From positions 1 to 64,000 of the IMG/VR virus record IMGVR_UViG_3300035704_000001: 64,000 nucleotides of DNA; one strand, 5' to 3'. The notes under the pieces were generated by a model. The model was not told where the DNA came from, searched no databases, and saw nothing but the letters and a program-made list of their open reading frames with translations. The stretch comes from a virus. The position numbers were made by a program, and so were the translations under genes. Each line of letters opens with the position of its first letter. Within the stretch, counting starts at the first letter, position 1. Of the stretch, positions 1 to 64,000 are shown in pieces.

Positions 1-1
1 C

Positions 2-40
2 GAGTGCGCCGCCCCCGCCCACGATATCGCCCCGTTCTAG
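2..40 (+). CDS. 3' end of a gene cut by the window edge
   Basis: Twelve codons ending in TAG (residues ECAAPAHDIAPF) stop just before the next start codon. The frame is inferred only from the stop and the close spacing to the next gene; no function can be read. Confidence 0.5.
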   Translation, partial: ECAAPAHDIAPF

Positions 41-49
41 GAGCCCCCC

Positions 50-283
50 GTGATGCACTACATCCTGACCCTGAGCCAGCCCGTCCGCGGGCTGCCCGCC
101 CCGGTGACCGCCACCTACGCCGGGGTGGCCGAGTTCGCGCCCGGCACCACCCGCAGCCGGGCGTACTCGGAGCTGTTCGCCAAGTACGCCGGGGCACTGC
201 AGCGCGAGACCGGGGCATCCGGCGCGCTGTCCGGGCCCACCGTGCTGTTCTTCTCGCTCGAACCCGACCAGATGGAGACCTGA
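50..283 (+). CDS. small hypothetical protein (77 aa)
   Basis: GTG start (an ATG follows as codon 2) with AGGAG about 8 nt upstream. The product begins with a hydrophobic strand (MMHYILTL) and has no motif I recognise. It is the first of four tightly packed genes ending at the promoter at 1338. Confidence 0.75.
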   Translation: MMHYILTLSQPVRGLPAPVTATYAGVAEFAPGTTRSRAYSELFAKYAGALQRETGASGALSGPTVLFFSLEPDQMET

Positions 284-284
284 C

Positions 285-659
285 ATGGCCGAGATCACCA
301 GCACCGAGATGGACGAGACCTTCCGCAGGACCCTGGCCGCCGGCGCGGAGCACATCGCCTGCCTGCGCGCCCTGGACTGCGCTACCTGGGGCCCGGCCGC
401 CCCGCTGGCCCGGCTGTGCTTCGACGGGCAGGACGGCGGCTACTACGTGCACGCGGGCCTGGTGCACGACGCCGGGATGCCCGCCGGACGGTGGCTCACC
501 GCCGTCTCGGCCGTGTGGGTGCCTGAGCACGGCGGCCGCCGGTACGCGCTCGACGTCAAGCTGTCCGGCGCCGGTGCCCGGGACGGCCGCCTGCTGGCCG
601 ACCTGGTGCTCACCGCGGTGGTCACCGACCAGGCCGACCACTTCGAGGAGACCGGATGA
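285..659 (+). CDS. hypothetical protein (124 aa)
   Basis: ATG one base after the upstream stop. Mixed alpha/beta composition with three Cys and a Gly/Tyr-rich centre (GGYYVHAGLVHDAG). No known domain recognised. It overlaps the next gene by ATGA, so translation is probably coupled. Confidence 0.8.
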   Translation: MAEITSTEMDETFRRTLAAGAEHIACLRALDCATWGPAAPLARLCFDGQDGGYYVHAGLVHDAGMPAGRWLTAVSAVWVPEHGGRRYALDVKLSGAGARDGRLLADLVLTAVVTDQADHFEETG

Positions 660-1087
660 GCTACAGCCACGCCGCCGCGCTCCAGCGCACGCAGCCCCCG
701 CTGTCCCGGCTGGAGTTCCTGAACCGCCAGCTCGGGGAGTGGGCGAAGCTGAATCCCTCGCTGCGGTCGCTGCACAGCGAGTTCGAGGAGATCGCCCGGG
801 ACCTGCGCGAGGCCGGAGCGGGCAACATCCCGGCCGAGATCGGGCCCGAGCCGTACCGCAAGCTGACCCGCGAGGAGCGAATCGAGGCCCGGCACTGGCT
901 CCAGGTGCTGTCCGAGCTGGCCCGCTCGGTGCGCAACGCGATGGACCCGGTGCACGGCATGCCCGCGGTCAACGTGGCCGCCTGGGAGGACCAGCGGGCT
1001 TCGATGACCAAGGATCTGGACGCCTTCACCGCGCGGGTGCGCGCAGGCAAGCCCGCTGCTGGCGGCGTGGCGGACCGGAACGCCTGA
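656..1087 (+). CDS. hypothetical helical protein (143 aa)
   Basis: Starts in an ATGA overlap. The product is charged and predicted mainly alpha-helical (NRQLGEWAKL, EEIARDLREA, LSELARSVRNAM). No catalytic motif seen. Third gene of the 50-1341 unit. Confidence 0.8.
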   Translation: MSYSHAAALQRTQPPLSRLEFLNRQLGEWAKLNPSLRSLHSEFEEIARDLREAGAGNIPAEIGPEPYRKLTREERIEARHWLQVLSELARSVRNAMDPVHGMPAVNVAAWEDQRASMTKDLDAFTARVRAGKPAAGGVADRNA

Positions 1088-1341
1088 TGGCCCAGTGCCC
1101 TGGCGAGGACTCGCAGTTGGCCCGGGAGCTGGACCTGTACGACCTCGCGTTCCTGGCCTGGTGCGGGGAGGACCCGGCCCGGGCGCTGGCCCGTGTCGGG
1201 ATCAGCGAGCCGTCGGCCCGGCGCTGGCTCGCTGACCCGGGCAAGTACCTGCCCGAGCGGCCCGAGACCGTGCCGTTCTACACCGTGCCCGGCGGAGAAT
1301 ATATCCCCCGCAGCCAGGAAGAATCTTCCCTGGTCTCTTGA
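1087..1341 (+). CDS. small protein with possible helix-turn-helix (84 aa)
   Basis: ATG overlaps the previous TGA by one base. Residues about 25-52 (ALARVGISEPSARRWLADPG) have the look of a helix-turn-helix with Ser/Arg-rich recognition helix, so DNA binding is possible but unproven. Its TGA stop lies inside the TTGACT -35 box of the next promoter, so the gene abuts a regulatory site. Confidence 0.7.
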   Translation: MAQCPGEDSQLARELDLYDLAFLAWCGEDPARALARVGISEPSARRWLADPGKYLPERPETVPFYTVPGGEYIPRSQEESSLVS

Positions 1342-1367
1342 CTCAAGTCAGGTACTTCAGTTAGGCT
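1338..1367 (+). promoter_or_regulatory. TGAC-N4-GTCA operator-promoter
   Basis: TTGACTCAAGTCAGGT supplies the -35 box and the inverted repeat; TAGGCT lies 18 nt downstream as -10. It drives the gene at 1403. This is the same element as about twenty others in the window. Confidence 0.85.
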
Positions 1368-1402
1368 TGCCCTATAAGCAACCGACCGAAGGGGCAGGCA
1401 CC

Positions 1403-1933
1403 ATGACCGGCACGCAGGGCACCAAGACCCAGAAGTACCCGGGCACCTGCGACATCGACCTCACGGTGATCATCGCCGAGCGGCTGGCCGGCGGCGGCTC
1501 CCCGGTGACCGAGGCCTATGAGGTGCCGGATGAGTTCGCGCTGACCGAGGCCGAGCTGGCCGAGCTGTTCGCCGACCTGGCCATCACGCCGGGCGAGGCC
1601 ATCGACGCCGGCCACCCGCACGTCTGGGTCCTGGAGACCGGCGAGCTGTCCGAAGGCGGCCGCATCCTCGGCATCTACACCGAGGCCGACCTGGCCCGCG
1701 CCGACCTGGCCGGGCGCCTCGCGCAGATGCTCGACAACTTCGGCGAGCGCGAGGTCTCCCTGGCCACCTCCGACCCGGCGCTGCGCTCGGTCTACGCCGA
1801 AGTTCGCTGCGACTGGGTGCGCCTGGGCGCCGAGCTGGTCACCACCCAGGCTCAGGTCACCCCGCGCGACAGCCACTACATCGACATCGCCTGGACCGCC
1901 ATCGACAGCGCGCAGCCGGCCCTGCCCCGCTAG
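1403..1933 (+). CDS. acidic hypothetical protein (176 aa)
   Basis: ATG after AAGGGGCAGGCACC. Acidic protein with helical ALTEAELAELFADLAI and a hydrophobic core strand HVWVLETG; no family recognised. It is a single-gene unit with its own operator-promoter and terminator, a layout expected for an individually dosed early protein. Confidence 0.8.
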   Translation: MTGTQGTKTQKYPGTCDIDLTVIIAERLAGGGSPVTEAYEVPDEFALTEAELAELFADLAITPGEAIDAGHPHVWVLETGELSEGGRILGIYTEADLARADLAGRLAQMLDNFGEREVSLATSDPALRSVYAEVRCDWVRLGAELVTTQAQVTPRDSHYIDIAWTAIDSAQPALPR

Positions 1934-1942
1934 CCTCCCGCA

Positions 1943-1973
1943 CAATGCCCCGGCCCGACAGGCCGGGGCATTG
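1943..1973 (+). terminator. intrinsic terminator hairpin
   Basis: Perfect 13-bp stem (CAATGCCCCGGCC / GGCCGGGGCATTG) with 5-nt loop directly after the 1403-1933 gene and just before the next promoter. No long T-tract, as is common in actinobacteria. Confidence 0.85.
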
Positions 1974-1980
1974 GTGTCTC

Positions 1981-2009
1981 TTGACACAAGTCAGGTGACC
2001 GCATACGAT
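1981..2009 (+). promoter_or_regulatory. TGAC-N4-GTCA operator-promoter
   Basis: TTGACACAAGTCAGGT, 17-nt spacer, -10 TACGAT. Leader with GACAGGGAAGGCATCAC precedes the ATG at 2052. Confidence 0.9.
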
Positions 2010-2051
2010 GGGACCCTACCGACCACCCACCCCCGACAGGGAAGGCATCAC

Positions 2052-2870
2052 ATGACCGAACGAGACCCGCTGGTGCTCATCCAGGAGGCGCTGACCGACG
2101 GCGAAGTCTGTCAGTTCCTGGACGAGGCCGCCCGGCGCTGGCCGGGCACCGAAGGCGCGCACGTCGCTGACGTGCTGGAGCTGACCATCTCGCACGACGA
2201 GTTCCTGGACCAGACCGAGCCGTTCTTCGAGGAGCACGGCGACCACCTCCCGGCCGCGGCCCCGAACACCGCCGCGCTGCACGCGCTCATCATCCTGGGC
2301 CGGGAGCTGACTATGGCGAACCTGATCGCGGTGCTGCTCAAGGCTGGCCTGATGCCCGTGCCCGCCGTGCCCGCGCTGCGCTGGCGGGTGGCCTCCGCCC
2401 CGTCCGGCGCGCAGCCCGCCCGGGCCGCCATCGGCTGGCAGGCCCAGGGCCGGGAGTTCTTCTACCTGACCGGCGCCAAGACCGCCGGCCCGGGTTACTT
2501 CCTGACCCGCTGGCCTATCGACGGAGCCACGCACCTGGATGACCTGACCGAGGCGTGCCGCAACGTCGCCGACGTCGACAGCGACATCGCCGGCCGCCGC
2601 CTGGCGGAGCTGTTCGAGGCCGGCGAGTCCATCCCCGAGATCGGCTGGTTCCCCGGCGCCCGTCCGGGCGCGGAGTACCGGCTGGCCGTGGACTCTGAGC
2701 CCGGCGGAGACACGGCCCTGGCTGACCTGCCCGCCATCTGGCGCCGGGCAGCGGCCCGGATGGGCAGCGCGGTGTCCTCGACGCTGGAAGGGTGCGCGAT
2801 GGCGCTGGAGCGGGCCCTGGCCGCGGAGCCCGAGGGCCAGCGCTGGCCGGGAGAGGACCCGCGCTCATGA
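2052..2870 (+). CDS. hypothetical protein (272 aa)
   Basis: ATG chosen because it follows the standard GGGAAGGCA leader. N-terminal half is helical and acidic (DGEVCQFLDEAARRWPG) with a hydrophobic helix around residues 85-110; the C-terminal half is mixed. No recognisable domain. First gene of a five-gene coupled operon reaching 4070. Confidence 0.85.
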   Translation: MTERDPLVLIQEALTDGEVCQFLDEAARRWPGTEGAHVADVLELTISHDEFLDQTEPFFEEHGDHLPAAAPNTAALHALIILGRELTMANLIAVLLKAGLMPVPAVPALRWRVASAPSGAQPARAAIGWQAQGREFFYLTGAKTAGPGYFLTRWPIDGATHLDDLTEACRNVADVDSDIAGRRLAELFEAGESIPEIGWFPGARPGAEYRLAVDSEPGGDTALADLPAIWRRAAARMGSAVSSTLEGCAMALERALAAEPEGQRWPGEDPRS

Positions 2871-3160
2871 CCGTTACTGCGGACTACGTGCCGTCGCACC
2901 TGCTGGGTGCGGCGGCGGCCGAGCCCGCCGACCTGGTGGGACCGGAGCTGTACAGCATCGCCGGCGACGTGGCCGAGGCGGTCGAGAACCGGCGCGAGGA
3001 CTGGCTGGAGGTGGTCGACATGCAGCCGGTGCCCGCGGATGACCCGGCCCAGCGCCGCGTGGTCCTGCTGGCATCGGCCGAGGGCGGGCACGAGGTCGAG
3101 ATCACCGTCCGGCTGACCGGCCGGATGTACGACGAGGCGGGACTGGAGGTGCCGCGATGA
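2867..3160 (+). CDS. hypothetical protein (97 aa)
   Basis: ATGA overlap with the previous gene. Beta-rich C-terminus (RRVVLLASAEGGHEVEITV). No motif recognised. Confidence 0.8.
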   Translation: MTVTADYVPSHLLGAAAAEPADLVGPELYSIAGDVAEAVENRREDWLEVVDMQPVPADDPAQRRVVLLASAEGGHEVEITVRLTGRMYDEAGLEVPR

Positions 3161-3381
3161 CCCGCAGGGCCGAACTGCTGACCAAGGCGGCGGACGCGCT
3201 CGACGACGGCATCGACCCGTTCACCGACGGATGGCTGAGCGAGAACAGGGTGTCGAGCGACGAGTGCCTGAGCCTGGCGCAGCAGCTGGCCATCGGGGCC
3301 CGGGTGGTGGCCTACGGGCTCGACCACCCGCGGTCCGAGGAAGGCGTGGGCGTGCTCATGTCGATGGCGAAGCAGCCATGA
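3157..3381 (+). CDS. small hypothetical protein (74 aa)
   Basis: ATGA overlap start. Helical, mildly acidic; no motif recognised. Coupled at both ends to neighbours. Confidence 0.75.
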   Translation: MTRRAELLTKAADALDDGIDPFTDGWLSENRVSSDECLSLAQQLAIGARVVAYGLDHPRSEEGVGVLMSMAKQP

Positions 3382-4070
3382 CCGAGTGCGCGAACCCGGA
3401 CCACATGTTCGGCCCGGCCGAGGTCTGCGCGGGCTGCCACGCCGCGCTGGAGGCCGCGCACACCGCGCTCAACGACCGGTACATGCTCCTGATGACCGAG
3501 AACCGGGAGCTGATGCGCAAGGTGGCCGAGGCCGAGCACCAGGGCGACGTCATCCCGCTGCCGCACCCGCTGCACGCCGGGGCCGCCGCGTACGAGTCTG
3601 GCGAGCGCGGGTTCGAGGCGGTGCAGGGCACGGACGCGCTGCAGGTGCTGCCGCGCAGCCGCAAGCCGTCCGAGGACGTCGCGGTGATCCGGATCTTCCA
3701 GCGGACCATGGGCCCTCACTCATCCGGGCGCGGCCAGCTGCTGACCCGTGCCACCGCGGCCACGCTGCACGCGTGGCTCGGGTGGTGGCTGGAGAACGGC
3801 TGGCCGGGCGTCCCCCGGCGCTGCGGTGACGAGTACAGCAAGCCGAAGGTGGCTACCTGGCGGTGCGACCAGGACCCGGGCCACCTGGACAGCCACGAGG
3901 GCCCGGCCATCGGCTGGTACTCCCCCGCGGGCAAGCCGGACCGCGAGTCCTGGCCGCTGCCCGAGGAGGTCCGCCGGGCCCGGTACCGGTCGGTGCTGGC
4001 CTCGGCCGGGGCGGTTGCGGACGCGGCCGAGTTCCGGCAGATCCTGGACGACTACCGGGCCGGAGGGTAA
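3378..4070 (+). CDS. Cys-containing hypothetical protein (230 aa)
   Basis: ATGA overlap start. The N-terminus has C-x(12)-C-x2-C with nearby His (EVCAGCHAALEAAH), a possible zinc knuckle, followed by a short helical segment. A Trp-rich region (LHAWLGWWLENGWPG) sits near residue 135. Function unknown. Last gene before a terminator. Confidence 0.8.
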   Translation: MTECANPDHMFGPAEVCAGCHAALEAAHTALNDRYMLLMTENRELMRKVAEAEHQGDVIPLPHPLHAGAAAYESGERGFEAVQGTDALQVLPRSRKPSEDVAVIRIFQRTMGPHSSGRGQLLTRATAATLHAWLGWWLENGWPGVPRRCGDEYSKPKVATWRCDQDPGHLDSHEGPAIGWYSPAGKPDRESWPLPEEVRRARYRSVLASAGAVADAAEFRQILDDYRAGG

Positions 4071-4071
4071 G

Positions 4072-4114
4072 CCTGACCCCCCGGGGGCTAGTGCTGGCCG
4101 GCCCCCGGGGCAGG
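4072..4114 (+). terminator. intrinsic terminator hairpin
   Basis: Ten-bp stem CCCCGGGGGC (4079-4088) with GCCCCCGGGG (4101-4110), extended by CCTG/CAGG outside. It follows the operon end at 4070. Confidence 0.75.
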
Positions 4115-4181
4115 CACCCCCCGCACGGCCAGTATCCCGCAGATCGTATACATTTCCTACCCGCGCAGGGAAAACTTCGTA

Positions 4182-4210
4182 TTGACTCAAGTCAGGTGAC
4201 GCGGTAGACT
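4182..4210 (+). promoter_or_regulatory. TGAC-N4-GTCA operator-promoter
   Basis: TTGACTCAAGTCAGGT, 17-nt spacer, -10 TAGACT; leader with CAGGGCAGGCAG before the ATG at 4248. Confidence 0.9.
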
Positions 4211-4247
4211 GGCGCTACTAACCACCGACCCCCCAGGGCAGGCAGAG

Positions 4248-4598
4248 ATGACCCAGGACCATGAGGACATGATCGCCGCGATGGCGGCCGCGAGCGAGCG
4301 CGAGCGCGAGCCCACCGCGGGCTGCCCGGACGGGCGCAGCAAGTGGCACACCGCCGGCCGGCTGATGGACGAGCAGGACTTCGACCCGGGCGGCGTCACC
4401 GAGCTGCACCGCCTAGCCGGCCACCTGGTGCGCAAGGGCCTGGCGGCCCGCCGGACCACGCTGGGCGTGACCCGGTGGGCGCTGACCGAATCCGGTGCCG
4501 GGTACGCCCGGGCCCTGGCCCGGCGGGTCACCCCGGCCGAGGTCCCCGCGCCCCGCGGCCGGGCTGACCGCAAGATGCTGGCGAGGAGCGGATCATGA
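4248..4598 (+). CDS. winged-helix-like protein (116 aa)
   Basis: First gene of a unit running to 6456. Residues about 45-85 (GGVTELHRLAGHLVRKGLAA followed by a wing-like TRWALTESG) resemble a winged helix-turn-helix of the PadR/MarR type, so a DNA-binding role is plausible. The N-terminus carries a polar Glu/Arg repeat. Assignment rests on pattern only. Confidence 0.75.
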   Translation: MTQDHEDMIAAMAAASEREREPTAGCPDGRSKWHTAGRLMDEQDFDPGGVTELHRLAGHLVRKGLAARRTTLGVTRWALTESGAGYARALARRVTPAEVPAPRGRADRKMLARSGS

Positions 4599-4936
4599 GC
4601 ACGCACGGGACGCTGGCGCATACCGAGAGCTGGTCGTTCAGCATCGAGCGCGACGAGACCGACGCCTGGCCGGACTCCCCGCTGCCCTACAGCCAGGTCG
4701 GCGCCATGTTCCGGCCGGAGCAGGTGCACGTCGAGCTGATCCGCGACGCCCGCGAGCCGCGCCTGACCGTGACCGGCTGGCGCCTCAAGGGCGACGGCAC
4801 GCCGGGCCGCCAGGATGTCCGGGTCCGGTGGTACGACGTCGACAAGCTGGGCGGCGACTGGGTGGCCGAGATCGTCAACCACTGGCGCCTGGGGCTCGGG
4901 CTCGGCCCGGGCAACACCGGCGTGGACTGGAGCTGA
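4595..4936 (+). CDS. hypothetical protein (113 aa)
   Basis: ATGA overlap start. Beta-rich (QVHVELI, RLTVTGWRL, VRVRWYDVD), ending in a Gly/Leu-rich tail. No family recognised. Confidence 0.8.
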   Translation: MSTHGTLAHTESWSFSIERDETDAWPDSPLPYSQVGAMFRPEQVHVELIRDAREPRLTVTGWRLKGDGTPGRQDVRVRWYDVDKLGGDWVAEIVNHWRLGLGLGPGNTGVDWS

Positions 4937-4938
4937 TC

Positions 4939-5331
4939 ATGATCAAGCAGTTCACCTGGGACTGGCAGGAGCAGCCGCCGCTGGACGACATCGCCGCGGA
5001 GACCGAGGCGATGTCCGCGAAGGGCAAGGTCTGGATCTACCGGCCCGAGACCGGCACCGACAGCTACGCCCTGCTGCTGTCTCCGCGGGCGCTGACGATC
5101 GAGCAGGTGCAGAAGGTCTACGACGAGCCGGACGCGCAGGTCCGCGTCCGGGTGAGCATCGAGACGCCCGCCGGGCCCGTGGTCGAGTTCTTCGAGATGG
5201 ACCTGGCCGAGCTGATCGGCCTGACCGAGGCGAAGCGGTCGGAGACCGTCACCGAGGCGGCTGCGGACGTCGTGAACAACATCTGCAGCTGGGGCGTCGA
5301 AGAAGTCGATGGCGAGGATGAGGACGAGTGA
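4939..5331 (+). CDS. hypothetical protein (130 aa)
   Basis: ATG two bases after the previous stop. Mixed alpha/beta with an acidic C-terminal tail (EEVDGEDEDE). No known domain. Confidence 0.8.
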   Translation: MIKQFTWDWQEQPPLDDIAAETEAMSAKGKVWIYRPETGTDSYALLLSPRALTIEQVQKVYDEPDAQVRVRVSIETPAGPVVEFFEMDLAELIGLTEAKRSETVTEAAADVVNNICSWGVEEVDGEDEDE

Positions 5332-5507
5332 TCCGCTACGACCTCACGCTGGTCATCGTGCCGAAGGAAGGGGCCACGCCCGCGGGCGTGGCCCCGGCCC
5401 TGCCGTCCCTGGACGAGCTGTGCGGCCACCTGGCCCCGCTGTTGGCCCGGGGCACCGAGCGGCACCAGCTGCTTGGCTTCACCGTCACGGAGGTAACCCA
5501 GTCATGA
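5328..5507 (+). CDS. small hypothetical protein (59 aa)
   Basis: GTGA overlap start; the reading frame begins MIRYDLTLVIVPKEG and ends in TGA overlapping the next ATG. Codon use has the strong G/C third-position bias of its neighbours, which supports a real gene despite its length. Confidence 0.75.
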   Translation: MIRYDLTLVIVPKEGATPAGVAPALPSLDELCGHLAPLLARGTERHQLLGFTVTEVTQS

Positions 5508-5758
5508 AGCCATCGAGAGACGCTGACCGGCCGTCGTGCCTGGCCATGAACCCGAACAACCGGCAAGCGACCGCTGACCGGCGCACCAGGCTGCTGGCGG
5601 TGTTCCTCGCGCTGGATGAGGACACCCAGGCCGACCTGCTGGAGGCCGTCGAGACGATGGCGCACCGAGCCTCCGGGGTGGACCCCGAGCGCGACGAGGC
5701 CCGCCGCATCATCCGGCAGATGTACGAGGCAGCAGGATGGGGAGGCCAGGCCCGGTGA
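5504..5758 (+). CDS. small helical protein (84 aa)
   Basis: ATGA overlap start. Helical core RTRLLAVFLALDEDTQADLL then RDEARRIIRQMYEAAG, suggesting a helical bundle. Unknown function. Confidence 0.75.
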   Translation: MKPSRDADRPSCLAMNPNNRQATADRRTRLLAVFLALDEDTQADLLEAVETMAHRASGVDPERDEARRIIRQMYEAAGWGGQAR

Positions 5759-5964
5759 GAATCGTTCTCAACATCGGAGAGTCCAGGGCCGACGTCCCGG
5801 CCGTGCTCCGGGCTATGGACGGCGACGGCCTGGATCTGGTCGGGGTGGACGGCTCGCACGTCGGCTGCCGGATCGCTGGCATCGTCGAGGAAGGCCACCC
5901 CGGGCTCCTGGACCCGGACCAGGTGGAGCAGGTCTGGATTTCGCCGCTGGAAGGAAAATCTTGA
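5755..5964 (+). CDS. small hypothetical protein (69 aa)
   Basis: GTG at 5755 chosen because it overlaps the previous stop as GTGA; an in-frame ATG at 5737 is less likely. Begins with a beta strand (MRIVLNIG). Unknown function. Confidence 0.7.
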   Translation: MRIVLNIGESRADVPAVLRAMDGDGLDLVGVDGSHVGCRIAGIVEEGHPGLLDPDQVEQVWISPLEGKS

Positions 5965-6260
5965 TGAACCCGGCACTGGACCCCCAGAGCTACCGATTCC
6001 TGCCGTTGGCCGAGGCGGTGAATCCGCCTAAGCAGGGCCTGTTCACGCACTGGGTCAACGCCTGGTGGCTTGTCCACCCGGACAAGGGCCTGCTGTTCTA
6101 CCGGTTCGGCCGGCGCCGCGGGTGGGGCTCGCCCCAGTGCAATACCGACGAGCGAGTCACCCGGATGCTGTTCGAGAAGGCTCCGCCCCCGTTCGAGGGC
6201 ATCGAGGTGCAGCACCTCCCGTCGGCCTGGGTACCGGCCGACCCGGACGACTACCGCTGA
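5964..6260 (+). CDS. small hypothetical protein (98 aa)
   Basis: ATG overlaps the previous TGA by one base (TTGATG). Aromatic-rich (HWVNAWWLVHPDKGLLFYRF). No family recognised. Confidence 0.75.
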   Translation: MNPALDPQSYRFLPLAEAVNPPKQGLFTHWVNAWWLVHPDKGLLFYRFGRRRGWGSPQCNTDERVTRMLFEKAPPPFEGIEVQHLPSAWVPADPDDYR

Positions 6261-6270
6261 GGAGAAAATC

Positions 6271-6456
6271 ATGGCTGACCGCGAGCTGCGCAGGGCACTG
6301 CGCGAGGTCCGCCGGGACGGGATCAGGCAGGCCCGCGCCCGCACTTCGACCAAGGACGAGTCCGAGGACGGATCGGCCGCCGCGCACCTGGCCGATGACG
6401 CCATCCGGGCCATCAGCCCGCTGCCGTGGAGAAGGGCCAGCCGCCGGGATTGCTAA
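6271..6456 (+). CDS. small basic protein (61 aa)
   Basis: ATG after a good Shine-Dalgarno sequence (GAGGAGAAA). Very Arg-rich N-terminus (RELRRALREVRRDGIRQARA) then a Ser/Asp linker. May bind nucleic acid; inference only. Confidence 0.7.
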   Translation: MADRELRRALREVRRDGIRQARARTSTKDESEDGSAAAHLADDAIRAISPLPWRRASRRDC

Positions 6457-6477
6457 TGTCACCCCCGGTGTGTAGAC

Positions 6478-6493
6478 TTGACTCAAGTCAGGT
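6478..6493 (+). promoter_or_regulatory. operator copy without a clear downstream -10
   Basis: TTGACTCAAGTCAGGT is intact, but no good TAnnnT lies 17-18 nt downstream. Instead TAGACT (6473-6478) abuts it on the left with TTGCTA 17 nt further upstream, so the operator may sit over the start point of a different promoter. It precedes the gene at 6518. Confidence 0.65.
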
Positions 6494-6517
6494 GAACGAA
6501 CCACTAAGGGGCAGGCA

Positions 6518-6661
6518 ATGGCAGCAAACGGGACTCCCACCCTCAAGAGCGACGAGAACCCGCTCGACCAGCCGGCGATGACCGGCAACCAGATCACCGG
6601 CTCGGTCACCACGACCGACCACCCCATCAGCCGCGCCGATTACCGCGTGGACGCGCCGTGA
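6518..6661 (+). CDS. small polar protein (47 aa)
   Basis: ATG after AAGGGGCAGGCA. Thr/Asp/Asn-rich peptide with no hydrophobic core, probably disordered. Its TGA overlaps the GTG of the next gene. Confidence 0.7.
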   Translation: MAANGTPTLKSDENPLDQPAMTGNQITGSVTTTDHPISRADYRVDAP

Positions 6662-7344
6662 CCATCGCGACCCGGGGGCGCAGCTACCTGCGCCCCCAGC
6701 CGTGGCAGCTGGCCGCCGGGCCTGGTGACGGCCGCTGGGGCGTGCAGGCCACGCGCTACACCTACATGAACGCCCAGTGCCGGTACTGCGGGGTCTACTG
6801 CGACGGGCCCGCTAACAGCGTGACCGCGCACCCCCGGGCCGAGTGCCGGGCCTGCGGGACTCCCCAGTGCGACAGGGGCACCGACTGCGTGGTGTGCATG
6901 ATCGGCTTCCTGCGCATCCCGTACGGGGAGAGCACCGCCTGCGGCTACGCCCGGTGCGGCAAGCCGGCCGTCGCCAGGGCGCCGCGCATCGGCCGGGCCT
7001 GTGCGTACCACCTGACCCAGGCCAAGTCCCGCGGCCAGACGCTGGCCGATGGCATCGCCAACTACGTGCGGCTGCGGGAGCTGGGCGGGCTGGACTGGCA
7101 GAAGCTGGCCTGGTTCGGGCCGGAGCGCCGCTACGCGGTCCGCCGCTGGCACAACGACGGACGCCCCGGCTGGATCACCGGCAAGGACCCGAAGGGCTTC
7201 GAGACGGCCGGCGCGGCCGACCGCGAGGCTGCCGCCTGGAATGACCCGCGCGCCTCGGACGGCTGGCACGCCGAGCGCGTGGTGCTGACGGACGAGCTGC
7301 GCGCGGAGATCCTGGCCTGGGCCAAGAAGACGACGAGGAGCTGA
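6658..7344 (+). CDS. multi-zinc-finger-like protein (228 aa)
   Basis: GTGA overlap start. The first half holds several CxxC pairs: CRYCGVYC, CRACG, CVVC and a later CGYARCG with C-x-Y-H. This spacing suggests two or more structural zinc sites; the rest has no recognisable catalytic motif. Possibly a protein or nucleic-acid interaction module of the takeover region. Confidence 0.8.
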   Translation: MTIATRGRSYLRPQPWQLAAGPGDGRWGVQATRYTYMNAQCRYCGVYCDGPANSVTAHPRAECRACGTPQCDRGTDCVVCMIGFLRIPYGESTACGYARCGKPAVARAPRIGRACAYHLTQAKSRGQTLADGIANYVRLRELGGLDWQKLAWFGPERRYAVRRWHNDGRPGWITGKDPKGFETAGAADREAAAWNDPRASDGWHAERVVLTDELRAEILAWAKKTTRS

Positions 7345-7346
7345 TC

Positions 7347-7757
7347 ATGCTCGATGACATCCACCTGACCCCGAAAGAGCTGGAGATGCTGGAGCGCGCG
7401 GCCGAGCACGTCGGCGCGAACCTGGTCACGGACTACCGCGGCCCTTTCCGGCCGGCGGGCCAGGCCGAGTCGATCGCCCTGCTGTGCCCCGGTCCCGGCT
7501 CGCTGGTCTGGTTCGGCGGCGTGCTGGGCCTGTGCCTGGACATCGACAAGCGCCTGCTTGACCGGTTGATTTCCCGGATACAGGAGGCGCCGTGCGGCGA
7601 CCGCCGCGTTTACTACTGGCCGGGTATCCTCGCGCCGGCTCCCGGGGCCGAGCCGGCGGACAACGGCGACTTCGACCGGGTTATGGCGAGCCTGGGCGAC
7701 CTGGGCGACGACCCCGCCATAGCGAGCCGCTACCCGAGTCCGGAAGGCTTCCAGTGA
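7347..7757 (+). CDS. hypothetical protein (136 aa)
   Basis: ATG two bases after the previous stop. Helical start (LTPKELEMLERAAEHVG) then a hydrophobic Gly/Leu section. Unknown. Confidence 0.8.
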   Translation: MLDDIHLTPKELEMLERAAEHVGANLVTDYRGPFRPAGQAESIALLCPGPGSLVWFGGVLGLCLDIDKRLLDRLISRIQEAPCGDRRVYYWPGILAPAPGAEPADNGDFDRVMASLGDLGDDPAIASRYPSPEGFQ

Positions 7758-8161
7758 TCCGCGAGGCGAAGTTCACCCAGGGCCACCAGCCCTACGCGGT
7801 GGACCTGGAAAGCTTCCGGCCGCGCGGCCCGGAGCTGAGCAGCGCCAAGATCAGCGCCGTGTGGTTCCGGCGCCGCCGGGCCGGCTACACCGGCCCGCTG
7901 CAGACCGTGGCCTGCGCCGGCTACATCTCCGAGTGCCTGGTCGACCCGGCCCCGGCCGACGCGGCCGACTTCCTGGCCCGGATGGCGGACGGCCGCTACG
8001 GCGGGCACTGCCTGGCCCGCTGGAACGGCACCGAGCTGTGGGCCCCCGGCGCGGCCGAGGACCAGCGCGCGGACTACCTGTCCGTGCTGGGGCCGATGCT
8101 GGCCGCCTACCCGGCCTGCCCGGATGGCTGGGATGGCTGGTGGACGTTCCGTGGCTGCTGA
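7754..8161 (+). CDS. hypothetical protein (135 aa)
   Basis: GTGA overlap start. Mixed composition with aromatic C-terminus (GWDGWWTFRGC). Unknown. Confidence 0.75.
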   Translation: MIREAKFTQGHQPYAVDLESFRPRGPELSSAKISAVWFRRRRAGYTGPLQTVACAGYISECLVDPAPADAADFLARMADGRYGGHCLARWNGTELWAPGAAEDQRADYLSVLGPMLAAYPACPDGWDGWWTFRGC

Positions 8162-8390
8162 CCGCAACCCCTTCACCACGCCCGAGGCCCTGGCTGACTG
8201 GGAGCGGGACCTCGCCGCCGCGGACGCTGCGCTGGGCCGGATGGTGCAGCAGACCCGGGCTGGCCGGCGCGGCCAGGCCAGCGCCGTAGTCAGCGCGCAC
8301 CTCGCGGTGCAGATGCTCGACCCGATCACGTGCCAGAGCCTGCTCACTGCGGCCGTCGCCCGGCTGGCCTTCCCGCCGGACAAGCCGTGA
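8151..8390 (+). CDS. small helical protein (79 aa)
   Basis: GTG at 8151 is preferred over an ATG at 8124 because it shortens the overlap with the upstream gene to 11 nt. Helical (EALADWERDLAAADAALGRM). Unknown. Confidence 0.6.
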   Translation: MAADRNPFTTPEALADWERDLAAADAALGRMVQQTRAGRRGQASAVVSAHLAVQMLDPITCQSLLTAAVARLAFPPDKP

Positions 8391-8563
8391 CCGAGTGCGA
8401 GCCCGGCAGCTGCGCGCTGTGCGGGGACCCGGACGACCTCGTGCTGGACGTCCCGGTGATAACGGCGGACGGGCCGGCGGTCCGCAGGCTGTGCGCGGCC
8501 TGCCTGGCCGTCGTGCTGGCAGCCGTGACGCACGAGGCCCGCAAGCTGCGCGGGCAGCCGTGA
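8387..8563 (+). CDS. zinc-ribbon-like small protein (58 aa)
   Basis: GTGA overlap start. Two CxxC pairs (CALCG and CAAC) separated by about 30 residues are the usual layout of a zinc ribbon. No partner evident. Confidence 0.75.
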   Translation: MTECEPGSCALCGDPDDLVLDVPVITADGPAVRRLCAACLAVVLAAVTHEARKLRGQP

Positions 8564-8883
8564 CCATGTGCCGGTGCTTCCGGGCCGAGTGGTGCTACAA
8601 GTCCTACACCTGGTGCGAGCCCGGGCCCGAGCACACCCGGACCGGCATGTCCGCGGCCGAGGGCATCGACGGCGAGGCGCTGATGGTCGGCCGTCCCGTC
8701 CCGGGGCACCTGGGCGCCTGCGCGCACAAGGCGTGCTCGCACGGCATCTTGTGGCACTACCGGCCGAGCGGGACCAGCGCCCGGCCCGGGGCGGCCTGCC
8801 TGGTTCCCGGCTGCCCGTGCCCCGGCCTGCTGCGTCACACCCTCACCCGCCAGGAACTGCGGAACCAAGATCCTGCCTCTTGA
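8560..8883 (+). CDS. Cys/His-rich protein (107 aa)
   Basis: GTGA overlap start. Many Cys and His (MCRCFRAEWC, CAHKACSHG, CLVPGCPCPG), so metal binding is likely. The TGA stop is embedded in the next promoter's TTGACT. Confidence 0.75.
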   Translation: MTMCRCFRAEWCYKSYTWCEPGPEHTRTGMSAAEGIDGEALMVGRPVPGHLGACAHKACSHGILWHYRPSGTSARPGAACLVPGCPCPGLLRHTLTRQELRNQDPAS

Positions 8884-8937
8884 CTCCAGTCAGGTGACCG
8901 CATATGCTGGGGTCACCGACTAAGACAGGGTGAGGCA
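8879..8937 (+). repeat. 59-bp direct repeat, copy 1 (promoter plus leader)
   Basis: Identical over 59 bp to 15121-15179. It covers the whole operator, -10 box and leader down to GGTGAGGCA. Confidence 0.95.
8880..8908 (+). promoter_or_regulatory. TGAC-N4-GTCA operator-promoter
   Basis: TTGACTCCAGTCAGGT, 17-nt spacer, -10 TATGCT. Drives the unit starting with the GTG at 8938. Confidence 0.9.
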
Positions 8938-9336
8938 GTGGACATCGAAGACATCGAGCAGATCCAGGAATGGATGCTCGACCAGGACACCCCGATGGCG
9001 CCGTGGGCGCCTCGCCAGGCGCACGTGTACTACCTGGAGATCGACTACCCGGCCGGCTCGAAGGCCCCGGGCTGGAAACCCGCGTGCTGGGCTGAGCTGC
9101 TGGACCTGGTGCCCAAGGGCGGACAGCGCCGCCAGGCCGCGCGCCGCGGGTTCCGCTGGCCGCGCGAGCGGATGTTCCTGTCCGGCTCGTCCGCCTACCG
9201 CCGCGCGAACCTGCTCACCTGGTGCGGGGCACGGGTCCAGGTGCACCGCTCGTTCCCGGTGCAGTGGCCCTGGGTCCCGGTGCCCGTCGAGTTCGACGCG
9301 ACCGGCATCCCGGTGGCCCGGGAGCTGGCGGCATGA
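8938..9336 (+). CDS. hypothetical protein (132 aa)
   Basis: GTG start directly after GGTGAGGCA. Acidic N-terminus, Trp/Pro-rich C-terminus (VQWPWVPVPVEFD). Unknown function. Confidence 0.8.
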   Translation: MDIEDIEQIQEWMLDQDTPMAPWAPRQAHVYYLEIDYPAGSKAPGWKPACWAELLDLVPKGGQRRQAARRGFRWPRERMFLSGSSAYRRANLLTWCGARVQVHRSFPVQWPWVPVPVEFDATGIPVARELAA

Positions 9337-9455
9337 GCACGGCTAACGGCTGGCTGGCTGTCATTGCGGTCGCTATCTCAGTCTGCGCGCTCGGCCTGGG
9401 CGCTATCAGCCTCACGCTGGGCGGCATCCTGGCCGAGCTGAGGAAGCGGCCATGA
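9333..9455 (+). CDS. single-pass membrane peptide (40 aa)
   Basis: ATGA overlap start. Residues 7-33 are one continuous hydrophobic helix followed by a basic tail (ELRKRP), giving an N-out/C-in orientation. Function unknown. Confidence 0.7.
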   Translation: MSTANGWLAVIAVAISVCALGLGAISLTLGGILAELRKRP

Positions 9456-9778
9456 CCGAGAAGCTGAATTTCGGAGCGGGCGCCTGGGCGAGCACCCAGG
9501 GCGAGTACGGGTTCTGGTGCGCGGGCGACCCCGGCTGGCTCCCGGCCACGGACCTGTTCAGGAAGACCGTCAACCTCGGCACCAAAGACGGCCTGGTCTA
9601 TGACTCCGTGATCATCGGCGGGGTGTTCCCGGACGGCACGCTCGCGTTCCGGCCGGGCGTCGGCCGGGTCGGCTGGCCGCACCAGCCCGGGCGCGAGCCC
9701 CGGACGGTAGAACCGGGCGAGTGCGTCCCGGTGACCGAGATCGCCCGCGGCTACGTCCACGAGGGCGGCACGCCGTGA
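9452..9778 (+). CDS. hypothetical protein (108 aa)
   Basis: ATGA overlap start. Gly/aromatic-rich, beta type; no family recognised. Confidence 0.75.
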   Translation: MTEKLNFGAGAWASTQGEYGFWCAGDPGWLPATDLFRKTVNLGTKDGLVYDSVIIGGVFPDGTLAFRPGVGRVGWPHQPGREPRTVEPGECVPVTEIARGYVHEGGTP

Positions 9779-9864
9779 CCCCCGGCGAGGCCGCTATCTT
9801 CGTCGTCCTGCTGGCCATCTTCGCTGTCCTGCTCGCGCACGCCCGGAGGCACTGGAATGACTAA
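9775..9864 (+). CDS. tiny membrane peptide (29 aa)
   Basis: GTGA overlap start. Sequence MTPGEAAIFVVLLAIFAVLL followed by a basic tail is a textbook single transmembrane segment. Its stop overlaps the next gene by 8 nt. Confidence 0.6.
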   Translation: MTPGEAAIFVVLLAIFAVLLAHARRHWND

Positions 9865-10966
9865 GACCTACACCGGCGAGCCGATGAGCCCGGATCACCC
9901 GCTGGGCGGGATCTACGCCATCATGGACCGGCACGGCATGCTGCCGGATGACATCTTCTGCACCCGCTGCGCCAAGCCGCTCAACATGGACGGCGGGCAC
10001 CCGGCCGAGCTGTACGCCGGCACCTACAACGGGCTGTGCTACGGCTGCACCGGGACCGGCCCCTACGTGGCCGCGGTCGCGCAGCTGGACGGCTGCCGCC
10101 GGGTGTCCTGGCCGCCGCACAGCCCGAGCTGGCGGCGCGACCGGGAGGATCATTACGGCTACGAGGGCTGCGAGACCTGCGGCGGGCTGGGCATCGTCCG
10201 GCCGGCCTACCGAAGCCCCGACAACGGCGGCGGCAAGTCCTGCCCGGTGTGCCTGGCCCGGTGGACGAGCCACCCGGTGACCGTGGCCGAGTCGCGCTGG
10301 TCCGAGCTGATGCACCGCTCGCTCCAGGCCACCTTCGACCGGGCCATCGACTACCACGCCGGCGTGCCCAGGAAGTGCACGAAAAAGCGGCGCCAGGAGC
10401 TGCGCCAGGCGTTCATGGGCCCGGTTTACGAGACTGATCACCGGCTCGCCGGCCCGCGCAGCCAGGCCACCGTGGAGTTCGCCGCGATGCGCGAGCCCTA
10501 CCGGCTGGCCGGGCGCCGGATTCGGGACATGGTGTTCGCCCGGTTCCGCGCGATGGGCTCGGGCGTCTGGATCGAGACCACCGCGGACCCGGAGGAGTTC
10601 TACCGCCAGTGGTGCCGCTGGCGCAAGATCGACCCGGACCTGGGGCTGGCCTACGGCTACCCGGACGGGTTCCGGTACGCCTACCAGCCGAAGCCGATGT
10701 GCCACGAGCACCGCCACTTCGACGGGTGCGACGAGTGCACCGCCCGGATCATCGGCGCGCAGTCCCTGCAGACGATCGAGGACTGGTACCACCTCGGGCA
10801 TATCAGCTCGCGCTGGCTGGATGCCTACCGGCACCTGTGGGCCACGTCCGCGCACCGTTACTCGACCATCCCGTGGGGCTGGGAGGCCGAGCCCGAGGAC
10901 CCCAAGATCATCGAGGCGGTAGCGCTGATGCGCCGCGCCGCCGAAGAGAGGAAGGCTGCATCGTGA
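9857..10966 (+). CDS. Cys-rich protein with multiple zinc sites (369 aa)
   Basis: ATG inside the end of the preceding peptide gene. CxxC pairs occur near residues 36 (CTRC), 61 (CYGC), 110 (CETC), 126 (CPVC) and again with His near 290 (MCHEHRHFDGCDEC). The CETCGGLG / CPVC pattern resembles the J-protein type zinc fold. A motif GYGYPDGFRYA-like (AYGYPDGFRYAY) is shared with the gene at 12332. No catalytic motif seen. Confidence 0.85.
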   Translation: MTKTYTGEPMSPDHPLGGIYAIMDRHGMLPDDIFCTRCAKPLNMDGGHPAELYAGTYNGLCYGCTGTGPYVAAVAQLDGCRRVSWPPHSPSWRRDREDHYGYEGCETCGGLGIVRPAYRSPDNGGGKSCPVCLARWTSHPVTVAESRWSELMHRSLQATFDRAIDYHAGVPRKCTKKRRQELRQAFMGPVYETDHRLAGPRSQATVEFAAMREPYRLAGRRIRDMVFARFRAMGSGVWIETTADPEEFYRQWCRWRKIDPDLGLAYGYPDGFRYAYQPKPMCHEHRHFDGCDECTARIIGAQSLQTIEDWYHLGHISSRWLDAYRHLWATSAHRYSTIPWGWEAEPEDPKIIEAVALMRRAAEERKAAS

Positions 10967-11385
10967 GCAAGCTAAGGCTGGTGCTCGACATCGAGGGCGT
11001 CACCGAAGAGCGGGTGATCGCCGCCGGGCCCGTCTTCCGGGTGACCGGGCAGGATGAGTTCGACGTCGCGGCCGAGCCGGTGGCCCTGGGCAGCCCGGAG
11101 GAGATCGACCGGGCCGAGCAGGTGACCCGGGCTGTGGCCGAAGGGCGCGGCCTGCCGGACGATCGCGAGACCTCTGGCGGGGCGCGCAGCAACGATGCCC
11201 GGCTGCTGGACTGGGTGCGGGCCTGCGTGCCCGACCGCCGTATCCGGATGGATGGCAAGGATGCGGTGACCCTGACCGGCGGGGAGATCTTCGACCTGCT
11301 GTTCTCTGCTGCTGACCGGTTCTACCACTACGGCACCGATGACGTGGGCGCCCGCCCGGCGCGCAAGATGCGAGGTGGGACATGA
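10963..11385 (+). CDS. hypothetical protein (140 aa)
   Basis: GTGA overlap start. Beta-rich N-terminus, helical C-terminus (LTGGEIFDLLFSAADRFYHY). Unknown. Confidence 0.8.
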   Translation: MSKLRLVLDIEGVTEERVIAAGPVFRVTGQDEFDVAAEPVALGSPEEIDRAEQVTRAVAEGRGLPDDRETSGGARSNDARLLDWVRACVPDRRIRMDGKDAVTLTGGEIFDLLFSAADRFYHYGTDDVGARPARKMRGGT

Positions 11386-12335
11386 AGCACGGGATCACCC
11401 TGGAGCAAGTCTGGAACGCCATGCGGGCCGGCGGGCCCAAGCCGGCCGAGCCCGAGGCCATGATGGCCGCGCTGAAGGCCGCGGGCCTGTGGGACAGGGA
11501 CCAGCCTGGCCGGGTCGAGATCGCGCTGTCCGCCTATGGCCTGCTGGGCCCGGCCGGGTCGGCCGAGTCGAACATGCAGCGGGCCCTGGAAGCGGTGGCC
11601 GAGCTGATCGCGCCGAAGCAGGCCCGGGCCGAGATCACCATCAGCGAGGTGCGGCGGGCGCTGCGGGGCTGGCTGCCGGAGTCCTCCGGATTCATCAAGA
11701 TGGGCGATGACCGGATGCTCCGTGCGCTGCGCGAGCGGCTGCGCCTGGAGTTCGGCCGTGCCGTCCCTGACCACTACGCCCGGCGCAGGTTCGAGGGGCA
11801 GGTGAACCGGGTCCTGAACGGGCTGGCCAGGGACGGCACGCTGCGCAAGGTCGGCGCGGGCACCCGCGGGCCGACCGGGCAGGTGACCGGCCAGCACGAG
11901 GCCTGGTTCTATACCCCCGAGGCGTGGGCCGAGGCCGAGGCCCGGACGGCTGAGCGCCGGAAGGGCGCCGATCTGGCCGCGCAGCGCGCCAAGGACATCA
12001 CGGACCAGCTGGCGCGGCTGGGAATGATATTCCAGACCTGGCACGACGGGCTGCCGAAGCTGGATACCGGCTCGTGGGAAGACCTGCTGGAGCTGATCCA
12101 CGCGAACCGGAGCCTGCCCACGCATGTCACCTTCGCCCATCCCGACGCCGGCTACGAGGCCGCGCGGGAGAAGGCCTGCGCCGCGCTGGAGCCCGGCCAG
12201 GTCTACATCCTGAAGACGCTGCGCGTGGAGCGGTCCTACTCGACCGTCGAGCTGGCGACCGCCGAGGGCGTGCCCGTGCCCGGCCAGTTCGGCTCCGAGT
12301 TCTTCGAGATCCACGAGCCCGGGACCCCGGCATGA
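11382..12335 (+). CDS. hypothetical protein (317 aa), possibly winged helix
   Basis: ATGA overlap start. N-terminal 90 residues are helical; residues about 85-160 (ISEVRRALRGWL through VNRVLNGLARDGTLRKVG) look like a winged-helix with a wing, as in DNA-binding replication or regulatory proteins. C-terminus ends with a beta-rich section. Family not recognised. Confidence 0.8.
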   Translation: MKHGITLEQVWNAMRAGGPKPAEPEAMMAALKAAGLWDRDQPGRVEIALSAYGLLGPAGSAESNMQRALEAVAELIAPKQARAEITISEVRRALRGWLPESSGFIKMGDDRMLRALRERLRLEFGRAVPDHYARRRFEGQVNRVLNGLARDGTLRKVGAGTRGPTGQVTGQHEAWFYTPEAWAEAEARTAERRKGADLAAQRAKDITDQLARLGMIFQTWHDGLPKLDTGSWEDLLELIHANRSLPTHVTFAHPDAGYEAAREKACAALEPGQVYILKTLRVERSYSTVELATAEGVPVPGQFGSEFFEIHEPGTPA

Positions 12336-12730
12336 GTTACGGGCCCGGCGGTATCCCGCTCAGCCCCGTCGGCCGGCTGAGCGCAGCTGAGCAGGCCGAG
12401 TCCCGGGAGCTGGTGTTCTGGCCTGACCTGTGCACCGAGTGCACCGCGGCGTTCCGGTCCTGGCAGTGCGCGCCGAACCCGGGCGCCTGGGCTAACCCGA
12501 AGGTGCAGGCGAGCCCGCACCTGCTGGCGTTCCTGGCATCGTGCCGGGTGACCGGCCCAGACCCGCAGGCCTGGGCCGACACCATCAGCTCTCAGCTGAT
12601 CGCGGTGCGCCGCTGCTGCACCCGCTGGCACGCTTCGCGGCGGCTGTGGGAACCCCTGGAACGTGCCCTGGGTTACGGTTACCCGGACGGGTTCCGGTAC
12701 GGCCCGCAAAATGTCAGCAGGCCGTGTTAG
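12332..12730 (+). CDS. hypothetical protein (132 aa) sharing a motif with the 9857 gene
   Basis: ATGA overlap start. Cys pairs CTEC and CC suggest metal binding. The C-terminus contains GYGYPDGFRYG, nearly the same as in the 369-aa protein upstream, pointing to a shared small module. Confidence 0.75.
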   Translation: MSYGPGGIPLSPVGRLSAAEQAESRELVFWPDLCTECTAAFRSWQCAPNPGAWANPKVQASPHLLAFLASCRVTGPDPQAWADTISSQLIAVRRCCTRWHASRRLWEPLERALGYGYPDGFRYGPQNVSRPC

Positions 12731-12732
12731 AC

Positions 12733-12748
12733 TTGACTCAAGTCAGGT
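12733..12748 (+). promoter_or_regulatory. operator copy without a clear downstream -10
   Basis: TTGACTCAAGTCAGGT is intact, but the next bases (AAGCAACCCC) are leader-like and contain no -10. TAGACT (12728-12733) abuts it upstream, as at 6473. Confidence 0.65.
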
Positions 12749-12776
12749 AAGCAACCCCGAGGGGAAGGCACCCATC

Positions 12777-13202
12777 ATGAGCCAGACCGACACCCGCGCC
12801 CGCCGTCCGCAGAACCAGCCGCTGGCCGTCCGCCCGCTCGTTGCCGAGGTGCGCAGCGAGACCGACCCGGCCAAGGCCTACACCGTGGTGCTGCCCCAGT
12901 GCCACGACGCGCAGGGCAACCCGTGCAAGGACTTCTACTACCGGCGCGGTACCCTGGCCGACCCGTTCTGCAAGCACCTGCGCGCGGCCATGGGCCTGGT
13001 GCCCGAAGGCGGCCAGCGGCTCGACGAGGACACCGCCGTCGAGCTGCTGATGGCGCTCCGCGTCCGCCCGACCGCCGCGCTGGCCGCGCTGCGCCGGACC
13101 CGCGGGAGCCTGGGCCTGACGCACGCGCTGGCCGAGGCCGGCGTCAAGGGCATCATGTACCACCCCGGCGCCGACGTGTATGACATCCTGCTGGACGGCT
13201 GA
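12777..13202 (+). CDS. hypothetical protein (141 aa)
   Basis: ATG after GAGGGGAAGGCACCCATC. Contains a Cys-containing central segment (LPQCHDAQGNPCKDFYY) and helical C-terminus. Single-gene unit between an operator and a strong terminator. Confidence 0.8.
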   Translation: MSQTDTRARRPQNQPLAVRPLVAEVRSETDPAKAYTVVLPQCHDAQGNPCKDFYYRRGTLADPFCKHLRAAMGLVPEGGQRLDEDTAVELLMALRVRPTAALAALRRTRGSLGLTHALAEAGVKGIMYHPGADVYDILLDG

Positions 13203-13217
13203 GCCAGCTCCCAGAAC

Positions 13218-13253
13218 GCCGATGGCCCGGGTCCGCCGTCCCGGGCCATCGGC
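13218..13253 (+). terminator. intrinsic terminator hairpin
   Basis: Perfect 14-bp stem GCCGATGGCCCGGG / CCCGGGCCATCGGC with 8-nt loop, ending the preceding unit and insulating the following cassette. Confidence 0.85.
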
Positions 13254-13429
13254 CTGCCCGGGCCATGATCCGGAATGACTACGCATCACTGGCTCATCGT
13301 GATTAAGCGGGGATTAACCGGGGCACGGCTCCGCGTAGTTATTTCCCCGCCGGCCAGGGGAGGTGGTGGCCCATCTGCTCATCGTTACTGACCATGCTGG
13401 CCGGTTCCCCACTGTCCCGGGGAGCCCCG

Positions 13430-13472
13430 CGAAGGCCCGGATGAGGCAAAAAGGCGCCCGTCCGGGCCTTCG
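13430..13472. terminator. strong hairpin upstream of the sigma gene
   Basis: Twelve-bp perfect stem (CGAAGGCCCGGA / TCCGGGCCTTCG) with a 19-nt loop, followed by GGGGTTT. It lies 18 nt before the GTG of the next gene, so it may stop read-through from the left or act as a leader structure. Confidence 0.65.
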
Positions 13473-13490
13473 GGGTTTAACCTGGTCAGC

Positions 13491-14756
13491 GTGACTCTGA
13501 GTGCTGATCTTCCCTATGAAGCGCTCTATGTCGAGCACGAGCCGGCCGCACGCCGTCTCGCGCTGTCGCTGGTACCGCCGCACGCGGCGGACGACGTGGT
13601 GGCCGAGGCGTTCGCCCGGGTGCTGGACACCGCCGGGCGCAACGGGCCGCCGGCCGCCTTCCGTCCCTACCTGATGGCCGCGGTGCGCAACGTCGCGCGC
13701 ACCTACCACGCCCGCGGCGCCCGGTTCGTGCCGGTGCCGGCTCCCGAGCCGCCGCCGGTAACCGGCCCGCTGCGGGCCCTGGTCGAGCGGGACGACGCCC
13801 GGCTGGCCGCGCAGGCGTTCGCCGCGCTGCCCGAGCGGTGGCAGCGGGTGCTGTGGGCCACCGCGGTGGAGGAGATCACCGTGGCCGCGCTGGCCGGCCG
13901 GTGGGGCATGACCGCCAACTCCGTCTCCCAGCTGGCCAGCCGGGCCCGCGAGGGACTGCGCCAGGCGTACCTCAACGCGCACCTGTCCTCGGTCATGCCG
14001 GCCGGGTGCCGCGCGGTGGCGAAGTACATGGGCGCGTCCGTCCGGGGCCGGGCCGCCCGGCGCCACCAGGCCGAGCTGGCGGCCCACCTGTCCGGCTGTG
14101 CCCGGTGCCGCCAGGCGCACGAGGGCCTGGCCGCGATGAACCATCATCTCGGGGGGCTGATCGGGCCGGGCGCCGCGGGCGCGGGCCTGCTGGCGCACGT
14201 GCTGCCGGCCGCGCGGGCCGCCGGGCGCTGGCACCTGCACCCGCTGGCCCTGGCTGCCGCCGCCTCGGCCGTCGCGGTCAGCGGGCTGGTAGCGGTCCCC
14301 TACGTCACGCATACTGGGGGGCCGGCACCGGCCCGGGCGCGGGCTGTCGTGTCATCTCCCGGTCATGACCGGGCCCGCGTCACCGCGAGCGCTCCTCCTG
14401 TCAGCGCCGCGCGAGGCCGCCCGAGCGCGGACGTGGCGGGAGTCCCTGCCCCCGCCACGTCCGCCGGGACCAGCACCGCGGTGCCTGCCGCCACGTCCGG
14501 CACCGCGGCCCCGTCCGGCACCGCGCCCGCCCCGTCCGGCCGGGAGGGCTCCGGCTCCGGCGGACCGGTGCAGCAGGTGCTCTCGGGCTCGGGACCGGCA
14601 ACCCGGCAGGTGCACCGCGACGTCCGCGCGGCAGCTAGCGCTGTAGCCGGGACGGGAGCCCAGGCCGGCGGCGTCGTGCAGGCCGTGGGCGGGACGGCGG
14701 GCCAGGTCGTGCAGCAGGTGACCGGGGCCGCCGGCGGGCTCCTGGGCGGGCTGTGA
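13491..14756 (+). CDS. ECF-type sigma factor fused to zinc-finger anti-sigma and membrane domains
   Basis: 421 aa, GTG start. Residues 10-75 resemble sigma region 2 and 105-160 sigma region 4 (LPERWQRVLWATAVEEITVA, then an HTH). A zf-HC2-type anti-sigma signature H199-x3-C203-x2-C206 follows, then one transmembrane helix (251-270) and a long Ala/Pro/Thr/Ser-rich outer part. This fused layout is known from actinobacterial chromosomes: a membrane-tethered sigma factor released or altered by an outside signal. It lacks the phage operator-promoter and sits between hairpins, so it looks like an acquired host-type gene. Confidence 0.85.
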   Translation: MTLSADLPYEALYVEHEPAARRLALSLVPPHAADDVVAEAFARVLDTAGRNGPPAAFRPYLMAAVRNVARTYHARGARFVPVPAPEPPPVTGPLRALVERDDARLAAQAFAALPERWQRVLWATAVEEITVAALAGRWGMTANSVSQLASRAREGLRQAYLNAHLSSVMPAGCRAVAKYMGASVRGRAARRHQAELAAHLSGCARCRQAHEGLAAMNHHLGGLIGPGAAGAGLLAHVLPAARAAGRWHLHPLALAAAASAVAVSGLVAVPYVTHTGGPAPARARAVVSSPGHDRARVTASAPPVSAARGRPSADVAGVPAPATSAGTSTAVPAATSGTAAPSGTAPAPSGREGSGSGGPVQQVLSGSGPATRQVHRDVRAAASAVAGTGAQAGGVVQAVGGTAGQVVQQVTGAAGGLLGGL

Positions 14757-14860
14757 GGCGCCTCGGGGCCGCGGTGCTGGGGCTGGCCTGGCTGGTTCTC
14801 CCGGTGTCGGTGGCGCTCTCGTTCTACCTGTGCGTGCTCGGCTGCGCGCTGCTGGTCTAG
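14753..14860 (+). CDS. small membrane peptide (35 aa)
   Basis: GTGA overlap with the sigma gene. Basic start (MRRLG) then about 28 hydrophobic residues. Probably cotranscribed with, and functionally linked to, the membrane sigma factor. Confidence 0.6.
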   Translation: MRRLGAAVLGLAWLVLPVSVALSFYLCVLGCALLV

Positions 14861-15030
14861 CCCCAGGTGATGCCCTGCGGGGTGACCGGGTGCGCGTTCC
14901 ACACCACCGAGGCCTGCGGGGCGGCGTGTCCCGGGGCGGCAGCGGCCAGGCCGAGAAGCGCGCCCGCGGCCAGGAGGGCCGCGAGGGCCGCGGCAGCAAG
15001 CCGGGGGGTGCGGAGGGCGAGGTGACGCAT
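14857..15030 (-). CDS. secreted small protein (57 aa)
   Basis: Leftward gene with a strong Shine-Dalgarno (AGGAGT, 15035-15040). A signal peptide is evident: basic n-region MRHLALRTPR, Ala/Leu-rich h-region, and an AxA-type site (HAA) leaving about 25 mature residues. It converges on, and overlaps by 4 nt, the small membrane gene. With the sigma fusion it forms a host-like cassette. Confidence 0.65.
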   Translation of the reverse strand: MRHLALRTPRLAAAALAALLAAGALLGLAAAAPGHAAPQASVVWNAHPVTPQGITWG

Positions 15031-15120
15031 GGTGACTCCTGTTCGTAGCGGGCAGTTCGCCGAACGTAACATGAGCCTGTGACCTGGATCAATGCCCCGG
15101 GAAATCTCTTCGGATTACTA

Positions 15121-15179
15121 CTTGACTCCAGTCAGGTGACCGCATATGCTGGGGTCACCGACTAAGACAGGGTGAGGCA
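15121..15179 (+). repeat. 59-bp direct repeat, copy 2 (promoter plus leader)
   Basis: Exact copy of 8879-8937; the downstream genes differ. Confidence 0.95.
15122..15150 (+). promoter_or_regulatory. TGAC-N4-GTCA operator-promoter
   Basis: TTGACTCCAGTCAGGT, 17-nt spacer, -10 TATGCT. Drives the gene at 15182. Confidence 0.9.
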
Positions 15180-15181
15180 AC

Positions 15182-15502
15182 ATGAGCAGTAGCATCAAGA
15201 TCACGTTCGGCCCCGACGACGAAGGCGTGCTCCGGACTGCCTGGGACCCCTGGGCGCAGGCGCACGAGCTGGTCCTGAATATCGGCAACGGCTTGTTCTA
15301 TGCAGGCGACGTCGAAGTGGCGTACGTCAACAAGCGCGAGGTTTCGTTCGGTACGTTCCACATGGGACCTGGCGTAGAGGCCGTCGTGAGTCTGGCCCTG
15401 GAGTTCTGGGCGCAGTTCGGCGGGGCCATGAGTGCACCCCCGGAGCTGGCCGGATTTATCCGGGCCCGGTTCTTACTTGACACAAGTCAGGTAGGGGTAT
15501 AG
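15182..15502 (+). CDS. hypothetical protein (106 aa)
   Basis: ATG after GGTGAGGCAAC. Beta-rich with alternating hydrophobic residues; no family recognised. The last codons, including the stop, are made by the next operator-promoter (15477-15505). Confidence 0.75.
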   Translation: MSSSIKITFGPDDEGVLRTAWDPWAQAHELVLNIGNGLFYAGDVEVAYVNKREVSFGTFHMGPGVEAVVSLALEFWAQFGGAMSAPPELAGFIRARFLLDTSQVGV

Positions 15503-15505
15503 CCT
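15477..15505 (+). promoter_or_regulatory. TGAC-N4-GTCA operator-promoter of the structured RNA
   Basis: TTGACACAAGTCAGGT, 17-nt spacer, -10 TAGCCT (in TATAGCCT). The predicted start is near 15512, followed by 1.37 kb without a credible gene. Confidence 0.85.
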
Positions 15506-15511
15506 GAGGAC

Positions 15512-16884
15512 ACAACAGCACAGCGGAGGCAGGCAGGAAGGGGTCCCGGTACCACGGACGGGGCGCAGGCACCGACTAGCCGCTGCACCTCCGCTTTGCT
15601 GGACAACTCAACAGCGGTACAGGTTCCGGGGAAGGGACTGGGAAAGACCGGGCCGTCAAGATCGGCCGGACACCTCCGCGTAAGTGCCCCCTGTAGAAGC
15701 GCTGACAACGGCGTGGGGGAGATACCCCTTCTCCGGGACCACCCTCCCGCCCCGGCGGGACTCTCAACGGTGAAGGGCACGGCGACCAGCCGGCCCGACG
15801 GGTACCGGGGAGCCTGCGGGGCACCTCGGCCGACCAGGCCGGGCGAAGCTGCCCGCCGGGGCGGGGGGACTTAGACTCCCGGCAGGGAGAGGCGGACGGC
15901 TCCGAAGGTGTAAATGAGTCGGCAGCATGCCCCGGAAGGGGCGGAGCGGGCAGGTACCCGAGGCATCGGCGGCGCCCCGCGCGGAGACCCCGCTTCCCTG
16001 CTGGACAGACTTCCAGGGCTACGTGCAAGCGCAGCTGCGGATCACCCGGTGCGAGCATCAACGCTCTGTTGCGCTCTGATAGCCGCCGGGCCGCACTCGC
16101 GGGCAGGGCACCTGGAGACCGAGCCACCCGGCCGGCCCTGGCGAACGCGTGAGCGAGCTTCGCGCCGCAACACCGCTACGGACCAGGGCGCGGGCCGGGT
16201 GGCCGGTACAAGACTTGCTGGCTGGCGGCATGACGTCCGCGAACCTTCAGCGCCGGAACCCGCTCCGCGGGGCCGGGAACGCGCAGACAGCGGAGACTGG
16301 GCAGGCCGCCGGACAACCCGGGGCACGGATCAGCCGCGGCGCATCGCGCCGAAGGAACCCGCCGGACCGGCGGCCCGCCCGAATAACTGCACAGCTGCCG
16401 CCACTTCGGGAGATCTCCCGGAGGTAGGCTCCCCGGCAACCCGGCCTGTTCGCCGGCCCCGGGAGCGTACCGGGCCTTGGCCGGCCTGGCGGAGGGTGGC
16501 GGGACACGAGCCGCGCCCCTGGGGGTCGGACTCCTTGGGCGGATGCCCCGCCACCCGAAGTAGCGGCAGCTGGCTACTGATAACTCAAGAGCTGGGCAGG
16601 GCGGCATGGTGCTTCGGGGAGAGCCCGGGGACGCCGGCCGGGCTCCGTTTCGTCTTCCGGAGCCCGGTGGGTCATGAAACAAACGTCCTGCTCTTTGGTG
16701 CGTTACAGACACCACGACCGGGCTGGGGTCCTCGCCCGCAGGCACGGGGCGGGGTAATAAGGATGAGGGCTGGGAGGGCGTCGCAATACCTGGCTCTGGC
16801 CGGCTGGCTAAACCAGGCAAACAGCGGCCCGGTACCGCGGGAGCACCGAACACTGACCGTACGATAACGCAGGGAAGGCATGAT
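15512..16884 (+). ncRNA. large structured noncoding RNA candidate (about 1.37 kb)
   Basis: Starts at an operator-promoter and runs to the GGQ-protein gene. Open frames inside lack G/C third-position bias and the phage start context. Helices visible by eye include 15522-15529 with 15588-15595; hairpin 15651-15667; 15745-15760; 15929-15942 with a GGAA (GNRA) loop; palindrome 16407-16420; 16441-16456; a perfect 10-bp stem 16494-16503 with 16547-16556 enclosing more structure; 16621-16645; and 16726-16750. A long-range pairing 15544-15553 with 16831-16842 could close the whole RNA. Size, complexity and phage setting recall the ornate large RNAs (GOLLD, ROOL), but identity is not established. It may be a free RNA, a giant 5' leader, or both. 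Confidence 0.7.
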
Positions 16885-17646
16885 ATGAGCGTCTGGTCAA
16901 CAGCTAACAGCTCACCGACCAAGGACCCGCGCGTGCGCGTCGGGCAGTGGGGCGCCGGCAACTGGCGCACCCTGGTGCGGGACGATGACGACTGGAACGA
17001 GACCGGCCCGCCGTATCCGAGCAAGGCCATCGCCCTGGGCCACGTCGATGACGTGCTGGCCGGCTACTTCGGCGAGCTGCCCAGCCGGGCCCTGCTGGCC
17101 GAGCGGATCGAGCAAGCCGTGGTCATCGCCCGTGATGCTTTCGACGCGGACAGCATCGCGCTTCCGCGGCATGTCATCGTGCGCATGGTCGAGGCGCTGA
17201 CGGGCAGCCGGGAGGCGCTTTACCTGCGCAAGCCGGCGGAGCTGCGCGAGGAAGACCTGGAGGTGTCCACGGTGCGGCCGGAAGCCATCCCGCACGGCAG
17301 CGGCGGCCAGACAGTCGGGCAGTTCGACTCCTACGTCCGCGTCATGCACAGGCCCACCGGCATCGTGGTCGAACGCGATTCCGAGCGCTCGCAGCTGATG
17401 AACAAGTCCGCCGCGCTGGACGAGCTGCGCCGCCAGCTGGTAAGTCAGCCGGCCTACCCGCTGATCACCGTCAGCGTGCTGGGCGACATGTTCGACCCGT
17501 ACGAGCTGCGTACCCGGGTAGCGGCGCAGCTGCGCGCGGGCAGCGTCGAGGAGATGCACGTGGGCCAGTTCACGGACGAGGCCGCGAGCGACGACTACGC
17601 CGCGGTGCTGGCCGTGGCCCGGCGCTGGGTCCGGGTGTACTCATGA
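16885..17646 (+). CDS. RF-1-domain (GGQ) release-factor-like protein
   Basis: 253 aa, ATG after CGCAGGGAAGGCATGAT. Residues 125-185 match the peptidyl-tRNA hydrolysis domain of class I release factors: G-S-GGQ (GGQ at 140-142), then VRVMHRPTGIVVERDSERSQ and the NKSAALDEL helix. The usual Asn after GGQxV is Gly here. No codon-recognition motif (PxT or SPF) is seen, and the 130-residue N-terminus is unfamiliar, so it may act like ArfB/YaeJ or PrfH proteins in ribosome rescue rather than normal termination. First gene after the structured RNA; overlaps the next gene by ATGA. Confidence 0.85.
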   Translation: MSVWSTANSSPTKDPRVRVGQWGAGNWRTLVRDDDDWNETGPPYPSKAIALGHVDDVLAGYFGELPSRALLAERIEQAVVIARDAFDADSIALPRHVIVRMVEALTGSREALYLRKPAELREEDLEVSTVRPEAIPHGSGGQTVGQFDSYVRVMHRPTGIVVERDSERSQLMNKSAALDELRRQLVSQPAYPLITVSVLGDMFDPYELRTRVAAQLRAGSVEEMHVGQFTDEAASDDYAAVLAVARRWVRVYS

Positions 17647-18089
17647 CCGACGCAATGCGCCGCGCGGCCCATCTCCGCATGGTTTTCCTGGCGAAAGACC
17701 ACTGGACCCTGACCCCGCTGGAGATCGCCGACCAGCAGACGTCGATGGCCGACGCGCGCATCGCGCTGAACCTGGCGTGCGGCGTGCCCGTCGAGATGAT
17801 CAGCTCCATGGGCTACGACAACACCGACGAGGCCTATGCCAGCGTGCGGGCCGGCTGGGTGCGTCACGTCGGGCAGTTCGGCCGCGAGCAGATGCCGCCG
17901 CCCTGGCTGCGCGATGACCTCGCCCGGGCGCACGGCCTGTGGATGGAGGCCCGGCCGGACCTGGCCGACGGCGACGACTGGCTGGCCGCCGGCACCGCCG
18001 CGCACCTGGCCGCGTGGCCGGACAAGTGCCCGCGGGTGCTGCGCGGCGGCTGCGGGATCTGCGACCCGGTGACCGAGGAGGACACGTGA
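17643..18089 (+). CDS. hypothetical protein (148 aa)
   Basis: ATGA overlap with the GGQ gene. Helical, with a C-terminal Cys pair (GGCGIC). No family recognised; position suggests coexpression with the GGQ protein. Confidence 0.8.
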   Translation: MTDAMRRAAHLRMVFLAKDHWTLTPLEIADQQTSMADARIALNLACGVPVEMISSMGYDNTDEAYASVRAGWVRHVGQFGREQMPPPWLRDDLARAHGLWMEARPDLADGDDWLAAGTAAHLAAWPDKCPRVLRGGCGICDPVTEEDT

Positions 18090-18526
18090 AAGTGAACGGC
18101 AAGTCAATGCCGGCGCTGCTGTGGGCTCCGTATCAGGAGTTCGGCGCCCCGGACCCGTCGGAAGAGACGTCCAGGGCCCCGGCCGGGCCGGTCACCATCG
18201 GAGCGACCGGCTACCGGGACGATGACGTCATCGTCTACTGGAGCCCGGCTGAGGCGGCCGTGCGCGACGGACTGAGCCAGGCGCCCGGGCAGGTGAACCC
18301 GGCGCTGCTGATCCAGCGGGCCCGGGTGCTCGGCATCGAGCTGGCCCGCGGCAACGTGCTGAAGGTGCGCGGGGCCGGGCACGCCGGGCGCCTCGCCCTG
18401 ACCGTCACCGACCTGACCGTGGACCCGGACGGCTGCCCCGTGCTGCACGTCTCGCCGGCTACTGCCGGGCAGGTGACGGCGCGCGAGGACGAGGCCCGCC
18501 GTGCCGGCGGGCCGGTGCCGCCGTGA
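18086..18526 (+). CDS. hypothetical protein (146 aa)
   Basis: GTGA overlap start. Mixed alpha/beta, no motif recognised. Confidence 0.8.
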   Translation: MKVNGKSMPALLWAPYQEFGAPDPSEETSRAPAGPVTIGATGYRDDDVIVYWSPAEAAVRDGLSQAPGQVNPALLIQRARVLGIELARGNVLKVRGAGHAGRLALTVTDLTVDPDGCPVLHVSPATAGQVTAREDEARRAGGPVPP

Positions 18527-18789
18527 GGGAGCGCATCCGGGCCCGGCTGGCCCGGCACGAGAACCTGTTCGCGCTGCTGTGGTTCGCGCACCTGGTGCGC
18601 AACGAGGACCCGGGGGAGGACCGGCCGGGATGGCTGCGCCGTTCCTGGGTCCGGTGGCAGGCCCGGCGCGCGGTGCGCAGCGACCCCGCTAACTCGGGTA
18701 CGGCCGCGGTGTTCATCCTGGGCGGGACCGGCATCATCCTGCTCATCTTGTGCATGGTCGTGGCCGTCGCATTCCTGTTCAATCCATGA
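18523..18789 (+). CDS. C-terminally membrane-anchored protein (88 aa)
   Basis: GTGA overlap start. A basic, Trp-containing N-terminal 58 residues are followed by one hydrophobic helix (about 63-86, AVFILGGTGIILLILCMVVA), a tail-anchored layout with the soluble part inside. Confidence 0.75.
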   Translation: MRERIRARLARHENLFALLWFAHLVRNEDPGEDRPGWLRRSWVRWQARRAVRSDPANSGTAAVFILGGTGIILLILCMVVAVAFLFNP

Positions 18790-19649
18790 GCCAGCCGGCC
18801 AGCTGCCCCAACGCACACGCCCCGAAGTTCTACCTGGGCACGCACAAGCCGCACTGGCTCTGGACCCCGGGCATGGGCGAGACCGGGCTGACCGAGGACA
18901 TCCCGCTGTTCGTCAGCTACCGCCGTCTGCTGGACAAGGCCACCTGGAAGCCGGCCGTGCGGGACTGGGCGCTGGACTCCGGCGGGTTCTCCGAGCTGGT
19001 GCGCAACCCGCGGTGGACGACCGGGCCACGCGAGTACTGCGAGGCCGTGGCCCGCGCGCAGCGCGAGATCGGCCGGATGGCCTGGGCCGCGCCGCAGGAC
19101 TACATGTGCGAGCCGGGGATGATCTCCGGCGGCCAGGTCGGCAAGGTGACCGCGGTGGGCACCGGTCTCTCGGTGGGGATACACCAGCACCTCACCATGA
19201 TGAATTACGTCACGCTGGTCAACCTGTGGCCGGAGTACAGCGACGCGCCGTGCCCGTTCATCCCGGTATTGCAGGGCTGGGCGCTGCACGAGTACATCCG
19301 CTGCGCCGAGCTGTACCGGGCGGCCGGCATCGACCTCACCCAGCTCCCGGTGGTGGGGCTCGGCTCGGTGTGCCGGCGGCAGGATACGTTCCGGATCGGC
19401 TACATCGCCGGCTATTTCGCCGAGAACGGGATCAGGCTGCACGGCTTCGGCGTCAAGGTCGAGGGCCTGGAGCTGTACGGCAGGCACCTGGCCAGCTGTG
19501 ACAGCGCGTCGTGGTCATACGATGCTTACCGGCTGGGCCGGCCGGCGTTCGGCGGGTGCACTCACCAGACCTGCTCCAACTGCCCGCGGTACGCCGCGCA
19601 GTGGTACCGGGACCACGCGCCGCGCGAGGCCCTGGGCCTAGCCTCTTGA
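18786..19649 (+). CDS. dpdA: DpdA-like 7-deazaguanine DNA transglycosylase
   Basis: 287 aa, ATGA overlap start. It resembles the tRNA-guanine transglycosylase fold used by phage DpdA proteins: DSGGF at 64-68 (catalytic Asp), a PVLQGW element (160-165), GLGSV (191-195), a second Asp in SCDSASW (D239), and a Cys cluster C258/C263/C266 in the zinc-site position. Known DpdA enzymes exchange guanine in DNA for a preQ0-type base, protecting phage DNA from restriction. No preQ0 synthesis genes are in this window, so the base would come from the host or from genes elsewhere. The TGA stop lies in the next -35 box. Confidence 0.75.
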   Translation: MSQPASCPNAHAPKFYLGTHKPHWLWTPGMGETGLTEDIPLFVSYRRLLDKATWKPAVRDWALDSGGFSELVRNPRWTTGPREYCEAVARAQREIGRMAWAAPQDYMCEPGMISGGQVGKVTAVGTGLSVGIHQHLTMMNYVTLVNLWPEYSDAPCPFIPVLQGWALHEYIRCAELYRAAGIDLTQLPVVGLGSVCRRQDTFRIGYIAGYFAENGIRLHGFGVKVEGLELYGRHLASCDSASWSYDAYRLGRPAFGGCTHQTCSNCPRYAAQWYRDHAPREALGLAS

Positions 19650-19674
19650 CACAAGTCAGGTGACCCGGTAACGT
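19646..19674 (+). promoter_or_regulatory. TGAC-N4-GTCA operator-promoter
   Basis: TTGACACAAGTCAGGT, 17-nt spacer, -10 TAACGT, overlapping the dpdA stop codon. A small inverted repeat GTTGC/GCAAC sits at the transcript start. Confidence 0.9.
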
Positions 19675-19711
19675 TGCAGTCATAAGCAACCCCCACTGAA
19701 CAGGGCAGGCC

Positions 19712-20272
19712 ATGGACGAGAAGACCACCACCCGCCGGGTCACCGCCGGCGACTACGACGTCACCACGCACGTGCAGTACAGCCTGGTCGAGGGCGAGCA
19801 CATGGTGCGCCTCAACCCGGACGCCGAGCGGCTGCCGACGCCCCCGTGCCCCGACCTCACGGCCGCCAGGGCCCGGGAGCTGGCCCGCAACCTGAACGCT
19901 GGCGCGGACGACGCCGACCGGCGCAACGGCATCGTGCCCGAGCGGTGCGACGTCCACGGCGGCCGGTCGCTGGCCGCGTGCGACCACCCGGCCGTGCCGG
20001 CCGCCGTGGCCGAGGCCGTCCGGCAGTTCCTGGACGAGCAGCTGGGCCGGGACGACATGACCCTGGCCGAGATCGCGGCCGAGGCCGTGGCCATCGCGAC
20101 CGGCGCCAGCACGTTCGAGCCGCCGCGGATCAGCCTCGCGCACCTGGAAGCCGGCTGCCCGGTCTGCGGTACCGAGGCGTGGGGCTTCACGAACAGCCGC
20201 GACGAGGACGAGGCCCGGGGCCCGGCGCGCTGTGACAACGGTCACGAGTGGACCGTCGTACCCGAGCGGTGA
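19712..20272 (+). CDS. hypothetical protein with C-terminal zinc ribbon (186 aa)
   Basis: ATG after CAGGGCAGGCC. Residues 1-45 start with TTRRVTAGDYDV, similar to the TAGR start at 20904; the C-terminus has CPVCG and a later C-x-N-G-H, a zinc-ribbon layout. Function unknown. Confidence 0.8.
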   Translation: MDEKTTTRRVTAGDYDVTTHVQYSLVEGEHMVRLNPDAERLPTPPCPDLTAARARELARNLNAGADDADRRNGIVPERCDVHGGRSLAACDHPAVPAAVAEAVRQFLDEQLGRDDMTLAEIAAEAVAIATGASTFEPPRISLAHLEAGCPVCGTEAWGFTNSRDEDEARGPARCDNGHEWTVVPER

Positions 20273-20541
20273 AGATCTCCGAGCGGCTGATCGAGCGCCT
20301 GCGCCAGGACGGGCAGGCGCTCCCGCCGTGCACCGAGCTGCGCCGCACGAACCGCAATCACCAGACCGACATCGGGGCCTGGTCGTGGCTCGCGTGCTGC
20401 CCCCGCGGCTGCCACGGGGACCTGCACGTGGGCTCGCACTGGCCGATGCGCGTCCTGCTGGCCGCGCCCGCCCTGACCTACCAGACCCTTGGCTGCGGCG
20501 ACATCTGCGTCGACCCGGTCACCGACCAGCCGGAGGGCTGA
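20269..20541 (+). CDS. Cys-rich hypothetical protein (90 aa)
   Basis: GTGA overlap start. Contains CCPRGC with nearby His, possible metal site. Unknown. Confidence 0.75.
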   Translation: MKISERLIERLRQDGQALPPCTELRRTNRNHQTDIGAWSWLACCPRGCHGDLHVGSHWPMRVLLAAPALTYQTLGCGDICVDPVTDQPEG

Positions 20542-20544
20542 GCC

Positions 20545-20835
20545 ATGGCCTACGAGGAATGGCAGTACGAGCACAAGGCGGACGGCTCGCTGTGCCGCAA
20601 CTGGTACGGCCGGCCCATCGTGAGCGCCGAGCACTTCGAGGGACGGCACGAGACGGCCATGGTGCCGGCGTCGGGCGGCAACCCGCCGGTCTGCGCGTGC
20701 GGGTGGACCCGTGAGCCGCGCTATGCGGAAGACGTGATCGAGCTGTACCAGCACCAGCTGGCCCAGGCCCCGGAGTTCCGGCCGCTGTGGATGCTGGAGC
20801 ACGGCGGCCTCTGGAAGCCATCCCCGTCTAGCTAG
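20545..20835 (+). CDS. hypothetical protein (96 aa)
   Basis: ATG three bases after the previous stop. Central Cys-x-Cys (VCACGW) and a helical C-terminus. Unknown. Confidence 0.75.
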   Translation: MAYEEWQYEHKADGSLCRNWYGRPIVSAEHFEGRHETAMVPASGGNPPVCACGWTREPRYAEDVIELYQHQLAQAPEFRPLWMLEHGGLWKPSPSS

Positions 20836-20864
20836 TTGACACAAGTCAGGTGGATTGCTACTGT
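20836..20864 (+). promoter_or_regulatory. TGAC-N4-GTCA operator-promoter
   Basis: TTGACACAAGTCAGGT directly after the TAG stop, 17-nt spacer, -10 TACTGT. Confidence 0.9.
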
Positions 20865-20880
20865 GGCGGTAGCAGTCCAC
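20850..20880 (+). repeat. inverted repeat across the promoter start region
   Basis: GTGGATTGCTAC and GTAGCAGTCCAC, 12-bp arms with one G-T pair, 7-nt spacer, spanning the -10 box and start point. Could be a second operator or a 5' RNA hairpin. Confidence 0.75.
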
Positions 20881-20903
20881 CACTACATCAGGGCAGGCAG
20901 AAC

Positions 20904-21605
20904 ATGAACACCAAAGACATCAAGCGCCGGGTCACCGCCGGCCGTACCGCCAGCCAGCTGGAGCGCGAGCCCGCGCAGCTGGCCCTGGCCGAGATCGGCG
21001 GCACCCTGTGGGCGTCGAACCGTTACTGGGTCACCCCGGCCGCGCGGGTGACCGCGCTGCTGACCGAGTACAATCTGCCCGCCGACCCGGGCCTGTTCGT
21101 GGTCAACGGCACCGTCCGGGTGCATCCCGACGGGGTGAACGTCGAGGCGATGACCGCTAAGACGGCCGCCATCCTGGACCTGGCCAAGTACACCGTTCCA
21201 GCTGCCCCGGTGCTGCTGGGCGGGCACGCGGCGCACGTGCCGTTCGGCAAGGACTGGCGCGCTGTCTACCTGACCGCCAGCGGCGACCACCTCGGCCTGC
21301 CCGCTGACGACCTGGCCTGGCTGAGGGACACCGGCTACACCGGCTACGGCCAGGCCATGGCCGAGCTGATCGGCCTGGACACCCGCGGCGAGCAGCCCGA
21401 GCGCCTGGGCGAGGTCCGGGTGCTGGCCAAGCCCAAGACTGACACGCACACCCCGGTGCTGCTCGCGGCTGATGCCATCCGCACCGTCAAGCCGGCCTGC
21501 TACGGCCCCGGGGACGACGGCCCGCAGACCTACCACGCGGCCGAGACCGAGAACCTGGGCCCGCGCGTGCTCGGCTGCCTGATGGCCGCCAAGCTGGGCG
21601 GCTGA
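20904..21605 (+). CDS. hypothetical protein (233 aa)
   Basis: ATG after CAGGGCAGGCAGAAC. Begins TKDIKRRVTAGRTASQLERE; contains several beta strands and a Gly/Tyr loop (DTGYTGYGQAMAEL). No family recognised. First of four genes ending at the hairpin at 22838. Confidence 0.8.
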   Translation: MNTKDIKRRVTAGRTASQLEREPAQLALAEIGGTLWASNRYWVTPAARVTALLTEYNLPADPGLFVVNGTVRVHPDGVNVEAMTAKTAAILDLAKYTVPAAPVLLGGHAAHVPFGKDWRAVYLTASGDHLGLPADDLAWLRDTGYTGYGQAMAELIGLDTRGEQPERLGEVRVLAKPKTDTHTPVLLAADAIRTVKPACYGPGDDGPQTYHAAETENLGPRVLGCLMAAKLGG

Positions 21606-21606
21606 C

Positions 21607-21924
21607 ATGCCCGGCACCGACCGCGACGCCCTGGTGCGCGACCTGGCCATGGTGCTGCGCGGCGCGCTGCACCCGGATGCGAAGGTCGGGCCGGCGCCGC
21701 GCCTGGCCGCCCGCCGGCTGCGGGACGCGCTGGGCATCACCGAGGATGCGCGCACCGAGGACGTGGCCGGCACCCTGTGCGACGCGCTGTTCCCAGTCGA
21801 GCTGGGCGAACCTGGCGAGCTGGCGGAAGACAGCGAAGATGACCTAGACCGGGCGCTGCACCAGGCCGCGCAGGCCGACGGGGCCAGCGCTGAGGCCGAC
21901 GCACACGAGCTGTTCGGAGGATAA
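21607..21924 (+). CDS. acidic helical protein (105 aa)
   Basis: ATG one base after the previous stop. Strongly acidic second half (ELGEPGELAEDSEDDLDR). Unknown. Confidence 0.75.
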   Translation: MPGTDRDALVRDLAMVLRGALHPDAKVGPAPRLAARRLRDALGITEDARTEDVAGTLCDALFPVELGEPGELAEDSEDDLDRALHQAAQADGASAEADAHELFGG

Positions 21925-21928
21925 GAAC

Positions 21929-22336
21929 ATGGCAACTGTCACGGGCAAGCGTGTCAGCGAGCGCGGGCGGGTCACCGGATCGGCGGACCTGTCCGTCGAG
22001 CGCGACGGCGACACCGTGCACGTCAAGCTGGGGCTCACCTTCGTCCAGGTGCCCGCGGAGGCGTGGGCCGAGCTGGTCCGCCCGACGCTGGAGGAGCCTA
22101 AGCCGCACGGCATGTACGGCGGGTACACCACCGACCAGCTCAAAGCCGCGTGGGAGATGGTGAGGCCGCCGGGCAACTGGAAGGGCCCCATTGACTCCAC
22201 CGTGCCGGCCGATGCCGACCTGGATGCCATCGCCGCGGCGTGCGCGTTCTTCGCGGGCAGCCCGGTCGACATCGTCAAGACCGAGCGCGGGCACCGGGTC
22301 ACCGGGCCCGGCTACTACGTCTGCATCGGGAGCTGA
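21929..22336 (+). CDS. hypothetical protein (135 aa)
   Basis: ATG after GAGGATAAGAAC. Beta-rich N-terminus (VTGSADLSVERDGDTVHVKL). Unknown. Confidence 0.8.
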   Translation: MATVTGKRVSERGRVTGSADLSVERDGDTVHVKLGLTFVQVPAEAWAELVRPTLEEPKPHGMYGGYTTDQLKAAWEMVRPPGNWKGPIDSTVPADADLDAIAAACAFFAGSPVDIVKTERGHRVTGPGYYVCIGS

Positions 22337-22339
22337 ACC

Positions 22340-22825
22340 ATGACCGTACAGCCGACACTGGAGCACCGCCGCGCGGGCACTGACGGCCCGTGGGAGCGGC
22401 TGGACCCGGCCAGGCGCGAGCAGTGGCAGTGGGACGACGCGCCCGACTGGCTGGCCGCTGAGGCACTGTGGCTGATGGGCGAGGGCGACGAGGTGCGCCT
22501 GGTCACCACGGACATCGCCGGCTGCCCGCATCCGGAGCACTTCGGCGACTACACCGAGGCCGGGTGCCTGAGCCTCAACCCGCCCGGGGACAACCCGGCC
22601 GTGCCTGAGGGCGCGACGCATTACGACAAGCCCGTCGAGGGCGCCGGCCAGCCCAACGATCCTGGCACCGGCGCCTACGTGCACCGGGGGGAGGTGAACG
22701 GCATGGCATGGACCAACAAGGAGGTCGCGGCCTACGGCAACGTGGTCGCGGACAACAAGGCGGCCGGTTCGAACAGTCCCACCCCGCAGGAGTGGAAAGA
22801 CCAGCAGGCTGACCGCAAGGAATAG
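22340..22825 (+). CDS. hypothetical protein (161 aa)
   Basis: ATG three bases after the previous stop. Trp-rich start, Gly/Asn/Pro-rich middle, and polar C-terminus; partly disordered. Unknown. Confidence 0.75.
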   Translation: MTVQPTLEHRRAGTDGPWERLDPARREQWQWDDAPDWLAAEALWLMGEGDEVRLVTTDIAGCPHPEHFGDYTEAGCLSLNPPGDNPAVPEGATHYDKPVEGAGQPNDPGTGAYVHRGEVNGMAWTNKEVAAYGNVVADNKAAGSNSPTPQEWKDQQADRKE

Positions 22826-22837
22826 CTGACCGTGAGG

Positions 22838-22857
22838 GGCCCGGCTCCGGCCGGGCC
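22838..22857 (+). terminator. intrinsic terminator hairpin
   Basis: GGCCCGG / CCGGGCC with 6-nt loop followed by TT, between the 22825 stop and the next promoter. Confidence 0.7.
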
Positions 22858-22868
22858 TTCGCCATGAC

Positions 22869-22897
22869 TTGACACAAGTCAGGTGACCGCATAGCCT
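22869..22897 (+). promoter_or_regulatory. TGAC-N4-GTCA operator-promoter
   Basis: TTGACACAAGTCAGGT, 17-nt spacer, -10 TAGCCT. Confidence 0.9.
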
Positions 22898-22932
22898 GGG
22901 GGCAGGTAAGCGACTACAGGGAAGGCACGACA

Positions 22933-23835
22933 TTGGACCTGGAAGAATTCACGCAGCTGGTCAAGTTCACCGCGCGCTGCCTCACCGGACAGGGCAAGGG
23001 CGAATGGACCGTGACCGAGATCGACGGCGACCACAGCTGGCCGCAGGCCCTGCTGTCCGGCCCTGACCACGCGCAGCTCAAGATCAAATTCGGGTGGAGA
23101 GCCGAGGGCAAGGTCACCGTCTACGGCATGATGCCGAGCAAGTACGGCCACGACCGCTACGAGTACAGCAAGCACGCCAACGTGGCGCCCCAGCGCGGCG
23201 GCAAGGCCATCGCAGGCGAGACCCGCCGGCGCGTGCTGGACGCGGGCTACCTGGACGAGCTGCCGGGCAAGTGGGCCGAGTGGCAGACCGAGCAGGCCGA
23301 GGCGGACATGCGGGCCGGCATCATGGCCCGCGCGGCCGGGCTGTTCGGGCTGGAGGCTCCCGGGGACGCGCCGCTGAACCTCTCGCGGTTCCTGCCCAAC
23401 AAGCGCGGGCAGGTCGAGCTGACCAGCTACGGGCCGCCTACGATGTCCATCGAGCTGCACGGCCTGGACCCCGAGACGGGGCTGCGCATGCTTCAGGTGC
23501 TGTCCGCCTCGTCCATGGTGAGCACATCCTGCTGCTACGCCTACGGGCCGATGCACCACCCCAGCCTGACCGTGACCGGCTGCTTGCACGCCGGCTGCGA
23601 CCACGCCGACGAACGCGGCGAGCTGGGCAGCCGCGAGGCCGTGCTGCAATACCTGGTCAAGTCGCACAGCGTGCCCGAGTCCGTGGCCGACGCCAAGCTG
23701 ACCGAGGCCCGGGCCAGCCGCTACGAGGTGGCCGAGGTGGAGGACGGGGACCGCACCGTGGCCGTCCTCCACTGGAACAACCAGGGCCTGGGCGAATACA
23801 CGGTGGAGATCCCCCGGAAGGACGCGACGTCATGA
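22933..23835 (+). CDS. hypothetical protein (300 aa)
   Basis: TTG start chosen because it follows CAGGGAAGGCACGACA. N-terminal alpha/beta part, then a helical part, and a Cys/His-containing centre (STSCCYAYGPMHHP, CLHAGCDH) that may bind metal. No known family. First of three coupled genes. Confidence 0.8.
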   Translation: MDLEEFTQLVKFTARCLTGQGKGEWTVTEIDGDHSWPQALLSGPDHAQLKIKFGWRAEGKVTVYGMMPSKYGHDRYEYSKHANVAPQRGGKAIAGETRRRVLDAGYLDELPGKWAEWQTEQAEADMRAGIMARAAGLFGLEAPGDAPLNLSRFLPNKRGQVELTSYGPPTMSIELHGLDPETGLRMLQVLSASSMVSTSCCYAYGPMHHPSLTVTGCLHAGCDHADERGELGSREAVLQYLVKSHSVPESVADAKLTEARASRYEVAEVEDGDRTVAVLHWNNQGLGEYTVEIPRKDATS

Positions 23836-24587
23836 CCGAGCCCACCCAGCGCGAGCTGAGGAGCATCACCAAGCACGCGCTGCACCGGCTGGCTCGCCAC
23901 CGGCTGACGAGCGACGAAGCCAGGGAGCTGGCCACGGCTGCGCTGGCACAGCTCAACAACCAGGCCAGGAAGCCAGGCGCGCCGGACGCGCCGGACATCT
24001 TCCGCGAGCGGGTGCAGCCGGGCCTGTGGCTCGCGCTGGATGCCTCGCACTGCATCGTGATGGAGGTGCGAACCGCGGACGAGTCCGAGCTGATCGGCCG
24101 GGTTGCGCTGTCCGACGGCGACCGGGTGACCGAGGCCATCGGCAACGCCCGGGCGGCACGTGCCGTCGCCGAGGAACAGGCCGGGGCCGAGCGCTGGGCC
24201 GGCCTGATGGACGCGGAGTGGGGCCGCCGGCTGGCCGAGGGCATGGGGCCGGGCGAGGATGCCGACAGCCGGGGCGCAGCGGCCGCTGCGCTGCTGACGG
24301 CAGGCCTGCCGGCGAGTTCGGCGTACGGGGTCCTCAAGCGCGCTTACGGGCACACCGGGGCCACGTTCAATGTCAAGGGCACCGAGCAGCTGGGCACGGT
24401 CAGCTACGACCGCGACGCGGGCACCTACGCGGTGCGGGTGCCGGAGCGCGGGTGCTGTGGCATGCCGGGCACTGACTGCACCGGGCCCTGCGCTCGCAGC
24501 CAGGACGAGACCGGGCCGGCGGATGCCGCCGGGCTGACCGCGCTAGTTCAGCAGCTCGCCGGCGGGTCGGGGGACAGCACGTCATGA
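23832..24587 (+). CDS. hypothetical protein (251 aa)
   Basis: ATGA overlap start. Helical N-terminus (TKHALHRLARHRLTSDEARE), Ala-rich middle, C-terminal Cys cluster (CCGMPGTDCTGPC). Unknown. Confidence 0.8.
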   Translation: MTEPTQRELRSITKHALHRLARHRLTSDEARELATAALAQLNNQARKPGAPDAPDIFRERVQPGLWLALDASHCIVMEVRTADESELIGRVALSDGDRVTEAIGNARAARAVAEEQAGAERWAGLMDAEWGRRLAEGMGPGEDADSRGAAAAALLTAGLPASSAYGVLKRAYGHTGATFNVKGTEQLGTVSYDRDAGTYAVRVPERGCCGMPGTDCTGPCARSQDETGPADAAGLTALVQQLAGGSGDSTS

Positions 24588-24922
24588 GCGATACCCGGTA
24601 CATCGTGACTGTCCGGGGCGACGCGGCGCACGCGCTGGAGATCAACCTGGAAACAGCGACGCGGGTCCTGCTCGGCATTCACGCCCCGTACCCGCGCGGC
24701 CGGGGCATCGAGGTACTGAGCGTGGAACGGGCACCCCGGGGCGATCAGGGCCCCGTGCCGCTGTACGACGGCCACGGCCTGCCGCCCTGCCCGTGCTGCA
24801 ACGGCCGGGCTGCCGGGCAGGGCACTGCGGCCCTGGCCGAGCTGGGCGTGGACTTCCCGCCTGACGAGCCCATCGCAGCGGCTCTGTCATGTCCGGAGCA
24901 GGTATCCCGCTGTGTCACTTGA
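24584..24922 (+). CDS. hypothetical protein (112 aa)
   Basis: ATGA overlap start. Contains CPCC (LPPCPCCNGRA). Its TGA stop lies in the next promoter's TTGACA. Confidence 0.75.
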   Translation: MSDTRYIVTVRGDAAHALEINLETATRVLLGIHAPYPRGRGIEVLSVERAPRGDQGPVPLYDGHGLPPCPCCNGRAAGQGTAALAELGVDFPPDEPIAAALSCPEQVSRCVT

Positions 24923-24947
24923 CACGAGTCAGGTACTCGCGTAAGCT
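24919..24947 (+). promoter_or_regulatory. TGAC-N4-GTCA operator-promoter
   Basis: TTGACACGAGTCAGGT, 17-nt spacer, -10 TAAGCT. Confidence 0.9.
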
Positions 24948-24986
24948 GGCACCGTAAGCGCAACCGAGACACAGGGCAGGCAGCAA

Positions 24987-25268
24987 GTGGAAACTTTCGA
25001 GCGGTACAAAGCTAACCGGGACGCGAAGTTCTCGCCCGCGGGCATCGACGCCGACGGCGAGACGCGGACCCTTCCGTGCATCGAGATCGGCGGGGCGCAG
25101 GTGTACGCCTACGTCGAAGACGGCAAGCTGATCATCTCCGCGCACCTGGACGAGGCCAGCGGCGAGGTGTTCGAGCTGTACGGGCCGGACCGCTGCGTGC
25201 CGGTGGTGGTCACCATCGGCGGCGGGGACCCCGTGTTCGCCGCGCTGCCCGACAGCAAGGAGATCTGA
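24987..25268 (+). CDS. hypothetical protein (93 aa)
   Basis: GTG after CAGGGCAGGCAGCAA. Beta-rich (QVYAYVEDGKLIISAHLD), unknown. Confidence 0.8.
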   Translation: METFERYKANRDAKFSPAGIDADGETRTLPCIEIGGAQVYAYVEDGKLIISAHLDEASGEVFELYGPDRCVPVVVTIGGGDPVFAALPDSKEI

Positions 25269-25270
25269 CC

Positions 25271-25840
25271 ATGGGATGGACCACCCAGAACCGCGGCAAG
25301 GGCACCACCGACCGCGAGTTCTTCCAGGACCTGATGGGCACGCAGTACACCATCATCGACTGCGCCACCGTCGGCCGGGCCGTGTTCTACGCGGCCGTGC
25401 GGACCAACGAGGGCGAGCAGGCCGGCCAGGTGTGGGCGTTCGTGGCCCTGATCAGCTGGACCGGCGGGTATTACAACTTCGGCTATAAGGACATGGACGA
25501 GCGCATGGGGCCCAACGAGGCCAGCTGCCCGGCGCGCATCCTGGACAAGCTGACCGAGCTGCCCGGGTGCGAAAAGCGCCCGCACAAGCAGCACGACTAC
25601 TGCGGGCTGTGCGCTGCGCTTGAATGGCGCGCAGACTGCCGCAAGCGGGCCGACCGCAGGGCCCGCGCGGCCAAGGTCAAGGTCGGCCAGGTGGTGAAGT
25701 TCGCCCGCCCGGTCAAGTTCGCCAGCGGGGCCGAGGTGGACACGTTCACGTTCGACAAGCTGGACATCTTCCACACCGACGACCAGCGGTACAGGATCAC
25801 CGGATGGCGCGCGATGGACTGGGAGCTGGTGCCGGCATGA
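25271..25840 (+). CDS. DUF6927-like protein (189 aa)
   Basis: ATG two bases after the previous stop. Begins MGWTTQ and carries EFFQDLMG, YYNFGYKDMDERMGP and CPARILDKLTEL, a pattern I know from a family of uncharacterised proteins in plasmids, phages and some bacteria (DUF6927, from memory). Central Cys/His (KQHDYCGLC) may bind metal. Role unknown. Confidence 0.75.
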   Translation: MGWTTQNRGKGTTDREFFQDLMGTQYTIIDCATVGRAVFYAAVRTNEGEQAGQVWAFVALISWTGGYYNFGYKDMDERMGPNEASCPARILDKLTELPGCEKRPHKQHDYCGLCAALEWRADCRKRADRRARAAKVKVGQVVKFARPVKFASGAEVDTFTFDKLDIFHTDDQRYRITGWRAMDWELVPA

Positions 25841-26532
25841 TCCCCGCGAGCTATACCCCTGAGGTCGGCCACCGGGTGCGCGTACAGCGCTGGGAGGTCC
25901 CGTGCCCGGAGATCCCCGGCACAGCCGAGCGACGGCTGCTGACCGAGATGGACGGCACCGTGGGCAGCGTGCGCGCGGTCGCGGACGGCCACCTGATCAC
26001 GCTGGAAGGCGACGACGAGTCCATATTCACCGGGTACCAGTTCAGCGGGACGGAGAGCAACGCCGGGCCGAGCTGGTCACTCCGTACCAAGGTAAAGCGC
26101 CGGATCGGGGACGAGCCGGCCGACCTGGACGCGCTGACCGAGCGCCGCAAGGGTGACCGCGCGGTGATGGCGCGCTACGTGGCGCAGCTGGCCGAGGCCT
26201 ACGGGCTGACCGCCGAGGTAGCGCCGGGCCTGGACAAGCGCGAGCTGTGCGTGCGCCTGGCCGGCCCGCACGGACTGGGGCTGACCGTCCGGTTTCAGGG
26301 GAACAGCCCGCAGTGCGAGCCGGATACCTACGTGCTGAGCTGGCACATGACACCGTGGAAGACCGACGGCTACCGGCTGAGCCCGCGCGTGTTCGAGGCC
26401 GTCAACCCGCATCACGGCTGCAAGGCGACCGAGGTAGCGAACGGCTACCGGGAGCTGTGCGAGCTGCTGAGCAACCGTTTCGCGCACATCATGGCACGTA
26501 CCGCGTTCGTGCGAAACGACACAGCTAGCTAG
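25837..26532 (+). CDS. hypothetical protein (231 aa)
   Basis: ATGA overlap start. N-terminal beta part with a small-barrel look (VGHRVRVQRWEV ... MDGTVGSVRA), C-terminal part mixed. Unknown. Confidence 0.8.
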   Translation: MIPASYTPEVGHRVRVQRWEVPCPEIPGTAERRLLTEMDGTVGSVRAVADGHLITLEGDDESIFTGYQFSGTESNAGPSWSLRTKVKRRIGDEPADLDALTERRKGDRAVMARYVAQLAEAYGLTAEVAPGLDKRELCVRLAGPHGLGLTVRFQGNSPQCEPDTYVLSWHMTPWKTDGYRLSPRVFEAVNPHHGCKATEVANGYRELCELLSNRFAHIMARTAFVRNDTAS

Positions 26533-26574
26533 CTGCACCGCACTGCGCACCACCTGACCAGGCAAAACGCCACA

Positions 26575-26609
26575 GCTGGCTAGCTGCCCGAAAAAAAGCC
26601 AGCGTTTTT
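26575..26609 (+). terminator. intrinsic terminator with T-tract
   Basis: GCTGGCT / AGCCAGC stem with a 15-nt loop, followed by GTTTTT; upstream AAAACG can pair with CGTTTT to extend it. Confidence 0.85.
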
Positions 26610-26611
26610 AC

Positions 26612-26640
26612 TTGACGCGTGTCAGGTGGTCGCATAGTGT
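26612..26640 (+). promoter_or_regulatory. TGAC-N4-GTCA operator-promoter (variant)
   Basis: TTGACGCGTGTCAGGT, 17-nt spacer, -10 TAGTGT. The most divergent N4 centre (GCGT) among the left-arm copies. Confidence 0.85.
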
Positions 26641-26689
26641 TTAGACATCAGCCCGGACGAACCGGGCCAGCGCCCAGGGAGGGCACCAC

Positions 26690-28036
26690 ATGACAGACAC
26701 CATCGTCGCCCCGGTCAGCGTTAACGACGCGTTTGCCACGGAGCGCATGGCGCAGGTCGGCCGGGTCGAGCGGCTGATGAGCGAAGAAGGCCAGGCCGAG
26801 TACATGGCCGAGCAGGTCAAGAACTTCGACGCCCGCGTGGCGGCCGGCGAGCTGGTCAAGCTGGGCGACGGCCGGTACCAGAGCACGGGCGGCTGGGACC
26901 GCGGCGAGATCTGGACCGTGCGCAGCGTCAACGGGCAGTCCCTGGTCCTGCCGCAGCACGGCCTGGACATCAGCGAGACCACCGGCAAGGCCCGTCTCTA
27001 CAGCGCGGTACCCGCGTGGCACGGCCTGGGCCAGGTCATCCCCGGCGGCATCACCTCCATTGATGACGTGATCAGGATCGGTCAGCTGAACGTGCCGGCC
27101 GTCTCCGTCCCGGTCCCCGACTACACCGTGCCCGGCCTGCTGGACTCCGAAGGCCGTCCGCGCGCCTTCAAGGCCCCCGGCCAGTTCATCATCAGCAACG
27201 GCGACACCGGCGAGTTCTGGGGCGTGGTGGGCAAGGTCCACAAGAACATCGACGTGCGCGTCTCGTTCGAGTTCGTGGAGAAGCTGCTGGGCCAGCTGGG
27301 CATCACCTGGGAGTCGGCCGGCCTCATGGGCGGCGGCCGTCAGGTCTTCATCTCCTGCAAGGTCCCGGCGGGGGTCATCGTCGATGCCGGCGGCCTGGAC
27401 GAGCGCACCGAGCTGTTCATCATCATCCAGGACACCCGCGACGGGTCCGGGTCCTACCGGGTCATGATCAGCCCGTGGCGCCCGCTGTGCCAGAACACGA
27501 ACCGCTTTGCTCTCCGCGACGCGGTGTCAGTGATCACCCTGCGGCACACGGTCGGCCTGCCCGGCCAGCTGGAGAAGGTCCGCAGGGTGCTCGGCCTGAC
27601 CGTCAAGTACGCCGACGCGTTCGCGGCCGAGGAGACCCTGCTGGCCCGGACCAAGACCACCATGGCCGAATTCGAGCTGCTGATGGCCGAGCTGTCCGCC
27701 GAGGGCAAGAAGGACACCGACAACTCCGGCCGCGTGTTCTCGGCCCGCAACCGCGATGATGAGGTCAGGCGCACCGAGCTGGCCAACAACCGCGCGGAGG
27801 ACGACCTCATGGCGCGGTTCGCGGTCGAGTCCGAGCGGGTGGGGCGCACCCTGTACGCCGCTGAGCAGGCCTACACGGGCCGCCTGGACTGGGGCAAGAC
27901 CCGCAAGGGCGAGACCCCGGCCGCGCGCTGGCAGGCCCGTATCGAGGCCAGCCTGGACGGTGCCGACGACCAGGCCAAGACCCGGGCGCACAGCAAGCTG
28001 ATGCAGCTGGCCGGAGGTGGCACCGAGCGCAGCTAA
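26690..28036 (+). CDS. DUF932 phage/plasmid-like protein (448 aa)
   Basis: ATG after CAGGGAGGGCACCAC. The PAWHGLG signature (108-114) and the later CQNTNRFAL segment identify the DUF932 family (phage/plasmid-like protein), common on mobile elements and of unknown biochemical role. The C-terminal third is a long charged helical region. Length is a little above the common 300-400 aa. Own promoter and terminator on both sides. Confidence 0.85.
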   Translation: MTDTIVAPVSVNDAFATERMAQVGRVERLMSEEGQAEYMAEQVKNFDARVAAGELVKLGDGRYQSTGGWDRGEIWTVRSVNGQSLVLPQHGLDISETTGKARLYSAVPAWHGLGQVIPGGITSIDDVIRIGQLNVPAVSVPVPDYTVPGLLDSEGRPRAFKAPGQFIISNGDTGEFWGVVGKVHKNIDVRVSFEFVEKLLGQLGITWESAGLMGGGRQVFISCKVPAGVIVDAGGLDERTELFIIIQDTRDGSGSYRVMISPWRPLCQNTNRFALRDAVSVITLRHTVGLPGQLEKVRRVLGLTVKYADAFAAEETLLARTKTTMAEFELLMAELSAEGKKDTDNSGRVFSARNRDDEVRRTELANNRAEDDLMARFAVESERVGRTLYAAEQAYTGRLDWGKTRKGETPAARWQARIEASLDGADDQAKTRAHSKLMQLAGGGTERS

Positions 28037-28050
28037 GACCGTCAGGGCGG

Positions 28051-28085
28051 AGGGCCCGGGAGCTGGGAGACCAGCCCCGGGCCCT
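28051..28085 (+). terminator. intrinsic terminator hairpin
   Basis: AGGGCCCGGG / CCCGGGCCCT stem with an inner GCTGG-GAGA-CCAGC hairpin capped by a GNRA loop, then TTT. Confidence 0.85.
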
Positions 28086-28120
28086 TTGGCGTTCCTGGCA
28101 CAGCTGCCCCGCTGAGCCAC

Positions 28121-28149
28121 TTGACACGAGTCAGGTACTCCGGTATCGT
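28121..28149 (+). promoter_or_regulatory. TGAC-N4-GTCA operator-promoter
   Basis: TTGACACGAGTCAGGT, 17-nt spacer, -10 TATCGT. Confidence 0.9.
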
Positions 28150-28189
28150 TAGTCCTGTAAGCAACCAGCCCCCAGGGAAGGCACAGACC

Positions 28190-28390
28190 ATGATCCGCAC
28201 CGACGCCGAGCGCACCTTCCAGCCGATCCACCGCACCCGCACGCACGACGGGGACGAGCGCGAAGTGCTGAGCAGCGACCACACCCGCCTGGACCACCGC
28301 GCCGGCGTGCGCACCGCTATCAAGGCCAGCGCGCAGCGCCGCGACCGCCGCGTCACCGCCGTGCAGCTGTCCCGCTACACCACCATCTGA
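28190..28390 (+). CDS. small basic protein (66 aa)
   Basis: ATG after CCCAGGGAAGGCACAGACC. Rich in Arg, His and Thr (HRTRTHDGDERE, SAQRRDRRVTAV); may bind nucleic acid. Unknown. Confidence 0.75.
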   Translation: MIRTDAERTFQPIHRTRTHDGDEREVLSSDHTRLDHRAGVRTAIKASAQRRDRRVTAVQLSRYTTI

Positions 28391-28405
28391 GAGGCTGAGA
28401 GCAAC

Positions 28406-29485
28406 ATGAGCGACACGAACGGGACCCCGGCCACCTGGCACGGGGTCCCCCGGCCCGAGGGCCTGGACGAGGCCCTGAGCCACGCACGCGGGCAGCTTTC
28501 CGCGGACGAGGCTGAGGACTACACCGACGAGGACGCGGCCGACTTCCGCGCCGGCCCGTGCGCGGTCTGCGGTGACACCACGGTGTGCGCTAGCCAGGCC
28601 GGGGAGCGGCTGTGCCCCGAGCACGGGGCCGAGGACGTCCGGCTGGGCTGCCCGCCACAGTGGGACGAGGACGCGCCCCAGTGGGCTATCCAGGGCCAGC
28701 CAGGGCCCGACGGCACCGACCAGGGCCAGGCACGCGAGGACGCGTCCGTGGCACGCTGGGAGGCCCGCCAGGAGGACGCCGCGCAGGCTGTGCGCAGGTG
28801 CGCCTACTGCGGCCACCTGGGCGACCTGGAGCCGGTCAACCCTGGTACCGGCGTGGTGGCGTGCGTGAACGTCGCGCTGTGCGAGCTGCGCCGACTCGGC
28901 CTGGACCCGGTGCACCACCTGACGACCGTGGCCAGGGCACTGGCGAAGGACGTCAGCCGGCTGACCGAGGTCGAGCTGGCGCGGGTCATCCTGGCTCTCA
29001 AAGCCACCGTGCGCGCGGCCGAGGTCGAGCTAGGCAACAACCGCGACCGCGCCCGGGGAGACGCTGCGCTCGCGCAGGCGGCCGGGGAGCTGGCACCACG
29101 GCGGCCGACGGGCCCGGCCGAGTCTGTGGCGTGCCGCAGCTGCGGCACGCTGTGCACGGTAGACGAGCAGGGCACGCTAGTGGACCCGTCCGGCGGGGAC
29201 GTGTGCACCGAGCGCGGAGACGATCTCACGCACGTGCGCGGCGGTGACGACCCTGCCCCGGCCGGGCACGCCATGGCGTGCTGCACATCGGCTATCGGCC
29301 CGGTCTGCCGTCACCGGACAACCCCCGTGGCCGACGCGCTGCAAGAGGTCAACTACTGGCAAGCCCAGCGGGTGGTAATCAGCCACCCGTCCGGGGAGGG
29401 CGAGCTGCCCGCGCTGCGGAAGCTGGCCGACGCGGTGCGCTCGCACGGGATCGGCGCGGACCTGCCCGCCAGGCGGGGAGACTGA
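28406..29485 (+). CDS. multi-zinc-site protein (359 aa)
   Basis: ATG with a GAGAGC leader. Three separate CxxC groups (CAVCG with CPEH; CAYCG; CRSCGTLC) suggest three zinc-binding knuckles spaced along the chain. The C-terminal 55 residues (TPVADALQEV ... ELPALRKLADAV) recur as the N-terminal part of the protein at 29922. Unknown function. Confidence 0.8.
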   Translation: MSDTNGTPATWHGVPRPEGLDEALSHARGQLSADEAEDYTDEDAADFRAGPCAVCGDTTVCASQAGERLCPEHGAEDVRLGCPPQWDEDAPQWAIQGQPGPDGTDQGQAREDASVARWEARQEDAAQAVRRCAYCGHLGDLEPVNPGTGVVACVNVALCELRRLGLDPVHHLTTVARALAKDVSRLTEVELARVILALKATVRAAEVELGNNRDRARGDAALAQAAGELAPRRPTGPAESVACRSCGTLCTVDEQGTLVDPSGGDVCTERGDDLTHVRGGDDPAPAGHAMACCTSAIGPVCRHRTTPVADALQEVNYWQAQRVVISHPSGEGELPALRKLADAVRSHGIGADLPARRGD

Positions 29486-29498
29486 CCCGAGCGTACGA

Positions 29499-29548
29499 AA
29501 ACGAGCCAGTCAGCTGCGGGTCACAGCCTGTAGCTGACTGGCTCGTTT
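29499..29548 (+). terminator. strong intrinsic terminator
   Basis: Perfect 17-bp stem AAACGAGCCAGTCAGCT / AGCTGACTGGCTCGTTT with 16-nt loop; ends in TTT and has flanking A/T, so it can work in both directions. Confidence 0.9.
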
Positions 29549-29598
29549 AATGAAAGATGAAACACCTAGATTCTCGGCACAGCTGGCCCGCTGCCCTA

Positions 29599-29627
29599 TT
29601 GACACGAGTCAGGTACTCGCATAGTCT
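29599..29627 (+). promoter_or_regulatory. TGAC-N4-GTCA operator-promoter (leaderless)
   Basis: TTGACACGAGTCAGGT, 17-nt spacer, -10 TAGTCT. The ATG of the next gene is 7 nt after the -10 box, so the transcript should begin at the start codon. Confidence 0.85.
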
Positions 29628-29633
29628 AGGGAC

Positions 29634-29861
29634 ATGACCGCAACCGAGCAGCAGGCAGGGCAGGCGCCGCTCAATCACAACCGCGCGTACCTGGCCCTGA
29701 CGAACATCGACCCGTTTACCCGTCTCCCGCTGATGACCTCCGCCGGCGCGTACTCGGCCCTTCACACCGCCGAGGTTCACGGCCGGTTCTACGGCACCGG
29801 CCGCCAGGGCCAGCCGGTCACCGTGACCAGCAATGACGGCGTGTTCTTTCAGATCAGCTGA
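29634..29861 (+). CDS. small protein on a leaderless mRNA (75 aa)
   Basis: ATG coincides with the predicted transcription start, unlike neighbouring units that have a 40-60 nt leader. Polar protein with aromatic C-terminus (NDGVFFQIS). Unknown. Confidence 0.75.
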   Translation: MTATEQQAGQAPLNHNRAYLALTNIDPFTRLPLMTSAGAYSALHTAEVHGRFYGTGRQGQPVTVTSNDGVFFQIS

Positions 29862-29868
29862 CCACCTC

Positions 29869-29892
29869 GGCCCGGGGCACCCGCCCCGGGCC
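29869..29892 (+). terminator. hairpin between genes
   Basis: GGCCCGGGGC / GCCCCGGGCC with 4-nt loop. No new promoter precedes the 29922 gene, so this may be a partial terminator or a processing site that lowers downstream expression. Confidence 0.65.
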
Positions 29893-29921
29893 ACCGTCCG
29901 ACAGGGAAGGCACCACCGAAG

Positions 29922-30359
29922 ATGATCACCGAGAGCACCACTCCGAGCGTCGCGGACGCGCTGGCCGCAGCCGATCGCGTGCATGCGCACAATGCCGCGT
30001 GGGGCAGCCGCAACAACGCCGGCGAGCTGGCCGCGCTGCGCGACCTGGCCGACGCGGTACGCGGCGCGCAGGCCGGCCCGGGCCCGTCTGTCACCGCTCC
30101 GCCCGTGCCCGGCGTATCCCAGGTGGGCGGGTACCTCGCCCGCGCCATCGTGACCACGGCCGGCCGGGACTCTGCCTGGTTCGTCGCGGCCGAATGGGTG
30201 ACCGGGGGCCGGTTCGCCGGGCGCTGGTCTACCTGGCGCGTTGAGGCCTCGCCGGGGGGCACTCTTGGCTGGTCCGAGCCGAGATTCTTCGCGGACAGCG
30301 CGGACAACCGCGCTAGCGCGCTGCGCGACCTGGCCGAGCGGTCAGCAATCGCACCCTGA
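29922..30359 (+). CDS. hypothetical protein (145 aa) with duplicated module
   Basis: ATG after GACAGGGAAGGCACCACCGAAG. N-terminal TTPSVADALAAADRV ... GELAALRDLADAVR matches the C-terminus of the 28406 protein. The rest is Trp-rich and beta-like (GGYLARAIVTT, RWSTWRVEA). Unknown. Confidence 0.8.
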   Translation: MITESTTPSVADALAAADRVHAHNAAWGSRNNAGELAALRDLADAVRGAQAGPGPSVTAPPVPGVSQVGGYLARAIVTTAGRDSAWFVAAEWVTGGRFAGRWSTWRVEASPGGTLGWSEPRFFADSADNRASALRDLAERSAIAP

Positions 30360-30384
30360 CCAGCTGACACGGCTACCCGGGCGC

Positions 30385-30413
30385 TTGACTTGAGTCAGGT
30401 ACCCGGGTAAGCT
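30385..30413 (+). promoter_or_regulatory. TGAC-N4-GTCA operator-promoter
   Basis: TTGACTTGAGTCAGGT, 17-nt spacer, -10 TAAGCT. Confidence 0.9.
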
Positions 30414-30452
30414 TGTGCTGTACGCATCACCGACTAACAGGGCAGGCATCAC

Positions 30453-30551
30453 ATGATCTCCATCCTGAGCAACCCGGCAACCTGGGTCGCGCTCACGCTG
30501 GCCGCGCTGAGGACCATGCGCGCCGTGGACAAGTACCGGAGCGGCAGGTAA
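30453..30551 (+). CDS. tiny hydrophobic peptide (32 aa)
   Basis: ATG after CAGGGCAGGCATCAC, the standard leader, which supports translation. A short hydrophobic helix (ATWVALTLAAL) precedes a basic tail. TAATG overlap with the next gene. Confidence 0.65.
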   Translation: MISILSNPATWVALTLAALRTMRAVDKYRSGR

Positions 30552-30787
30552 TGCGCGAGCACCTGGCCGGCCTGGCCTCGTTCTGGTGGGCCGTCGCCAA
30601 ATGGCAGGCCCGCGAGCTGTGGGACTCTCTGCCCGGCCCGTGGCCGGTCAAGATCCTCATTCTGATCATCACCCAGATAGCCATCCCCGGCCCGCTAGAT
30701 GACGTGGTGCTGATAGCGGCCGTGGCCGCATGGCGGAAGTACCGCACGCGCCGCGCTGCGCGCCTGGCCGCCGGGGCTGCGCTGTGA
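30551..30787 (+). CDS. membrane protein (78 aa)
   Basis: Starts in a TAATG overlap. One or two hydrophobic segments (ILILIITQIAIPG and DDVVLIAAVAA) and an Arg-rich C-terminus. Unknown. Confidence 0.75.
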   Translation: MREHLAGLASFWWAVAKWQARELWDSLPGPWPVKILILIITQIAIPGPLDDVVLIAAVAAWRKYRTRRAARLAAGAAL

Positions 30788-32142
30788 GCGCCCCGTTCGC
30801 CGCCGTCGGCCAGGCCGACGACCTGGATACGGACTGGTCCGAATGGGAGGACGAGCTGGCCGCGGTCAGCTACTCCCGCATACCGACGATCCTGCGCCGG
30901 TGGCTGTGGCCCGGCGTGCTGCCGATCGGCAACCCTGCGCTGTTCGCCGGCGGCGGTTCCGTCGGCAAGGGAGTGCTGTTCGCCCTGGTGGCCGCGCACG
31001 TGGTGCTGGGCATCCCGTTCCCCGGCACCGCGCAGTATGCCGAGCTGGAACGGTGGCGCGAGTCAGGCGCCGATGCGCCCATGCCCGAGCTGGCCGGCCC
31101 CGGCCGCGTGATCTGGATAGCGGGCATGGAGGACGACCAGTTCGAGGACCTGGCCCCGCGCCTGCGCGCGGCTATCCGCTACCTGGCGCAGCTGTACCGG
31201 CTGCCAGCTGAGCAGGCCGACGACACGCGCGGCGCTATCCGGTTCGTGCATGACCTCAGTGAGTGGCCGGACGGTTCGGCGTTCGCCCTGCCCGTGGACT
31301 GTGACCGGCTGGCCGCCACGGTCAGGTCACTGGACACCGAGCTGACAGCGGACAACCGCCGCCGTGACCCTGAGGACCCGGACGCGCCGCCCCCCGGGCC
31401 GCCCGTGCGCCTGGTCATCATGGACCCGCTGTCCGAGCTGCTGAGCGACGAGCCGGCCCCGTCGGGCCCGGGAGGCACCCGCCAGCGGTACACCATCGAC
31501 TCCCGCCAGGGCGCGCGGCGGACGCTGCGCCCGGTCAAGGCGATGGCCCGCAAGCTGGATATCAGCGTCGTGATCATCCATCACCTGACCCAGGACGGGA
31601 AGGTGGCCGGCTCTCCGGCTGTACTCGACTGCCTGCGCCTGGCGTTCGTCATCACCCGGCGCAAGGACGACCCGAGCGCGCGGGTGATCACGCAGCACAA
31701 GTCCAATATCAGCGATACGCCGCCGCAGCAGTACACGACGGCCTGCGCCTACCCGGACACGCACGCCGCGTGGATCGCCGCAGCGGACGAGCGGGCCGAG
31801 CGGGTCAGGGCCGCGAGCGCCCGGCCAGCTCCCGATCAGGGCAGCCTGCGCGACCGCGTGCGGGCCGCTGCGGGACAGCGGGAGCCGATCGCGGCCGAGG
31901 ACGTGGCCGAGGTCCCCCCGGGCCCGTACGGCCTTATCAAGCGCGCGGGGGACGGGCCGGCCGAGATCATCGGACGCGGCTATGAGGACCAGGCCGGTGC
32001 GCGGGCAGCTGCGGCCACCGACGCGGGGACGGCTGAGCTGTCCTGGCACCCGGGCGACGCGCCCGGCATCGCGGTCTGCGCGCTGCGGATGCCCACGGGG
32101 GAGCCGCGCGGATACTCCGTGTTCCCCGTCCGCCGGCCGTAG
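30784..32142 (+). CDS. RepA-like AAA ATPase (helicase-type RecA fold)
   Basis: 452 aa, GTGA overlap start. Walker A GGGSVGKG (56-63; the usual final Ser/Thr is Gly), Walker B LVIMDP (210-215), and VVIIHHLTQDG (near 260) match the RepA/AAA_25 group of hexameric ATPases used in plasmid and phage replication. The C-terminal 130 residues are separate, with an Ala/Arg-rich linker and a small beta domain. It is distinct from the DnaB-like helicase at 55028, so it may act in takeover or in an alternative replication step. Confidence 0.8.
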   Translation: MSAPFAAVGQADDLDTDWSEWEDELAAVSYSRIPTILRRWLWPGVLPIGNPALFAGGGSVGKGVLFALVAAHVVLGIPFPGTAQYAELERWRESGADAPMPELAGPGRVIWIAGMEDDQFEDLAPRLRAAIRYLAQLYRLPAEQADDTRGAIRFVHDLSEWPDGSAFALPVDCDRLAATVRSLDTELTADNRRRDPEDPDAPPPGPPVRLVIMDPLSELLSDEPAPSGPGGTRQRYTIDSRQGARRTLRPVKAMARKLDISVVIIHHLTQDGKVAGSPAVLDCLRLAFVITRRKDDPSARVITQHKSNISDTPPQQYTTACAYPDTHAAWIAAADERAERVRAASARPAPDQGSLRDRVRAAAGQREPIAAEDVAEVPPGPYGLIKRAGDGPAEIIGRGYEDQAGARAAAATDAGTAELSWHPGDAPGIAVCALRMPTGEPRGYSVFPVRRP

Positions 32143-32151
32143 TAACGGGTA

Positions 32152-32185
32152 GGCCCGCTGCGCGACTTCCCCCGCGCAGCGGGCC
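32152..32185 (+). terminator. intrinsic terminator hairpin
   Basis: Perfect 13-bp stem GGCCCGCTGCGCG / CGCGCAGCGGGCC with an 8-nt loop, right after the ATPase gene. Confidence 0.85.
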
Positions 32186-32195
32186 CGCTGCGCGG

Positions 32196-32224
32196 TTGAC
32201 TCAAGTCAGGTAGTCGCATAGGCT
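32196..32224 (+). promoter_or_regulatory. TGAC-N4-GTCA operator-promoter
   Basis: TTGACTCAAGTCAGGT, 17-nt spacer, -10 TAGGCT. Confidence 0.9.
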
Positions 32225-32265
32225 GGCCATGCAAGCAACCGAGGGACACAGGGAAGGCACCACCG

Positions 32266-32736
32266 ATGTCTAGCTACCGCACCGCACGCCGGACGTACCC
32301 AGCTAAGAACGCGCGCCCGGCCGGCCCGCGCGCTAACAAGTTCGCCGGCGACTGCGCCAGCTGCGGCCAGAACGTCCCCGCGAACGCGGGCATACTCACC
32401 GGCCGCCCCGGCGCCTGGACCATCGCGCACGCTCCGCGCCGCTGGGTAGGCGTGCCATGCGGCGGGGACATGATCGGCAAGCCCGGCATGGGCCGCTGGG
32501 TCGGCGGGTGCCCGGATAAGGCGAGCACCGACGCGGCCGAGGTCCCGGCCGAGGACGCGGCCCCGGTCGACCTGGTCTGGTGCGAGGCCGACAGCCACCC
32601 GGATACCCCGCACGCGCGGGAGTCGAGCTGTGAGCGCCCGGACGCGGTAGTCCCGGGGGACGAGTGGACCAGCTACCGCCAGCGGTGCGAGGACGCCCCG
32701 TGCTGCGGTCACCCGCGCTGCGGGTACACCGGCTAG
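32266..32736 (+). CDS. Cys-rich hypothetical protein (156 aa)
   Basis: ATG after CACAGGGAAGGCACCACCG. Two CxxC-type groups (CASCG; CCGHPRCG at the end) and a Gly-rich centre suggest a zinc-binding protein. Basic N-terminus (SSYRTARRTYPAKNAR). Unknown. Confidence 0.8.
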   Translation: MSSYRTARRTYPAKNARPAGPRANKFAGDCASCGQNVPANAGILTGRPGAWTIAHAPRRWVGVPCGGDMIGKPGMGRWVGGCPDKASTDAAEVPAEDAAPVDLVWCEADSHPDTPHARESSCERPDAVVPGDEWTSYRQRCEDAPCCGHPRCGYTG

Positions 32737-32750
32737 CCAGCTGCGAACGG

Positions 32751-32786
32751 CTAGGCCGCGTGCCCCATAACGGCACAGCGGCCTAG
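32751..32786 (+). terminator. intrinsic terminator hairpin
   Basis: CTAGGCCGC / GCGGCCTAG outer stem with inner TGCC/GGCA pairing. Confidence 0.8.
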
Positions 32787-32794
32787 CTGTGCTG

Positions 32795-32823
32795 TTGACA
32801 CAAGTCAGGTGACCGCATAAGCT
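32795..32823 (+). promoter_or_regulatory. TGAC-N4-GTCA operator-promoter
   Basis: TTGACACAAGTCAGGT, 17-nt spacer, -10 TAAGCT. Confidence 0.9.
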
Positions 32824-32858
32824 GGAGTCTCAACCACCTACCGCAGGGAAGGCACCAC

Positions 32859-33419
32859 ATGCCGAGCACCACCGCAACCGCCACGGTTGACGAGATCATC
32901 ACGGCCATCACGCACGCCGCGACCATGGCCGACGCGGCCGAGATCATGCGCACCGTGCCCGGGGCCATGGTCCGCACCGTGGCAGACCAGCTGCACATTG
33001 AGGCCGACGGCCACGGGCTGCCATGGCTGCGCCGGGCAGCTGTCCAGGAGGCACGCGCGGGCATGGCCGAGGTACCGGCCGAGGGCCGGCCCGCTACCGA
33101 CGCGCTGGCCGCGAGCACCTGCCCGGCCGAGTGGGGCCCCGCGCACAAGTGGCTGGTCATGGCCAGCTGCCACGGGCCCGCGAGCCCCTACGGCTGCCAG
33201 CACTGCCCGGCCACGGCCACGGGCGCCATGCTGGGCATCCCGTCTGAGGACGAGATGAGGGCAGCTGTCACGATCGCGGGCCGCGAGGATTACGAGCGCG
33301 CATGCGCGGCCGGCGGGAGCTGGATGCCCGGCCGGACCATCCCCAGCACTGTCCGCACCGCGAGCGCGGCAGAGACCCCGGGCAGCATCGCCAGCACGTG
33401 CGCCATGGGATGGAGCTAG
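32859..33419 (+). CDS. hypothetical protein (186 aa)
   Basis: ATG after CGCAGGGAAGGCACCAC. Ala/Thr-rich helical N-terminus; a central Cys/His segment (MASCHGPASPYGCQHCPA) may bind zinc. Single-gene unit. Confidence 0.8.
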   Translation: MPSTTATATVDEIITAITHAATMADAAEIMRTVPGAMVRTVADQLHIEADGHGLPWLRRAAVQEARAGMAEVPAEGRPATDALAASTCPAEWGPAHKWLVMASCHGPASPYGCQHCPATATGAMLGIPSEDEMRAAVTIAGREDYERACAAGGSWMPGRTIPSTVRTASAAETPGSIASTCAMGWS

Positions 33420-33445
33420 CTGAGCAAGAGCCAAGGGACCTCATG

Positions 33446-33480
33446 AGGGCCCGTGTACCTTCCCCGGGTACACGGGCCCT
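33446..33480 (+). terminator. strong intrinsic terminator
   Basis: Perfect 14-bp stem AGGGCCCGTGTACC / GGTACACGGGCCCT with 7-nt loop and TT after it. Confidence 0.9.
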
Positions 33481-33890
33481 TCCGCGTGCCACGGTAGCGC
33501 GTGCGAGCTGTCCAGGGGAGCGGACACGCGGTGATGGGCCCGGGCCAGCTGCGCAGGCCACGGGGCACGCCGGGAGCTGGCCGGGCAGTGATGAGGGATC
33601 ATGGCGGCCCGGGGGTGATAGCCCGCGCACCGCTCCGGCCGCCTGGAACAGTCGGGAGGGCAGCTCCGGGGCAGCTGGCCAGCTGCCCGGGGGCAGGCAT
33701 GGCCGGGCACGCGGGAGGGTACCGGGCACGATGGGCCGGCCGCTGGCACAGCTGGCCGGCCCGCCAGCTGTACGGGGCACCGGGGACGGGGCTGAGCGCC
33801 GCGGAGCGGCCCGGGGCAGGCCAGGACACGCGGCACAGCGCGCCGGGCCGCCCAGCGGCCCGCACAGCAGCGCGCAGCGGGCATGCGGAA
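33481..33890. other. gene-free island with CAGCTG inverted repeats
   Basis: About 410 bp between terminators facing each other, with no credible gene on either strand. It contains five CAGCTG hexamers between 33534 and 33771, including the palindrome GCAGCTGGCCAGCTGC (33671-33686) and a 9-bp hairpin ACAGCTGGC / GCCAGCTGT (33748-33771). Could be an origin, a recombination site or a packaging-related site; nothing in the sequence decides. Confidence 0.6.
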
Positions 33891-33917
33891 GGGCCCGCCC
33901 CCGTGGGGAGCGGGCCC
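33891..33917 (-). terminator. terminator of the leftward operon
   Basis: GGGCCCGC / GCGGGCCC with inner CCCC/GGGG pairing, 15 nt beyond the stop of the leftward 87-aa gene. Confidence 0.75.
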
Positions 33918-33931
33918 TAGGCCTAGCCTGG

Positions 33932-34195
33932 CTAGTCGAGCAGGTACCCGTGGCTGTCCGGGTCGGCATAGGCGGCCGGCCCTGCTATGCGCATGACCTC
34001 CGCGCCGTAGGGGTCGGACTCGCCGCTGTCCGTGGGCACGTCCACCGTGACCAGCTGGTCACGGCCGAACGTGCGGTGCGAGGACGGGCCCCAGAACGTG
34101 ACGCGCGGGCCGCTGTGGCGTACCCGGTAGATCTGGCCGACGCCGGCCATGGACATTCCGCAGGTGACGTTGCGTGCGAGGTGCGTGGCTTCCAA
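33932..34195 (-). CDS. leftward hypothetical protein (87 aa)
   Basis: TTG start chosen because it lies just after CAGGGAAGGCA on the minus strand, the standard leader. Beta-rich (GQIYRVRHSGPRVTFWG), suggesting a small barrel. One of only two leftward genes in the early region; function unknown. Confidence 0.75.
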   Translation of the reverse strand: MEATHLARNVTCGMSMAGVGQIYRVRHSGPRVTFWGPSSHRTFGRDQLVTVDVPTDSGESDPYGAEVMRIAGPAAYADPDSHGYLLD

Positions 34196-34218
34196 TGCCT
34201 TGCCTTCCCTGGTAACCA

Positions 34219-34242
34219 GGGCCCGCCCACCCGGGCGGGCCC
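34219..34242 (-). terminator. hairpin between the two leftward genes
   Basis: GGGCCCGCCC / GGGCGGGCCC with ACCC loop. It sits between the two leftward genes, so it may act as an attenuator giving less of the second product. Confidence 0.65.
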
Positions 34243-34252
34243 GTTCGTGCTG

Positions 34253-34432
34253 CTAAGCGCGTGCCTGCTCGGCTACGAGCCGGCGGAGGGTACGCGGGCC
34301 GGCGCTCTCCCCCGTGTAGAGAAGATCGGCCGCGGCCCGTACCGCGCCGATCGGCGCAGCCGATGCTATGGCCAGCGCAGCGCTGGCCGAGTCCGCCTGC
34401 ACAAGCCGCGTGATGAGCGTGTCGCCTGACAT
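34253..34432 (-). CDS. leftward small helical protein (59 aa)
   Basis: ATG on the minus strand after GACAGGGCAGGCACC. Starts MSGDTLITRLVQADSASAAL and is predicted all-helical with an Arg-rich end (GPRTLRRLVAEQARA). Given that its promoter carries the same operator as the rightward units, it is a possible regulator, but no clear helix-turn-helix can be assigned. Confidence 0.7.
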   Translation of the reverse strand: MSGDTLITRLVQADSASAALAIASAAPIGAVRAAADLLYTGESAGPRTLRRLVAEQARA

Positions 34433-34480
34433 GGTGCCTGCCCTGTCTCCCCGCTAGGCCCCGTTGGCCTAGCAAGGCCA

Positions 34481-34509
34481 ACGCTAGTCGCCTACCTGAC
34501 TCAAGTCAA
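34481..34509 (-). promoter_or_regulatory. leftward TGAC-N4-GTCA operator-promoter
   Basis: On the minus strand: TTGACTTGAGTCAGGT, 17-nt spacer, -10 TAGCGT. The only leftward copy, divergent from the promoter at 34578. Confidence 0.85.
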
Positions 34510-34577
34510 TACCTAAGGCCCTACCTGGCAGTGACACTAGTCTCACCTTTCTTTCCTGGCCAGACTGCCCATAGCAC

Positions 34578-34606
34578 TTGACTTGTGTCAGGTAGGCGAC
34601 TAGGCT
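34578..34606 (+). promoter_or_regulatory. TGAC-N4-GTCA operator-promoter
   Basis: TTGACTTGTGTCAGGT, 17-nt spacer, -10 TAGGCT. Last strong copy of the left arm. Confidence 0.9.
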
Positions 34607-34625
34607 TGCCGTTGTACGGCAAGCC
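34603..34625 (+). repeat. inverted repeat at the transcript start
   Basis: GGCTTGCCGT / ACGGCAAGCC, perfect 10-bp arms with 3-nt centre, overlapping the -10 box and start point, comparable to 20850-20880. Confidence 0.8.
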
Positions 34626-34655
34626 ACACACGCTCACTCCAGGGAAGGCACCACA

Positions 34656-34901
34656 ATGACGACACGCACCGCAGTCAAGGCCACCGCTGGCAAGACCACT
34701 GCCCACGTGCACGCGGTACAGCTAGATGACAGTCACAAGACGACGCTGTTCATGTGGCGCCTGCTCTCCATCGGCCTGGCCATCGTGCTCTCCGTCGCGA
34801 TGAAGCGCTATGAGGAGTCCGGCCTCATAGCGCTGTTCGGAGAGCACCTAGGCGAGGTAGTGGAGTACGTAGGCGAGTGGTTCGGCCGGCTTGACCTCTA
34901 G
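34656..34901 (+). CDS. single-pass membrane protein (81 aa)
   Basis: ATG after CCAGGGAAGGCACCACA. Polar basic N-terminus, one transmembrane segment (TLFMWRLLSIGLAIVLSVAM), then an acidic amphipathic C-terminal helix. Unknown; last gene of the early region. Confidence 0.75.
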   Translation: MTTRTAVKATAGKTTAHVHAVQLDDSHKTTLFMWRLLSIGLAIVLSVAMKRYEESGLIALFGEHLGEVVEYVGEWFGRLDL

Positions 34902-34914
34902 GCCGCACGCTCAC

Positions 34915-34940
34915 GGGCCCGCACCGCATGGTGCGGGCCC
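34915..34940 (+). terminator. strong intrinsic terminator
   Basis: Perfect 11-bp stem GGGCCCGCACC / GGTGCGGGCCC with GCAT loop and TT. Confidence 0.9.
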
Positions 34941-34989
34941 TTAGGCATGCCTGCCCGTGGCAGGCACGCACAGCGCACCACAGCGCGCG

Positions 34990-35011
34990 GCGCGGCCATC
35001 GCTGGCCGCGC
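34990..35011. repeat. 9-bp hairpin in boundary spacer
   Basis: GCGCGGCCA / TGGCCGCGC with TCGC loop, in the 250-bp gene-free stretch 34902-35151. Confidence 0.7.
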
Positions 35012-35077
35012 GGCCAGCCCCCCCGAAGGACATCCGGCCCCGGGCGCCGCCGGCCAGGTCCCGTCGCCGACACATCG

Positions 35078-35092
35078 GGAGTCCCGTTCCGC
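35078..35092. repeat. 15-bp direct repeat, copy 1
   Basis: GGAGTCCCGTTCCGC; the second copy is at 35264-35278, 186 bp away, inside a small gene. Confidence 0.8.
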
Positions 35093-35151
35093 GGCCCGTA
35101 AACCGGCCGCGTAGGGTGTGTCCCGCCCGCGGCCAGGCAGAATATATATCC

Positions 35152-35313
35152 ATGGGGCCCACCCGGGACGCGCTGGAGAAGATCATCCGCGAGCACGAGG
35201 CGGCGCTGGCGGAGGGCCAGTGCGAGCCTGTCGAGACGGACCTGGCGGGGATAATTTCCGGCCGGAGTCCCGTTCCGCCGGATGTTCTTAAAAACCCCCG
35301 CCGGCGGGGGTAA
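35152..35313 (+). CDS. small protein (53 aa), uncertain
   Basis: ATG preceded by an AT-rich stretch (GAATATATATCC). Helical acidic start (TRDALEKIIREHEAALAEG), ending in a basic tail written by a 16-bp palindrome (CCCCCGCCGGCGGGGG, 35296-35311). No Shine-Dalgarno seen; codon bias is normal for the first 35 codons only. Confidence 0.5.
   Translation: MGPTRDALEKIIREHEAALAEGQCEPVETDLAGIISGRSPVPPDVLKNPRRRG
35264..35278. repeat. 15-bp direct repeat, copy 2
   Basis: Same 15 bp as 35078-35092. Confidence 0.8.
35296..35311. terminator. 16-bp GC palindrome flanked by A and T runs
   Basis: CCCCCGCCGGCGGGGG preceded by AAAAA and followed by TAAAGATTTT; can act as a bidirectional terminator. The remaining spacer to 35471 holds a TATATATTC element (35381) and no gene. 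Confidence 0.55.
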
Positions 35314-35471
35314 AGATTTTCCTGCCAGATCTCGGTCCGGACACAGGATGCTCGTTCCCCCGCGCCGCCCGGGCCCGGAGTATATATTCGCCGGGACCCG
35401 CGGTTTCCGGGTCGTGCTGCCGATTGGGCCGCTCGCGCGGGTCCGCCCCGCGCTCACCTAAGGAGAAACAC

Positions 35472-35472
35472 A
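35472..35472 (+). promoter_or_regulatory. strong ribosome binding site deciding this start
   Basis: TAAGGAGAAACAC lies directly upstream of the ATG at 35472, a classic Shine-Dalgarno sequence unlike the GGGAAGGCA leader of the early genes. Confidence 0.7.
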
Positions 35473-36257
35473 TGCGACTACGGGCTCTTACCCCGCGGCG
35501 CCGGGTCATTGCCGCGGTCATGGCCCTGGGCCTGTGCGGAGGCGGTGCGCTCGCCGGGGCTGCCCAGCCCGCGGGTGCGGTCACGGTGACGTGCCTGTCC
35601 TGCATCCACGTGCAGAACGAGTACGCCTTCCGCGGCGCGCTCGACGCGGTGCACCAGGCGACGGCGGTCAACTCGCCGGTCTCGCTCTGGTTCGAGACGC
35701 CGACCACCACCGATGCCGGGGCTGACCTCCAGGTGGTCTCAGCCGGGACGGTCACCCCTGCGGTTGCTACCGCTGACTTCGGCGTGGTCAACCAGTCGAA
35801 GGTCAACTGGGTCGACTACGAGGGCGACTCGGTGGTCCGGTTCCACTACGACCCGTTCGGCAACGGCGGCGCCAACACCTACATCGGGCTGAACGGCCAG
35901 ATGGGCGACGGCACCTCGGTGGCGCTGCGCAAGGACAACCCGAACTCGATCTGGCAGGAGTTCATCGAAGTCCCGGTCAACGCGGTAGGCCAGCCGAACG
36001 GCAACAACAATAACGGCGGGATCAACAACCTGGGCGGCGTGGCCAACGCCTGCGGCAGCCCGGTGACCCCGACGCCGGGCGCGCAGCACTGCGTCCTGAT
36101 CGACGTCGGGCAGACCCAGAACCCGAACGACCCGTTCGTGCTGACCGACCCGGACAACGCCATCACCGGCTCGCTGGTGCAGCAGCGGGTCGAGCAGGCG
36201 GACATCAACCAGTTCGACGCGGTGAACACCGACCAGGTGTGGCAGTTCCGCAACTAG
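35472..36257 (+). CDS. secreted protein with Sec signal peptide (261 aa)
   Basis: N-terminus MRLRALTPRRR is basic, followed by a hydrophobic core (VIAAVMALGLCGGGALAGAA) and an AxA-type cleavage site near residue 36. The mature part is acidic, Asn/Gly/Val-rich and beta-like with a polyasparagine patch. No enzyme motif. No phage operator is near. It may be an acquired secreted host protein or a surface or virion-associated factor. Confidence 0.75.
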   Translation: MRLRALTPRRRVIAAVMALGLCGGGALAGAAQPAGAVTVTCLSCIHVQNEYAFRGALDAVHQATAVNSPVSLWFETPTTTDAGADLQVVSAGTVTPAVATADFGVVNQSKVNWVDYEGDSVVRFHYDPFGNGGANTYIGLNGQMGDGTSVALRKDNPNSIWQEFIEVPVNAVGQPNGNNNNGGINNLGGVANACGSPVTPTPGAQHCVLIDVGQTQNPNDPFVLTDPDNAITGSLVQQRVEQADINQFDAVNTDQVWQFRN

Positions 36258-36367
36258 CGCGGGCCCGGAAGGCGGCCGCTGCCCTGGGGGCGGTGGCCGC
36301 CTTCCTCGCTGCCTGCCTGGCCCTGGCCGCGGTGCTGGTGCTGACCGGGATGATGCCCTCGTGGTGA
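36239..36367 (+). CDS. possible small membrane peptide (42 aa)
   Basis: GTG start overlaps the end of the secreted-protein gene by 19 nt. Basic start (MAVPQLARARK) then one long hydrophobic helix (GAVAAFLAACLALAAVLVL). Weak Shine-Dalgarno, so uncertain. Confidence 0.4.
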   Translation: MAVPQLARARKAAAALGAVAAFLAACLALAAVLVLTGMMPSW

Positions 36368-36392
36368 GCCGGCCCCGGCGTATACATGGGGT

Positions 36393-36599
36393 ATGGGGAA
36401 CAACGCAAGGCGCCCGCGGCGCCGGTCCGACTGGGGCCCGACCTACGTGCTGTGGTGGCTCATGTGGCTGGTCATCTTGTGGTGGCCGATGCTCGTCAGC
36501 CCGGTGCTGGAGGCCGTATGGCTGCTGGGCTGGGCCGCTTTCGGCCTCGTGCTGCTGAGGCAGCGGGCCCGCCGCCCCGGCCCGCGCGCCCGTCCGTAG
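36393..36599 (+). CDS. membrane protein (68 aa)
   Basis: ATG preceded by CGTATACATGGGGT, similar to the CGTAnTAAnGGnC start element found in the right arm. Basic N-terminus, two closely spaced hydrophobic Trp-rich helices (TYVLWWLMWLVILWWP and VLEAVWLLGWAAFGLVLL), basic tail. Holin-like size, but no direct evidence of lysis function. Confidence 0.65.
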   Translation: MGNNARRPRRRSDWGPTYVLWWLMWLVILWWPMLVSPVLEAVWLLGWAAFGLVLLRQRARRPGPRARP

Positions 36600-36765
36600 T
36601 ACCTACTGAGCCCAGCGGGCCCGCCGGCACGTGCGCAAGGCGGGTCCCTGGGACGGGGATGAGGGAGGGGCGGCAGCACCGCTGGCCCGCCGGGCGCCCT
36701 TTGCGCAAGGGGCCCCGGCACGTATCAGGGCCGAGCCGCGAGCTGTCCCTCCCGATTCCCGTCAG

Positions 36766-36879
36766 GTGGATCGCTGCACCACCTGCACCTGGCTGGCCCG
36801 GCTGCGGCTCGGCCCGCTGCTGCGGCGCCACCTCGATCGCTCCTACGCGCGGGCGCACCGGACCCCTGTCAGGTCATAA
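36766..36879 (+). CDS. possible small basic protein (37 aa)
   Basis: GTG at 36766. MDRCTTCTWLARLRLGPLLR has a CxxC pair and then basic helix residues. It overlaps GTCAGGT half-sites at both ends (36761, 36869). Translation is uncertain. Confidence 0.4.
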   Translation: MDRCTTCTWLARLRLGPLLRRHLDRSYARAHRTPVRS

Positions 36880-36889
36880 TGGACGGGTC

Positions 36890-38170
36890 ATGCGCTTCTT
36901 CCTCTGCCCCGTGTGCGGCTGGTCCTCCTCGAATGAAGGCGACATCGCCGAGGGCTACTGCGGCTCCTGCCACGCCTGGACCGGGCAGCCCGGGGTCACC
37001 CCGGATGCCCCGCTCGCCTCGATGACCGGGTACTGGAACATCAACGTGAACGGGCCGGTCCTGCCCCCGCTGCCGTGGGGGGACCCGGACGCCGACATCC
37101 TGGGTGACATCCGGGCCGAGATGAACGCGGCGCGGGCCCGGTACAGCTACGCGGAGCCCGGCGAGGTGCTGCTGACGCCGGGCGTGCTGATCGACCACCC
37201 CGGCTGGACCTACGTCGGCACTGAGGGCGACGAGGTGCTGTTCCGGCTCGACGAGACGGACTACCCGCGGGTAGCGTCCTGGCGCCCGGACGTCTCGCTC
37301 GGCCGGTGCACCCTGCAGTACACCCGAGGGCAGGCGCCGGAGATCCGGGTCGGCCGCGAGGTGATGGCCCGCGCCGTCATGGAGCGCATCCGCGTCACCG
37401 ACGTCACCCGGGCGTGGAGCTGGGAAGAGCTGGCCGAGCAGGCCGGGCTGGGCTCGGCCCGGTACCGCTGCGGGTCCTGCGGGCACGAGATGGAGGTCCC
37501 GCCCGGCCACGGCCGCCTGGTGCTGTGCGGGAACCACCCGGGCGAGCGGATGCTGCGGACCATGGCCCGGGTCGACCGGGTCCCGCCGGGCCTGGGGCCG
37601 TGGGAGGCGGGCAGCATCGGCGCGGCCGCCCAGGACCCGGGCTGCCTGATCACCGAGGCCATCGAAGGCTGGCAGATCGCCCAGGCGGGCCGGGACATCA
37701 TCGCGGGCGCCGTCCTGGAGTGGGAGGCGGCCCAGGAGCGGGCCCGGGAGAACGTCTTCACCGACCTGAGGCAGGCCCTGGAGGCACGCTCCGGGCTGAC
37801 GGACGCGCAGTACGAAGAGCAGGTCCGCCGGGTAGACAGGCAGATTCGCGCGGGTTACGGGCTCCCGGCCCAGGGCGTGCTCGACCGCAACCCGGACATG
37901 ATGCTGGACACCCAGGTGGCCGCCCGCGCCCGGGAGCTGGAAGAGCAGATGCCGCCGCGGCCGCGCCGGATGACCTCCCGCCAGCATGCCCGCGAGGCCA
38001 GCGACCGCGCCGAGCAGTTCCTGAAACGGCTCGACGGCGAGGGCTACGGCGTCATCGCCAAGGCCAACCAGGTCGACGAGGAGACGGACAGCATCCCCGA
38101 GCTGCCCCTGCTCGGGGTCGAGCAGGGCGGCAACGCCGCGCGGTGGACCCCGGGGAGTCCCATCCTGTAG
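36890..38170 (+). CDS. hypothetical protein with two zinc knuckles (426 aa)
   Basis: ATG with GGACGGGTC upstream. N-terminal zinc ribbon (CPVCG ... CGSC, residues 6-27) and a central one (CGSCG ... CGNH, about 190-215). The C-terminal 150 residues are long charged helices (ENVFTDLRQALEARSGLTDA). May be a virion-associated or nucleic-acid protein; family not recognised. First gene of the 36.9-42.0 kb block. Confidence 0.8.
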   Translation: MRFFLCPVCGWSSSNEGDIAEGYCGSCHAWTGQPGVTPDAPLASMTGYWNINVNGPVLPPLPWGDPDADILGDIRAEMNAARARYSYAEPGEVLLTPGVLIDHPGWTYVGTEGDEVLFRLDETDYPRVASWRPDVSLGRCTLQYTRGQAPEIRVGREVMARAVMERIRVTDVTRAWSWEELAEQAGLGSARYRCGSCGHEMEVPPGHGRLVLCGNHPGERMLRTMARVDRVPPGLGPWEAGSIGAAAQDPGCLITEAIEGWQIAQAGRDIIAGAVLEWEAAQERARENVFTDLRQALEARSGLTDAQYEEQVRRVDRQIRAGYGLPAQGVLDRNPDMMLDTQVAARARELEEQMPPRPRRMTSRQHAREASDRAEQFLKRLDGEGYGVIAKANQVDEETDSIPELPLLGVEQGGNAARWTPGSPIL

Positions 38171-38188
38171 CAGGCCGATTGCACCGGC

Positions 38189-38461
38189 ATGGCCGTCCAT
38201 GTCCAGTGCGTTGGCTGCGGAGCCTGGGGGATCACCGAGGACCACGCGTTCCCCGACGCCGCCGCCGTCTGCACCTCTGCCGAGAACGAGCCCGAGGGAT
38301 CGCCCGCGGGCAGCTGCTGCCCCGAGCACGAGAGCCTGGAGCACCACCTCGCGGAAGCCCGCGAGACCGGGCTGAGCCACTGCCGCCCGCTCATCGTCAC
38401 CATCATGGGCGCGCAGCACCCGGCCGGGCCCGGCCAGGGCGTCCTGCTGCAGGGAGGCTGA
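38189..38461 (+). CDS. Cys/His-rich small protein (90 aa)
   Basis: MAVHVQCVGCGAWGITEDH with a later CCPEHE gives a probable zinc site. Overlaps the next ATG by one base. Unknown. Confidence 0.75.
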   Translation: MAVHVQCVGCGAWGITEDHAFPDAAAVCTSAENEPEGSPAGSCCPEHESLEHHLAEARETGLSHCRPLIVTIMGAQHPAGPGQGVLLQGG

Positions 38462-38967
38462 TGATGGGCGACTCCATCCGCGCGGTCGCGGCCCGGGCGC
38501 TGGTCGCCCTCGTCGGCGTGCTGCTGGTGCTCCAGCTGATGACCGGCGCGATGACCGACCGGAACCGGGTCACCTCGCTGCTGAACTCCATCATGGCCGG
38601 GTCTACCTGGCCGGTCGTGCCGACGGGCTGGCGGCTCCGGCTGATGACCGCCAACGGCTCGGGCACGGCCAACGGCACCGAGCTGACCGCCGCGACCGGG
38701 TATACCGCGCTCGGCGCGACCATGGCCGCCTGGACCACCATCTCCGGTACCACCGCGCTCATCTCCGGGCCGTCGGTCGCCGTCTCCTGGACGAACTCGG
38801 GCGGGTCGGCCTGGACCGCGGTGACCGGCGTGGAGGTCTGGGACACGGCCGGCACCCCGCTGCGGTGGTTCTTCGGCTCGCTGACCGGCGGCGCGGTCAC
38901 CATCAACGCCGGGAACACGCTGCAGTTCGCCATCAACTCGATCGGCTTCGACGGCACCGGCTGGTAG
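38461..38967 (+). CDS. phage tail-type protein (168 aa; possible start at 38551)
   Basis: From residue 31 (MTDRNRVTSLLNSIMAG) to the end it looks like a family of small actinophage minor tail or virion proteins: a helical start followed by a jelly-roll-like Thr/Gly/Ala-rich body ending in GVEVWDTAGTPLRWFFG and VTINAGNTLQFA. The first 30 residues form a hydrophobic helix, so either this form is membrane-anchored or the true start is the ATG at 38551. It directly precedes the repeat fibre. Confidence 0.65.
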   Translation: MMGDSIRAVAARALVALVGVLLVLQLMTGAMTDRNRVTSLLNSIMAGSTWPVVPTGWRLRLMTANGSGTANGTELTAATGYTALGATMAAWTTISGTTALISGPSVAVSWTNSGGSAWTAVTGVEVWDTAGTPLRWFFGSLTGGAVTINAGNTLQFAINSIGFDGTGW

Positions 38968-38999
38968 CCCTGGCCGGCCGCTGAGAGGCGGTCCTCACC

Positions 39000-41900
39000 A
39001 TGCACGGGCTGCCGGACATCAAAGCCGCTGTCAGGCGGCTGCAGGCCCGTCAGCGCGGCTGGGGCCGCGGGCAGGCTTACGCCGGCCAGGTCATCGGGTA
39101 CCGCCGGGACGGGCGGCCCATCCGGCTGGCCTTCGGCGCGGCAGGCCCGGCCGTCGTCCAGACCAAATCCAACTCCGCGACGTCCGGGACCGCGCTCGCG
39201 GTCACCCTGACCTCCACCGGGGCCGGGAACTCGCTGATCGTCTGCGTGGCCACCAACGCGGCGACGTCCGCGAACTTCGCGTCCGGGGTCAAGACCAGCT
39301 CGAACAAGGTGCTGGCTGCCGCGAAGCAGGAGACCGACTCGGCCGGGGCGGCGGCGGAGATCTGGTACGTGGACGGGCTGTCCGCGGGGGACACCTCGGT
39401 CACGATCACCTTCCCGACCGCGCTGTCCCACCAGAACGCGGTCGCGTACGAGGTCTCCGGGCTGGGCGGCGCGGGCGGGTCGCTGGACAAGACCAACGCG
39501 GCGTTCGCTGACGGCGCGTCCCCGACCACCTGGACCTCCGGCGCGACCGGCACGCTCACGCAGGCGTCGGAGTTCGCGGTCGGGTGCTCTTCCCAGGTCG
39601 GCCTGTCGGTCGTGGTCACCCCGCCGTCCAGCCCGTGGACGAACACCTCGATCAGCTCGGCCGGCGGCATCACCGCGGGCGAGCAGGTGGTCAGCGCGAC
39701 CACCAGCCTGACCTACGGCGGCACCAACACCCACTCGGGAACCGGCCACACCGCCACCTGCATCGCCACCTTCAAGGCCTCCACCGCGACCACCACGAAC
39801 GCCACCGTCTCGGCGTCCGGCTCGGGCACCGCCACGGCGGCCGCCCCGCAGAGCCCGGGCGCGGCGGGTTCGGGTTCCGGTACGGTATCCGCGGCCGCGT
39901 CGGTCACTGTGCCGGCCGGCGTGGCCGCATCCGGCTCCGGCGCGGCCTCGCTCGCGGCCGTGACCGGGCCCGGGGTATCCGGCGCGGGTACCGGGGCCGC
40001 GTCCGCGTCCGTCCGGGTTCTTCCGGGAGTCTCCGGAACGGGCGCCGGGGCCGCGTCCGCGGCCGCGTCCGCGGTCATCCCGGGCGGGGTCGCTGCCTCC
40101 GGTGCCGGCACCGGTGCGCTCGCCGTCACCACGAGTCCGGGCGTGGCCGCGTCCGGAACGGGCACGGCATCCGCGGTCCTGGCGGTCCTGCCGGGAGTCT
40201 CGGGCACAGGCACGGGCACGGCCGGCGCCGCCGGGTCGCTCACCGCCGCCGGGGGCGTCTCCGGATCGGGCACCGGCACCGGCTCGGCCGCTGAGGTCAC
40301 CCAGCCCGGGGTGGCTGCGAGCGGCGGCGGCGTGGCATCCGCATCTGCCCAGCAGCTGCCGCAGGTGTCCGGCTCGGGCACCGGAACCGCGAGCGCGGCT
40401 CTTTCCCGGCTCCCGGGCGTGGCCGCATCCGGCGCTGGTACCGTGGCCGTGGCTGCCAGCCTGCAGCCCGGCGTCCCGGCGTCGGGCACGGGTGTCAGCT
40501 CAGCCGCCGCGCCCTCGACACCGGCAGTGGCGGCAAGCGGGCTGGGCGCTGCCGCCGTGGCCGCGCAGGCGCTCGTGCCTGTCGCGGCCGCGGGGTCCGG
40601 CTCCGGTACCGCCAGCCTCGGCCCGGCCCAGGTTCTGGGGGCGGCGGCCTCCGGAACCGGATCGGCCGGCATCGCCCTGGCCCAGCTGCCCGGCGTGGCG
40701 GCCGCGGGCGCCGGCTCGGTGTCCGCGTCTGTCCGTACCGGGCCGGGGGTGTCCGCATCCGGTACCGGGGCGGCCTCGGTGCCCGGGGTGCTCCAGCTCG
40801 CGGTGGTGGCGGGCTCGGGAGCCGGCGTGGCCGCGGCCGGGCTCCAGATCGCCCTGTCCGTGTCCGGCGCGGGATCGGGCTCCGCGTCCGCCGCGGCTGT
40901 CCAGGGCCCGTCAGCGGCCGCCACGGGCTCGGGCACGGCCAGCCTCGGCCTCACGCAGCAGCCGGGGGCCTCCGGCTCCGGCACGGGCACCGCGTCGGCC
41001 GGGCCCCCGGCGGTCACCTCCGGGCTCGGGGTCCTCGCCACGGGCTCGGGGTCGGGCGGCGCCGGCGCGGTCCTGGGGGCGGGGGTCTCCGGGGCCGGCC
41101 TGGGCACCATGTCCGCCGGGGTCACGCAGCGGCCGGCTGTCTCGGCTGCGGGGCTGGGCAGCGCGGCCGCGGCCGCGGCGCAAGACCCCGGGGCGGCCGC
41201 GGCCGGCCAGGGTCAGGCATCGGCCGCCGCCGCTACCGGTCCCGCCATCGCATCCGCGGGCTCAGGCGCGGCTGTGCTCTCCGGTTCCCTCGCCGCACCC
41301 GTTACCGCGTCCGGATCGGGATCGGCTGTCCTGGGGCTCGTACAGGGCCCGGCAGCGGGCGGTGCGGGCACGGGCACCGCGGTGGCCGCCGGCGGGTCGG
41401 CGGTCAGCGCCGGGGTGACGGCCTCCGGTACCGGCGCGGCCATCCTCGCGGCCGTCTCGCTGATCCTGATCACCGACTCCGATTCGTGCCTTGCGAGCGA
41501 GTCCGAGTTCGCCTGGCTGACCGACTCCGACGGGGCGGTGATGGCCGACGGCGGGGAGATCATCGTCATCAGGGACAGAGATTCGTGCGGGATTTCCGAG
41601 CGCGAGCTGACGGCGTGGCCCTCTGACCAGGACTCGTGCACCGCGGACGATGAGGCCATGTCGGCATGGCCGGGAGATTACGACAGGATTTCCGCGGCCG
41701 ACGGCGGGGAGCTGATCACCTTGTCCGGCGGGGCCGAAACGTGCACCGCGACGGACGCCGAGCTGCCCTTGCAGGTGTGGACCTACCCGCCGCTGATCCG
41801 CATCGGCCCAGGTGGGCACTTCGTGGTGCGGTCGCGCGAGGGCCGGGTGGTCGTGACCGGACGGCATGCCGGGGCCGACATCCTGCGGTTCGCGCAGCAG

Positions 41901-42038
41901 CTGTCCGCGGCGGCGGAAACGCTCTGGGTCCTGGATAGCGACGCAGCCCGGATGAGCGAGGCGGAGCAGGTGCCGGACTCGGTGAGCATCGACATCCTGC
42001 CGGCTCTTGATGTCTCCGTACTTGTGTCAGGTGGCTAG
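39000..42038 (+). CDS. tail-fibre-like repeat protein (1012 aa)
   Basis: N-terminal 30 residues are basic and helical; residues about 50-265 form a Ser/Thr/Ala-rich beta domain (VQTKSNSATSGTALAVTLTS onward). Residues about 290-820 are about 28 tandem 18-residue repeats of the type GVAASGTGTASAAVAQLP. Residues about 820-925 hold six or seven Asp/Ser repeats (TDSDSCLASESEFAWL type), followed by a short C-terminal domain. The design (head, low-complexity shaft, tip) suits a phage fibre or adhesion protein; no catalytic motif is seen. Its last codons overlap a degenerate operator. Confidence 0.75.
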   Translation: MHGLPDIKAAVRRLQARQRGWGRGQAYAGQVIGYRRDGRPIRLAFGAAGPAVVQTKSNSATSGTALAVTLTSTGAGNSLIVCVATNAATSANFASGVKTSSNKVLAAAKQETDSAGAAAEIWYVDGLSAGDTSVTITFPTALSHQNAVAYEVSGLGGAGGSLDKTNAAFADGASPTTWTSGATGTLTQASEFAVGCSSQVGLSVVVTPPSSPWTNTSISSAGGITAGEQVVSATTSLTYGGTNTHSGTGHTATCIATFKASTATTTNATVSASGSGTATAAAPQSPGAAGSGSGTVSAAASVTVPAGVAASGSGAASLAAVTGPGVSGAGTGAASASVRVLPGVSGTGAGAASAAASAVIPGGVAASGAGTGALAVTTSPGVAASGTGTASAVLAVLPGVSGTGTGTAGAAGSLTAAGGVSGSGTGTGSAAEVTQPGVAASGGGVASASAQQLPQVSGSGTGTASAALSRLPGVAASGAGTVAVAASLQPGVPASGTGVSSAAAPSTPAVAASGLGAAAVAAQALVPVAAAGSGSGTASLGPAQVLGAAASGTGSAGIALAQLPGVAAAGAGSVSASVRTGPGVSASGTGAASVPGVLQLAVVAGSGAGVAAAGLQIALSVSGAGSGSASAAAVQGPSAAATGSGTASLGLTQQPGASGSGTGTASAGPPAVTSGLGVLATGSGSGGAGAVLGAGVSGAGLGTMSAGVTQRPAVSAAGLGSAAAAAAQDPGAAAAGQGQASAAAATGPAIASAGSGAAVLSGSLAAPVTASGSGSAVLGLVQGPAAGGAGTGTAVAAGGSAVSAGVTASGTGAAILAAVSLILITDSDSCLASESEFAWLTDSDGAVMADGGEIIVIRDRDSCGISERELTAWPSDQDSCTADDEAMSAWPGDYDRISAADGGELITLSGGAETCTATDAELPLQVWTYPPLIRIGPGGHFVVRSREGRVVVTGRHAGADILRFAQQLSAAAETLWVLDSDAARMSEAEQVPDSVSIDILPALDVSVLVSGG
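39870..41465 (+). repeat. about 28 tandem 54-bp coding repeats
   Basis: Imperfect repeats encoding G-V-x-A-S-G-T-G-T-A-S-A-x6-P. Gly at GxG positions is nearly invariant and third bases vary, so selection acts on protein. Confidence 0.85.
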
Positions 42039-42050
42039 CGGTGCTACCGT
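42018..42050 (+). promoter_or_regulatory. degenerate operator near the fibre stop
   Basis: CGTACTTGTGTCAGGT keeps the right half and centre of the operator but has lost the left TGAC. A TACCGT box lies 17 nt after TTGTGT, so weak promoter activity is possible. Confidence 0.4.
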
Positions 42051-42091
42051 AGCGTTTTAGCAGGTCAGAAAAAAGATATCCAGTTTCCTTG

Positions 42092-42107
42092 TGATATCTA
42101 GATATCA
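42092..42107. promoter_or_regulatory. 16-bp palindromic operator TGATATCTAGATATCA
   Basis: Perfect palindrome in an AT-rich spacer, with an extra GATATC at 42075. It lies between a possible -35 TTGTGA (42089) and -10 TAGAAC (42113) and 19 nt before a ribbon-helix-helix gene, the expected setting for autoregulation. Confidence 0.75.
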
Positions 42108-42125
42108 TGTGGTAGAACAGATTCC

Positions 42126-42413
42126 GTGAGCGCCAGCACCCAGAACATGCTTCTGCGGCTCCCGCCGGAGCTGATGGAGGAACTGGAGGCTGCCTGCGAT
42201 GACGAGGGCCTGGACCGCACCGAGCTGGTGATCCAGGGACTTGTCATCCGGCTCCGGATGAAGGACAAGAGCAGGGTCGGCCCGCTGCTGGACGCCTACG
42301 GCTACCAGCCACGACGCAGGCCGGGGCGCCCCCGCAAGGGAGCGGCCGCACTGAACGGATCGGGACCCGGCGGAACACCAGGTGCAACCGGAGGGTTGCA
42401 TGATGAAGCCTGA
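42126..42413 (+). CDS. ribbon-helix-helix regulator with AT-hook (95 aa)
   Basis: GTG start. Residues 8-45 (MLLRLPPELMEELEAACDDE and following helix) fit the Arc/CopG ribbon-helix-helix fold: a beta strand of alternating residues then two helices. Residues 62-71 carry RRRPGRPRKG, an AT-hook core, so the protein probably has a second minor-groove contact. The palindrome upstream suggests it represses itself and perhaps the downstream operon. Confidence 0.8.
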   Translation: MSASTQNMLLRLPPELMEELEAACDDEGLDRTELVIQGLVIRLRMKDKSRVGPLLDAYGYQPRRRPGRPRKGAAALNGSGPGGTPGATGGLHDEA

Positions 42414-42424
42414 GGAGGGATCAG

Positions 42425-42853
42425 ATGGCTAGCGTTCGACACGGACTGCGACAAAGTTTGGCCCCGTGTAGAAGAACGTATAAAAGCATTGTTCCGCCCC
42501 GGGTAATAATTACAAAACCAGCAGCAAGTTTTCAGAGCTGCGGGCTGCCCGCCCGGGCAACGCTGACCGCCACCCTGGAGAGCCGCGGTACCAACTCCCG
42601 CGGATGCAAGGCGGTACCCGGCTCACACCGGAGCTGGGTGTACCTGACTGAGGAGATCCGCCGCGAGGCGTCGATCCCCGGGGAAAGGTGCCTCAGGCGA
42701 AAGGGACCAGCCGCCGCGAGCGGCAGGGCCGGCATCAGCCGGCCTGGAGCAGCACCCATGACGGACCAGGCAGGCCTCTCTCAGCCGGCCCGGTTCACGA
42801 GGTGTCCCTGTCAGGCGGGCAGCCTGCTCTTTTCTTCCCGCGGAGGTGCGTGA
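42425..42853 (+). CDS. atypical ORF or structured RNA (142 codons)
   Basis: An ATG follows a good Shine-Dalgarno (GAGGAGGG) and the stop overlaps the next ATG (TGATG), both in favour of a gene. Against it, codon use is unlike all neighbours (AGA, ATA, AAA, TTT codons, poor G/C third-position bias), and the DNA holds strong hairpins: 42613-42644, and 42727-42744 (GGCCGGC-ATCA-GCCGGCC). Either a recently acquired gene or an RNA element. Confidence 0.35.
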   Translation: MASVRHGLRQSLAPCRRTYKSIVPPRVIITKPAASFQSCGLPARATLTATLESRGTNSRGCKAVPGSHRSWVYLTEEIRREASIPGERCLRRKGPAAASGRAGISRPGAAPMTDQAGLSQPARFTRCPCQAGSLLFSSRGGA

Positions 42854-43125
42854 TGGCACGCTTGCTGGGATCTGACCCGGCCGCCGACGCGGCCGTGGCG
42901 CACGCGCTGGAGCTGGCCGGCGCGGCCCGGGCGAACTACCGGGGCGAGATCGAGTTCACCGGCCCGGACCCGGCGCTGGTGCCGTTCGCGCTGGCCGAGA
43001 TCTGCGCCATCCTCATGGACCAGCTGGACGCCGCCGGCGGGGACTCCTCCGCGGTGATGATGGACATCTACATGGCAGTGAACGGACGAGACCGGGGGGA
43101 GACTGAGGGAGCGGGACATGGCTAG
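42853..43125 (+). CDS. hypothetical protein (90 aa)
   Basis: ATG after CGGAGGTGCGTG. Helical, acidic; no motif recognised. Overlaps the next gene by 8 nt. Confidence 0.8.
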   Translation: MARLLGSDPAADAAVAHALELAGAARANYRGEIEFTGPDPALVPFALAEICAILMDQLDAAGGDSSAVMMDIYMAVNGRDRGETEGAGHG

Positions 43126-43402
43126 AACGCACGACCTGGCCGGCATGACCCCGGGGCAGCTGCACGCCCTGGGCATCGAGACGCTGGACATGTCGCTCAG
43201 CGCCGCGCACGGCGACCTGGGACGGGCGAGCGCCCAGGCGACCCAGGCGATGGCGCTGTTCTTCGCCTCGCTGTCAGCGGACAACCTGGACGAGCTGGCC
43301 GGCTCGCACCGGGCGCCCTCGCTGGACCGGGAGGCCGGCGCGGCGCTGAAGCGGGCGCTGGCGGAGGACAAGACGCTCGGGGAGCGGGTGCACGATGGCT
43401 GA
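43118..43402 (+). CDS. helical hypothetical protein (94 aa)
   Basis: ATG within the 3' end of the previous gene, after GAGGGAGCGGGAC. Helical bundle-like (GQLHALGIETLDMSLSAAHG). Unknown. Confidence 0.8.
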   Translation: MARTHDLAGMTPGQLHALGIETLDMSLSAAHGDLGRASAQATQAMALFFASLSADNLDELAGSHRAPSLDREAGAALKRALAEDKTLGERVHDG

Positions 43403-43814
43403 GGCTGGGCCCTACGACCCTGCCCGGGACCTGGCCGTGCTGCTGCACGCGGCCGTCCGGCAGGGGTTCTGGTCGCCGGCTGCCCGCGGTTCCATCGGCC
43501 GGCTGGCCCGGGAGCTGGACGTCGGCGACTTCACCATGGCCTCCGACGTCGAGACCCGGCTGCGCGAGATGCTGGACCGGGCCGGCCGGGAGCGCGCCGG
43601 CCGCGACGAGGCAGCCGCGGCCGCCACCCGGCTGCACGAGGACGCCGCGGCGTTCCGCGCGGAGATGGCCGGCGCGGAGGCGGACCTGGACGGCTTCGTC
43701 AGCCGCACGCTGGCGGCGGCGGCCTCGGAGCTGCCGGAGCACCATCCCATCCGGCGGGTGCTGGCCCGCCGGCCGGACCCGGGCTACCCGGTCAGCTACA
43801 ACGGCGCCATCTGA
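43395..43814 (+). CDS. helical hypothetical protein (139 aa)
   Basis: Starts 8 nt before the previous stop. Long Ala/Arg/Glu-rich helix in the centre (LREMLDRAGRERAGRDEAAA), probable coiled coil. Unknown. Confidence 0.8.
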   Translation: MAEAGPYDPARDLAVLLHAAVRQGFWSPAARGSIGRLARELDVGDFTMASDVETRLREMLDRAGRERAGRDEAAAAATRLHEDAAAFRAEMAGAEADLDGFVSRTLAAAASELPEHHPIRRVLARRPDPGYPVSYNGAI

Positions 43815-44146
43815 TGAAGATCGCGGGCCACTGCCCGATGGGCTGCGGCGAGGGCCTGATCCTGTCCGAGCTGGGCGAGATCTTCTGCGCGGGCCTGCTG
43901 TGCCCCCGGCCCGCCGCGGCCGCGGAGATCCTGGCTGACGCCGAGTCCGGGCACGTGGTCATCATCACCGCGGAGGGCTTCACCATCCGGCACCCGCTGC
44001 GCGAGCGGCTGGACGACGCGCTGATGGACTGCGAGGTCCACGTGAAGTGCGCCCGGTACGGCGATGAGGTCGAGCCGGGCACCTACCGGGCCGCCCGGAA
44101 TGCCCGGGGCGCCTGGGAACTAACCCCGCTTGACGACCGCACTTGA
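43814..44146 (+). CDS. DUF6085-like protein (110 aa)
   Basis: ATG overlaps the previous TGA by one base. GHCPMGCGEGL, CPRPAAAAEILAD and FTIRHPLRERLDDALMDCEV form a pattern I know from a small actinophage/actinobacterial family (DUF6085, from memory). Four Cys in the N-terminal part suggest a zinc site. The TGA stop lies in the next TTGACA. Confidence 0.75.
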   Translation: MKIAGHCPMGCGEGLILSELGEIFCAGLLCPRPAAAAEILADAESGHVVIITAEGFTIRHPLRERLDDALMDCEVHVKCARYGDEVEPGTYRAARNARGAWELTPLDDRT

Positions 44147-44172
44147 CAGCAGTCAGGTGAAACACGTACGGT
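44143..44172 (+). promoter_or_regulatory. TGAC-N4-GTCA operator-promoter (leaderless)
   Basis: TTGACAGCAGTCAGGT, 18-nt spacer, -10 TACGGT; the ATG at 44180 lies at the predicted start point. Confidence 0.8.
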
Positions 44173-44179
44173 GGCGTGC

Positions 44180-44458
44180 ATGGGGATACTGACAGACGAC
44201 CAGGGCCGGTTCCATGACCCGGACTGCGCCGCCTCGCATGCGTTCTTCGTCGAAGACCGCGGGCACGTCAGCGTGGCGGCGGAGGCGGCGAAGATGATCC
44301 GGGCCGGCGGCATCGCGGCCGTCCGGGCCCGGGTCTGGCTGCACCGCCGGGGCCTGGCCGAGTCCGAGCTGGGCACCGCCGCCGGGCGGGCCCGGGTCAA
44401 CACCATCGCGGCCGGGATGCACGGCTGCTTAACAGCGACAGGGAAGGCACGAAAATGA
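44180..44458 (+). CDS. hypothetical protein (92 aa) on leaderless mRNA
   Basis: ATG at 44180 preferred over GTG 44171, which would lie upstream of the predicted transcript start. One Cys/His region (DPDCAASHAFFVEDRGH), then a helical part. The last 20 nt contain the leader GACAGGGAAGGCACG used by the next gene. Confidence 0.7.
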   Translation: MGILTDDQGRFHDPDCAASHAFFVEDRGHVSVAAEAAKMIRAGGIAAVRARVWLHRRGLAESELGTAAGRARVNTIAAGMHGCLTATGKARK

Positions 44459-45318
44459 CCGTGAAGAAGTGGGACGTCTGGAACCTTGACCGCGAGACCA
44501 TGGCCGGCCTGGTGGTCAGCGAGGGCGTCACCGAGAAGGAAGCAAACGCGGACGCGGACAAGCGCAACGCCACCGCGGTGCGGCTGAAGATGCCCGGCAT
44601 CGCGTTCGTGGCGCTGCCCCAGGGCCGTCAGCCTGCCGAGTCGGACCTGCCGCCGCTGCCGGCAGCGGAGAAGGGCGAGCTGCGCGCCGACTGGGCCCGC
44701 GGCCAGGCCGGCAACGGCTACCTCGGCGTCCTGACCCGGCAGCCGCACAACGACCGCTACGTCCTCGCCGACGGCCAGAAGTTCCTCTGGTCCTGCGGGC
44801 ACGTCCACATGCGGCACCGCGAGGCCGTCGCCTGCGCGCAAGCCGAGCTGGACCGCCCGTGGGTGCAGCGGATGAGCCGCGAGGGGCACCAGGTCGGCCG
44901 GTACAGCCGGATCTACTGGGGCAAGCTGCGGACCTCCGCCGACCCGGCCGACCGGGACCTGTACCTGGAGTCGGACAACGGCACGTCCATCGTGTGCTTC
45001 TCTCCCGGCGACATGCCGGCGCTGCGCGCCGCGGTGCTGCCGGAGTCCGAGGTCCTGAAGGCGCTGCAGGACAAGTGGTCGGCCAAGCTGGGCCCGGGCG
45101 GCCGCACGGCTGTCGCCGAGGGGCACATGCAGGGCTACCGGCTGGGTGTCGGCGACATGGAGAACACCCCGGTCTACCGCACCGCCCCGGCGGACGCGGA
45201 CGCCGTGATCAGCTTCCTGACCGGCCTGGCGGGCACGCCGGCAGCCATCCAGGGCGGGAAGCTGGATGCCCTCGGCACGGTGACGGAGTTCCTGGAGCAG
45301 CTGAAGGGCCAGTCCTGA
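44455..45318 (+). CDS. hypothetical protein (287 aa)
   Basis: ATGA overlap start with the standard leader inside the upstream gene. Begins with an alpha/beta unit that senses like a modified-residue reader only by shape; no family recognised. A Cys/His pair (WSCGHVHMRHRE) in the centre may bind metal. Confidence 0.8.
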   Translation: MTVKKWDVWNLDRETMAGLVVSEGVTEKEANADADKRNATAVRLKMPGIAFVALPQGRQPAESDLPPLPAAEKGELRADWARGQAGNGYLGVLTRQPHNDRYVLADGQKFLWSCGHVHMRHREAVACAQAELDRPWVQRMSREGHQVGRYSRIYWGKLRTSADPADRDLYLESDNGTSIVCFSPGDMPALRAAVLPESEVLKALQDKWSAKLGPGGRTAVAEGHMQGYRLGVGDMENTPVYRTAPADADAVISFLTGLAGTPAAIQGGKLDALGTVTEFLEQLKGQS

Positions 45319-45659
45319 TGACCCCGGACATCCAGAGCGAAGTCGCCGACGACCTGAACTACCTGGAGGCGCACGGCGCGCTGGCCGGCGTGGCCGAGGT
45401 GATCCGCGAGCGGCGGCGGCAGATCGAGCAGCTGGGCTACACCGTCACGCACGACGGCACCGAGCACGACGACGGCAACCTGGTGCACCGCGCCGCCGCC
45501 AAGCTGGGCTTCGCCCAGCTGGACCGGGTGACCGGCACTGCTGACCCGGCTTCGGACGAAAGATGGCTGCGCGAGGCCGGCGCGCTGGCCGCGGCCGAGA
45601 TCGACCGCCTGACCCGGCTGCTGGCCCCGGATGACCCCCGAGGAAAGGACCCGTCCTAG
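45318..45659 (+). CDS. hypothetical protein with ERRRQIEQLG motif (113 aa)
   Basis: TGATG overlap start. VIRERRRQIEQLGYTVTHDG followed by an Asp/His patch and AAAKLGFAQ resembles a widespread small phage protein type that pairs this motif with an ala-rich helix; activity unknown. Confidence 0.75.
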   Translation: MTPDIQSEVADDLNYLEAHGALAGVAEVIRERRRQIEQLGYTVTHDGTEHDDGNLVHRAAAKLGFAQLDRVTGTADPASDERWLREAGALAAAEIDRLTRLLAPDDPRGKDPS

Positions 45660-45995
45660 ATGGACATCTACGCAGAAGCCAGCGCCACCGCGGTAGCCCT
45701 GGTGAGGGCGGCCGCCCTCGGCCACCGGCGCCGCGACGACGACCGCGACCCCGGCCAGATCACCCGCGAGTACGCGGAGAAGATCTGCCTGGCGCAGGGC
45801 CTGACCGACACCACCCAGCCGCTGGGCCTGCTGGTCGGCGCGCTGGCCCAGCTGGGCGGCGTGGCCGTGCTCGGCCTGCACGTGCAGGCTACCGGGCAGG
45901 GCTACGACCAGATCGACCCGGACCAGCTGCGCGAGAAGCTGGATGACCTGGAGCTGATCTTCATGACCGGGGGAGGGCTGAAGCCGAATGGCTAA
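45660..45995 (+). CDS. hypothetical protein (111 aa)
   Basis: TAGATG overlap start after AGGAAAGGAC. Ala/Leu-rich helices. Unknown. Confidence 0.75.
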   Translation: MDIYAEASATAVALVRAAALGHRRRDDDRDPGQITREYAEKICLAQGLTDTTQPLGLLVGALAQLGGVAVLGLHVQATGQGYDQIDPDQLREKLDDLELIFMTGGGLKPNG

Positions 45996-46053
45996 GTACC
46001 TGCTGAGCGAGCCCGGGCAGGTCCGCTGGAGGGAGGCGGGCGATGTACGTTGA
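45988..46053 (+). CDS. possible micro-ORF (21 aa)
   Basis: ATG GCT AAG begins inside the previous stop region after GGGAGGGC and ends overlapping the next ATG. MAKYLLSEPGQVRWREAGDV; may serve translational coupling. Confidence 0.35.
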   Translation: MAKYLLSEPGQVRWREAGDVR

Positions 46054-46435
46054 CCCCCGGGAGCTGACCGCCGGCTACGTGCATCCTCAGGGCCGGGGGG
46101 TGTCGGCCTACCGGGGCGTGCTGCGGGACGGCCGGGCCGAGGTATGGCGGTGCGACCAGATTCCGGGCCACCGGCCGCACATGGCTCCCGTCGTGGCGCT
46201 GCGGTGCGCTCAGGCCGAGCTGACCCGGCGGCTGGAGGGGGCCAAGGTCGTGCTCGACGCGCTGCACTGCGCGCCGTGCTGGCTGTTCTGGGACCTCGGC
46301 CAGACGGCGGCCGGCTCGGGCGCGGATGAGGACGCTGCCAGCTATGTCCTGCGCGGGCTGTGCCCGCGCTGCACCGCCCCGGCCGCCCGGGTCCGGCTCG
46401 CCGTGCTGGAGCGCGAAGAGACGAGCGTACGATAA
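46043..46435 (+). CDS. Cys-containing hypothetical protein (130 aa)
   Basis: ATG after GGAGGGAGGCGGGCG. C-terminal half has CAPCW and CPRC pairs, typical of a zinc-binding fold. TAATG overlap with the next gene. Confidence 0.8.
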   Translation: MYVDPRELTAGYVHPQGRGVSAYRGVLRDGRAEVWRCDQIPGHRPHMAPVVALRCAQAELTRRLEGAKVVLDALHCAPCWLFWDLGQTAAGSGADEDAASYVLRGLCPRCTAPAARVRLAVLEREETSVR

Positions 46436-46956
46436 TGGCGGCTTCCCCGGCCAGGGCCCGCGCGAGCGCGCCCCCGGCCCGGCCGAAGGCCAGGCGCCCG
46501 CTCGACTACACCACCAAGGTGCCGGTCTTCCAGACCGTGGCCGAGTGCAGCTCGGCCCTGGGCCGGGGCGGCGCGGACTCGGTGACGGTGCGGTACGACG
46601 CCGGCGAGGAGGCCGGGCTCGGCTTTTCCCTGGAGACCCCGCACGGCAAGCGCGAGTTCCTGCTGCCGGTCCGGATCGACGGGGTGGCCGCGGTGATCGC
46701 CGACATGCTGGACAACGACCGGCCGGCCGTCTCCGGCTCGATCGCCCGGCTGCGGACCCGCGAGCACGCCGCCGCGGTGGCCTGGCGCCAGGTGCTGCAC
46801 TGGCTGCTGGCCCAGCTGGCCATCATCGACGCGCAGATGGCCTCGCTCGATGAGGTCATGCTGCCCTGGCTGCAGGTGAACGCCGGCGACGGCCAGATGA
46901 CGCTGTACGCCCACTACAAGGCCCAGGAAGCGGCCGCGCTGGAGGCAGGCAAGTGA
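46435..46956 (+). CDS. hypothetical protein (173 aa)
   Basis: TAATG overlap start. Disordered Ala/Pro/Arg N-terminus, beta-rich middle (DSVTVRYDAGEEAGLGFSLE), then long helices (WRQVLHWLLAQLAIIDAQMA). Unknown. Confidence 0.8.
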   Translation: MAASPARARASAPPARPKARRPLDYTTKVPVFQTVAECSSALGRGGADSVTVRYDAGEEAGLGFSLETPHGKREFLLPVRIDGVAAVIADMLDNDRPAVSGSIARLRTREHAAAVAWRQVLHWLLAQLAIIDAQMASLDEVMLPWLQVNAGDGQMTLYAHYKAQEAAALEAGK

Positions 46957-46997
46957 GCGAGTTCGAGATCTACCCGGGAGGCAGGCAAGTGAGCGAG
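46941..46997. repeat. 21-bp tandem duplication carrying a start site
   Basis: GGAGGCAGGCAAGTGAGCGA occurs at 46941 and again at 46977, 36 bp apart (in frame). Each copy has a Shine-Dalgarno and GTG, giving two in-frame starts for the next gene. Confidence 0.85.
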
Positions 46998-47267
46998 GAA
47001 ACGGACCAGGCCCAGCGGGACGCGATGCTGGCGGCCGTGCTGGCCGTGGTCGGCGAGCACCCGGAGGGATGCACGTCGCAGGACGTCGAGCATGCGGTGC
47101 CGGGCAAGATGCTGCGGCAGGGACGCCCGGCCGTCACCATGTCCCGGGACCGGGCCAAGGCGCTGCTGCGCGAGCTGGCCGGGCAGGACAAGATCCACAG
47201 CCAGCGCGGCCAGGCCACGGTCCTGTACTTCTCCGGCGCGGCACGGGAGGCCAGCGGTGCGGAATGA
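46953..47267 (+). CDS. winged-helix-like protein (104 aa, or 92 aa from 46989)
   Basis: GTG at 46953 or 46989. Residues about 25-95 (AVVGEHPEGCTSQDVEHAV, MSRDRAKALLRELAGQDKI, then a short wing) fit a winged helix, so DNA binding is plausible. Confidence 0.75.
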   Translation: MSEFEIYPGGRQVSEETDQAQRDAMLAAVLAVVGEHPEGCTSQDVEHAVPGKMLRQGRPAVTMSRDRAKALLRELAGQDKIHSQRGQATVLYFSGAAREASGAE

Positions 47268-47592
47268 CCCGCAGGGCGACGTCACCGAGCTGCGCGAGCT
47301 GCGGATGGAGATGCTGAAGCTGGGCGCGCAGCTCGGCCAGACCCCGCTCACCACGGACACCGCGGTGGAGTTCGCCGTCCGGTGCCAGCTGCGCGCCCAG
47401 CGGCTGAAGCTGGCTGCCGGCGTCACCTGGGGCGACTACGAGCTGATCAGGGCGCACCGGGGCGAGGCGGTCTTCGCGCTGAAGCAGCCGCCGGAGTCCA
47501 GCCCGCTGGGCGGCCCGCGCTGGAGCATCACCGTCGCGCAGGGCCTGGAGGAGCTGGCCGTCAAGCTGGGGACGTTCGAGGACGGCCGTTAG
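47257..47592 (+). CDS. hypothetical protein (111 aa)
   Basis: GTG overlaps the previous gene by 11 nt. Charged helix at the start (TELRELRMEMLKLGAQLG). Unknown. Confidence 0.7.
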   Translation: MRNDPQGDVTELRELRMEMLKLGAQLGQTPLTTDTAVEFAVRCQLRAQRLKLAAGVTWGDYELIRAHRGEAVFALKQPPESSPLGGPRWSITVAQGLEELAVKLGTFEDGR

Positions 47593-47594
47593 CC

Positions 47595-48086
47595 ATGAGC
47601 ACCGCCCTGGCCGGGGGCCGGTACGCGGTCACCGAGGCCGAGGAGACCACCAGGGACTGGATCGCCTACTCGGTGGACTGCCCGATGTGCGGCGAGCCGG
47701 CCGGGTTCCGCTGCATCTACACCTCCGGCCCGGAGACGGAGATCAGCGCCTACGGGCGGACCCGGGACTACCGGCATGCCAAGCTGCGGCTCAAGGGCAC
47801 CATGACCGTCCGCCCGCACTACCGGCGGGTGAACCTGGCCCTGGACAGGGCCCGGCAGCGGGCTCTGCGCGAGCAGCGCGCGGCCGAGCGGGCCCGGCGC
47901 AAGGCTGAGCCTTCCGGTTCTGCCTGGCCGAATGAGGGAACCCGGGAGATCCGCGCCGCGCTGAACGCGTTCGACCGGGCCGAGTACGAGCAGATGCGGG
48001 ACTGGCTGAAGAACCACGGGGCCATCTTGTGGGGCGGGGAGCGCCCGGATGGCAGCCTGCGCGGCGAGACCTACGCGTTCGGATGA
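47595..48086 (+). CDS. hypothetical protein with zinc motif (163 aa)
   Basis: ATG two bases after the previous stop. CPMCGEPAGFRC looks like half of a zinc ribbon of the kind seen in phage zinc-finger proteins that accompany nucleic-acid binding; a long basic helix follows (RARQRALREQRAAERARRKA). Unknown. Confidence 0.75.
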   Translation: MSTALAGGRYAVTEAEETTRDWIAYSVDCPMCGEPAGFRCIYTSGPETEISAYGRTRDYRHAKLRLKGTMTVRPHYRRVNLALDRARQRALREQRAAERARRKAEPSGSAWPNEGTREIRAALNAFDRAEYEQMRDWLKNHGAILWGGERPDGSLRGETYAFG

Positions 48087-48101
48087 GGCGATTGACCGGG
48101 G

Positions 48102-48392
48102 GTGCACGCCGGAGAGACCGTCCTCGTCCGGGTGACCGCCGCCCGGGCGGGCCGCCCGGTCACCGAAGGCCTGGTGACCGCCGAGTTCTGGGCGCCCGGA
48201 CGGGACCCCGAGCACGACCCGGCCGCCCGGGCCGACCCGGACCACGCCGTACCAGCTAGTTTCGACGCGCCGAGCCGCCGGTGGCTGGCCCGGGTCCCCA
48301 CCGCGGGCTGGACTCCCGGCACCTGGACCGTGCGCGGCCGCGTGGCGGGAGATAACGAGACCTGGGCCTGGGTGACCTTCGGCCTGGGCTAG
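48102..48392 (+). CDS. hypothetical beta protein (96 aa)
   Basis: GTG start. Ig-like beta pattern (ETVLVRVTAARAGRPVTEG ... WTVRGRVAGDNETWAWVTF), perhaps a small surface or virion-associated domain. Confidence 0.75.
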   Translation: MHAGETVLVRVTAARAGRPVTEGLVTAEFWAPGRDPEHDPAARADPDHAVPASFDAPSRRWLARVPTAGWTPGTWTVRGRVAGDNETWAWVTFGLG

Positions 48393-48402
48393 CTGACCTG
48401 GC

Positions 48403-48432
48403 TTGACTGATGTCAGGCGGGGAGATTAGCCT
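48403..48432 (+). promoter_or_regulatory. TGAC-N4-GTCA operator-promoter (variant)
   Basis: TTGACTGATGTCAGGC, 18-nt spacer, -10 TAGCCT. Drives a unit with a structured leader. Confidence 0.8.
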
Positions 48433-48490
48433 CGGTTTCCAGGACCCGAGAGGCCCAGCCCGTCCCGGCGGGAGGCGCCTCTCTCGTCAT

Positions 48491-48519
48491 AAGCCTTCTG
48501 CGCCCCGAGCAGGAGGCTT
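48491..48519 (+). promoter_or_regulatory. hairpin that sequesters the ribosome binding site
   Basis: AAGCCTTCTGC pairs with GCAGGAGGCTT over 11 bp (one G-U), loop GCCCCGA. The Shine-Dalgarno AGGAGG (48511-48516) is wholly inside the stem, 9 nt before the GTG at 48525. A second hairpin lies just upstream (48448-48483). Confidence 0.75.
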
Positions 48520-48524
48520 TACCC

Positions 48525-48929
48525 GTGAAGCCCGTCAACTCGTTCCCGGCTACCGCCACCACGGTGCTGGGAGCCGCCGCCGCGCTCATCATCGCGTTCG
48601 GCCACCTGTCCGCCGCGTCCTCCGCGCTGGTCATCTCGCTGGCCGGCGCGGTCGGCACCGTGGTGATCACCATCGCCGGCGCCATCGCCGGGAAGCCGGT
48701 CTCGATGCAGGTGGTCACCGGCGTCGCCACCGTGATCTTCTCCGACCTGGCCCTGTTCGGCATCCACATGGACTCGGACCAGCGCGGTGCGCTGGCCGGA
48801 GCCGTCACCGTGGCGCTGGGCATCATGTTCCACCTGCTGCACGTGACCGTCGCCGTCGTCCCGCTGAAGGCCACGGCCGTCACCGCCGACCCGGCGCTGG
48901 CGCCGCTGATCGAGCGGGAGGGGCCCTGA
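48525..48929 (+). CDS. multi-pass membrane protein, holin-like (134 aa)
   Basis: GTG start. Four hydrophobic segments (about 10-30, 33-55, 63-80, 88-112) with a short basic N-terminus and polar C-terminus. Size and topology fit a phage holin, but the same would fit other small membrane proteins. The sealed ribosome site suggests tight control, as expected of a lysis protein. Confidence 0.65.
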   Translation: MKPVNSFPATATTVLGAAAALIIAFGHLSAASSALVISLAGAVGTVVITIAGAIAGKPVSMQVVTGVATVIFSDLALFGIHMDSDQRGALAGAVTVALGIMFHLLHVTVAVVPLKATAVTADPALAPLIEREGP

Positions 48930-48964
48930 GCGCGCAGGACCCCGGCCGGCGCGGGGACGGGGCG

Positions 48965-49753
48965 GTGGACCAGATCCCGGACGCGGGCACGGGGCCTGCT
49001 GACGGAACTCCGAAGGCGGAGCCTGATGCCAGTGTGCGCCACGGCGCGGCCGCGCACAACATCGCCGCGGCCTGGCCGTCGCTGGCCGCCCGGCTGGTCG
49101 AGATCGGCGGCGTGCGGCTCAGCTACGCTGAGGCCGTCAAGGCAACCGCGGTCCTGGCGGGGAGCCGCACCTCGGCCATCGCCCCGGTGCTGCGCGCGGC
49201 CGGCTCCCCGCTGGCCGGGTGCGACTACTTCGCGGTGGCGGCCCCGCACCTGGCGGCCGCGCGCCAGCTGCCGAAGACGGGGCGCATCGGGGCGGCCGGC
49301 CGCCACGTCACCAAGATTGCCTTCCTGGAGGCGGCCGGCCAGGTCCTCGCCCGCGCCCGGGCGGCCGAGCTGGCCAGCTGGAACGCGGCCCTGGCCACGG
49401 ACGAGCGGTACGCCGCGGCTATCGCCCGGGACGCGGTGACGCTCCGGCAGCGGGCCCACCTCGCCGGCATCCGGTCCTCGGTCCGCTCCGCGGTCTCCCG
49501 CGCCGTTGCGGCCTGCAACGCCCGGCGCGGCGAGTTCTCCTGCTCCGAGGACACGGCCTGCGGGACCGGCGCGTGCCGGTTCGCGGCGCTCGCCTACGCG
49601 TCGCTGGACGCCCCGGCGCCGCCGGGCAAGGTGATCCGGCCGTTCAACCACGCCAGCCGCGGAGCGGGCTTCTCCGGCGACGCCGCCGCCGACCAGCTGG
49701 CGCAGCTCCGGCCGTGGCGGGCGGGGGTCCCGGTGGCCGACGTCGCCGCCTGA
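48965..49753 (+). CDS. hypothetical protein (262 aa)
   Basis: GTG at 48965 taken as the first acceptable start after the membrane gene. Disordered acidic N-terminus, Ala-rich helical middle, and a Cys cluster near residue 195 (CSEDTACGTGAC). It follows the holin-like gene, so a lysis enzyme would be expected, but I see no endolysin motif. Confidence 0.7.
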   Translation: MDQIPDAGTGPADGTPKAEPDASVRHGAAAHNIAAAWPSLAARLVEIGGVRLSYAEAVKATAVLAGSRTSAIAPVLRAAGSPLAGCDYFAVAAPHLAAARQLPKTGRIGAAGRHVTKIAFLEAAGQVLARARAAELASWNAALATDERYAAAIARDAVTLRQRAHLAGIRSSVRSAVSRAVAACNARRGEFSCSEDTACGTGACRFAALAYASLDAPAPPGKVIRPFNHASRGAGFSGDAAADQLAQLRPWRAGVPVADVAA

Positions 49754-49768
49754 CCGAAGGGGCTAGGC

Positions 49769-50077
49769 ATGGGGAACCCGGTCATGCACTTCTTCGGCCT
49801 GGACAACGCGGGCGGGCCGTTCTACCTGTTCTGGTCCGGCATCGCCGGCTCGTTCCTGGTCAACCTGGGGACGTTCTTCCTGGTCCTGTATATCCACCAC
49901 ACCTGCCAGGACTCGTGGCGGTGCCTGCGCTGGGGTAAGTACCCGGCGGCCGGCGGGATGTTCAAGGTCTGCCGTCATCATCACCCGGACCTGAAAGGCG
50001 TCAGGCCGCGCCGGGCGCACATCGCGGCCTGGCACGAGGACTGGCAGCGGAGGGGGAGCGGTGGGCTTCTGGGGTAA
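49769..50077 (+). CDS. actinophage membrane protein (102 aa)
   Basis: ATG after GAAGGGGCTAGGC. MHFFGLDNAGGPFYLFWSGI followed by a transmembrane helix and a cytosolic Cys/His end (CLRWGKYPAAG ... CRHHHP) matches a membrane protein type common in Streptomyces and other actinophages; function unknown. Confidence 0.75.
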   Translation: MGNPVMHFFGLDNAGGPFYLFWSGIAGSFLVNLGTFFLVLYIHHTCQDSWRCLRWGKYPAAGGMFKVCRHHHPDLKGVRPRRAHIAAWHEDWQRRGSGGLLG

Positions 50078-50279
50078 CGTGCTGGCCGAGGCGCTGGGCT
50101 CGGTCCCGGTGTTCGCCGTCGGGCTGTACCTGTCGCACCGCGGGCTGAAGCGCCACCTGACCCGGGTCACCCGCAAGCAGACCGGGGACATCCGGGTCAT
50201 CACCGATGAGCAGACCAGTGAGCTGGAGCGCCGCCGGGCCGCGGGCGCCGGGCGTAATACAGGGCATGGCCCTTCCTGA
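50061..50279 (+). CDS. small membrane protein (72 aa)
   Basis: GTG start within the previous gene's end. One transmembrane helix (AEALGSVPVFAVGLYL) and a basic, helical tail. Usual partner of the preceding membrane protein in actinophages. Confidence 0.75.
   Translation: MGFWGNVLAEALGSVPVFAVGLYLSHRGLKRHLTRVTRKQTGDIRVITDEQTSELERRRAAGAGRNTGHGPS
50253..50268 (+). promoter_or_regulatory. CGTAnTAAnGGnC-type start element
   Basis: CGTAATACAGGGCATG ends at the start codon of the SNF2 gene. Related elements precede genes at 53409, 57610, 58388, 61916, 62882 and 63608. Confidence 0.55.
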
Positions 50280-51981
50280 CGTTGCCCTGCTGACCCCGGA
50301 CCAGCGGGAGAAGGCCAGCCTGCGGGTCAAGCGGCTGCGCGACATCATCGACTTCCCCGCCCTGGCCTGGTTCAATTCCGAGCCGTGCCCGCGGCACAAG
50401 GCCGACGGCACGCCCTACCCGCTGTGCCGGGAGTGCGGCATCATCCCGCGCCGCCACCAGCGGATCGGCGCGGCCTGGATGTACCTGGCGATGCGCGGGC
50501 TGCTGTCCGACACGGTGGGCTCGGGGAAGACCGCGCAGGCGCTGATGGTGCTGGCGATGTGCAAGCAGAACGGGGAGCTGGGCTACCACAACCGCGCGGT
50601 GATCATCTGCAAGCCGGCCGCGATGCACGACCCGTGGGCCGACTCGCTGCGCCGGCTCACCCCGGACCTGCACGTCATCGTCGCCGACGGCACCCCGGCG
50701 CAGCGCCGCAAGCTGTACGAGGGGGACTGGGAGGTCGCGGTCGTCTCCGAGCGGACCTTCGCCCCGGCCAAGGGCGCCACGACCTCCCGGCCGGGGGACG
50801 TGGACATCCTGGCCGCCCCGTACCGCCAGGTCGGGATTCTGTTCTACGACGACACCGACGCGATGCGGAACCCGTCCTCGCGGACCTGCCGGGCCATCAC
50901 CCGGCTGGCCAAGCGGTGCACCCGGGTGCACGGCATGCACGCCACCCCGCTGCAGAAGCGGCTGATGGAACTGTGGAGCTTCACCGGGCCGGTCGGCGGG
51001 CACGAGAAGAACCGGCTCGGCTCGGAGTCCCGCTGCCACCAGCGCTACGTCACCACCTCCGCCAAGTGGATCACGATGCCGAGCCGGACGGACCGGACCG
51101 GGCGCGATGTCGTCCGGCAGCGGGTGTTCGTGGATTCGGGGATGACCAAGGACCGGGCACGGGTGCTGGAGTTCCGCCGCGCCATCGCGCCGATCGTGCT
51201 CCGCCGCACCGCTGCCGACCTGGACGACGTGGACCTGCCGGACGTGCAGCTCAACCCGGTGTTCCTGGACCTTCACCCGGTTCAGCGGGCCCGGTACGAG
51301 GAGCTGCGCTCGGGGGTGCTGCGGCGCCTCAAGCCCGGCGGCATCGAGGTCACCCGCGCGGTGGCGGCCGCCGCGTTCACCCGCGGGCAGCAGATCTGCG
51401 GCGGGATGGCCGCGCTCGACGAGGGCGAGGGCACCGACATCTCGGTGAAGCTGGACTGGGTGATGGACGCCCTGACCGGCGACCTGGCCGAGGAGAAGGT
51501 GGTCTGCTTCGTCTACCACCGGGGCAACGTCCGGGCGCTGTCCGCGCGGCTGAAGCGGGAGAAGATCGGCCACGTGATCATGTCCTCGGACATGACCGAC
51601 AAGCGGCGCCGGGCCCGCCGCCTGCAGCTGTTCCGCGATGACCCGCGGGCCCGGGTGCTGATCGGCACCACCACCATCGAGGCGAGCCTGAACCTGCAGA
51701 CCGCCCGGCACCTGATCGCGGTGGACACCATCCTGAACCCGGCCCGGATGGAGCAGCTGGTCGGCCGGGTCCGGCGCCAGGGCTCCGCGTTCGGCATGGT
51801 GTTCCTGCACCAGCTGCTGTGCCGGGGTACCCAGGAGGACGGCTACCTGCCGCTGCTGCGGCGCGAGGCCGAGATAGCCGGCGCGGTCTGGGATGAGGCC
51901 ACCGACATCTTCCGCGCGCTCACGCCCCGCCAGATCATGCGCATGATCGCCGAGGGCACGCCCGGGGCGGCGGCGGCCTGA
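50266..51981 (+). CDS. SNF2-family DNA helicase/ATPase
   Basis: 571 aa. Motif I VGSGKT (84-89), motif II is FYDDTD (193-198) in place of DExH, motif III-like GMHATPLQ (223-230), motif V ASLNLQTARHLIAVD and motif VI LVGRVRRQGS in the second RecA lobe. Known phage SNF2 proteins translocate on duplex DNA in replication or recombination. The altered motif II may slow hydrolysis. Opens the DNA-metabolism block. Confidence 0.85.
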   Translation: MALPDVALLTPDQREKASLRVKRLRDIIDFPALAWFNSEPCPRHKADGTPYPLCRECGIIPRRHQRIGAAWMYLAMRGLLSDTVGSGKTAQALMVLAMCKQNGELGYHNRAVIICKPAAMHDPWADSLRRLTPDLHVIVADGTPAQRRKLYEGDWEVAVVSERTFAPAKGATTSRPGDVDILAAPYRQVGILFYDDTDAMRNPSSRTCRAITRLAKRCTRVHGMHATPLQKRLMELWSFTGPVGGHEKNRLGSESRCHQRYVTTSAKWITMPSRTDRTGRDVVRQRVFVDSGMTKDRARVLEFRRAIAPIVLRRTAADLDDVDLPDVQLNPVFLDLHPVQRARYEELRSGVLRRLKPGGIEVTRAVAAAAFTRGQQICGGMAALDEGEGTDISVKLDWVMDALTGDLAEEKVVCFVYHRGNVRALSARLKREKIGHVIMSSDMTDKRRRARRLQLFRDDPRARVLIGTTTIEASLNLQTARHLIAVDTILNPARMEQLVGRVRRQGSAFGMVFLHQLLCRGTQEDGYLPLLRREAEIAGAVWDEATDIFRALTPRQIMRMIAEGTPGAAAA

Positions 51982-52178
51982 TGACCCGGCCCCGGTGCGA
52001 GGAGTGCGGGAAGTTCGTCTACACCTCGCGCAAGGACGCCCACCGCGGCATGGGCAAGCTGAAGAACCAGTTCGCCTACTGGGACCCGGAGTGCAAGGCC
52101 TGGCACACCTCCTCTACCAGGACGGCGGTCAGGGTCCGGCCGCAGCGGGAGATCCGCCACCGGCGCCGGGCCGCGTAA
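51981..52178 (+). CDS. zinc-binding small protein (65 aa)
   Basis: TGATG overlap start. CEECGK at the start and C..H later (PECKAWH) suggest one zinc site; C-terminus very basic (RVRPQREIRHRRRAA), fitting nucleic-acid binding. Confidence 0.75.
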   Translation: MTRPRCEECGKFVYTSRKDAHRGMGKLKNQFAYWDPECKAWHTSSTRTAVRVRPQREIRHRRRAA

Positions 52179-52224
52179 GGGGCACATCTTCCGCCGGTGG
52201 CTAGCGCATGACGATTGCGCCAGC

Positions 52225-52386
52225 ATGCCCAGCACCCGCACCGATCTCTTCCTCGCCGCCAAGCGGGTCCTGCGTGCCCACCGCGAGTGGACCGACGAGC
52301 AGGTGGCCGAGCATATCGGCTGCCACCCCCTCCTCGCCCCCGAGATCATCGGTCCCGCGCGTACCGAAGTCGAGCAGGACGGCTGA
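52225..52386 (+). CDS. small helical protein, HTH-like (53 aa)
   Basis: ATG at 52225; third codon positions are almost all G or C, in agreement with coding. LFLAAKRVLRAHREWTDEQV then AEHIGCHPLLAPEII is consistent with a short HTH. It ends 4 nt before the sigma gene. Confidence 0.6.
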   Translation: MPSTRTDLFLAAKRVLRAHREWTDEQVAEHIGCHPLLAPEIIGPARTEVEQDG

Positions 52387-52390
52387 GTTC

Positions 52391-53083
52391 GTGGAGGACC
52401 CCGAGATCACGGCACGGGTCTCGGAGCTGGTGGACGGCATCATGCCGCAGGCCCGGGTGGAGGCGTACAAGGTGTGGCAGCGGGCGCCGCACGCGCTGGA
52501 GCTGGACGAGCTGCACGCCATCGCGCTGAAGGGGCTGGCCGAGGCGGCGGCCCGGTGGCAGCGCTACTGCCACGAGCACCAGCACAGCCCGCGGGCGTTC
52601 GAGTACTTCCCGGCGTACGTGCTGGCCCGGATGCGCGGCGCGATGCTGGACAACCTGCGCAGCCAGGACTGGGTGACCCGCTCGGACCGGACCCGGGCCA
52701 AGGCCATCCGCGACGCCGGCCAGGACCGGGGCGCGTCGGAGGCCGAGCTGGCCCGGGCCACCGGGATGACCGTGGGCGAGGTCCGCTCGACGCTGGCCGC
52801 GGTCTCCGCCCGCCCGGTCTCGATCGACGCCGAGCCGCACGACGTTCCCGACGAGGCTGACGTGGAGTCCCAGGCGGTGGTCTCCGAGGTGCTGGGGGCG
52901 GTCACCGCGGTGACCGCCGGGCTGCCGCCGGACGTGCAGGTGCTGCTGGCCCTGCGGTACTACGCCGGCCGCACGATCGCCGACGCCGCGGCCGCGCTCG
53001 GGATGGACCCGGCCGCCGCGGCCCGCGCGCACACCCGGGCCATCCTGTCCATCCACGATGCGATGATCAAGGCGGTGGCGTGA
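52391..53083 (+). CDS. WhiG/FliA-like sigma factor (230 aa)
   Basis: GTG start. Residues 38-100 match sigma region 2: ELHAIALKGLAEAAARW, then YVLARMRGAMLDNLRSQDWV, close to the FliA/WhiG form. A region 3-like HTH follows (SEAELARATGMTVGEVRSTL, 116-135) and region 4 (RTIADAAAALGMDPAAAARA). Probably redirects host RNA polymerase to phage promoters. No anti-sigma partner seen. Confidence 0.85.
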   Translation: MEDPEITARVSELVDGIMPQARVEAYKVWQRAPHALELDELHAIALKGLAEAAARWQRYCHEHQHSPRAFEYFPAYVLARMRGAMLDNLRSQDWVTRSDRTRAKAIRDAGQDRGASEAELARATGMTVGEVRSTLAAVSARPVSIDAEPHDVPDEADVESQAVVSEVLGAVTAVTAGLPPDVQVLLALRYYAGRTIADAAAALGMDPAAAARAHTRAILSIHDAMIKAVA

Positions 53084-53400
53084 TGCCGGACCGGGCCATG
53101 CAGGCCGAGCGGGCAGGAGACCTGCCGTCCCTGGTGAAGCCCTCCATGACGCCCGGGCAGGCTCCCTCGCGGCTGCTGGAGAACCCGGACGAGGCCCGGG
53201 ACCGGCAGGTGGCCCAGATCGCCGGCGCGGTCAGCGCGCTGGCCCGCAAGGTGGATACGCTCGACCGGCCGCCGGTGACCACCGCGGACCGGCGGGAGGC
53301 GCTGGGCGTGGCGCTGGAGTACTTCACCGGGCTGGGTCATCGCCGAGCGCCGACCGTCAGCGAGATGGTCACAATCTCCAGGTACCTGACCGGGGAGTAG
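53080..53400 (+). CDS. hypothetical protein (106 aa)
   Basis: GTG-ATG double start overlapping the sigma stop. Contains a short helical coil (QVAQIAGAVSALARKVDTLD). Unknown. Confidence 0.75.
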   Translation: MMPDRAMQAERAGDLPSLVKPSMTPGQAPSRLLENPDEARDRQVAQIAGAVSALARKVDTLDRPPVTTADRREALGVALEYFTGLGHRRAPTVSEMVTISRYLTGE

Positions 53401-53411
53401 TACAGGACATG
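53396..53411 (+). promoter_or_regulatory. CGTAnTAAnGGnC-type start element (variant)
   Basis: AGTAGTACAGGACATG immediately before the gene at 53409. Confidence 0.5.
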
Positions 53412-53828
53412 GCACTGACGGATCTGGGGAAGAAGGCCGGCCGGGTGTTCCGGGCCGGCTGTCAGCACGTGCTCGACGAGATGAATCGGGAGCAGCCCCC
53501 GGCCGGGGAGGCGGACCCGCTGCACCGGGTGGTCCGGCACGCCTGCCCGGCGCAGGGCGGGGCCTCGGTCGGCATCGAGCTGGCCGAGCACCGCGAGATC
53601 AGCCCGCTGTACTGGGTCTGCTACTGCAGCCTCATCGCGCCGTACGTGAAGTACGTCTTCCCGCACGAGGACTGCCAGGGCGGGAAGCTGGCCCTGGAGG
53701 CCGGGTTGCTGACGTTCACCTGGAAGGATGGCCGGTGCCCCGGCTGCGGGCTGGCGCTGCGCAGCTCGCTGGGCCGCGTGGCGCTGACCGCGGAATTGCA
53801 ACCGCTGAAGGAGCGCCACGTTGGCTGA
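53409..53828 (+). CDS. hypothetical protein with CPGC motif (139 aa)
   Basis: Contains several Cys and His (VRHACPAQG, CYCSLI, HEDCQGG, CPGCG), so metal binding is likely. Unknown function. Overlaps the next gene by 8 nt. Confidence 0.75.
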   Translation: MALTDLGKKAGRVFRAGCQHVLDEMNREQPPAGEADPLHRVVRHACPAQGGASVGIELAEHREISPLYWVCYCSLIAPYVKYVFPHEDCQGGKLALEAGLLTFTWKDGRCPGCGLALRSSLGRVALTAELQPLKERHVG

Positions 53829-54351
53829 CAAGCCCGCACACATCATCGAGATCTCCGACGCGCTGGGCCGGGACGTGGACCGCTGGAAGGACGGCAAGGG
53901 CGAGGCCCCGCCTATCGACGCGTTCATGTCCGACCAGTCCCTGGAGCAGGCGGCGGCCCAGACCGCCCAGGTGGCCCGCGCGGTGCCGGCCAGCTCGCTG
54001 ACGCCCATTACCAAGGCCCAGGCGGACGGCCTGACCCGGTTCGACGGCGAGACCATGCCGCTGATCCCCCGCACGCAGCGGGTCCTCCCCGACCCGTTCC
54101 GGCGTCCGAGCATCGAGATCAACCACCACGGCCGCCAGTGGCTGCCGACCGCCGTCGAGGACGTCTCCGCCGGCGACACCGTGCCCGGGGTCGGCGTGGT
54201 GGTCAAGGCCGAGACGGTGCGGAGATTGCAGCCGGTTGACGGGTGGGGCGGCGTAGTAGAGGGCATGAAGGTAATCCTCACGGGCCCGAGCGGCACTCCT
54301 GTCTCATTCGACCTCGGCGAGCTGGTGCAGGCGCACCGGCTGCCGGACTAG
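53821..54351 (+). CDS. hypothetical protein (176 aa)
   Basis: TTG start after AGGAGCGCCACG. N-terminus polar, C-terminus beta-rich. An internal CGTAGTAGAGGGCATG at 54251 could also start a 28-residue C-terminal product. Confidence 0.75.
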   Translation: MADKPAHIIEISDALGRDVDRWKDGKGEAPPIDAFMSDQSLEQAAAQTAQVARAVPASSLTPITKAQADGLTRFDGETMPLIPRTQRVLPDPFRRPSIEINHHGRQWLPTAVEDVSAGDTVPGVGVVVKAETVRRLQPVDGWGGVVEGMKVILTGPSGTPVSFDLGELVQAHRLPD

Positions 54352-54353
54352 TC

Positions 54354-55031
54354 ATGTACCGGGTAGCGGACCTCTGCGGCGGGGTCGGGATCTCAGGCGA
54401 CGGCTACCGCAACGCCGGCGTCGAGCCGGTGTGCTTCGATATCGACCCCGGCTGCGCGAAGTACTGCCCGGGCGAGTTCCACTGCCTGGACATCCTGGAG
54501 CTGACCGTCGATGACCTCAAGAACTTCGACCTGATCCACCTGGCCGCGCCGTGCCAGCGCTGGTCGGACATGTGCGCGTGCCGCCCCGACCTGGCTGCGC
54601 AGTACCCGGACCTGATCACCCCGATGCGGCCGGTGCTCGACGAGCTGGCGGAGAAGCACGGCGTGCCCCATGTCATCGAGAACGTCGAGCGGTGCTCGGT
54701 GCTCCGGCCGGGGCGCAGCATCATGCTGTGCGGCACGATGTGGGGCAAGGAGCTGTACCGGCACCGCAAGATCGAGACCGGCGGCGGCCTGGTGGTCCCT
54801 CCGCTGCAGCACCCGAAGCACGTCAAGCGGGCCAGCAAGGCTGGGCACTGGGAGCCGGGTACGGTCATGTCGATCGCCGGGCACATCGCCCCCATCGGGC
54901 TGGCCCGGGAGCTGATGGGGGTCACCCGGTACGTGCCGCGCGAGCGGCTGGTGGAGGCCGCGCCTGCTTACTACATGCAGTACGTGGCCGAGCACGCCCG
55001 CGCCTACCTGTCGAACCGGGAGGCCGCGTGA
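54354..55031 (+). CDS. C5-cytosine DNA methyltransferase (225 aa)
   Basis: ATG just after the previous stop. SAM-binding motif I VADLCGGVGISGDGY (4-18), catalytic PC in AAPCQRW (C67), and motif VI ENV (109-111) identify the Dcm/M.HhaI-type fold. At 225 aa it is much shorter than full-length enzymes (300-400 aa), with a reduced target-recognition region, as in some phage orphan methyltransferases. No restriction partner is nearby. GTGA overlap with the helicase gene. Confidence 0.85.
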   Translation: MYRVADLCGGVGISGDGYRNAGVEPVCFDIDPGCAKYCPGEFHCLDILELTVDDLKNFDLIHLAAPCQRWSDMCACRPDLAAQYPDLITPMRPVLDELAEKHGVPHVIENVERCSVLRPGRSIMLCGTMWGKELYRHRKIETGGGLVVPPLQHPKHVKRASKAGHWEPGTVMSIAGHIAPIGLARELMGVTRYVPRERLVEAAPAYYMQYVAEHARAYLSNREAA

Positions 55032-56488
55032 GAGGCGCCAGGGAGCACGGCGAGCTGGTGCTGTCCGCAGTCATCGGCGGCCGCGGGTCGGTCCGGGCGC
55101 TGGACTACGTGATGTCGCGGCTCGGCCCGGACCAGTTCGAGGACACCCGGCAGCAGACCCTGCTGACGCTGCTGAACGGCTACGCCATGAGCACTCACGG
55201 CATCATGACGTCGGATGCGCTGGAGGACCTGCTGCGGGACAAGCCGGCCGGCTCCCGGGCGGACCTGGTGGCCTACTACGCCCTGCTGGCCGGCAGGCCG
55301 CTGCCGGAAGGGCACGCCTTCAAGCACTCGGTCGAGCAGCTGTCCGAGCTAGCCGCCAAGAGGTCCACCGGCACGGCGATGTCGGCTGCGCTGGAGATCC
55401 TGAACCACGGCGTCTGGGAGGACGAGCACACCCACCTCAAGGGCCACGAGGACGCCCGCAGCTACCTGCTGGCCGAGTTCGCCCGCATCGAAGCCGAGAT
55501 GCACCTGTCCGACTCGCCCGAGGGCGACGCGCACGACGACGCCTTCTCTGTGCTTGACGGCTATGCCAAGGCCAAGGCGCTGCGGGCGTCCGGGCAGGCC
55601 CTCGGGGTCAGGGTCGGCATCCCGTCGCTCGACGCCTACCTGGATGGCGGGCTGGGCAATGGCGAGATGGCCGTCATCCGGGCCGGGACCACGATCGGCA
55701 AGAGCCGGTTCTGCATCCAGTGGGCCTGGGACGCCAGCATCAAGCAGGGCAAGAACGTCATCTACTTCACCACCGAGACGCTGCGCCCGGAGATCTGTAT
55801 CAACCTGATCGCCCGGCACTCCCGCGAGCCTCAGTTCGGGCTGGCCGACGGGCTCAACTCCCGGTCCATCCGGGCCGGCCGGCTGAGTGCCGCGGAGGAG
55901 ACCGCGCTGGACGCGGTGGTCACCGACTTCAAGGGCGGGGACTACGGCCGGCTCCGGGTGGTGCAGATGCCGGAGAACTGCACCATGACCGCGCTGTCCA
56001 GCCGGTACGCGGCCATCGAGAAGATGTTCGCCCCGGACATGGTGTTCGCTGACTACCTGCAGCTGTTCGAGCCGGAGAAGCGCAGCAAGGACGCCCGGGA
56101 TTTCGAGAACCTGGCCGGCATCCTCAAGCGGGCCGAGCGCTGGTGCGGGACGTGCAGCAACGGCCGGGGCGTGGCGTTCGCCACCCCGTGGCAGGTGAAC
56201 CGCGGCGGCCGCGCCAACCTGCGCGCGTCGGGCGGCTACACCCTGGAGGACTCGGCCGGCTCGCAGGAGGCATCGAACACCCCGGACCTGGTGCTGGACC
56301 TGCTGGACCGCGAGGAGGACACCTCCAACGGCCGCCGGGCCCCGCTGGAGGTCCAGGTCAAGAAGAGCCGCAGCGGTCCCCGGGGCAAGCGGTTCCCGGT
56401 GGAAGCCGACTACGCTACCTGCTACTTCTCCGAGCGCGACCTGGGCGGCACGGAGATGGAGATGGTCCTGGAGGACGCTGATGCCTAG
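55028..56488 (+). CDS. DnaB-like replicative helicase (486 aa)
   Basis: GTGA overlap start. N-terminal helical domain (1-150) then a RecA-like core: Walker A AGTTIGKS (219-226), FTTE (near 250), Walker B MVFADYLQLF (near 340), and a QVNRGG sensor element (near 395). Expected to unwind the phage fork with the primase-like protein at 56650. Confidence 0.85.
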   Translation: MRGAREHGELVLSAVIGGRGSVRALDYVMSRLGPDQFEDTRQQTLLTLLNGYAMSTHGIMTSDALEDLLRDKPAGSRADLVAYYALLAGRPLPEGHAFKHSVEQLSELAAKRSTGTAMSAALEILNHGVWEDEHTHLKGHEDARSYLLAEFARIEAEMHLSDSPEGDAHDDAFSVLDGYAKAKALRASGQALGVRVGIPSLDAYLDGGLGNGEMAVIRAGTTIGKSRFCIQWAWDASIKQGKNVIYFTTETLRPEICINLIARHSREPQFGLADGLNSRSIRAGRLSAAEETALDAVVTDFKGGDYGRLRVVQMPENCTMTALSSRYAAIEKMFAPDMVFADYLQLFEPEKRSKDARDFENLAGILKRAERWCGTCSNGRGVAFATPWQVNRGGRANLRASGGYTLEDSAGSQEASNTPDLVLDLLDREEDTSNGRRAPLEVQVKKSRSGPRGKRFPVEADYATCYFSERDLGGTEMEMVLEDADA

Positions 56489-56684
56489 GCCCGGAGAGTT
56501 CGTCGGCTGCCCGGAGTGCTCGACTGAGGTGTTCGCGATCGTTCAGTGCGAGCGTGAGTTCGAGCTGCAGTGCGTAGCCGGGCACGTTATCCGCCGGTTC
56601 TTCGTCCTCGTCCCGCCCGACCCGCCCGCCCGCGAGCCCAGGAGCCCGCATGCTGCCGCGCACGCCGCTCGCCCGGATAGCTAA
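56481..56684 (+). CDS. zinc-ribbon protein (67 aa)
   Basis: Starts 8 nt before the helicase stop. CPECSTEVFAIVQC and C-x-A-G-H form a zinc-ribbon-like set. Unknown. Confidence 0.7.
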   Translation: MPRPGEFVGCPECSTEVFAIVQCEREFELQCVAGHVIRRFFVLVPPDPPAREPRSPHAAAHAARPDS

Positions 56685-57180
56685 TGAGCAGGTCCCGTTC
56701 TCCCAGGCAGCCAGCTGGGCCGGGCTGCGGGGAGTATCCGACCGGGGTACCCGGGATACCTGCCCGAAGTGCGGGCACGAGGCCTCGTTCCGCGGCTATC
56801 TCGACCACGGGTTCTGTCACCAGTGCCGGACGTATTTCTCGACGGTGACCCTGCTGGCCGTGAAGTGGGAGATGACGAACTTCGATGCGGCCCGAAGGGC
56901 GCTGGACCAGATCGGCTACGTGCCGCTGGACTACGCCGGGGAGTGGGAGCACGCGCAGCGCGAGCCCGAGCTTGACACCCCGGCGCTGGCCCGCGCGCTG
57001 CGCACCTGGTGCGCAGCGAACCTTCCCGGCTGGGAGTCGAAACAGCTCGATCCGGGCCCGGCTCATGTGCTGGCCCGCTGTCTCGGCCTGCTGCCGCGCG
57101 TGAAGACGGAACAAGATTGCGACGAGTGGCTGCGCCGGTGCACCCAGGTCATGGGCCGGCTGTTCGGGAAAGCTACCTGA
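56650..57180 (+). CDS. primase zinc-domain protein (176 aa)
   Basis: Overlaps the previous gene by 35 nt. C38-x2-C41 ... C56-x2-C59 with HGFCHQC is the DnaG/T7-type CHC2 zinc-binding fold used for template recognition, followed by a helical domain. No TOPRIM catalytic core, so it would act with another polypeptide (the DnaB-like helicase, or a separate primase outside the window). Confidence 0.75.
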   Translation: MLPRTPLARIANEQVPFSQAASWAGLRGVSDRGTRDTCPKCGHEASFRGYLDHGFCHQCRTYFSTVTLLAVKWEMTNFDAARRALDQIGYVPLDYAGEWEHAQREPELDTPALARALRTWCAANLPGWESKQLDPGPAHVLARCLGLLPRVKTEQDCDEWLRRCTQVMGRLFGKAT

Positions 57181-57205
57181 CTCGTGTTAGTGTTATAGTT
57201 ATCCC
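57178..57205 (+). promoter_or_regulatory. degenerate operator-promoter
   Basis: CTGACTCGTGTTAGTG keeps most of the operator with a T-for-C change in the right half. TTATAGTTATCC follows. The -35/-10 spacing is unclear. Confidence 0.4.
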
Positions 57206-57240
57206 GGGAACACCAGAAGATGAAGGAAAGGAGGCAAGCC

Positions 57241-57594
57241 ATGCCAAGCCCGAGAGTTGCAGACCGGGGAGAACTCCCCGTGCTGGGAGGATGGACTGCT
57301 GTACCGGTTGCAGGCCAGATGATCGGCGTGTCCCGGCAGTGGATCTTCGACATGATCACGGCCGGCAAGATCAAGACCGCGCGCCGGGTCCCCGGTACCG
57401 GTGACCGCCCGGCGGCCATCGTGATGCGGACGGCGGAGGTCGAGCAGCTGGCGGCGCTGCGGGCCGCCTCCGAGTCCTGCGCCGAGTGCAAGAAGCTGCG
57501 GAACCTGGGCAAGCAGCCCAGTCTCTGCGAGCACACCGAGCGCGAGGAGATCCGCGTGCCGGAAGAGGACCTGGAAGCCGCTGCGTTCGGCTAG
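57241..57594 (+). CDS. excisionase/MerR-type HTH protein (117 aa)
   Basis: ATG at 57241 chosen over 57220 because AAAGGAGG lies 6 nt upstream. WTAVPVAGQMIGVSRQWIFD followed by MITAGKIKTARRV and a GDRPAAIVMRTAEVEQL wing matches helix-turn-helix type 17 (excisionase-like). C-terminal Cys pair (CAECKKL). Regulator or recombination directionality factor; no integrase is in the window. Confidence 0.8.
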   Translation: MPSPRVADRGELPVLGGWTAVPVAGQMIGVSRQWIFDMITAGKIKTARRVPGTGDRPAAIVMRTAEVEQLAALRAASESCAECKKLRNLGKQPSLCEHTEREEIRVPEEDLEAAAFG

Positions 57595-57596
57595 AG

Positions 57597-57612
57597 CGTA
57601 GTAACGGGCATG
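57597..57612 (+). promoter_or_regulatory. CGTAnTAAnGGnC start element
   Basis: CGTAGTAACGGGCATG, best match to the consensus; leaderless initiation at the ATG is likely. Confidence 0.6.
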
Positions 57613-57870
57613 AGGTACTGCGGAAGCCCTTACCCTCCGGCGCCGACGGTGCACCGGGTCCCGCTCACCGGCAAGGTGTCGTGGAACGTGACCTCCGAGA
57701 CGCACTCGGACGTCACGTACACGGTCACCCGCTTCCCCGACGGCCACTGGGAGTGCGACTGCCTGGGCTGCCACTACGGCGCCCGGCCGGACGGGGAGTG
57801 CAAGCACATCGACCGGATTCGCGGCTGGCTGGCCGGGGACGTCGCGGCCGCCCTGGCCGCGGCCGCGTGA
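57610..57870 (+). CDS. SWIM-type zinc-finger protein (86 aa)
   Basis: WECDCLGCHYGARPDGECKH is the CxC-xn-CxH pattern of SWIM domains, in a VTRFPDGHW context typical of them. These bind DNA or protein partners. Confidence 0.8.
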   Translation: MRYCGSPYPPAPTVHRVPLTGKVSWNVTSETHSDVTYTVTRFPDGHWECDCLGCHYGARPDGECKHIDRIRGWLAGDVAAALAAAA

Positions 57871-57911
57871 TCATGCTTATCCTGGACAGCAGGGGCACTG
57901 CAGGAGTGAGC

Positions 57912-58157
57912 ATGAGCGTGGATACCGAGTTCCTGGCCGCTCGCGGCTGGGACATGAGCGCTCCCGTCGACCTCTGCTACCTGGACTGCCCGGCGCCGGG
58001 CCACCTCAAGGTCGTGGCCGGGACGGAAATCATTCTGTGCCCGGCCCACGCCATGGTGCTGGAGGCAGGCGCCTGGCACGGCGACTACACCGGGGCCGAG
58101 ACCCCGGCCGGCTCGATGGCCGGGGAGTGGCCCTGGATGCCCGCGCAGGTGGCCTGA
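57912..58157 (+). CDS. hypothetical protein (81 aa)
   Basis: ATG after GCAGGAGTGAGC. Two Cys pairs (LCYLDCPAPG and LCPAH). Starts at 57867 or 57873 are possible but lack a ribosome site. Confidence 0.65.
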   Translation: MSVDTEFLAARGWDMSAPVDLCYLDCPAPGHLKVVAGTEIILCPAHAMVLEAGAWHGDYTGAETPAGSMAGEWPWMPAQVA

Positions 58158-58381
58158 TGGCCGTGGTGTGGAACGAGGACCCGCTGGGACAGCTCGGGCC
58201 GCAGGCGAAGTGCCAGGGCTGTGAGAAGGGCCTGTGGCCGCGCGGGGAGAACTGGTCGGACGCGGACGGGTTCGAGGTCTGCATCAAGGTCCCGCTGAAA
58301 GACACCGGGACCGGGCAGCGCCCGGACTACGTGCTGCACCAGCCGATGCCGGCCGGCCTGCGCGGCGCCCCGGCCGTATAA
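58157..58381 (+). CDS. small Cys-containing protein (74 aa)
   Basis: TGATG overlap start. CQGCEKGLWPRG suggests half a zinc ribbon. Unknown. Confidence 0.7.
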   Translation: MAVVWNEDPLGQLGPQAKCQGCEKGLWPRGENWSDADGFEVCIKVPLKDTGTGQRPDYVLHQPMPAGLRGAPAV

Positions 58382-58390
58382 AAGGACATG
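58375..58390 (+). promoter_or_regulatory. CGTAnTAAnGGnC-type start element
   Basis: CGTATAAAAGGACATG at the start of the next gene. Confidence 0.55.
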
Positions 58391-58687
58391 ACCGCACCCC
58401 AGGGCCGGTGCGCCGGCTGCCAGGAGAACGGGCCGGTGCGCGAGGTCATCATGCACATCGTGAGCTGCGACGGGTTCGCCCTGCTGATACAGCAGGGCCT
58501 GCACCCGCTGGACCCGGCCCCGGAGTACGCCCGCTGGCTGGCCCAGGACCGCGACCGCGAGCACGCTGAGGATCTGCGGGGCCGCGTGGACGATACCGTC
58601 CGGCGCAGGGACCTGTCCGCGGACCGGTTCGCCGGCGATGACCTCCTGGGAGACAACGACGATGAGCAGCACCGGCAGATGGTCTGA
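58388..58687 (+). CDS. hypothetical protein (99 aa)
   Basis: N-terminal CAGCQENG and a later C (VSCDG). Acidic, Arg/Asp-rich C-terminus. Overlaps the next gene. Confidence 0.75.
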   Translation: MTAPQGRCAGCQENGPVREVIMHIVSCDGFALLIQQGLHPLDPAPEYARWLAQDRDREHAEDLRGRVDDTVRRRDLSADRFAGDDLLGDNDDEQHRQMV

Positions 58688-58961
58688 GCTGTTCGGTGAC
58701 GGGCGCAAGTGGCGGGTGCTGGAAGAGGCTACCGGGCAGGTAAACCAGGGCGGAGCGGTTGTCGAGTTCCGCCGCGGCCGGTTCGAGGTCAAGACGTCCG
58801 GGCACGCTTACGCCTCGCCGCTGTCCACCAACCTGGCGCTGCGCGGAGTGGTGCTCCAGGAGACCGACGACTCCGGAGCGCACGATATCCCCGGGTCGCG
58901 GGTCGCGGTCGGCCAGCCCGCCGTCAAGACCGCCCGGGCCGAGTTCGGGGCCATCTGGTGA
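58662..58961 (+). CDS. hypothetical protein (99 aa)
   Basis: ATG at 58662 after CTGGGAGACAACGACG, overlapping the previous gene by 26 nt. Beta-rich (GGAVVEFRRGRFEVKTSG). Unknown. Confidence 0.7.
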   Translation: MSSTGRWSELFGDGRKWRVLEEATGQVNQGGAVVEFRRGRFEVKTSGHAYASPLSTNLALRGVVLQETDDSGAHDIPGSRVAVGQPAVKTARAEFGAIW

Positions 58962-59155
58962 GCGCCGGGAGACGGTGGTGGTCCGAGCCCTGCGCGGGCG
59001 CGTGCCGCCACACCATCATGGTGTTCGCCGAGCAGCCCGGCACGGTGGTGGTGCACGCCGACTGCCCGCTGCCCGAATCTCCTGAAAATGCCCGGCCGCC
59101 CGTGCACTATGTGAAGGACTTTGATACCTGCCGGGCGGAAGACGGGCAGTCCTGA
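58958..59155 (+). CDS. small Cys-containing protein (65 aa)
   Basis: GTGA overlap start. CAGACRHTIMVF plus a later C; its stop TGA lies inside the first of two tandem operators. Confidence 0.7.
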   Translation: MSAGRRWWSEPCAGACRHTIMVFAEQPGTVVVHADCPLPESPENARPPVHYVKDFDTCRAEDGQS

Positions 59156-59194
59156 CGCAAGTCAGCTTGACTAGTGTCAGGTGAATGATACGAT
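59153..59194 (+). promoter_or_regulatory. tandem operators with promoter
   Basis: TGACGCAAGTCA (59153-59164) and TGACTAGTGTCA (59168-59179) lie 15 bp apart centre to centre. The second gives TTGACTAGTGTCAGGT as -35, with -10 TACGAT after 16 nt. Only place with two adjacent full sites. Confidence 0.8.
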
Positions 59195-59226
59195 CTTCCT
59201 ATCGGTGGATCAGGCCCCAGAGGCGG

Positions 59227-60336
59227 GTGGAGCGGTTGGCTGCAGCATCTCTTTGCACGGTCCCTGCCAGCTACGATGAGCTGGCCCGGGTCTACGGCCC
59301 CAGCATTTCCGCGGTCGTGCGGCGGTGCATCCCGTGGGCTAAGCCCTGGGATCGCGAGGACGTCGAGCAGTACATTCTCCAGCAGTTCGTGGCCAATGAC
59401 GTGATCGCGCAATTCGACCCGGCCAAGGTGGCCGACCGGGCCCGGGACCCGTTCCGGGCCCTCATCCTGGCCAAGGCCACGCTGTACTGCCGGGGCAAGG
59501 CCCAGGCGCTGGCCACCCGGTACGGCCGCGAGCTGTCGATCGCCGATGCCGAGGTGGGGGACGGCTCCTCTGCCTGGATCGACCAGGTGACGGACGGCGC
59601 GGTCGAGGACGACTACGGCCTGGACGACGACCAGACCGTGGAGCGGCTGCGCGCGTACCTGGCGACCCGCCCGCCGGCCGACGGCCAGCCGCACCTGCTG
59701 GAGATGTTCGACGACCTCGCGGCCCGCGCGGCAGCGGGCGAGCCGGTCAACTCCGTGGTGGTCCGGAGGAAGTTCGGCGGCACCCCGAAGCAGGCAGCGG
59801 GCTACCTGGCCCGGCTGCGGGCTGAACTGCGCGAGGCGGCCAGGGTCCGCCCCGCCGCCGCGGCGGACGAGGAGCCGGAGCCGCCGGAGCCGGAGCTGCC
59901 CGACTTCGAGGTGGATCTCGGGGTGACCGTGCTGATGGCGTCGGAGGTGCTGTGCGCGGCCGACATCCTCAAGGAGGCCTCGGGTAACCAGGTGGTCGGG
60001 TACTGGAGCGCGGCTGAGCATCCGCTGGCCGGGTTCGGCAGGACCTGGTACCTGAAGCCGGCTAAAGCCGAGCTGCGGCGGTACGCGCACCTGCGCGGGG
60101 AGAAGGGCGGCCACTACGAGGGCGGCCACGGGAGCCCGGTCAGGCGCGGGCTGATCCACTGGCTGGAGCGCATCGGCGGCCGGCCGGTGCCGCCGCCGCC
60201 GCGGGTGCGCCCGGCCGAGCGGAGGCCGCGGGCCGTGCACTTCGATCAGCTGGAGGCTGCCCTGTGGCAGATGCCAGGATCGAATCAGGCCAAGGTCGAC
60301 AAGATGCTCGCAATGGCGCGAGGGGTGTTCACGTGA
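59227..60336 (+). CDS. sigma-70-like protein (about 369 aa)
   Basis: GTG 59227 or TTG 59236; an ATG at 59185 lies upstream of the predicted transcript start. Residues 15-90 (SYDELARVYGPSISAVVRRC, DREDVEQYILQQFV, then ALILAKATLYCRGKAQALATR) resemble sigma region 2, and NSVVVRRKFGGTPKQAAGYLARLRAEL (about 190) an HTH. The C-terminal 130 residues are unusual, with an acidic Pro-rich linker and a basic domain. It may be a divergent sigma or a transcription activator. Confidence 0.7.
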   Translation: MERLAAASLCTVPASYDELARVYGPSISAVVRRCIPWAKPWDREDVEQYILQQFVANDVIAQFDPAKVADRARDPFRALILAKATLYCRGKAQALATRYGRELSIADAEVGDGSSAWIDQVTDGAVEDDYGLDDDQTVERLRAYLATRPPADGQPHLLEMFDDLAARAAAGEPVNSVVVRRKFGGTPKQAAGYLARLRAELREAARVRPAAAADEEPEPPEPELPDFEVDLGVTVLMASEVLCAADILKEASGNQVVGYWSAAEHPLAGFGRTWYLKPAKAELRRYAHLRGEKGGHYEGGHGSPVRRGLIHWLERIGGRPVPPPPRVRPAERRPRAVHFDQLEAALWQMPGSNQAKVDKMLAMARGVFT

Positions 60337-60791
60337 CGAAGCTGGTGCTGCGGATGCTGACCGGGCAGGAGATGGCTGACGAGGATGCCTGGCGGTACCA
60401 GCAGGAGGTGGACCTCGCCTGGCACCGGTGGAAACTGGCCAGCTGCGAGGAGCGGGGCGGGCACTGGTGGTTCCTGGAGATCCACCCGGACGACGGTATC
60501 TACCTGAGCTGCCTCGGCTGCGGCGCCGACGTCGATGACCTCATCCCCGACGGGTCCGACCTGATGACCGGCACGTTCAGGGTCATGGAAGGCTACGACC
60601 TGACCCTGGACATGGGCGATGTCATCGTCAACGGGCGGTACCAGGATCGCGGCGGCTACTGGGCCTGCGGCGGGATGAACATCGTCTACGGCTGGCGCGG
60701 CCCGGTGACCGCGAGCATCCGCACCGAGAAGTACGGCGGCTACTTCGAGCCGGCGGAATATGACGTCTGGATCGACCTGGAGGCCGTGTGA
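60333..60791 (+). CDS. hypothetical protein with zinc ribbon (152 aa)
   Basis: GTGA overlap start. Helical N-terminus; CxxCG (LSCLGCGADVDD) with ERGGHWW upstream; beta-rich C-terminus. Unknown. Confidence 0.75.
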   Translation: MTKLVLRMLTGQEMADEDAWRYQQEVDLAWHRWKLASCEERGGHWWFLEIHPDDGIYLSCLGCGADVDDLIPDGSDLMTGTFRVMEGYDLTLDMGDVIVNGRYQDRGGYWACGGMNIVYGWRGPVTASIRTEKYGGYFEPAEYDVWIDLEAV

Positions 60792-61615
60792 CCCCTGACG
60801 AGACGTTCGCCGCGCTGCCTCCCGCCCTGCTGCTGCTCGGGCCCGGGAGCTGGGACGCCGCGCTGAGCCTGTACGAGGCGAATCGGTCCTCGTTCAGCAC
60901 CAAGGTGGAGAAGCTGGACATCGAGCTGGCCCGCTACGTCCGGGCCCAGGCCTACATCAAGCCGTTCGGCCGGGAGGTCAAGGTCATCCTCATCGGCCTG
61001 GACGGCGCCTCCGCGGCCGCCCAGGACACCCTGCTGAAGCTGCTGGAGGAGCCGCCCTCTTACGTCCGGCTCATCCTGGCTGCGGCGCTGCCGCCGGCCG
61101 ACACCGTGGTGTCCCGGTGCCGGGTGCTCGTGCAGGGGACCGCCCCCGAGCCCGGTACCGACCCCGAGACCGATGCCGCCCGGCAGACGGTGGCGGCCGC
61201 GGTCCGCGCCGCCCGCGACGGGCATGCCGAGCTGCTGGCCGCGACGACGGCCAAGTGGGGCGACGTGCACACCGCGCAGCTCCGGGCCTGGGCGGCTGAG
61301 CGGGCCGCTGACCGCTGGCTGCAGTTCCCCGAGGACTTCATCACCGGCGTCTCCATCCCGCAGGCCCTGGTCATCCTGGCGGCGCTGACCGCCTTCTCCG
61401 GGTCGCGCACCTCTCACCTGGTCGCGTTCGACCGGGCGTTCCGGAGATTACAGAGATTCGCACGGGTTTTTCCCGGGCCCGCGGCCGATGGGTTAGCCCA
61501 TGACACGAGTCAACGGTCACGGGTCCCAGAAGAAGCCTGCCCAGCCGCAGCAGGTCCCGCCGCCGCCCCAGATCCCGCTGGAGCAGCTGCAGCAGCAGTT
61601 CGAGGCCGTCCGTGA
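60788..61615 (+). CDS. DNA polymerase III delta-prime-like clamp-loader subunit
   Basis: GTGA overlap start. ALLLLGPGSWDAAL (13-26), KVILIGLDGASAAAQDTLLK, LLEEPPSYVRLILA (85-98) and SRCR (109-112) match the delta-prime/DnaX AAA fold, without a usable Walker A, as expected for delta-prime. The reading frame overlaps the next gene by 116 nt with a low-complexity tail. A -1 shift at GTTTTTCC (61466-61473) would instead end at 61503 in an ordinary ATGA overlap, so the true 3' end is uncertain. Confidence 0.75.
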   Translation: MTPDETFAALPPALLLLGPGSWDAALSLYEANRSSFSTKVEKLDIELARYVRAQAYIKPFGREVKVILIGLDGASAAAQDTLLKLLEEPPSYVRLILAAALPPADTVVSRCRVLVQGTAPEPGTDPETDAARQTVAAAVRAARDGHAELLAATTAKWGDVHTAQLRAWAAERAADRWLQFPEDFITGVSIPQALVILAALTAFSGSRTSHLVAFDRAFRRLQRFARVFPGPAADGLAHDTSQRSRVPEEACPAAAGPAAAPDPAGAAAAAVRGRP

Positions 61616-61907
61616 CGAGAACCAGGAGCGGCTGGCCCATCTTGGCCAGCTCGGGGCCGAGATGGACCCGCTGTCGTTCGTGCACGCCCGGATGGACTGC
61701 CTGATCGACTCCATCTCCCGGTTCGCCGGGCCTAACGGGCCGCGCTGGGCCATCATCACCCGGCTGGAGTTCGAGCAGCACATCGCCCGGGAGCTGGATA
61801 CCATCGAGAAGGAAGCCACTACGGCCCAGCTGGCCCAGGGAGCGCTGTGGACGCCTTCGATGATCTCCCGGTATGCCCGGGAGACCGGCCTGTTCAGGCG
61901 CCCGTAG
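61500..61907 (+). CDS. hypothetical protein (135 aa)
   Basis: ATG overlies an exact TGACACGAGTCA operator core (61501-61512). Gln/Pro-rich start, then helices (LEQLQQQFEAVRDENQERLA) and ISRYARETG. A small virion- or replication-associated protein; family unknown. Confidence 0.75.
   Translation: MTRVNGHGSQKKPAQPQQVPPPPQIPLEQLQQQFEAVRDENQERLAHLGQLGAEMDPLSFVHARMDCLIDSISRFAGPNGPRWAIITRLEFEQHIARELDTIEKEATTAQLAQGALWTPSMISRYARETGLFRRP
61501..61512. promoter_or_regulatory. intragenic operator core
   Basis: TGACACGAGTCA, identical to the core of the promoters at 24919, 28121 and 29599, but without TT in front or a -10 behind. Confidence 0.5.
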
Positions 61908-61918
61908 TAAGGGGCATG
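61903..61918 (+). promoter_or_regulatory. CGTAnTAAnGGnC start element
   Basis: CGTAGTAAGGGGCATG before the delta-like gene. Confidence 0.6.
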
Positions 61919-62866
61919 GCAACTTACTCGCAGTGGGCCCGGACCGGACCTCTCAAGCCTGTGACCTGGCTGTGCGGCGACGAGGCCGCCCTGATCCGCC
62001 TCGTACTCGACGCGTACCGCGCGGACACCCCCGGAGACTGCCAGTTCGCGCTGTTCGCCGCCGCCGGGGACAGCGGATGGCTCTGGGACGCGCTGCTGAC
62101 CGACTCCCTGCCCGAGTTCCCCCGGCTGACCATCGTGTACGGCGCGGAGAAGCTGACCAGCCTGGCGCCGATGGCGGCGCTGCTAGACGGCGCGGCCGCC
62201 GGCGGGTCCCGGGTCGTGTTCGTGTCCGCGGCCGCTGACTTCGACCAGGACAAGGAAAAGCACCTGGCGCCGCACCTGGCCGTCATCAAGGGGCACAAGT
62301 CGCGTCTCGGCCAGCTGATCCGGTGCTGTGCCCCGTCCAAGTCCGAGGACCAGGTGGCGCTGATCGCGTCCTGGTGGCCGGGGCTGACCCGCAACCAGGC
62401 CTGGACGGTGCTCCGCCGGTGCGGCCGCCTGACCCTGGCCGCGGAGGCGTGCGACAAGGCGGTGCGGGCCGGGCTGGCGCCGTCCGAGACGGCCATCACC
62501 GTGGTGTGCGAGGCCGAACCGGGTGCCGCGTTCGCCGAGGCCCTGGTGAAAGGCGACAAGGCCGGCGCGATGGCCGCGGCTCAGCTAGCCGGGCACGGCG
62601 AGACCGGCTACGGACTGGCCGTGCTGATCACTAAGCTGGGCCAGCTGGGTGCTATCTGCGCTGCGCAGAAGGCCGGAGCGGGCCCGCGCGATCTCGCGGC
62701 CCGGACCGGGATGGGCCGCTGGGTCGTGAGCCAGCTGGCCCCGTACGCCATCTCCTACGACGCCGGGCGGGTGGCCCGGTGCCGGGAGCTGCTGGCCATG
62801 GCCGAGTCCCGGCACCGCACCGGGGCGCAGGCCGGGGTGGCCCAGGCTGTCGTAGCCTGCTGGTAA
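61916..62866 (+). CDS. DNA polymerase III delta-like subunit (316 aa)
   Basis: VTWLCGDEAALIRLVLDAYR at the start (the HolA-type opening 'G-D-E/D..' helix), an alpha/beta first domain with RLTIVYGAEKLTS and RVVFVSAAADFD, then helical domains ending in a collar-like region. It lacks P-loop motifs, as delta does. Together with the 60788 gene it would form a minimal phage clamp loader; a sliding clamp is not in the window. Confidence 0.7.
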   Translation: MATYSQWARTGPLKPVTWLCGDEAALIRLVLDAYRADTPGDCQFALFAAAGDSGWLWDALLTDSLPEFPRLTIVYGAEKLTSLAPMAALLDGAAAGGSRVVFVSAAADFDQDKEKHLAPHLAVIKGHKSRLGQLIRCCAPSKSEDQVALIASWWPGLTRNQAWTVLRRCGRLTLAAEACDKAVRAGLAPSETAITVVCEAEPGAAFAEALVKGDKAGAMAAAQLAGHGETGYGLAVLITKLGQLGAICAAQKAGAGPRDLAARTGMGRWVVSQLAPYAISYDAGRVARCRELLAMAESRHRTGAQAGVAQAVVACW

Positions 62867-62868
62867 TC

Positions 62869-62884
62869 CGTAGTAACGGGCATG
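62869..62884 (+). promoter_or_regulatory. CGTAnTAAnGGnC start element
   Basis: CGTAGTAACGGGCATG, identical to 57597-57612. Confidence 0.6.
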
Positions 62885-63235
62885 TACCGCGTCTATTGCC
62901 GGCAGTGGCTGTCGTTCCTCACGTCCTCGGGGGTGGGGGAGGAAGGCCGTCTGGAGTGCCAGGTCCGGTTCCGTGACAAGTACCAGGGCCGGGTGCTCGA
63001 CGAAGACTGGCGGATCGTCGCGCCGGACAACGGCTACGGGCGTAGTTTTCTCATGCTGAAGCTGCCGAATTGCTGCGGCGAGTTCACCGGCGAGGGAGAT
63101 GCCCAGGCGCGAGCAGGGGAGAACGGGCACGAAGACCACCCGCACCAGGTAGTAGTGGCTGGTAGCGCGGAGGAGCGGGAACTGCTGGCATATGGGCGCA
63201 GACGACTCCGGGGAGCTGAAGATGGCACTCGCTGA
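62882..63235 (+). CDS. hypothetical protein (117 aa)
   Basis: Begins MYRVYCRQWLSF; beta-rich first half, polar second half with His/Glu. Overlaps the next gene by 44 nt, so its last third may be read-through. Confidence 0.65.
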   Translation: MYRVYCRQWLSFLTSSGVGEEGRLECQVRFRDKYQGRVLDEDWRIVAPDNGYGRSFLMLKLPNCCGEFTGEGDAQARAGENGHEDHPHQVVVAGSAEERELLAYGRRRLRGAEDGTR

Positions 63236-63383
63236 GGTGGACAGGCTGACCAAGGAGAACGAATCGCTGCGGATCATCGCGCAGGTCACGATGTCCGAGC
63301 TGACCCCGGCCCAGATGGGCCGCGTGCGGGCACGGCTGGAGCCGCTGGACGCGGGAGCGGGTGCTGATGCCGCCTCCCAGTGA
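63192..63383 (+). CDS. small coiled-coil protein (63 aa)
   Basis: ATG after CATATGGGC. Heptad-like LKMALAEVDRLTKENESLRI, then a helical Pro/Gln segment. Unknown. Confidence 0.65.
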   Translation: MGADDSGELKMALAEVDRLTKENESLRIIAQVTMSELTPAQMGRVRARLEPLDAGAGADAASQ

Positions 63384-63603
63384 GCTGATCGTGGCCGTGG
63401 AGGTAGTTCCGGACGAGATTACACCGGAAAACGTGCTCGACGAGTTCATCGCGACCATGGACGAATGGGGACATCCGCCCTGGACGGACCCGGCTAGCGT
63501 GCCGATCGGAGAGCAGGTCATGCTGCCTGAGCCGGGGGTCCTGGCTGCCTGGGCCGGCTGGGGCAGCCGGCTGGCCCGGGCTGTCGGCTCCGGACGTATC
63601 TAA
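63361..63603 (+). CDS. hypothetical protein (80 aa)
   Basis: GTG 63361 or ATG 63367. Acidic helix-forming centre (TPENVLDEFIATMDEWG). Unknown. Confidence 0.65.
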   Translation: MLMPPPSELIVAVEVVPDEITPENVLDEFIATMDEWGHPPWTDPASVPIGEQVMLPEPGVLAAWAGWGSRLARAVGSGRI

Positions 63604-63610
63604 GGGCATG
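63597..63610 (+). promoter_or_regulatory. CGTAnTAAnGGnC-type start element
   Basis: CGTATCTAAGGGCATG (from 63595) precedes the polymerase gene. Confidence 0.55.
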
Positions 63611-64000
63611 CCTGCTACTGCACCGAGCTACGAGCGGATCGACGACCTCGCCGAGTTCAGGACGCTGTGCGACCGGCTGGGGTCGGAGAAAAAGCCCATC
63701 GGCTATGACGTCGAGACCGGCTACCTCGGCCCGGACCTGTGGCACGGGGCGCTGCGGGCCGAGATCAACTACCTGGTCTCCGCGCAGCTGACCAACTCCC
63801 CTGACTGGGCCCGGATGGTGCCGCTGGCTTTCGATCACGGCGCCAATCTCGACAACAGGGCAGTAGCCGCGCTGCTGTGGGTGCTGTTTCACCTCACCGA
63901 CGACGAGGGGCTGCCGCTGGTGGTGGCGCACAACGCCTTCGCCGAGCTGCGGTGGACCGCCCGGTTCTTCCTCCGCAACCTGTGGGATCACCCGCTGTTC
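63608..64000 (+). CDS. DNA polymerase, N-terminal 3'-5' exonuclease part (cut by window end)
   Basis: 131 codons without a stop to the window edge. IGYDVETGY (32-40) gives the exonuclease I Asp-x-Glu pair, and VAHNAFAELRW (106-116) the exonuclease II region, where the usual Asp is replaced by Glu. This is the start of a family-A-type phage DNA polymerase (DnaQ-like fold); the polymerase domain lies beyond the window. Confidence 0.8.
   Translation, partial: MPATAPSYERIDDLAEFRTLCDRLGSEKKPIGYDVETGYLGPDLWHGALRAEINYLVSAQLTNSPDWARMVPLAFDHGANLDNRAVAALLWVLFHLTDDEGLPLVVAHNAFAELRWTARFFLRNLWDHPLF

What the first reader, a model, noticed from the sequence alone, without database searches (positions are those of the whole stretch)
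15512..16884. A 1.37-kb structured noncoding RNA with its own phage promoter
This is the longest gene-free stretch in an otherwise packed window, and it starts precisely at an operator-promoter. It is full of strong helices (listed in the feature) including a GNRA-capped hairpin, a perfect 10-bp stem around further structure, and a possible long-range closing pair. Candidate open frames lack the codon bias of every neighbour. Ornate large RNAs (GOLLD, ROOL) live in phages, but I cannot tie this one to a known class, so it may be a new one.
Basis: partly seen in the sequence, partly recalled or inferred. Interest (0 to 1): 0.9.

Follow-up and report, generated by a model that had tools for sequence, protein, structure and literature searches.

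The report
New structured RNA family in actinophages
The gene-free stretch really is a large folded RNA with its own repressor-type promoter; five related uncultured phages carry a shorter version beside the same sigma-factor gene with compensating base changes in its stems, so it is a new, apparently undescribed phage RNA family whose function is still open.

Summary
Confirmed and extended. Window 15512-16884 is the longest gene-free stretch (1,382 nt between genes). It starts at one of about 20 operator-promoters, has no coding signal, and folds better than shuffles (z -3.1, -2.5). Rfam, INPHARED and a tRNA search give nothing. I found five relatives in ~125-152-kb IMG/VR phage contigs (G001, G002, G004, G005, G006). 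In all, the RNA lies just downstream of the same sigma-factor gene and begins at the same operator-promoter type. All six share a near-invariant core (window 16136-16187) whose one variable pair is G-C, A-U or C-G. Outer helices change with pairing kept; one hairpin has 6 of 8 pairs changed on both sides. A linker motif (AAYUSNANAG) occurs three times in the window, all inside this RNA. In the relatives the RNA ends in a terminator-like hairpin whose stem varies but whose loop is conserved and complementary to the ribosome-binding leaders of the phages' own operator-controlled genes. The window copy lacks that hairpin, is longer, and runs into the leader of an RF-1/DpdA operon. It is not GOLLD, ROOL or another Rfam class. 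The structured-RNA claim is strong; the mechanism (antisense tuning in relatives) is inferred.

The parts
15476..15505 (+). Operator-promoter: CTTGACACAAGTCAGG operator overlapping the -35 (TTGACA 15477-15482), -10 TAGCCT 15500-15505 (overlaps the stop codon of the upstream ORF); start expected near 15512
   Evidence: same motif ahead of about 20 window genes; in relatives the palindrome CTTGACACGAGTCAAG (or a close variant) precedes the homologous RNA
15512..16884 (+). Structured noncoding RNA region (5' boundary predicted, 3' boundary unknown; upper limit is the start codon at 16885)
   Evidence: fold z; no coding signal; homologues; covariation
15522..15595 (+). 5' hairpin domain closed by AGCGGAGG/CCUCCGCU; same position as the 5' closing helix GUGAGCGAGGCC/GGCCUCRCUCAC of G001 and G006
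15605..15614 (+). Linker motif AACUCAACAG, copy 1
   Evidence: all 3 window copies of AAYTSNANAG lie in this RNA; 1-2 copies in each relative RNA
15743..15868 (+). Long stem CCTCCCGCCCCGGCGGG / CCCGCCGGGGCGGGGGG
   Evidence: I3
16123..16203 (+). Outer helix P1 of the core (16123-16133 / 16193-16203), replaced by a different but complementary sequence in the relatives
16136..16187 (+). Conserved core: CCUGGC-GAAC-GCNUG-A-[variable hairpin]-CA(c)N'GC-UACG-G(a)CCAGG; N:N' is G-C, A-U or C-G
   Evidence: model R1 finds it at E 1e-12 to 1e-14 in six records and nowhere else convincingly
16385..16394 (+). Linker motif AACUGCACAG, copy 2
16392..16572 (+).
   Evidence: I1, I10
16582..16591 (+). Linker motif AACUCAAGAG, copy 3
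16621..16667 (+). Two mutually exclusive hairpins: GAGCCCGG 16621-16628 with CCGGGCTC 16638-16645 (then CGTTTCGTCTTC), or CCGGGCTCCG 16638-16647 with CGGAGCCCGG 16658-16667; attenuator-like layout, untested
   Evidence: sequence; fold prefers the second
16870..16884 (+). Leader box CAGGGAAGGCA of the next gene, same as the leaders of other operator-controlled genes; no separate promoter found in front of it
16885..17646 (+). Downstream gene with an RF-1 (GGQ) release-factor domain; first gene of the operon that ends with DpdA; not found in G001-G005
13491..14756 (+). Sigma-70 region 2 protein (start uncertain); its homologue lies directly upstream of the RNA in all five relatives

Best explanation
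The region encodes a member of a new family of large structured phage RNAs. SHOWN: the family is present in six records (the window and five relatives), at the same place after a sigma-factor gene, each starting at the phage's operator-promoter, with a near-invariant core, covarying helices and repeated linker motifs, and without a conserved reading frame. INFERRED: like the phage's other operator-controlled genes, it is made early by host RNA polymerase and shut off by a phage repressor; it acts as RNA. In the relatives it is a free transcript of 353-925 nt ending in a terminator-like hairpin whose conserved ~20-nt loop can pair with the ribosome-binding leaders of the phage's own operator-controlled mRNAs, so my preferred mechanism there is a trans-acting antisense regulator that tunes translation of the early regulon, with the conserved core as a protein or ribosome contact (probability about 0.3). 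In the window phage this antisense end is missing; the RNA either is cut from, or forms a giant leader of, the RF-1/DpdA operon transcript. The confidence below is for 'a real new structured RNA family', not for the mechanism.
For: No coding signal; fold z -3.1/-2.5 in the window and -2.9 to -6.4 in four relatives. Relatives found without using the RNA's own sequence, through a helicase about 35 kb away, and a further one by core pattern. Same synteny after the sigma gene. Core pair G-C/A-U/C-G with the rest near-invariant; the minimum-energy folds of window, G002, G004 and G006 independently give the same core. Domain C: 13 of 59 alifold pairs changed on both sides; one hairpin 100% paired with 6 of 8 pairs changed on both sides, 1 of 500 shuffles reaching the covariation score of the structure tested; further helices by hand. 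Linker motif: 11 of its 26 occurrences in the seven genomes fall in about 0.3% of the sequence. Terminator stems differ among G001, G002, G004/G005 and G006 while the loop is kept; the loop's complementarity to leaders exceeds shuffled loops in all five (p 0.006 to <0.0005).
Against: Only six sequences, so covariation is counted by pairs, not by a tree-aware test, and some helices were aligned by hand. The core is so conserved that only one of its pairs is informative (several of its own shuffle tests are weak). The window copy shares clear sequence with relatives only in the core and linkers; most of its other helices are untested. No transcript data. The antisense loop is absent from the window copy, so it cannot be the function common to all members.
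Confidence: 0.88

Rival explanations
1. Self-assembling ornate RNA: the RNA works as a homo-oligomeric scaffold or cage as GOLLD and ROOL do in vitro, and the antisense loop is incidental.
For: Size class, modular helices, phage location. GOLLD and ROOL are phage RNAs that form nanocages and have no known function (PMC12286853).
Against: No sequence or covariance match to GOLLD, ROOL or OLE; no tRNA in the window, whereas those RNAs often lie near tRNA islands; G002's RNA is only about 353 nt.
Confidence: 0.25
2. Giant cis-acting leader: in this phage the RNA is a 5' leader controlling the RF-1/DpdA operon, perhaps by the alternative hairpins at 16621-16667.
For: No promoter or clear terminator between the RNA and 16885; the RNA runs into a normal leader box at 16870; attenuator-like alternative stems.
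Against: The RF-1 and DpdA genes were not found in five related records, four of which have the RNA; in relatives the RNA ends in its own terminator-like hairpin and the next gene has its own operator-promoter. So it is at most a lineage-specific add-on.
Confidence: 0.25
3. RNA-based prophage replication origin, as in parABS cluster A mycobacteriophages.
For: Actinophage noncoding RNA of several hundred nt; such RNAs are needed for prophage replication (Wetzel et al. 2020, PMC7157519).
Against: Those RNAs lie next to parA; no AAA_31 ParA was found in the 150.8-kb record. Here the RNA is driven by an operator-type promoter expected to be off in a lysogen, and it sits beside a sigma-factor gene.
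Confidence: 0.07
4. Degenerate or unusual coding DNA, or chance structure in GC-rich DNA.
For: A 317-aa open frame 15914-16867 exists; GC-rich DNA folds easily.
Against: Flat codon-position GC and negative codon scores; fold energies beyond shuffles in five members; compensatory changes.
Confidence: 0.03

Closest known systems
GOLLD RNA (Rfam; bacteria and phages)
   Same: Large (>800 nt in many members), elaborately folded noncoding RNA of phages; conserved part plus variable parts (PMC12286853)
   Different: No covariance-model match in window or relatives; no tRNA in the window; different conserved core; operator-controlled and next to a sigma-factor gene
ROOL RNA
   Same: Large structured phage/prophage RNA of unknown function
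   Different: No match at E<=10 (window 15200-17200) or E<=1 (relatives); different setting; lengths 353 to 1,374 nt within this small family
Noncoding RNA at origins of extrachromosomal cluster A mycobacteriophage prophages (PMC7157519)
   Same: Actinophage noncoding RNA of a few hundred nt
   Different: Those lie beside parABS and are expressed in the prophage; here no ParA found and an operator-type promoter
Regulatory RNAs with C-rich loops against Shine-Dalgarno sites, e.g. staphylococcal RNAIII and RsaE (own knowledge, not tested)
   Same: Works-like comparison for the relatives only: a conserved pyrimidine-rich hairpin loop complementary to ribosome-binding leaders of many mRNAs
   Different: No homology; targets here are the phage's own operator-controlled genes; the loop sits in the terminator-like hairpin of a much larger RNA and is absent from the window copy

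Membership tests
GOLLD | Match to the Rfam covariance model | tested here: not met
   Searches (window, to E 10; five relatives, to E 1): no match
GOLLD | Setting near tRNA genes (usual, not obligatory) | tested here: not met
   no tRNA in the 64-kb window
GOLLD | Homo-oligomeric nanocage | not testable with these tools
   needs cryo-EM or mass photometry
ROOL | Match to the Rfam covariance model | tested here: not met
OLE, group I/II introns, RNase P, tmRNA and other Rfam classes | Match to an Rfam model or ARAGORN tmRNA call | tested here: not met
   nothing reached a gathering score
RNA-based prophage origin (cluster A, Wetzel 2020) | Adjacent parABS cassette | tested here: not met
   no PF13614 ParA in G000, controls rang in 14 of 14; the record may be incomplete
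RNA-based prophage origin (cluster A, Wetzel 2020) | Supports autonomous replication | not testable with these tools
   plasmid transformation assay needed
This new family | Core motif CCUGGC-GAAC-GCNUG...CANN'GC-UACG-GACCAGG with pairing kept at N:N' | tested here: met
This new family | Operator-promoter directly at the 5' end, downstream of the sigma-factor gene | tested here: met
   in the window one small gene (15182-15502) lies between
This new family (relatives' version) | 3' terminator-like hairpin with leader-complementary loop | tested here: not met
   present in G001, G002, G004, G005, G006; absent from the window copy

The most novel reading that the evidence does not exclude
A phage-encoded large RNA that is itself part of the repressor-controlled early regulon and, through a conserved antisense loop in its terminator hairpin, pairs with the shared ribosome-binding leader of dozens of the phage's own early mRNAs, acting as a genome-wide translational governor; the window lineage has lost that end and rewired the RNA as the leader of a release-factor/DNA-modification operon.
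Probability: 0.2. Interest if true: 0.85.

Novelty: new variant of a known kind. Interest (0 to 1): 0.66.

Why it matters
Large structured phage RNAs (GOLLD, ROOL) are among the least understood RNAs. This adds an unrelated family with a clear promoter, a repressor-type operator, a fixed genomic neighbour and, in most members, a testable antisense loop. That makes function easier to attack than in GOLLD or ROOL: the predicted targets are the phage's own early leaders.

Tried and rejected
(1) Antisense-looking words at window 34200 and 34434 (+) seemed to be a separate antisense RNA; they are the leaders of minus-strand genes driven by the divergent operator at 34493-34594: rejected. (2) Free-gap duplex scoring of leaders against whole RNAs is uninformative in GC-rich sequence; replaced by perfect-complement counts with shuffles. 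(3) Wider core patterns gave 3 viral and 92 genome hits; none was close to the core and only two had a linker motif within about 700 nt, on unrelated coding-looking sequence: chance. (4) Homologues of the flanking RF-1 protein as bait: none. (5) Cultured phages: no nucleotide match; nearest helicase is Microbacterium phage Magritte at 38%, whose genome lacks the core. (6) G003, a relative by helicase, lacks both the sigma gene and the core; the record may be a fragment. (7) The 16S-like look of GGCGAACGCGTGAG: not pursued; no Rfam rRNA match. (8) In one search the second helix was entered in a wrong register; only its first helix is used.

Full report
WHAT IS THERE. The window is part of G000, a 150,822-base virus record with 71% GC. 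My gene calling packs the window tightly, mostly on the + strand; the gap 15503-16884 is the longest, the next being 814 nt. The gap starts at TTGACACAAGTCAGG...TAGCCT (15477-15505), one of about 20 similar operator-promoters in the window, nearly all + strand in front of genes. The -10 overlaps the stop codon of the small gene 15182-15502.

NOT A PROTEIN. Every sizeable frame in the gap has flat GC over the three codon positions (about 0.70 each) and negative codon scores, while all 71 called genes over 300 nt score positive. No homologous protein frame turned up in relatives. G005 does carry a small leader-bearing ORF at the start of its unit, before the RNA proper.

FOLDING. Two overlapping halves fold better than dinucleotide shuffles (z -3.09 and -2.45). 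Four relatives do about as well or better (z -2.85, -5.02, -6.35, -4.13).

HOMOLOGUES. Rfam finds nothing in the window at gathering scores, and in the 15200-17200 stretch only two weak chance matches at E 9.7; in relatives nothing near a gathering score. INPHARED has no nucleotide match. A helicase encoded at 50266-51981 led to five related IMG/VR contigs, G001-G005. The RNA sequence then rang weakly but at the same internal stretch (query 624-693) in G001, G002, G004 and G005. A pattern from that core found a further relative, G006, and nothing in the genome collection. In all five the core lies directly downstream of a sigma-factor gene homologous to window 13491-14756, in the same orientation, and the RNA begins at a palindromic CTTGACACGAGTCAAG-type operator-promoter. 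A covariance model of the core finds the six loci at E 1e-12 to 1e-14 and nothing else convincing in those genomes, including G003, nor in Microbacterium phage Magritte. The model was built from these six sequences, so its score there is by construction; its silence elsewhere is the result.

STRUCTURE IS UNDER SELECTION. The core reads CCUGGC-GAAC-GCNUG-A-[hairpin of varying length]-CA(c)N'GC-UACG-G(a)CCAGG. Minimum-energy folds of the window, G002, G004 and G006 segments independently give the same double internal loop. The only variable pair inside it (apart from the outermost one) is G-C in four, A-U in G002 and C-G in G004. Around it, helix P1 is a different but complementary sequence in the window, and shows both-side changes within G001/G005/G006. 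Downstream, a hairpin aligned among G001, G005 and G006 is 100% paired with 6 of 8 pairs changed on both sides; the covariation score of the tested structure was reached by 1 of 500 shuffles. Two more helices fit by hand. The linker AAYUSNANAG occurs at 15605, 16385 and 16582 and nowhere else in the 64-kb window on either strand, and once or twice in each relative RNA. I defined that pattern from these RNAs, so its count is descriptive.

THE 3' END. In relatives the RNA closes with a hairpin of at least 11-14 perfect base pairs followed in three of five by a T run, and the next gene has its own operator-promoter. The stems differ among G001, G002, G004/G005 and G006, but the 20-23-nt loop keeps GCCUGCC, preceded by GGUU in four of five. 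Genes behind the operator-promoters share a leader of the form AGGCAACCGAG...GAAGGGCAGGCAC-start. The loop is complementary to it: mean longest perfect match 7.4-10.4 nt against 4.9-5.3 for shuffled loops, p from 0.006 down to below 0.0005, in all five genomes. The window copy has no such hairpin and nothing above chance; it runs into the leader box CAGGGAAGGCA of a gene with an RF-1 domain.

HOW IT MAY WORK. Shown: a conserved, structured, noncoding, operator-linked locus. Inferred: repression in lysogeny and early expression, from the shared operator. Inferred: antisense contact with leaders in the relatives, from the loop. Not known: what the core binds, and what the window copy does without the loop. 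A giant cis leader fits the window alone; a scaffold or cage like GOLLD/ROOL (PMC12286853) fits the size class; an RNA-based prophage origin (PMC7157519) fits poorly because no ParA was found.

VERDICT. It belongs to no Rfam class. It is best filed as a new family within the known kind 'large structured phage RNAs', with an unusual regulatory setting. Main limits: six members, some hand alignment, no expression data, and the window copy being the most divergent member.

Noticed in passing
window 16885-19649: Operon with a stand-alone RF-1 (GGQ) release-factor domain protein and DpdA (7-deazaguanine DNA modification, E 4e-77), neither found in G001-G005; a lineage-specific block next to the RNA.
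   Followed up: partly
window 8880-8950 and 15122-15190: Two operator-promoter-leader cassettes are nearly identical over more than 50 nt (TTGACTCCAGTCAGGTGACCGCATATGCTGGGGTCACCGACTAAGACAGGGTGAGGCA), a recent duplication or mobile regulatory cassette.
   Followed up: no
window-wide; e.g. 1338, 1981, 4182, 19646, 24919, 28121: About 20 operator-promoters followed by a shared leader with boxes AAGCAACCGA and CAGGG(C/A)AGGCA before the start codon; in relatives the operator is mostly a perfect 16-bp palindrome. Looks like one repressor regulon.
   Followed up: partly
window 34473-34614: Divergent pair of operator-promoters within a 46-nt imperfect inverted repeat, where transcription switches strands.
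   Followed up: no
window 33420-33930: Second gene-poor stretch rich in GC hairpins (e.g. AGGGCCCGTGTACC/GGTACACGGGCCCT at 33446-33480), not examined for RNA.
   Followed up: no
window 39000-42038: 1,012-aa low-complexity Ala/Gly/Ser/Val repeat protein (GSGTGTASA-type repeats), probably a virion or adhesion protein.
   Followed up: no
L025 3480-3625 (G005): Small ORF MYAGEYYADGDNYY... with a proper leader lies between the promoter and the RNA in G005 only, showing that genes can be inserted at the RNA's 5' end.
   Followed up: no
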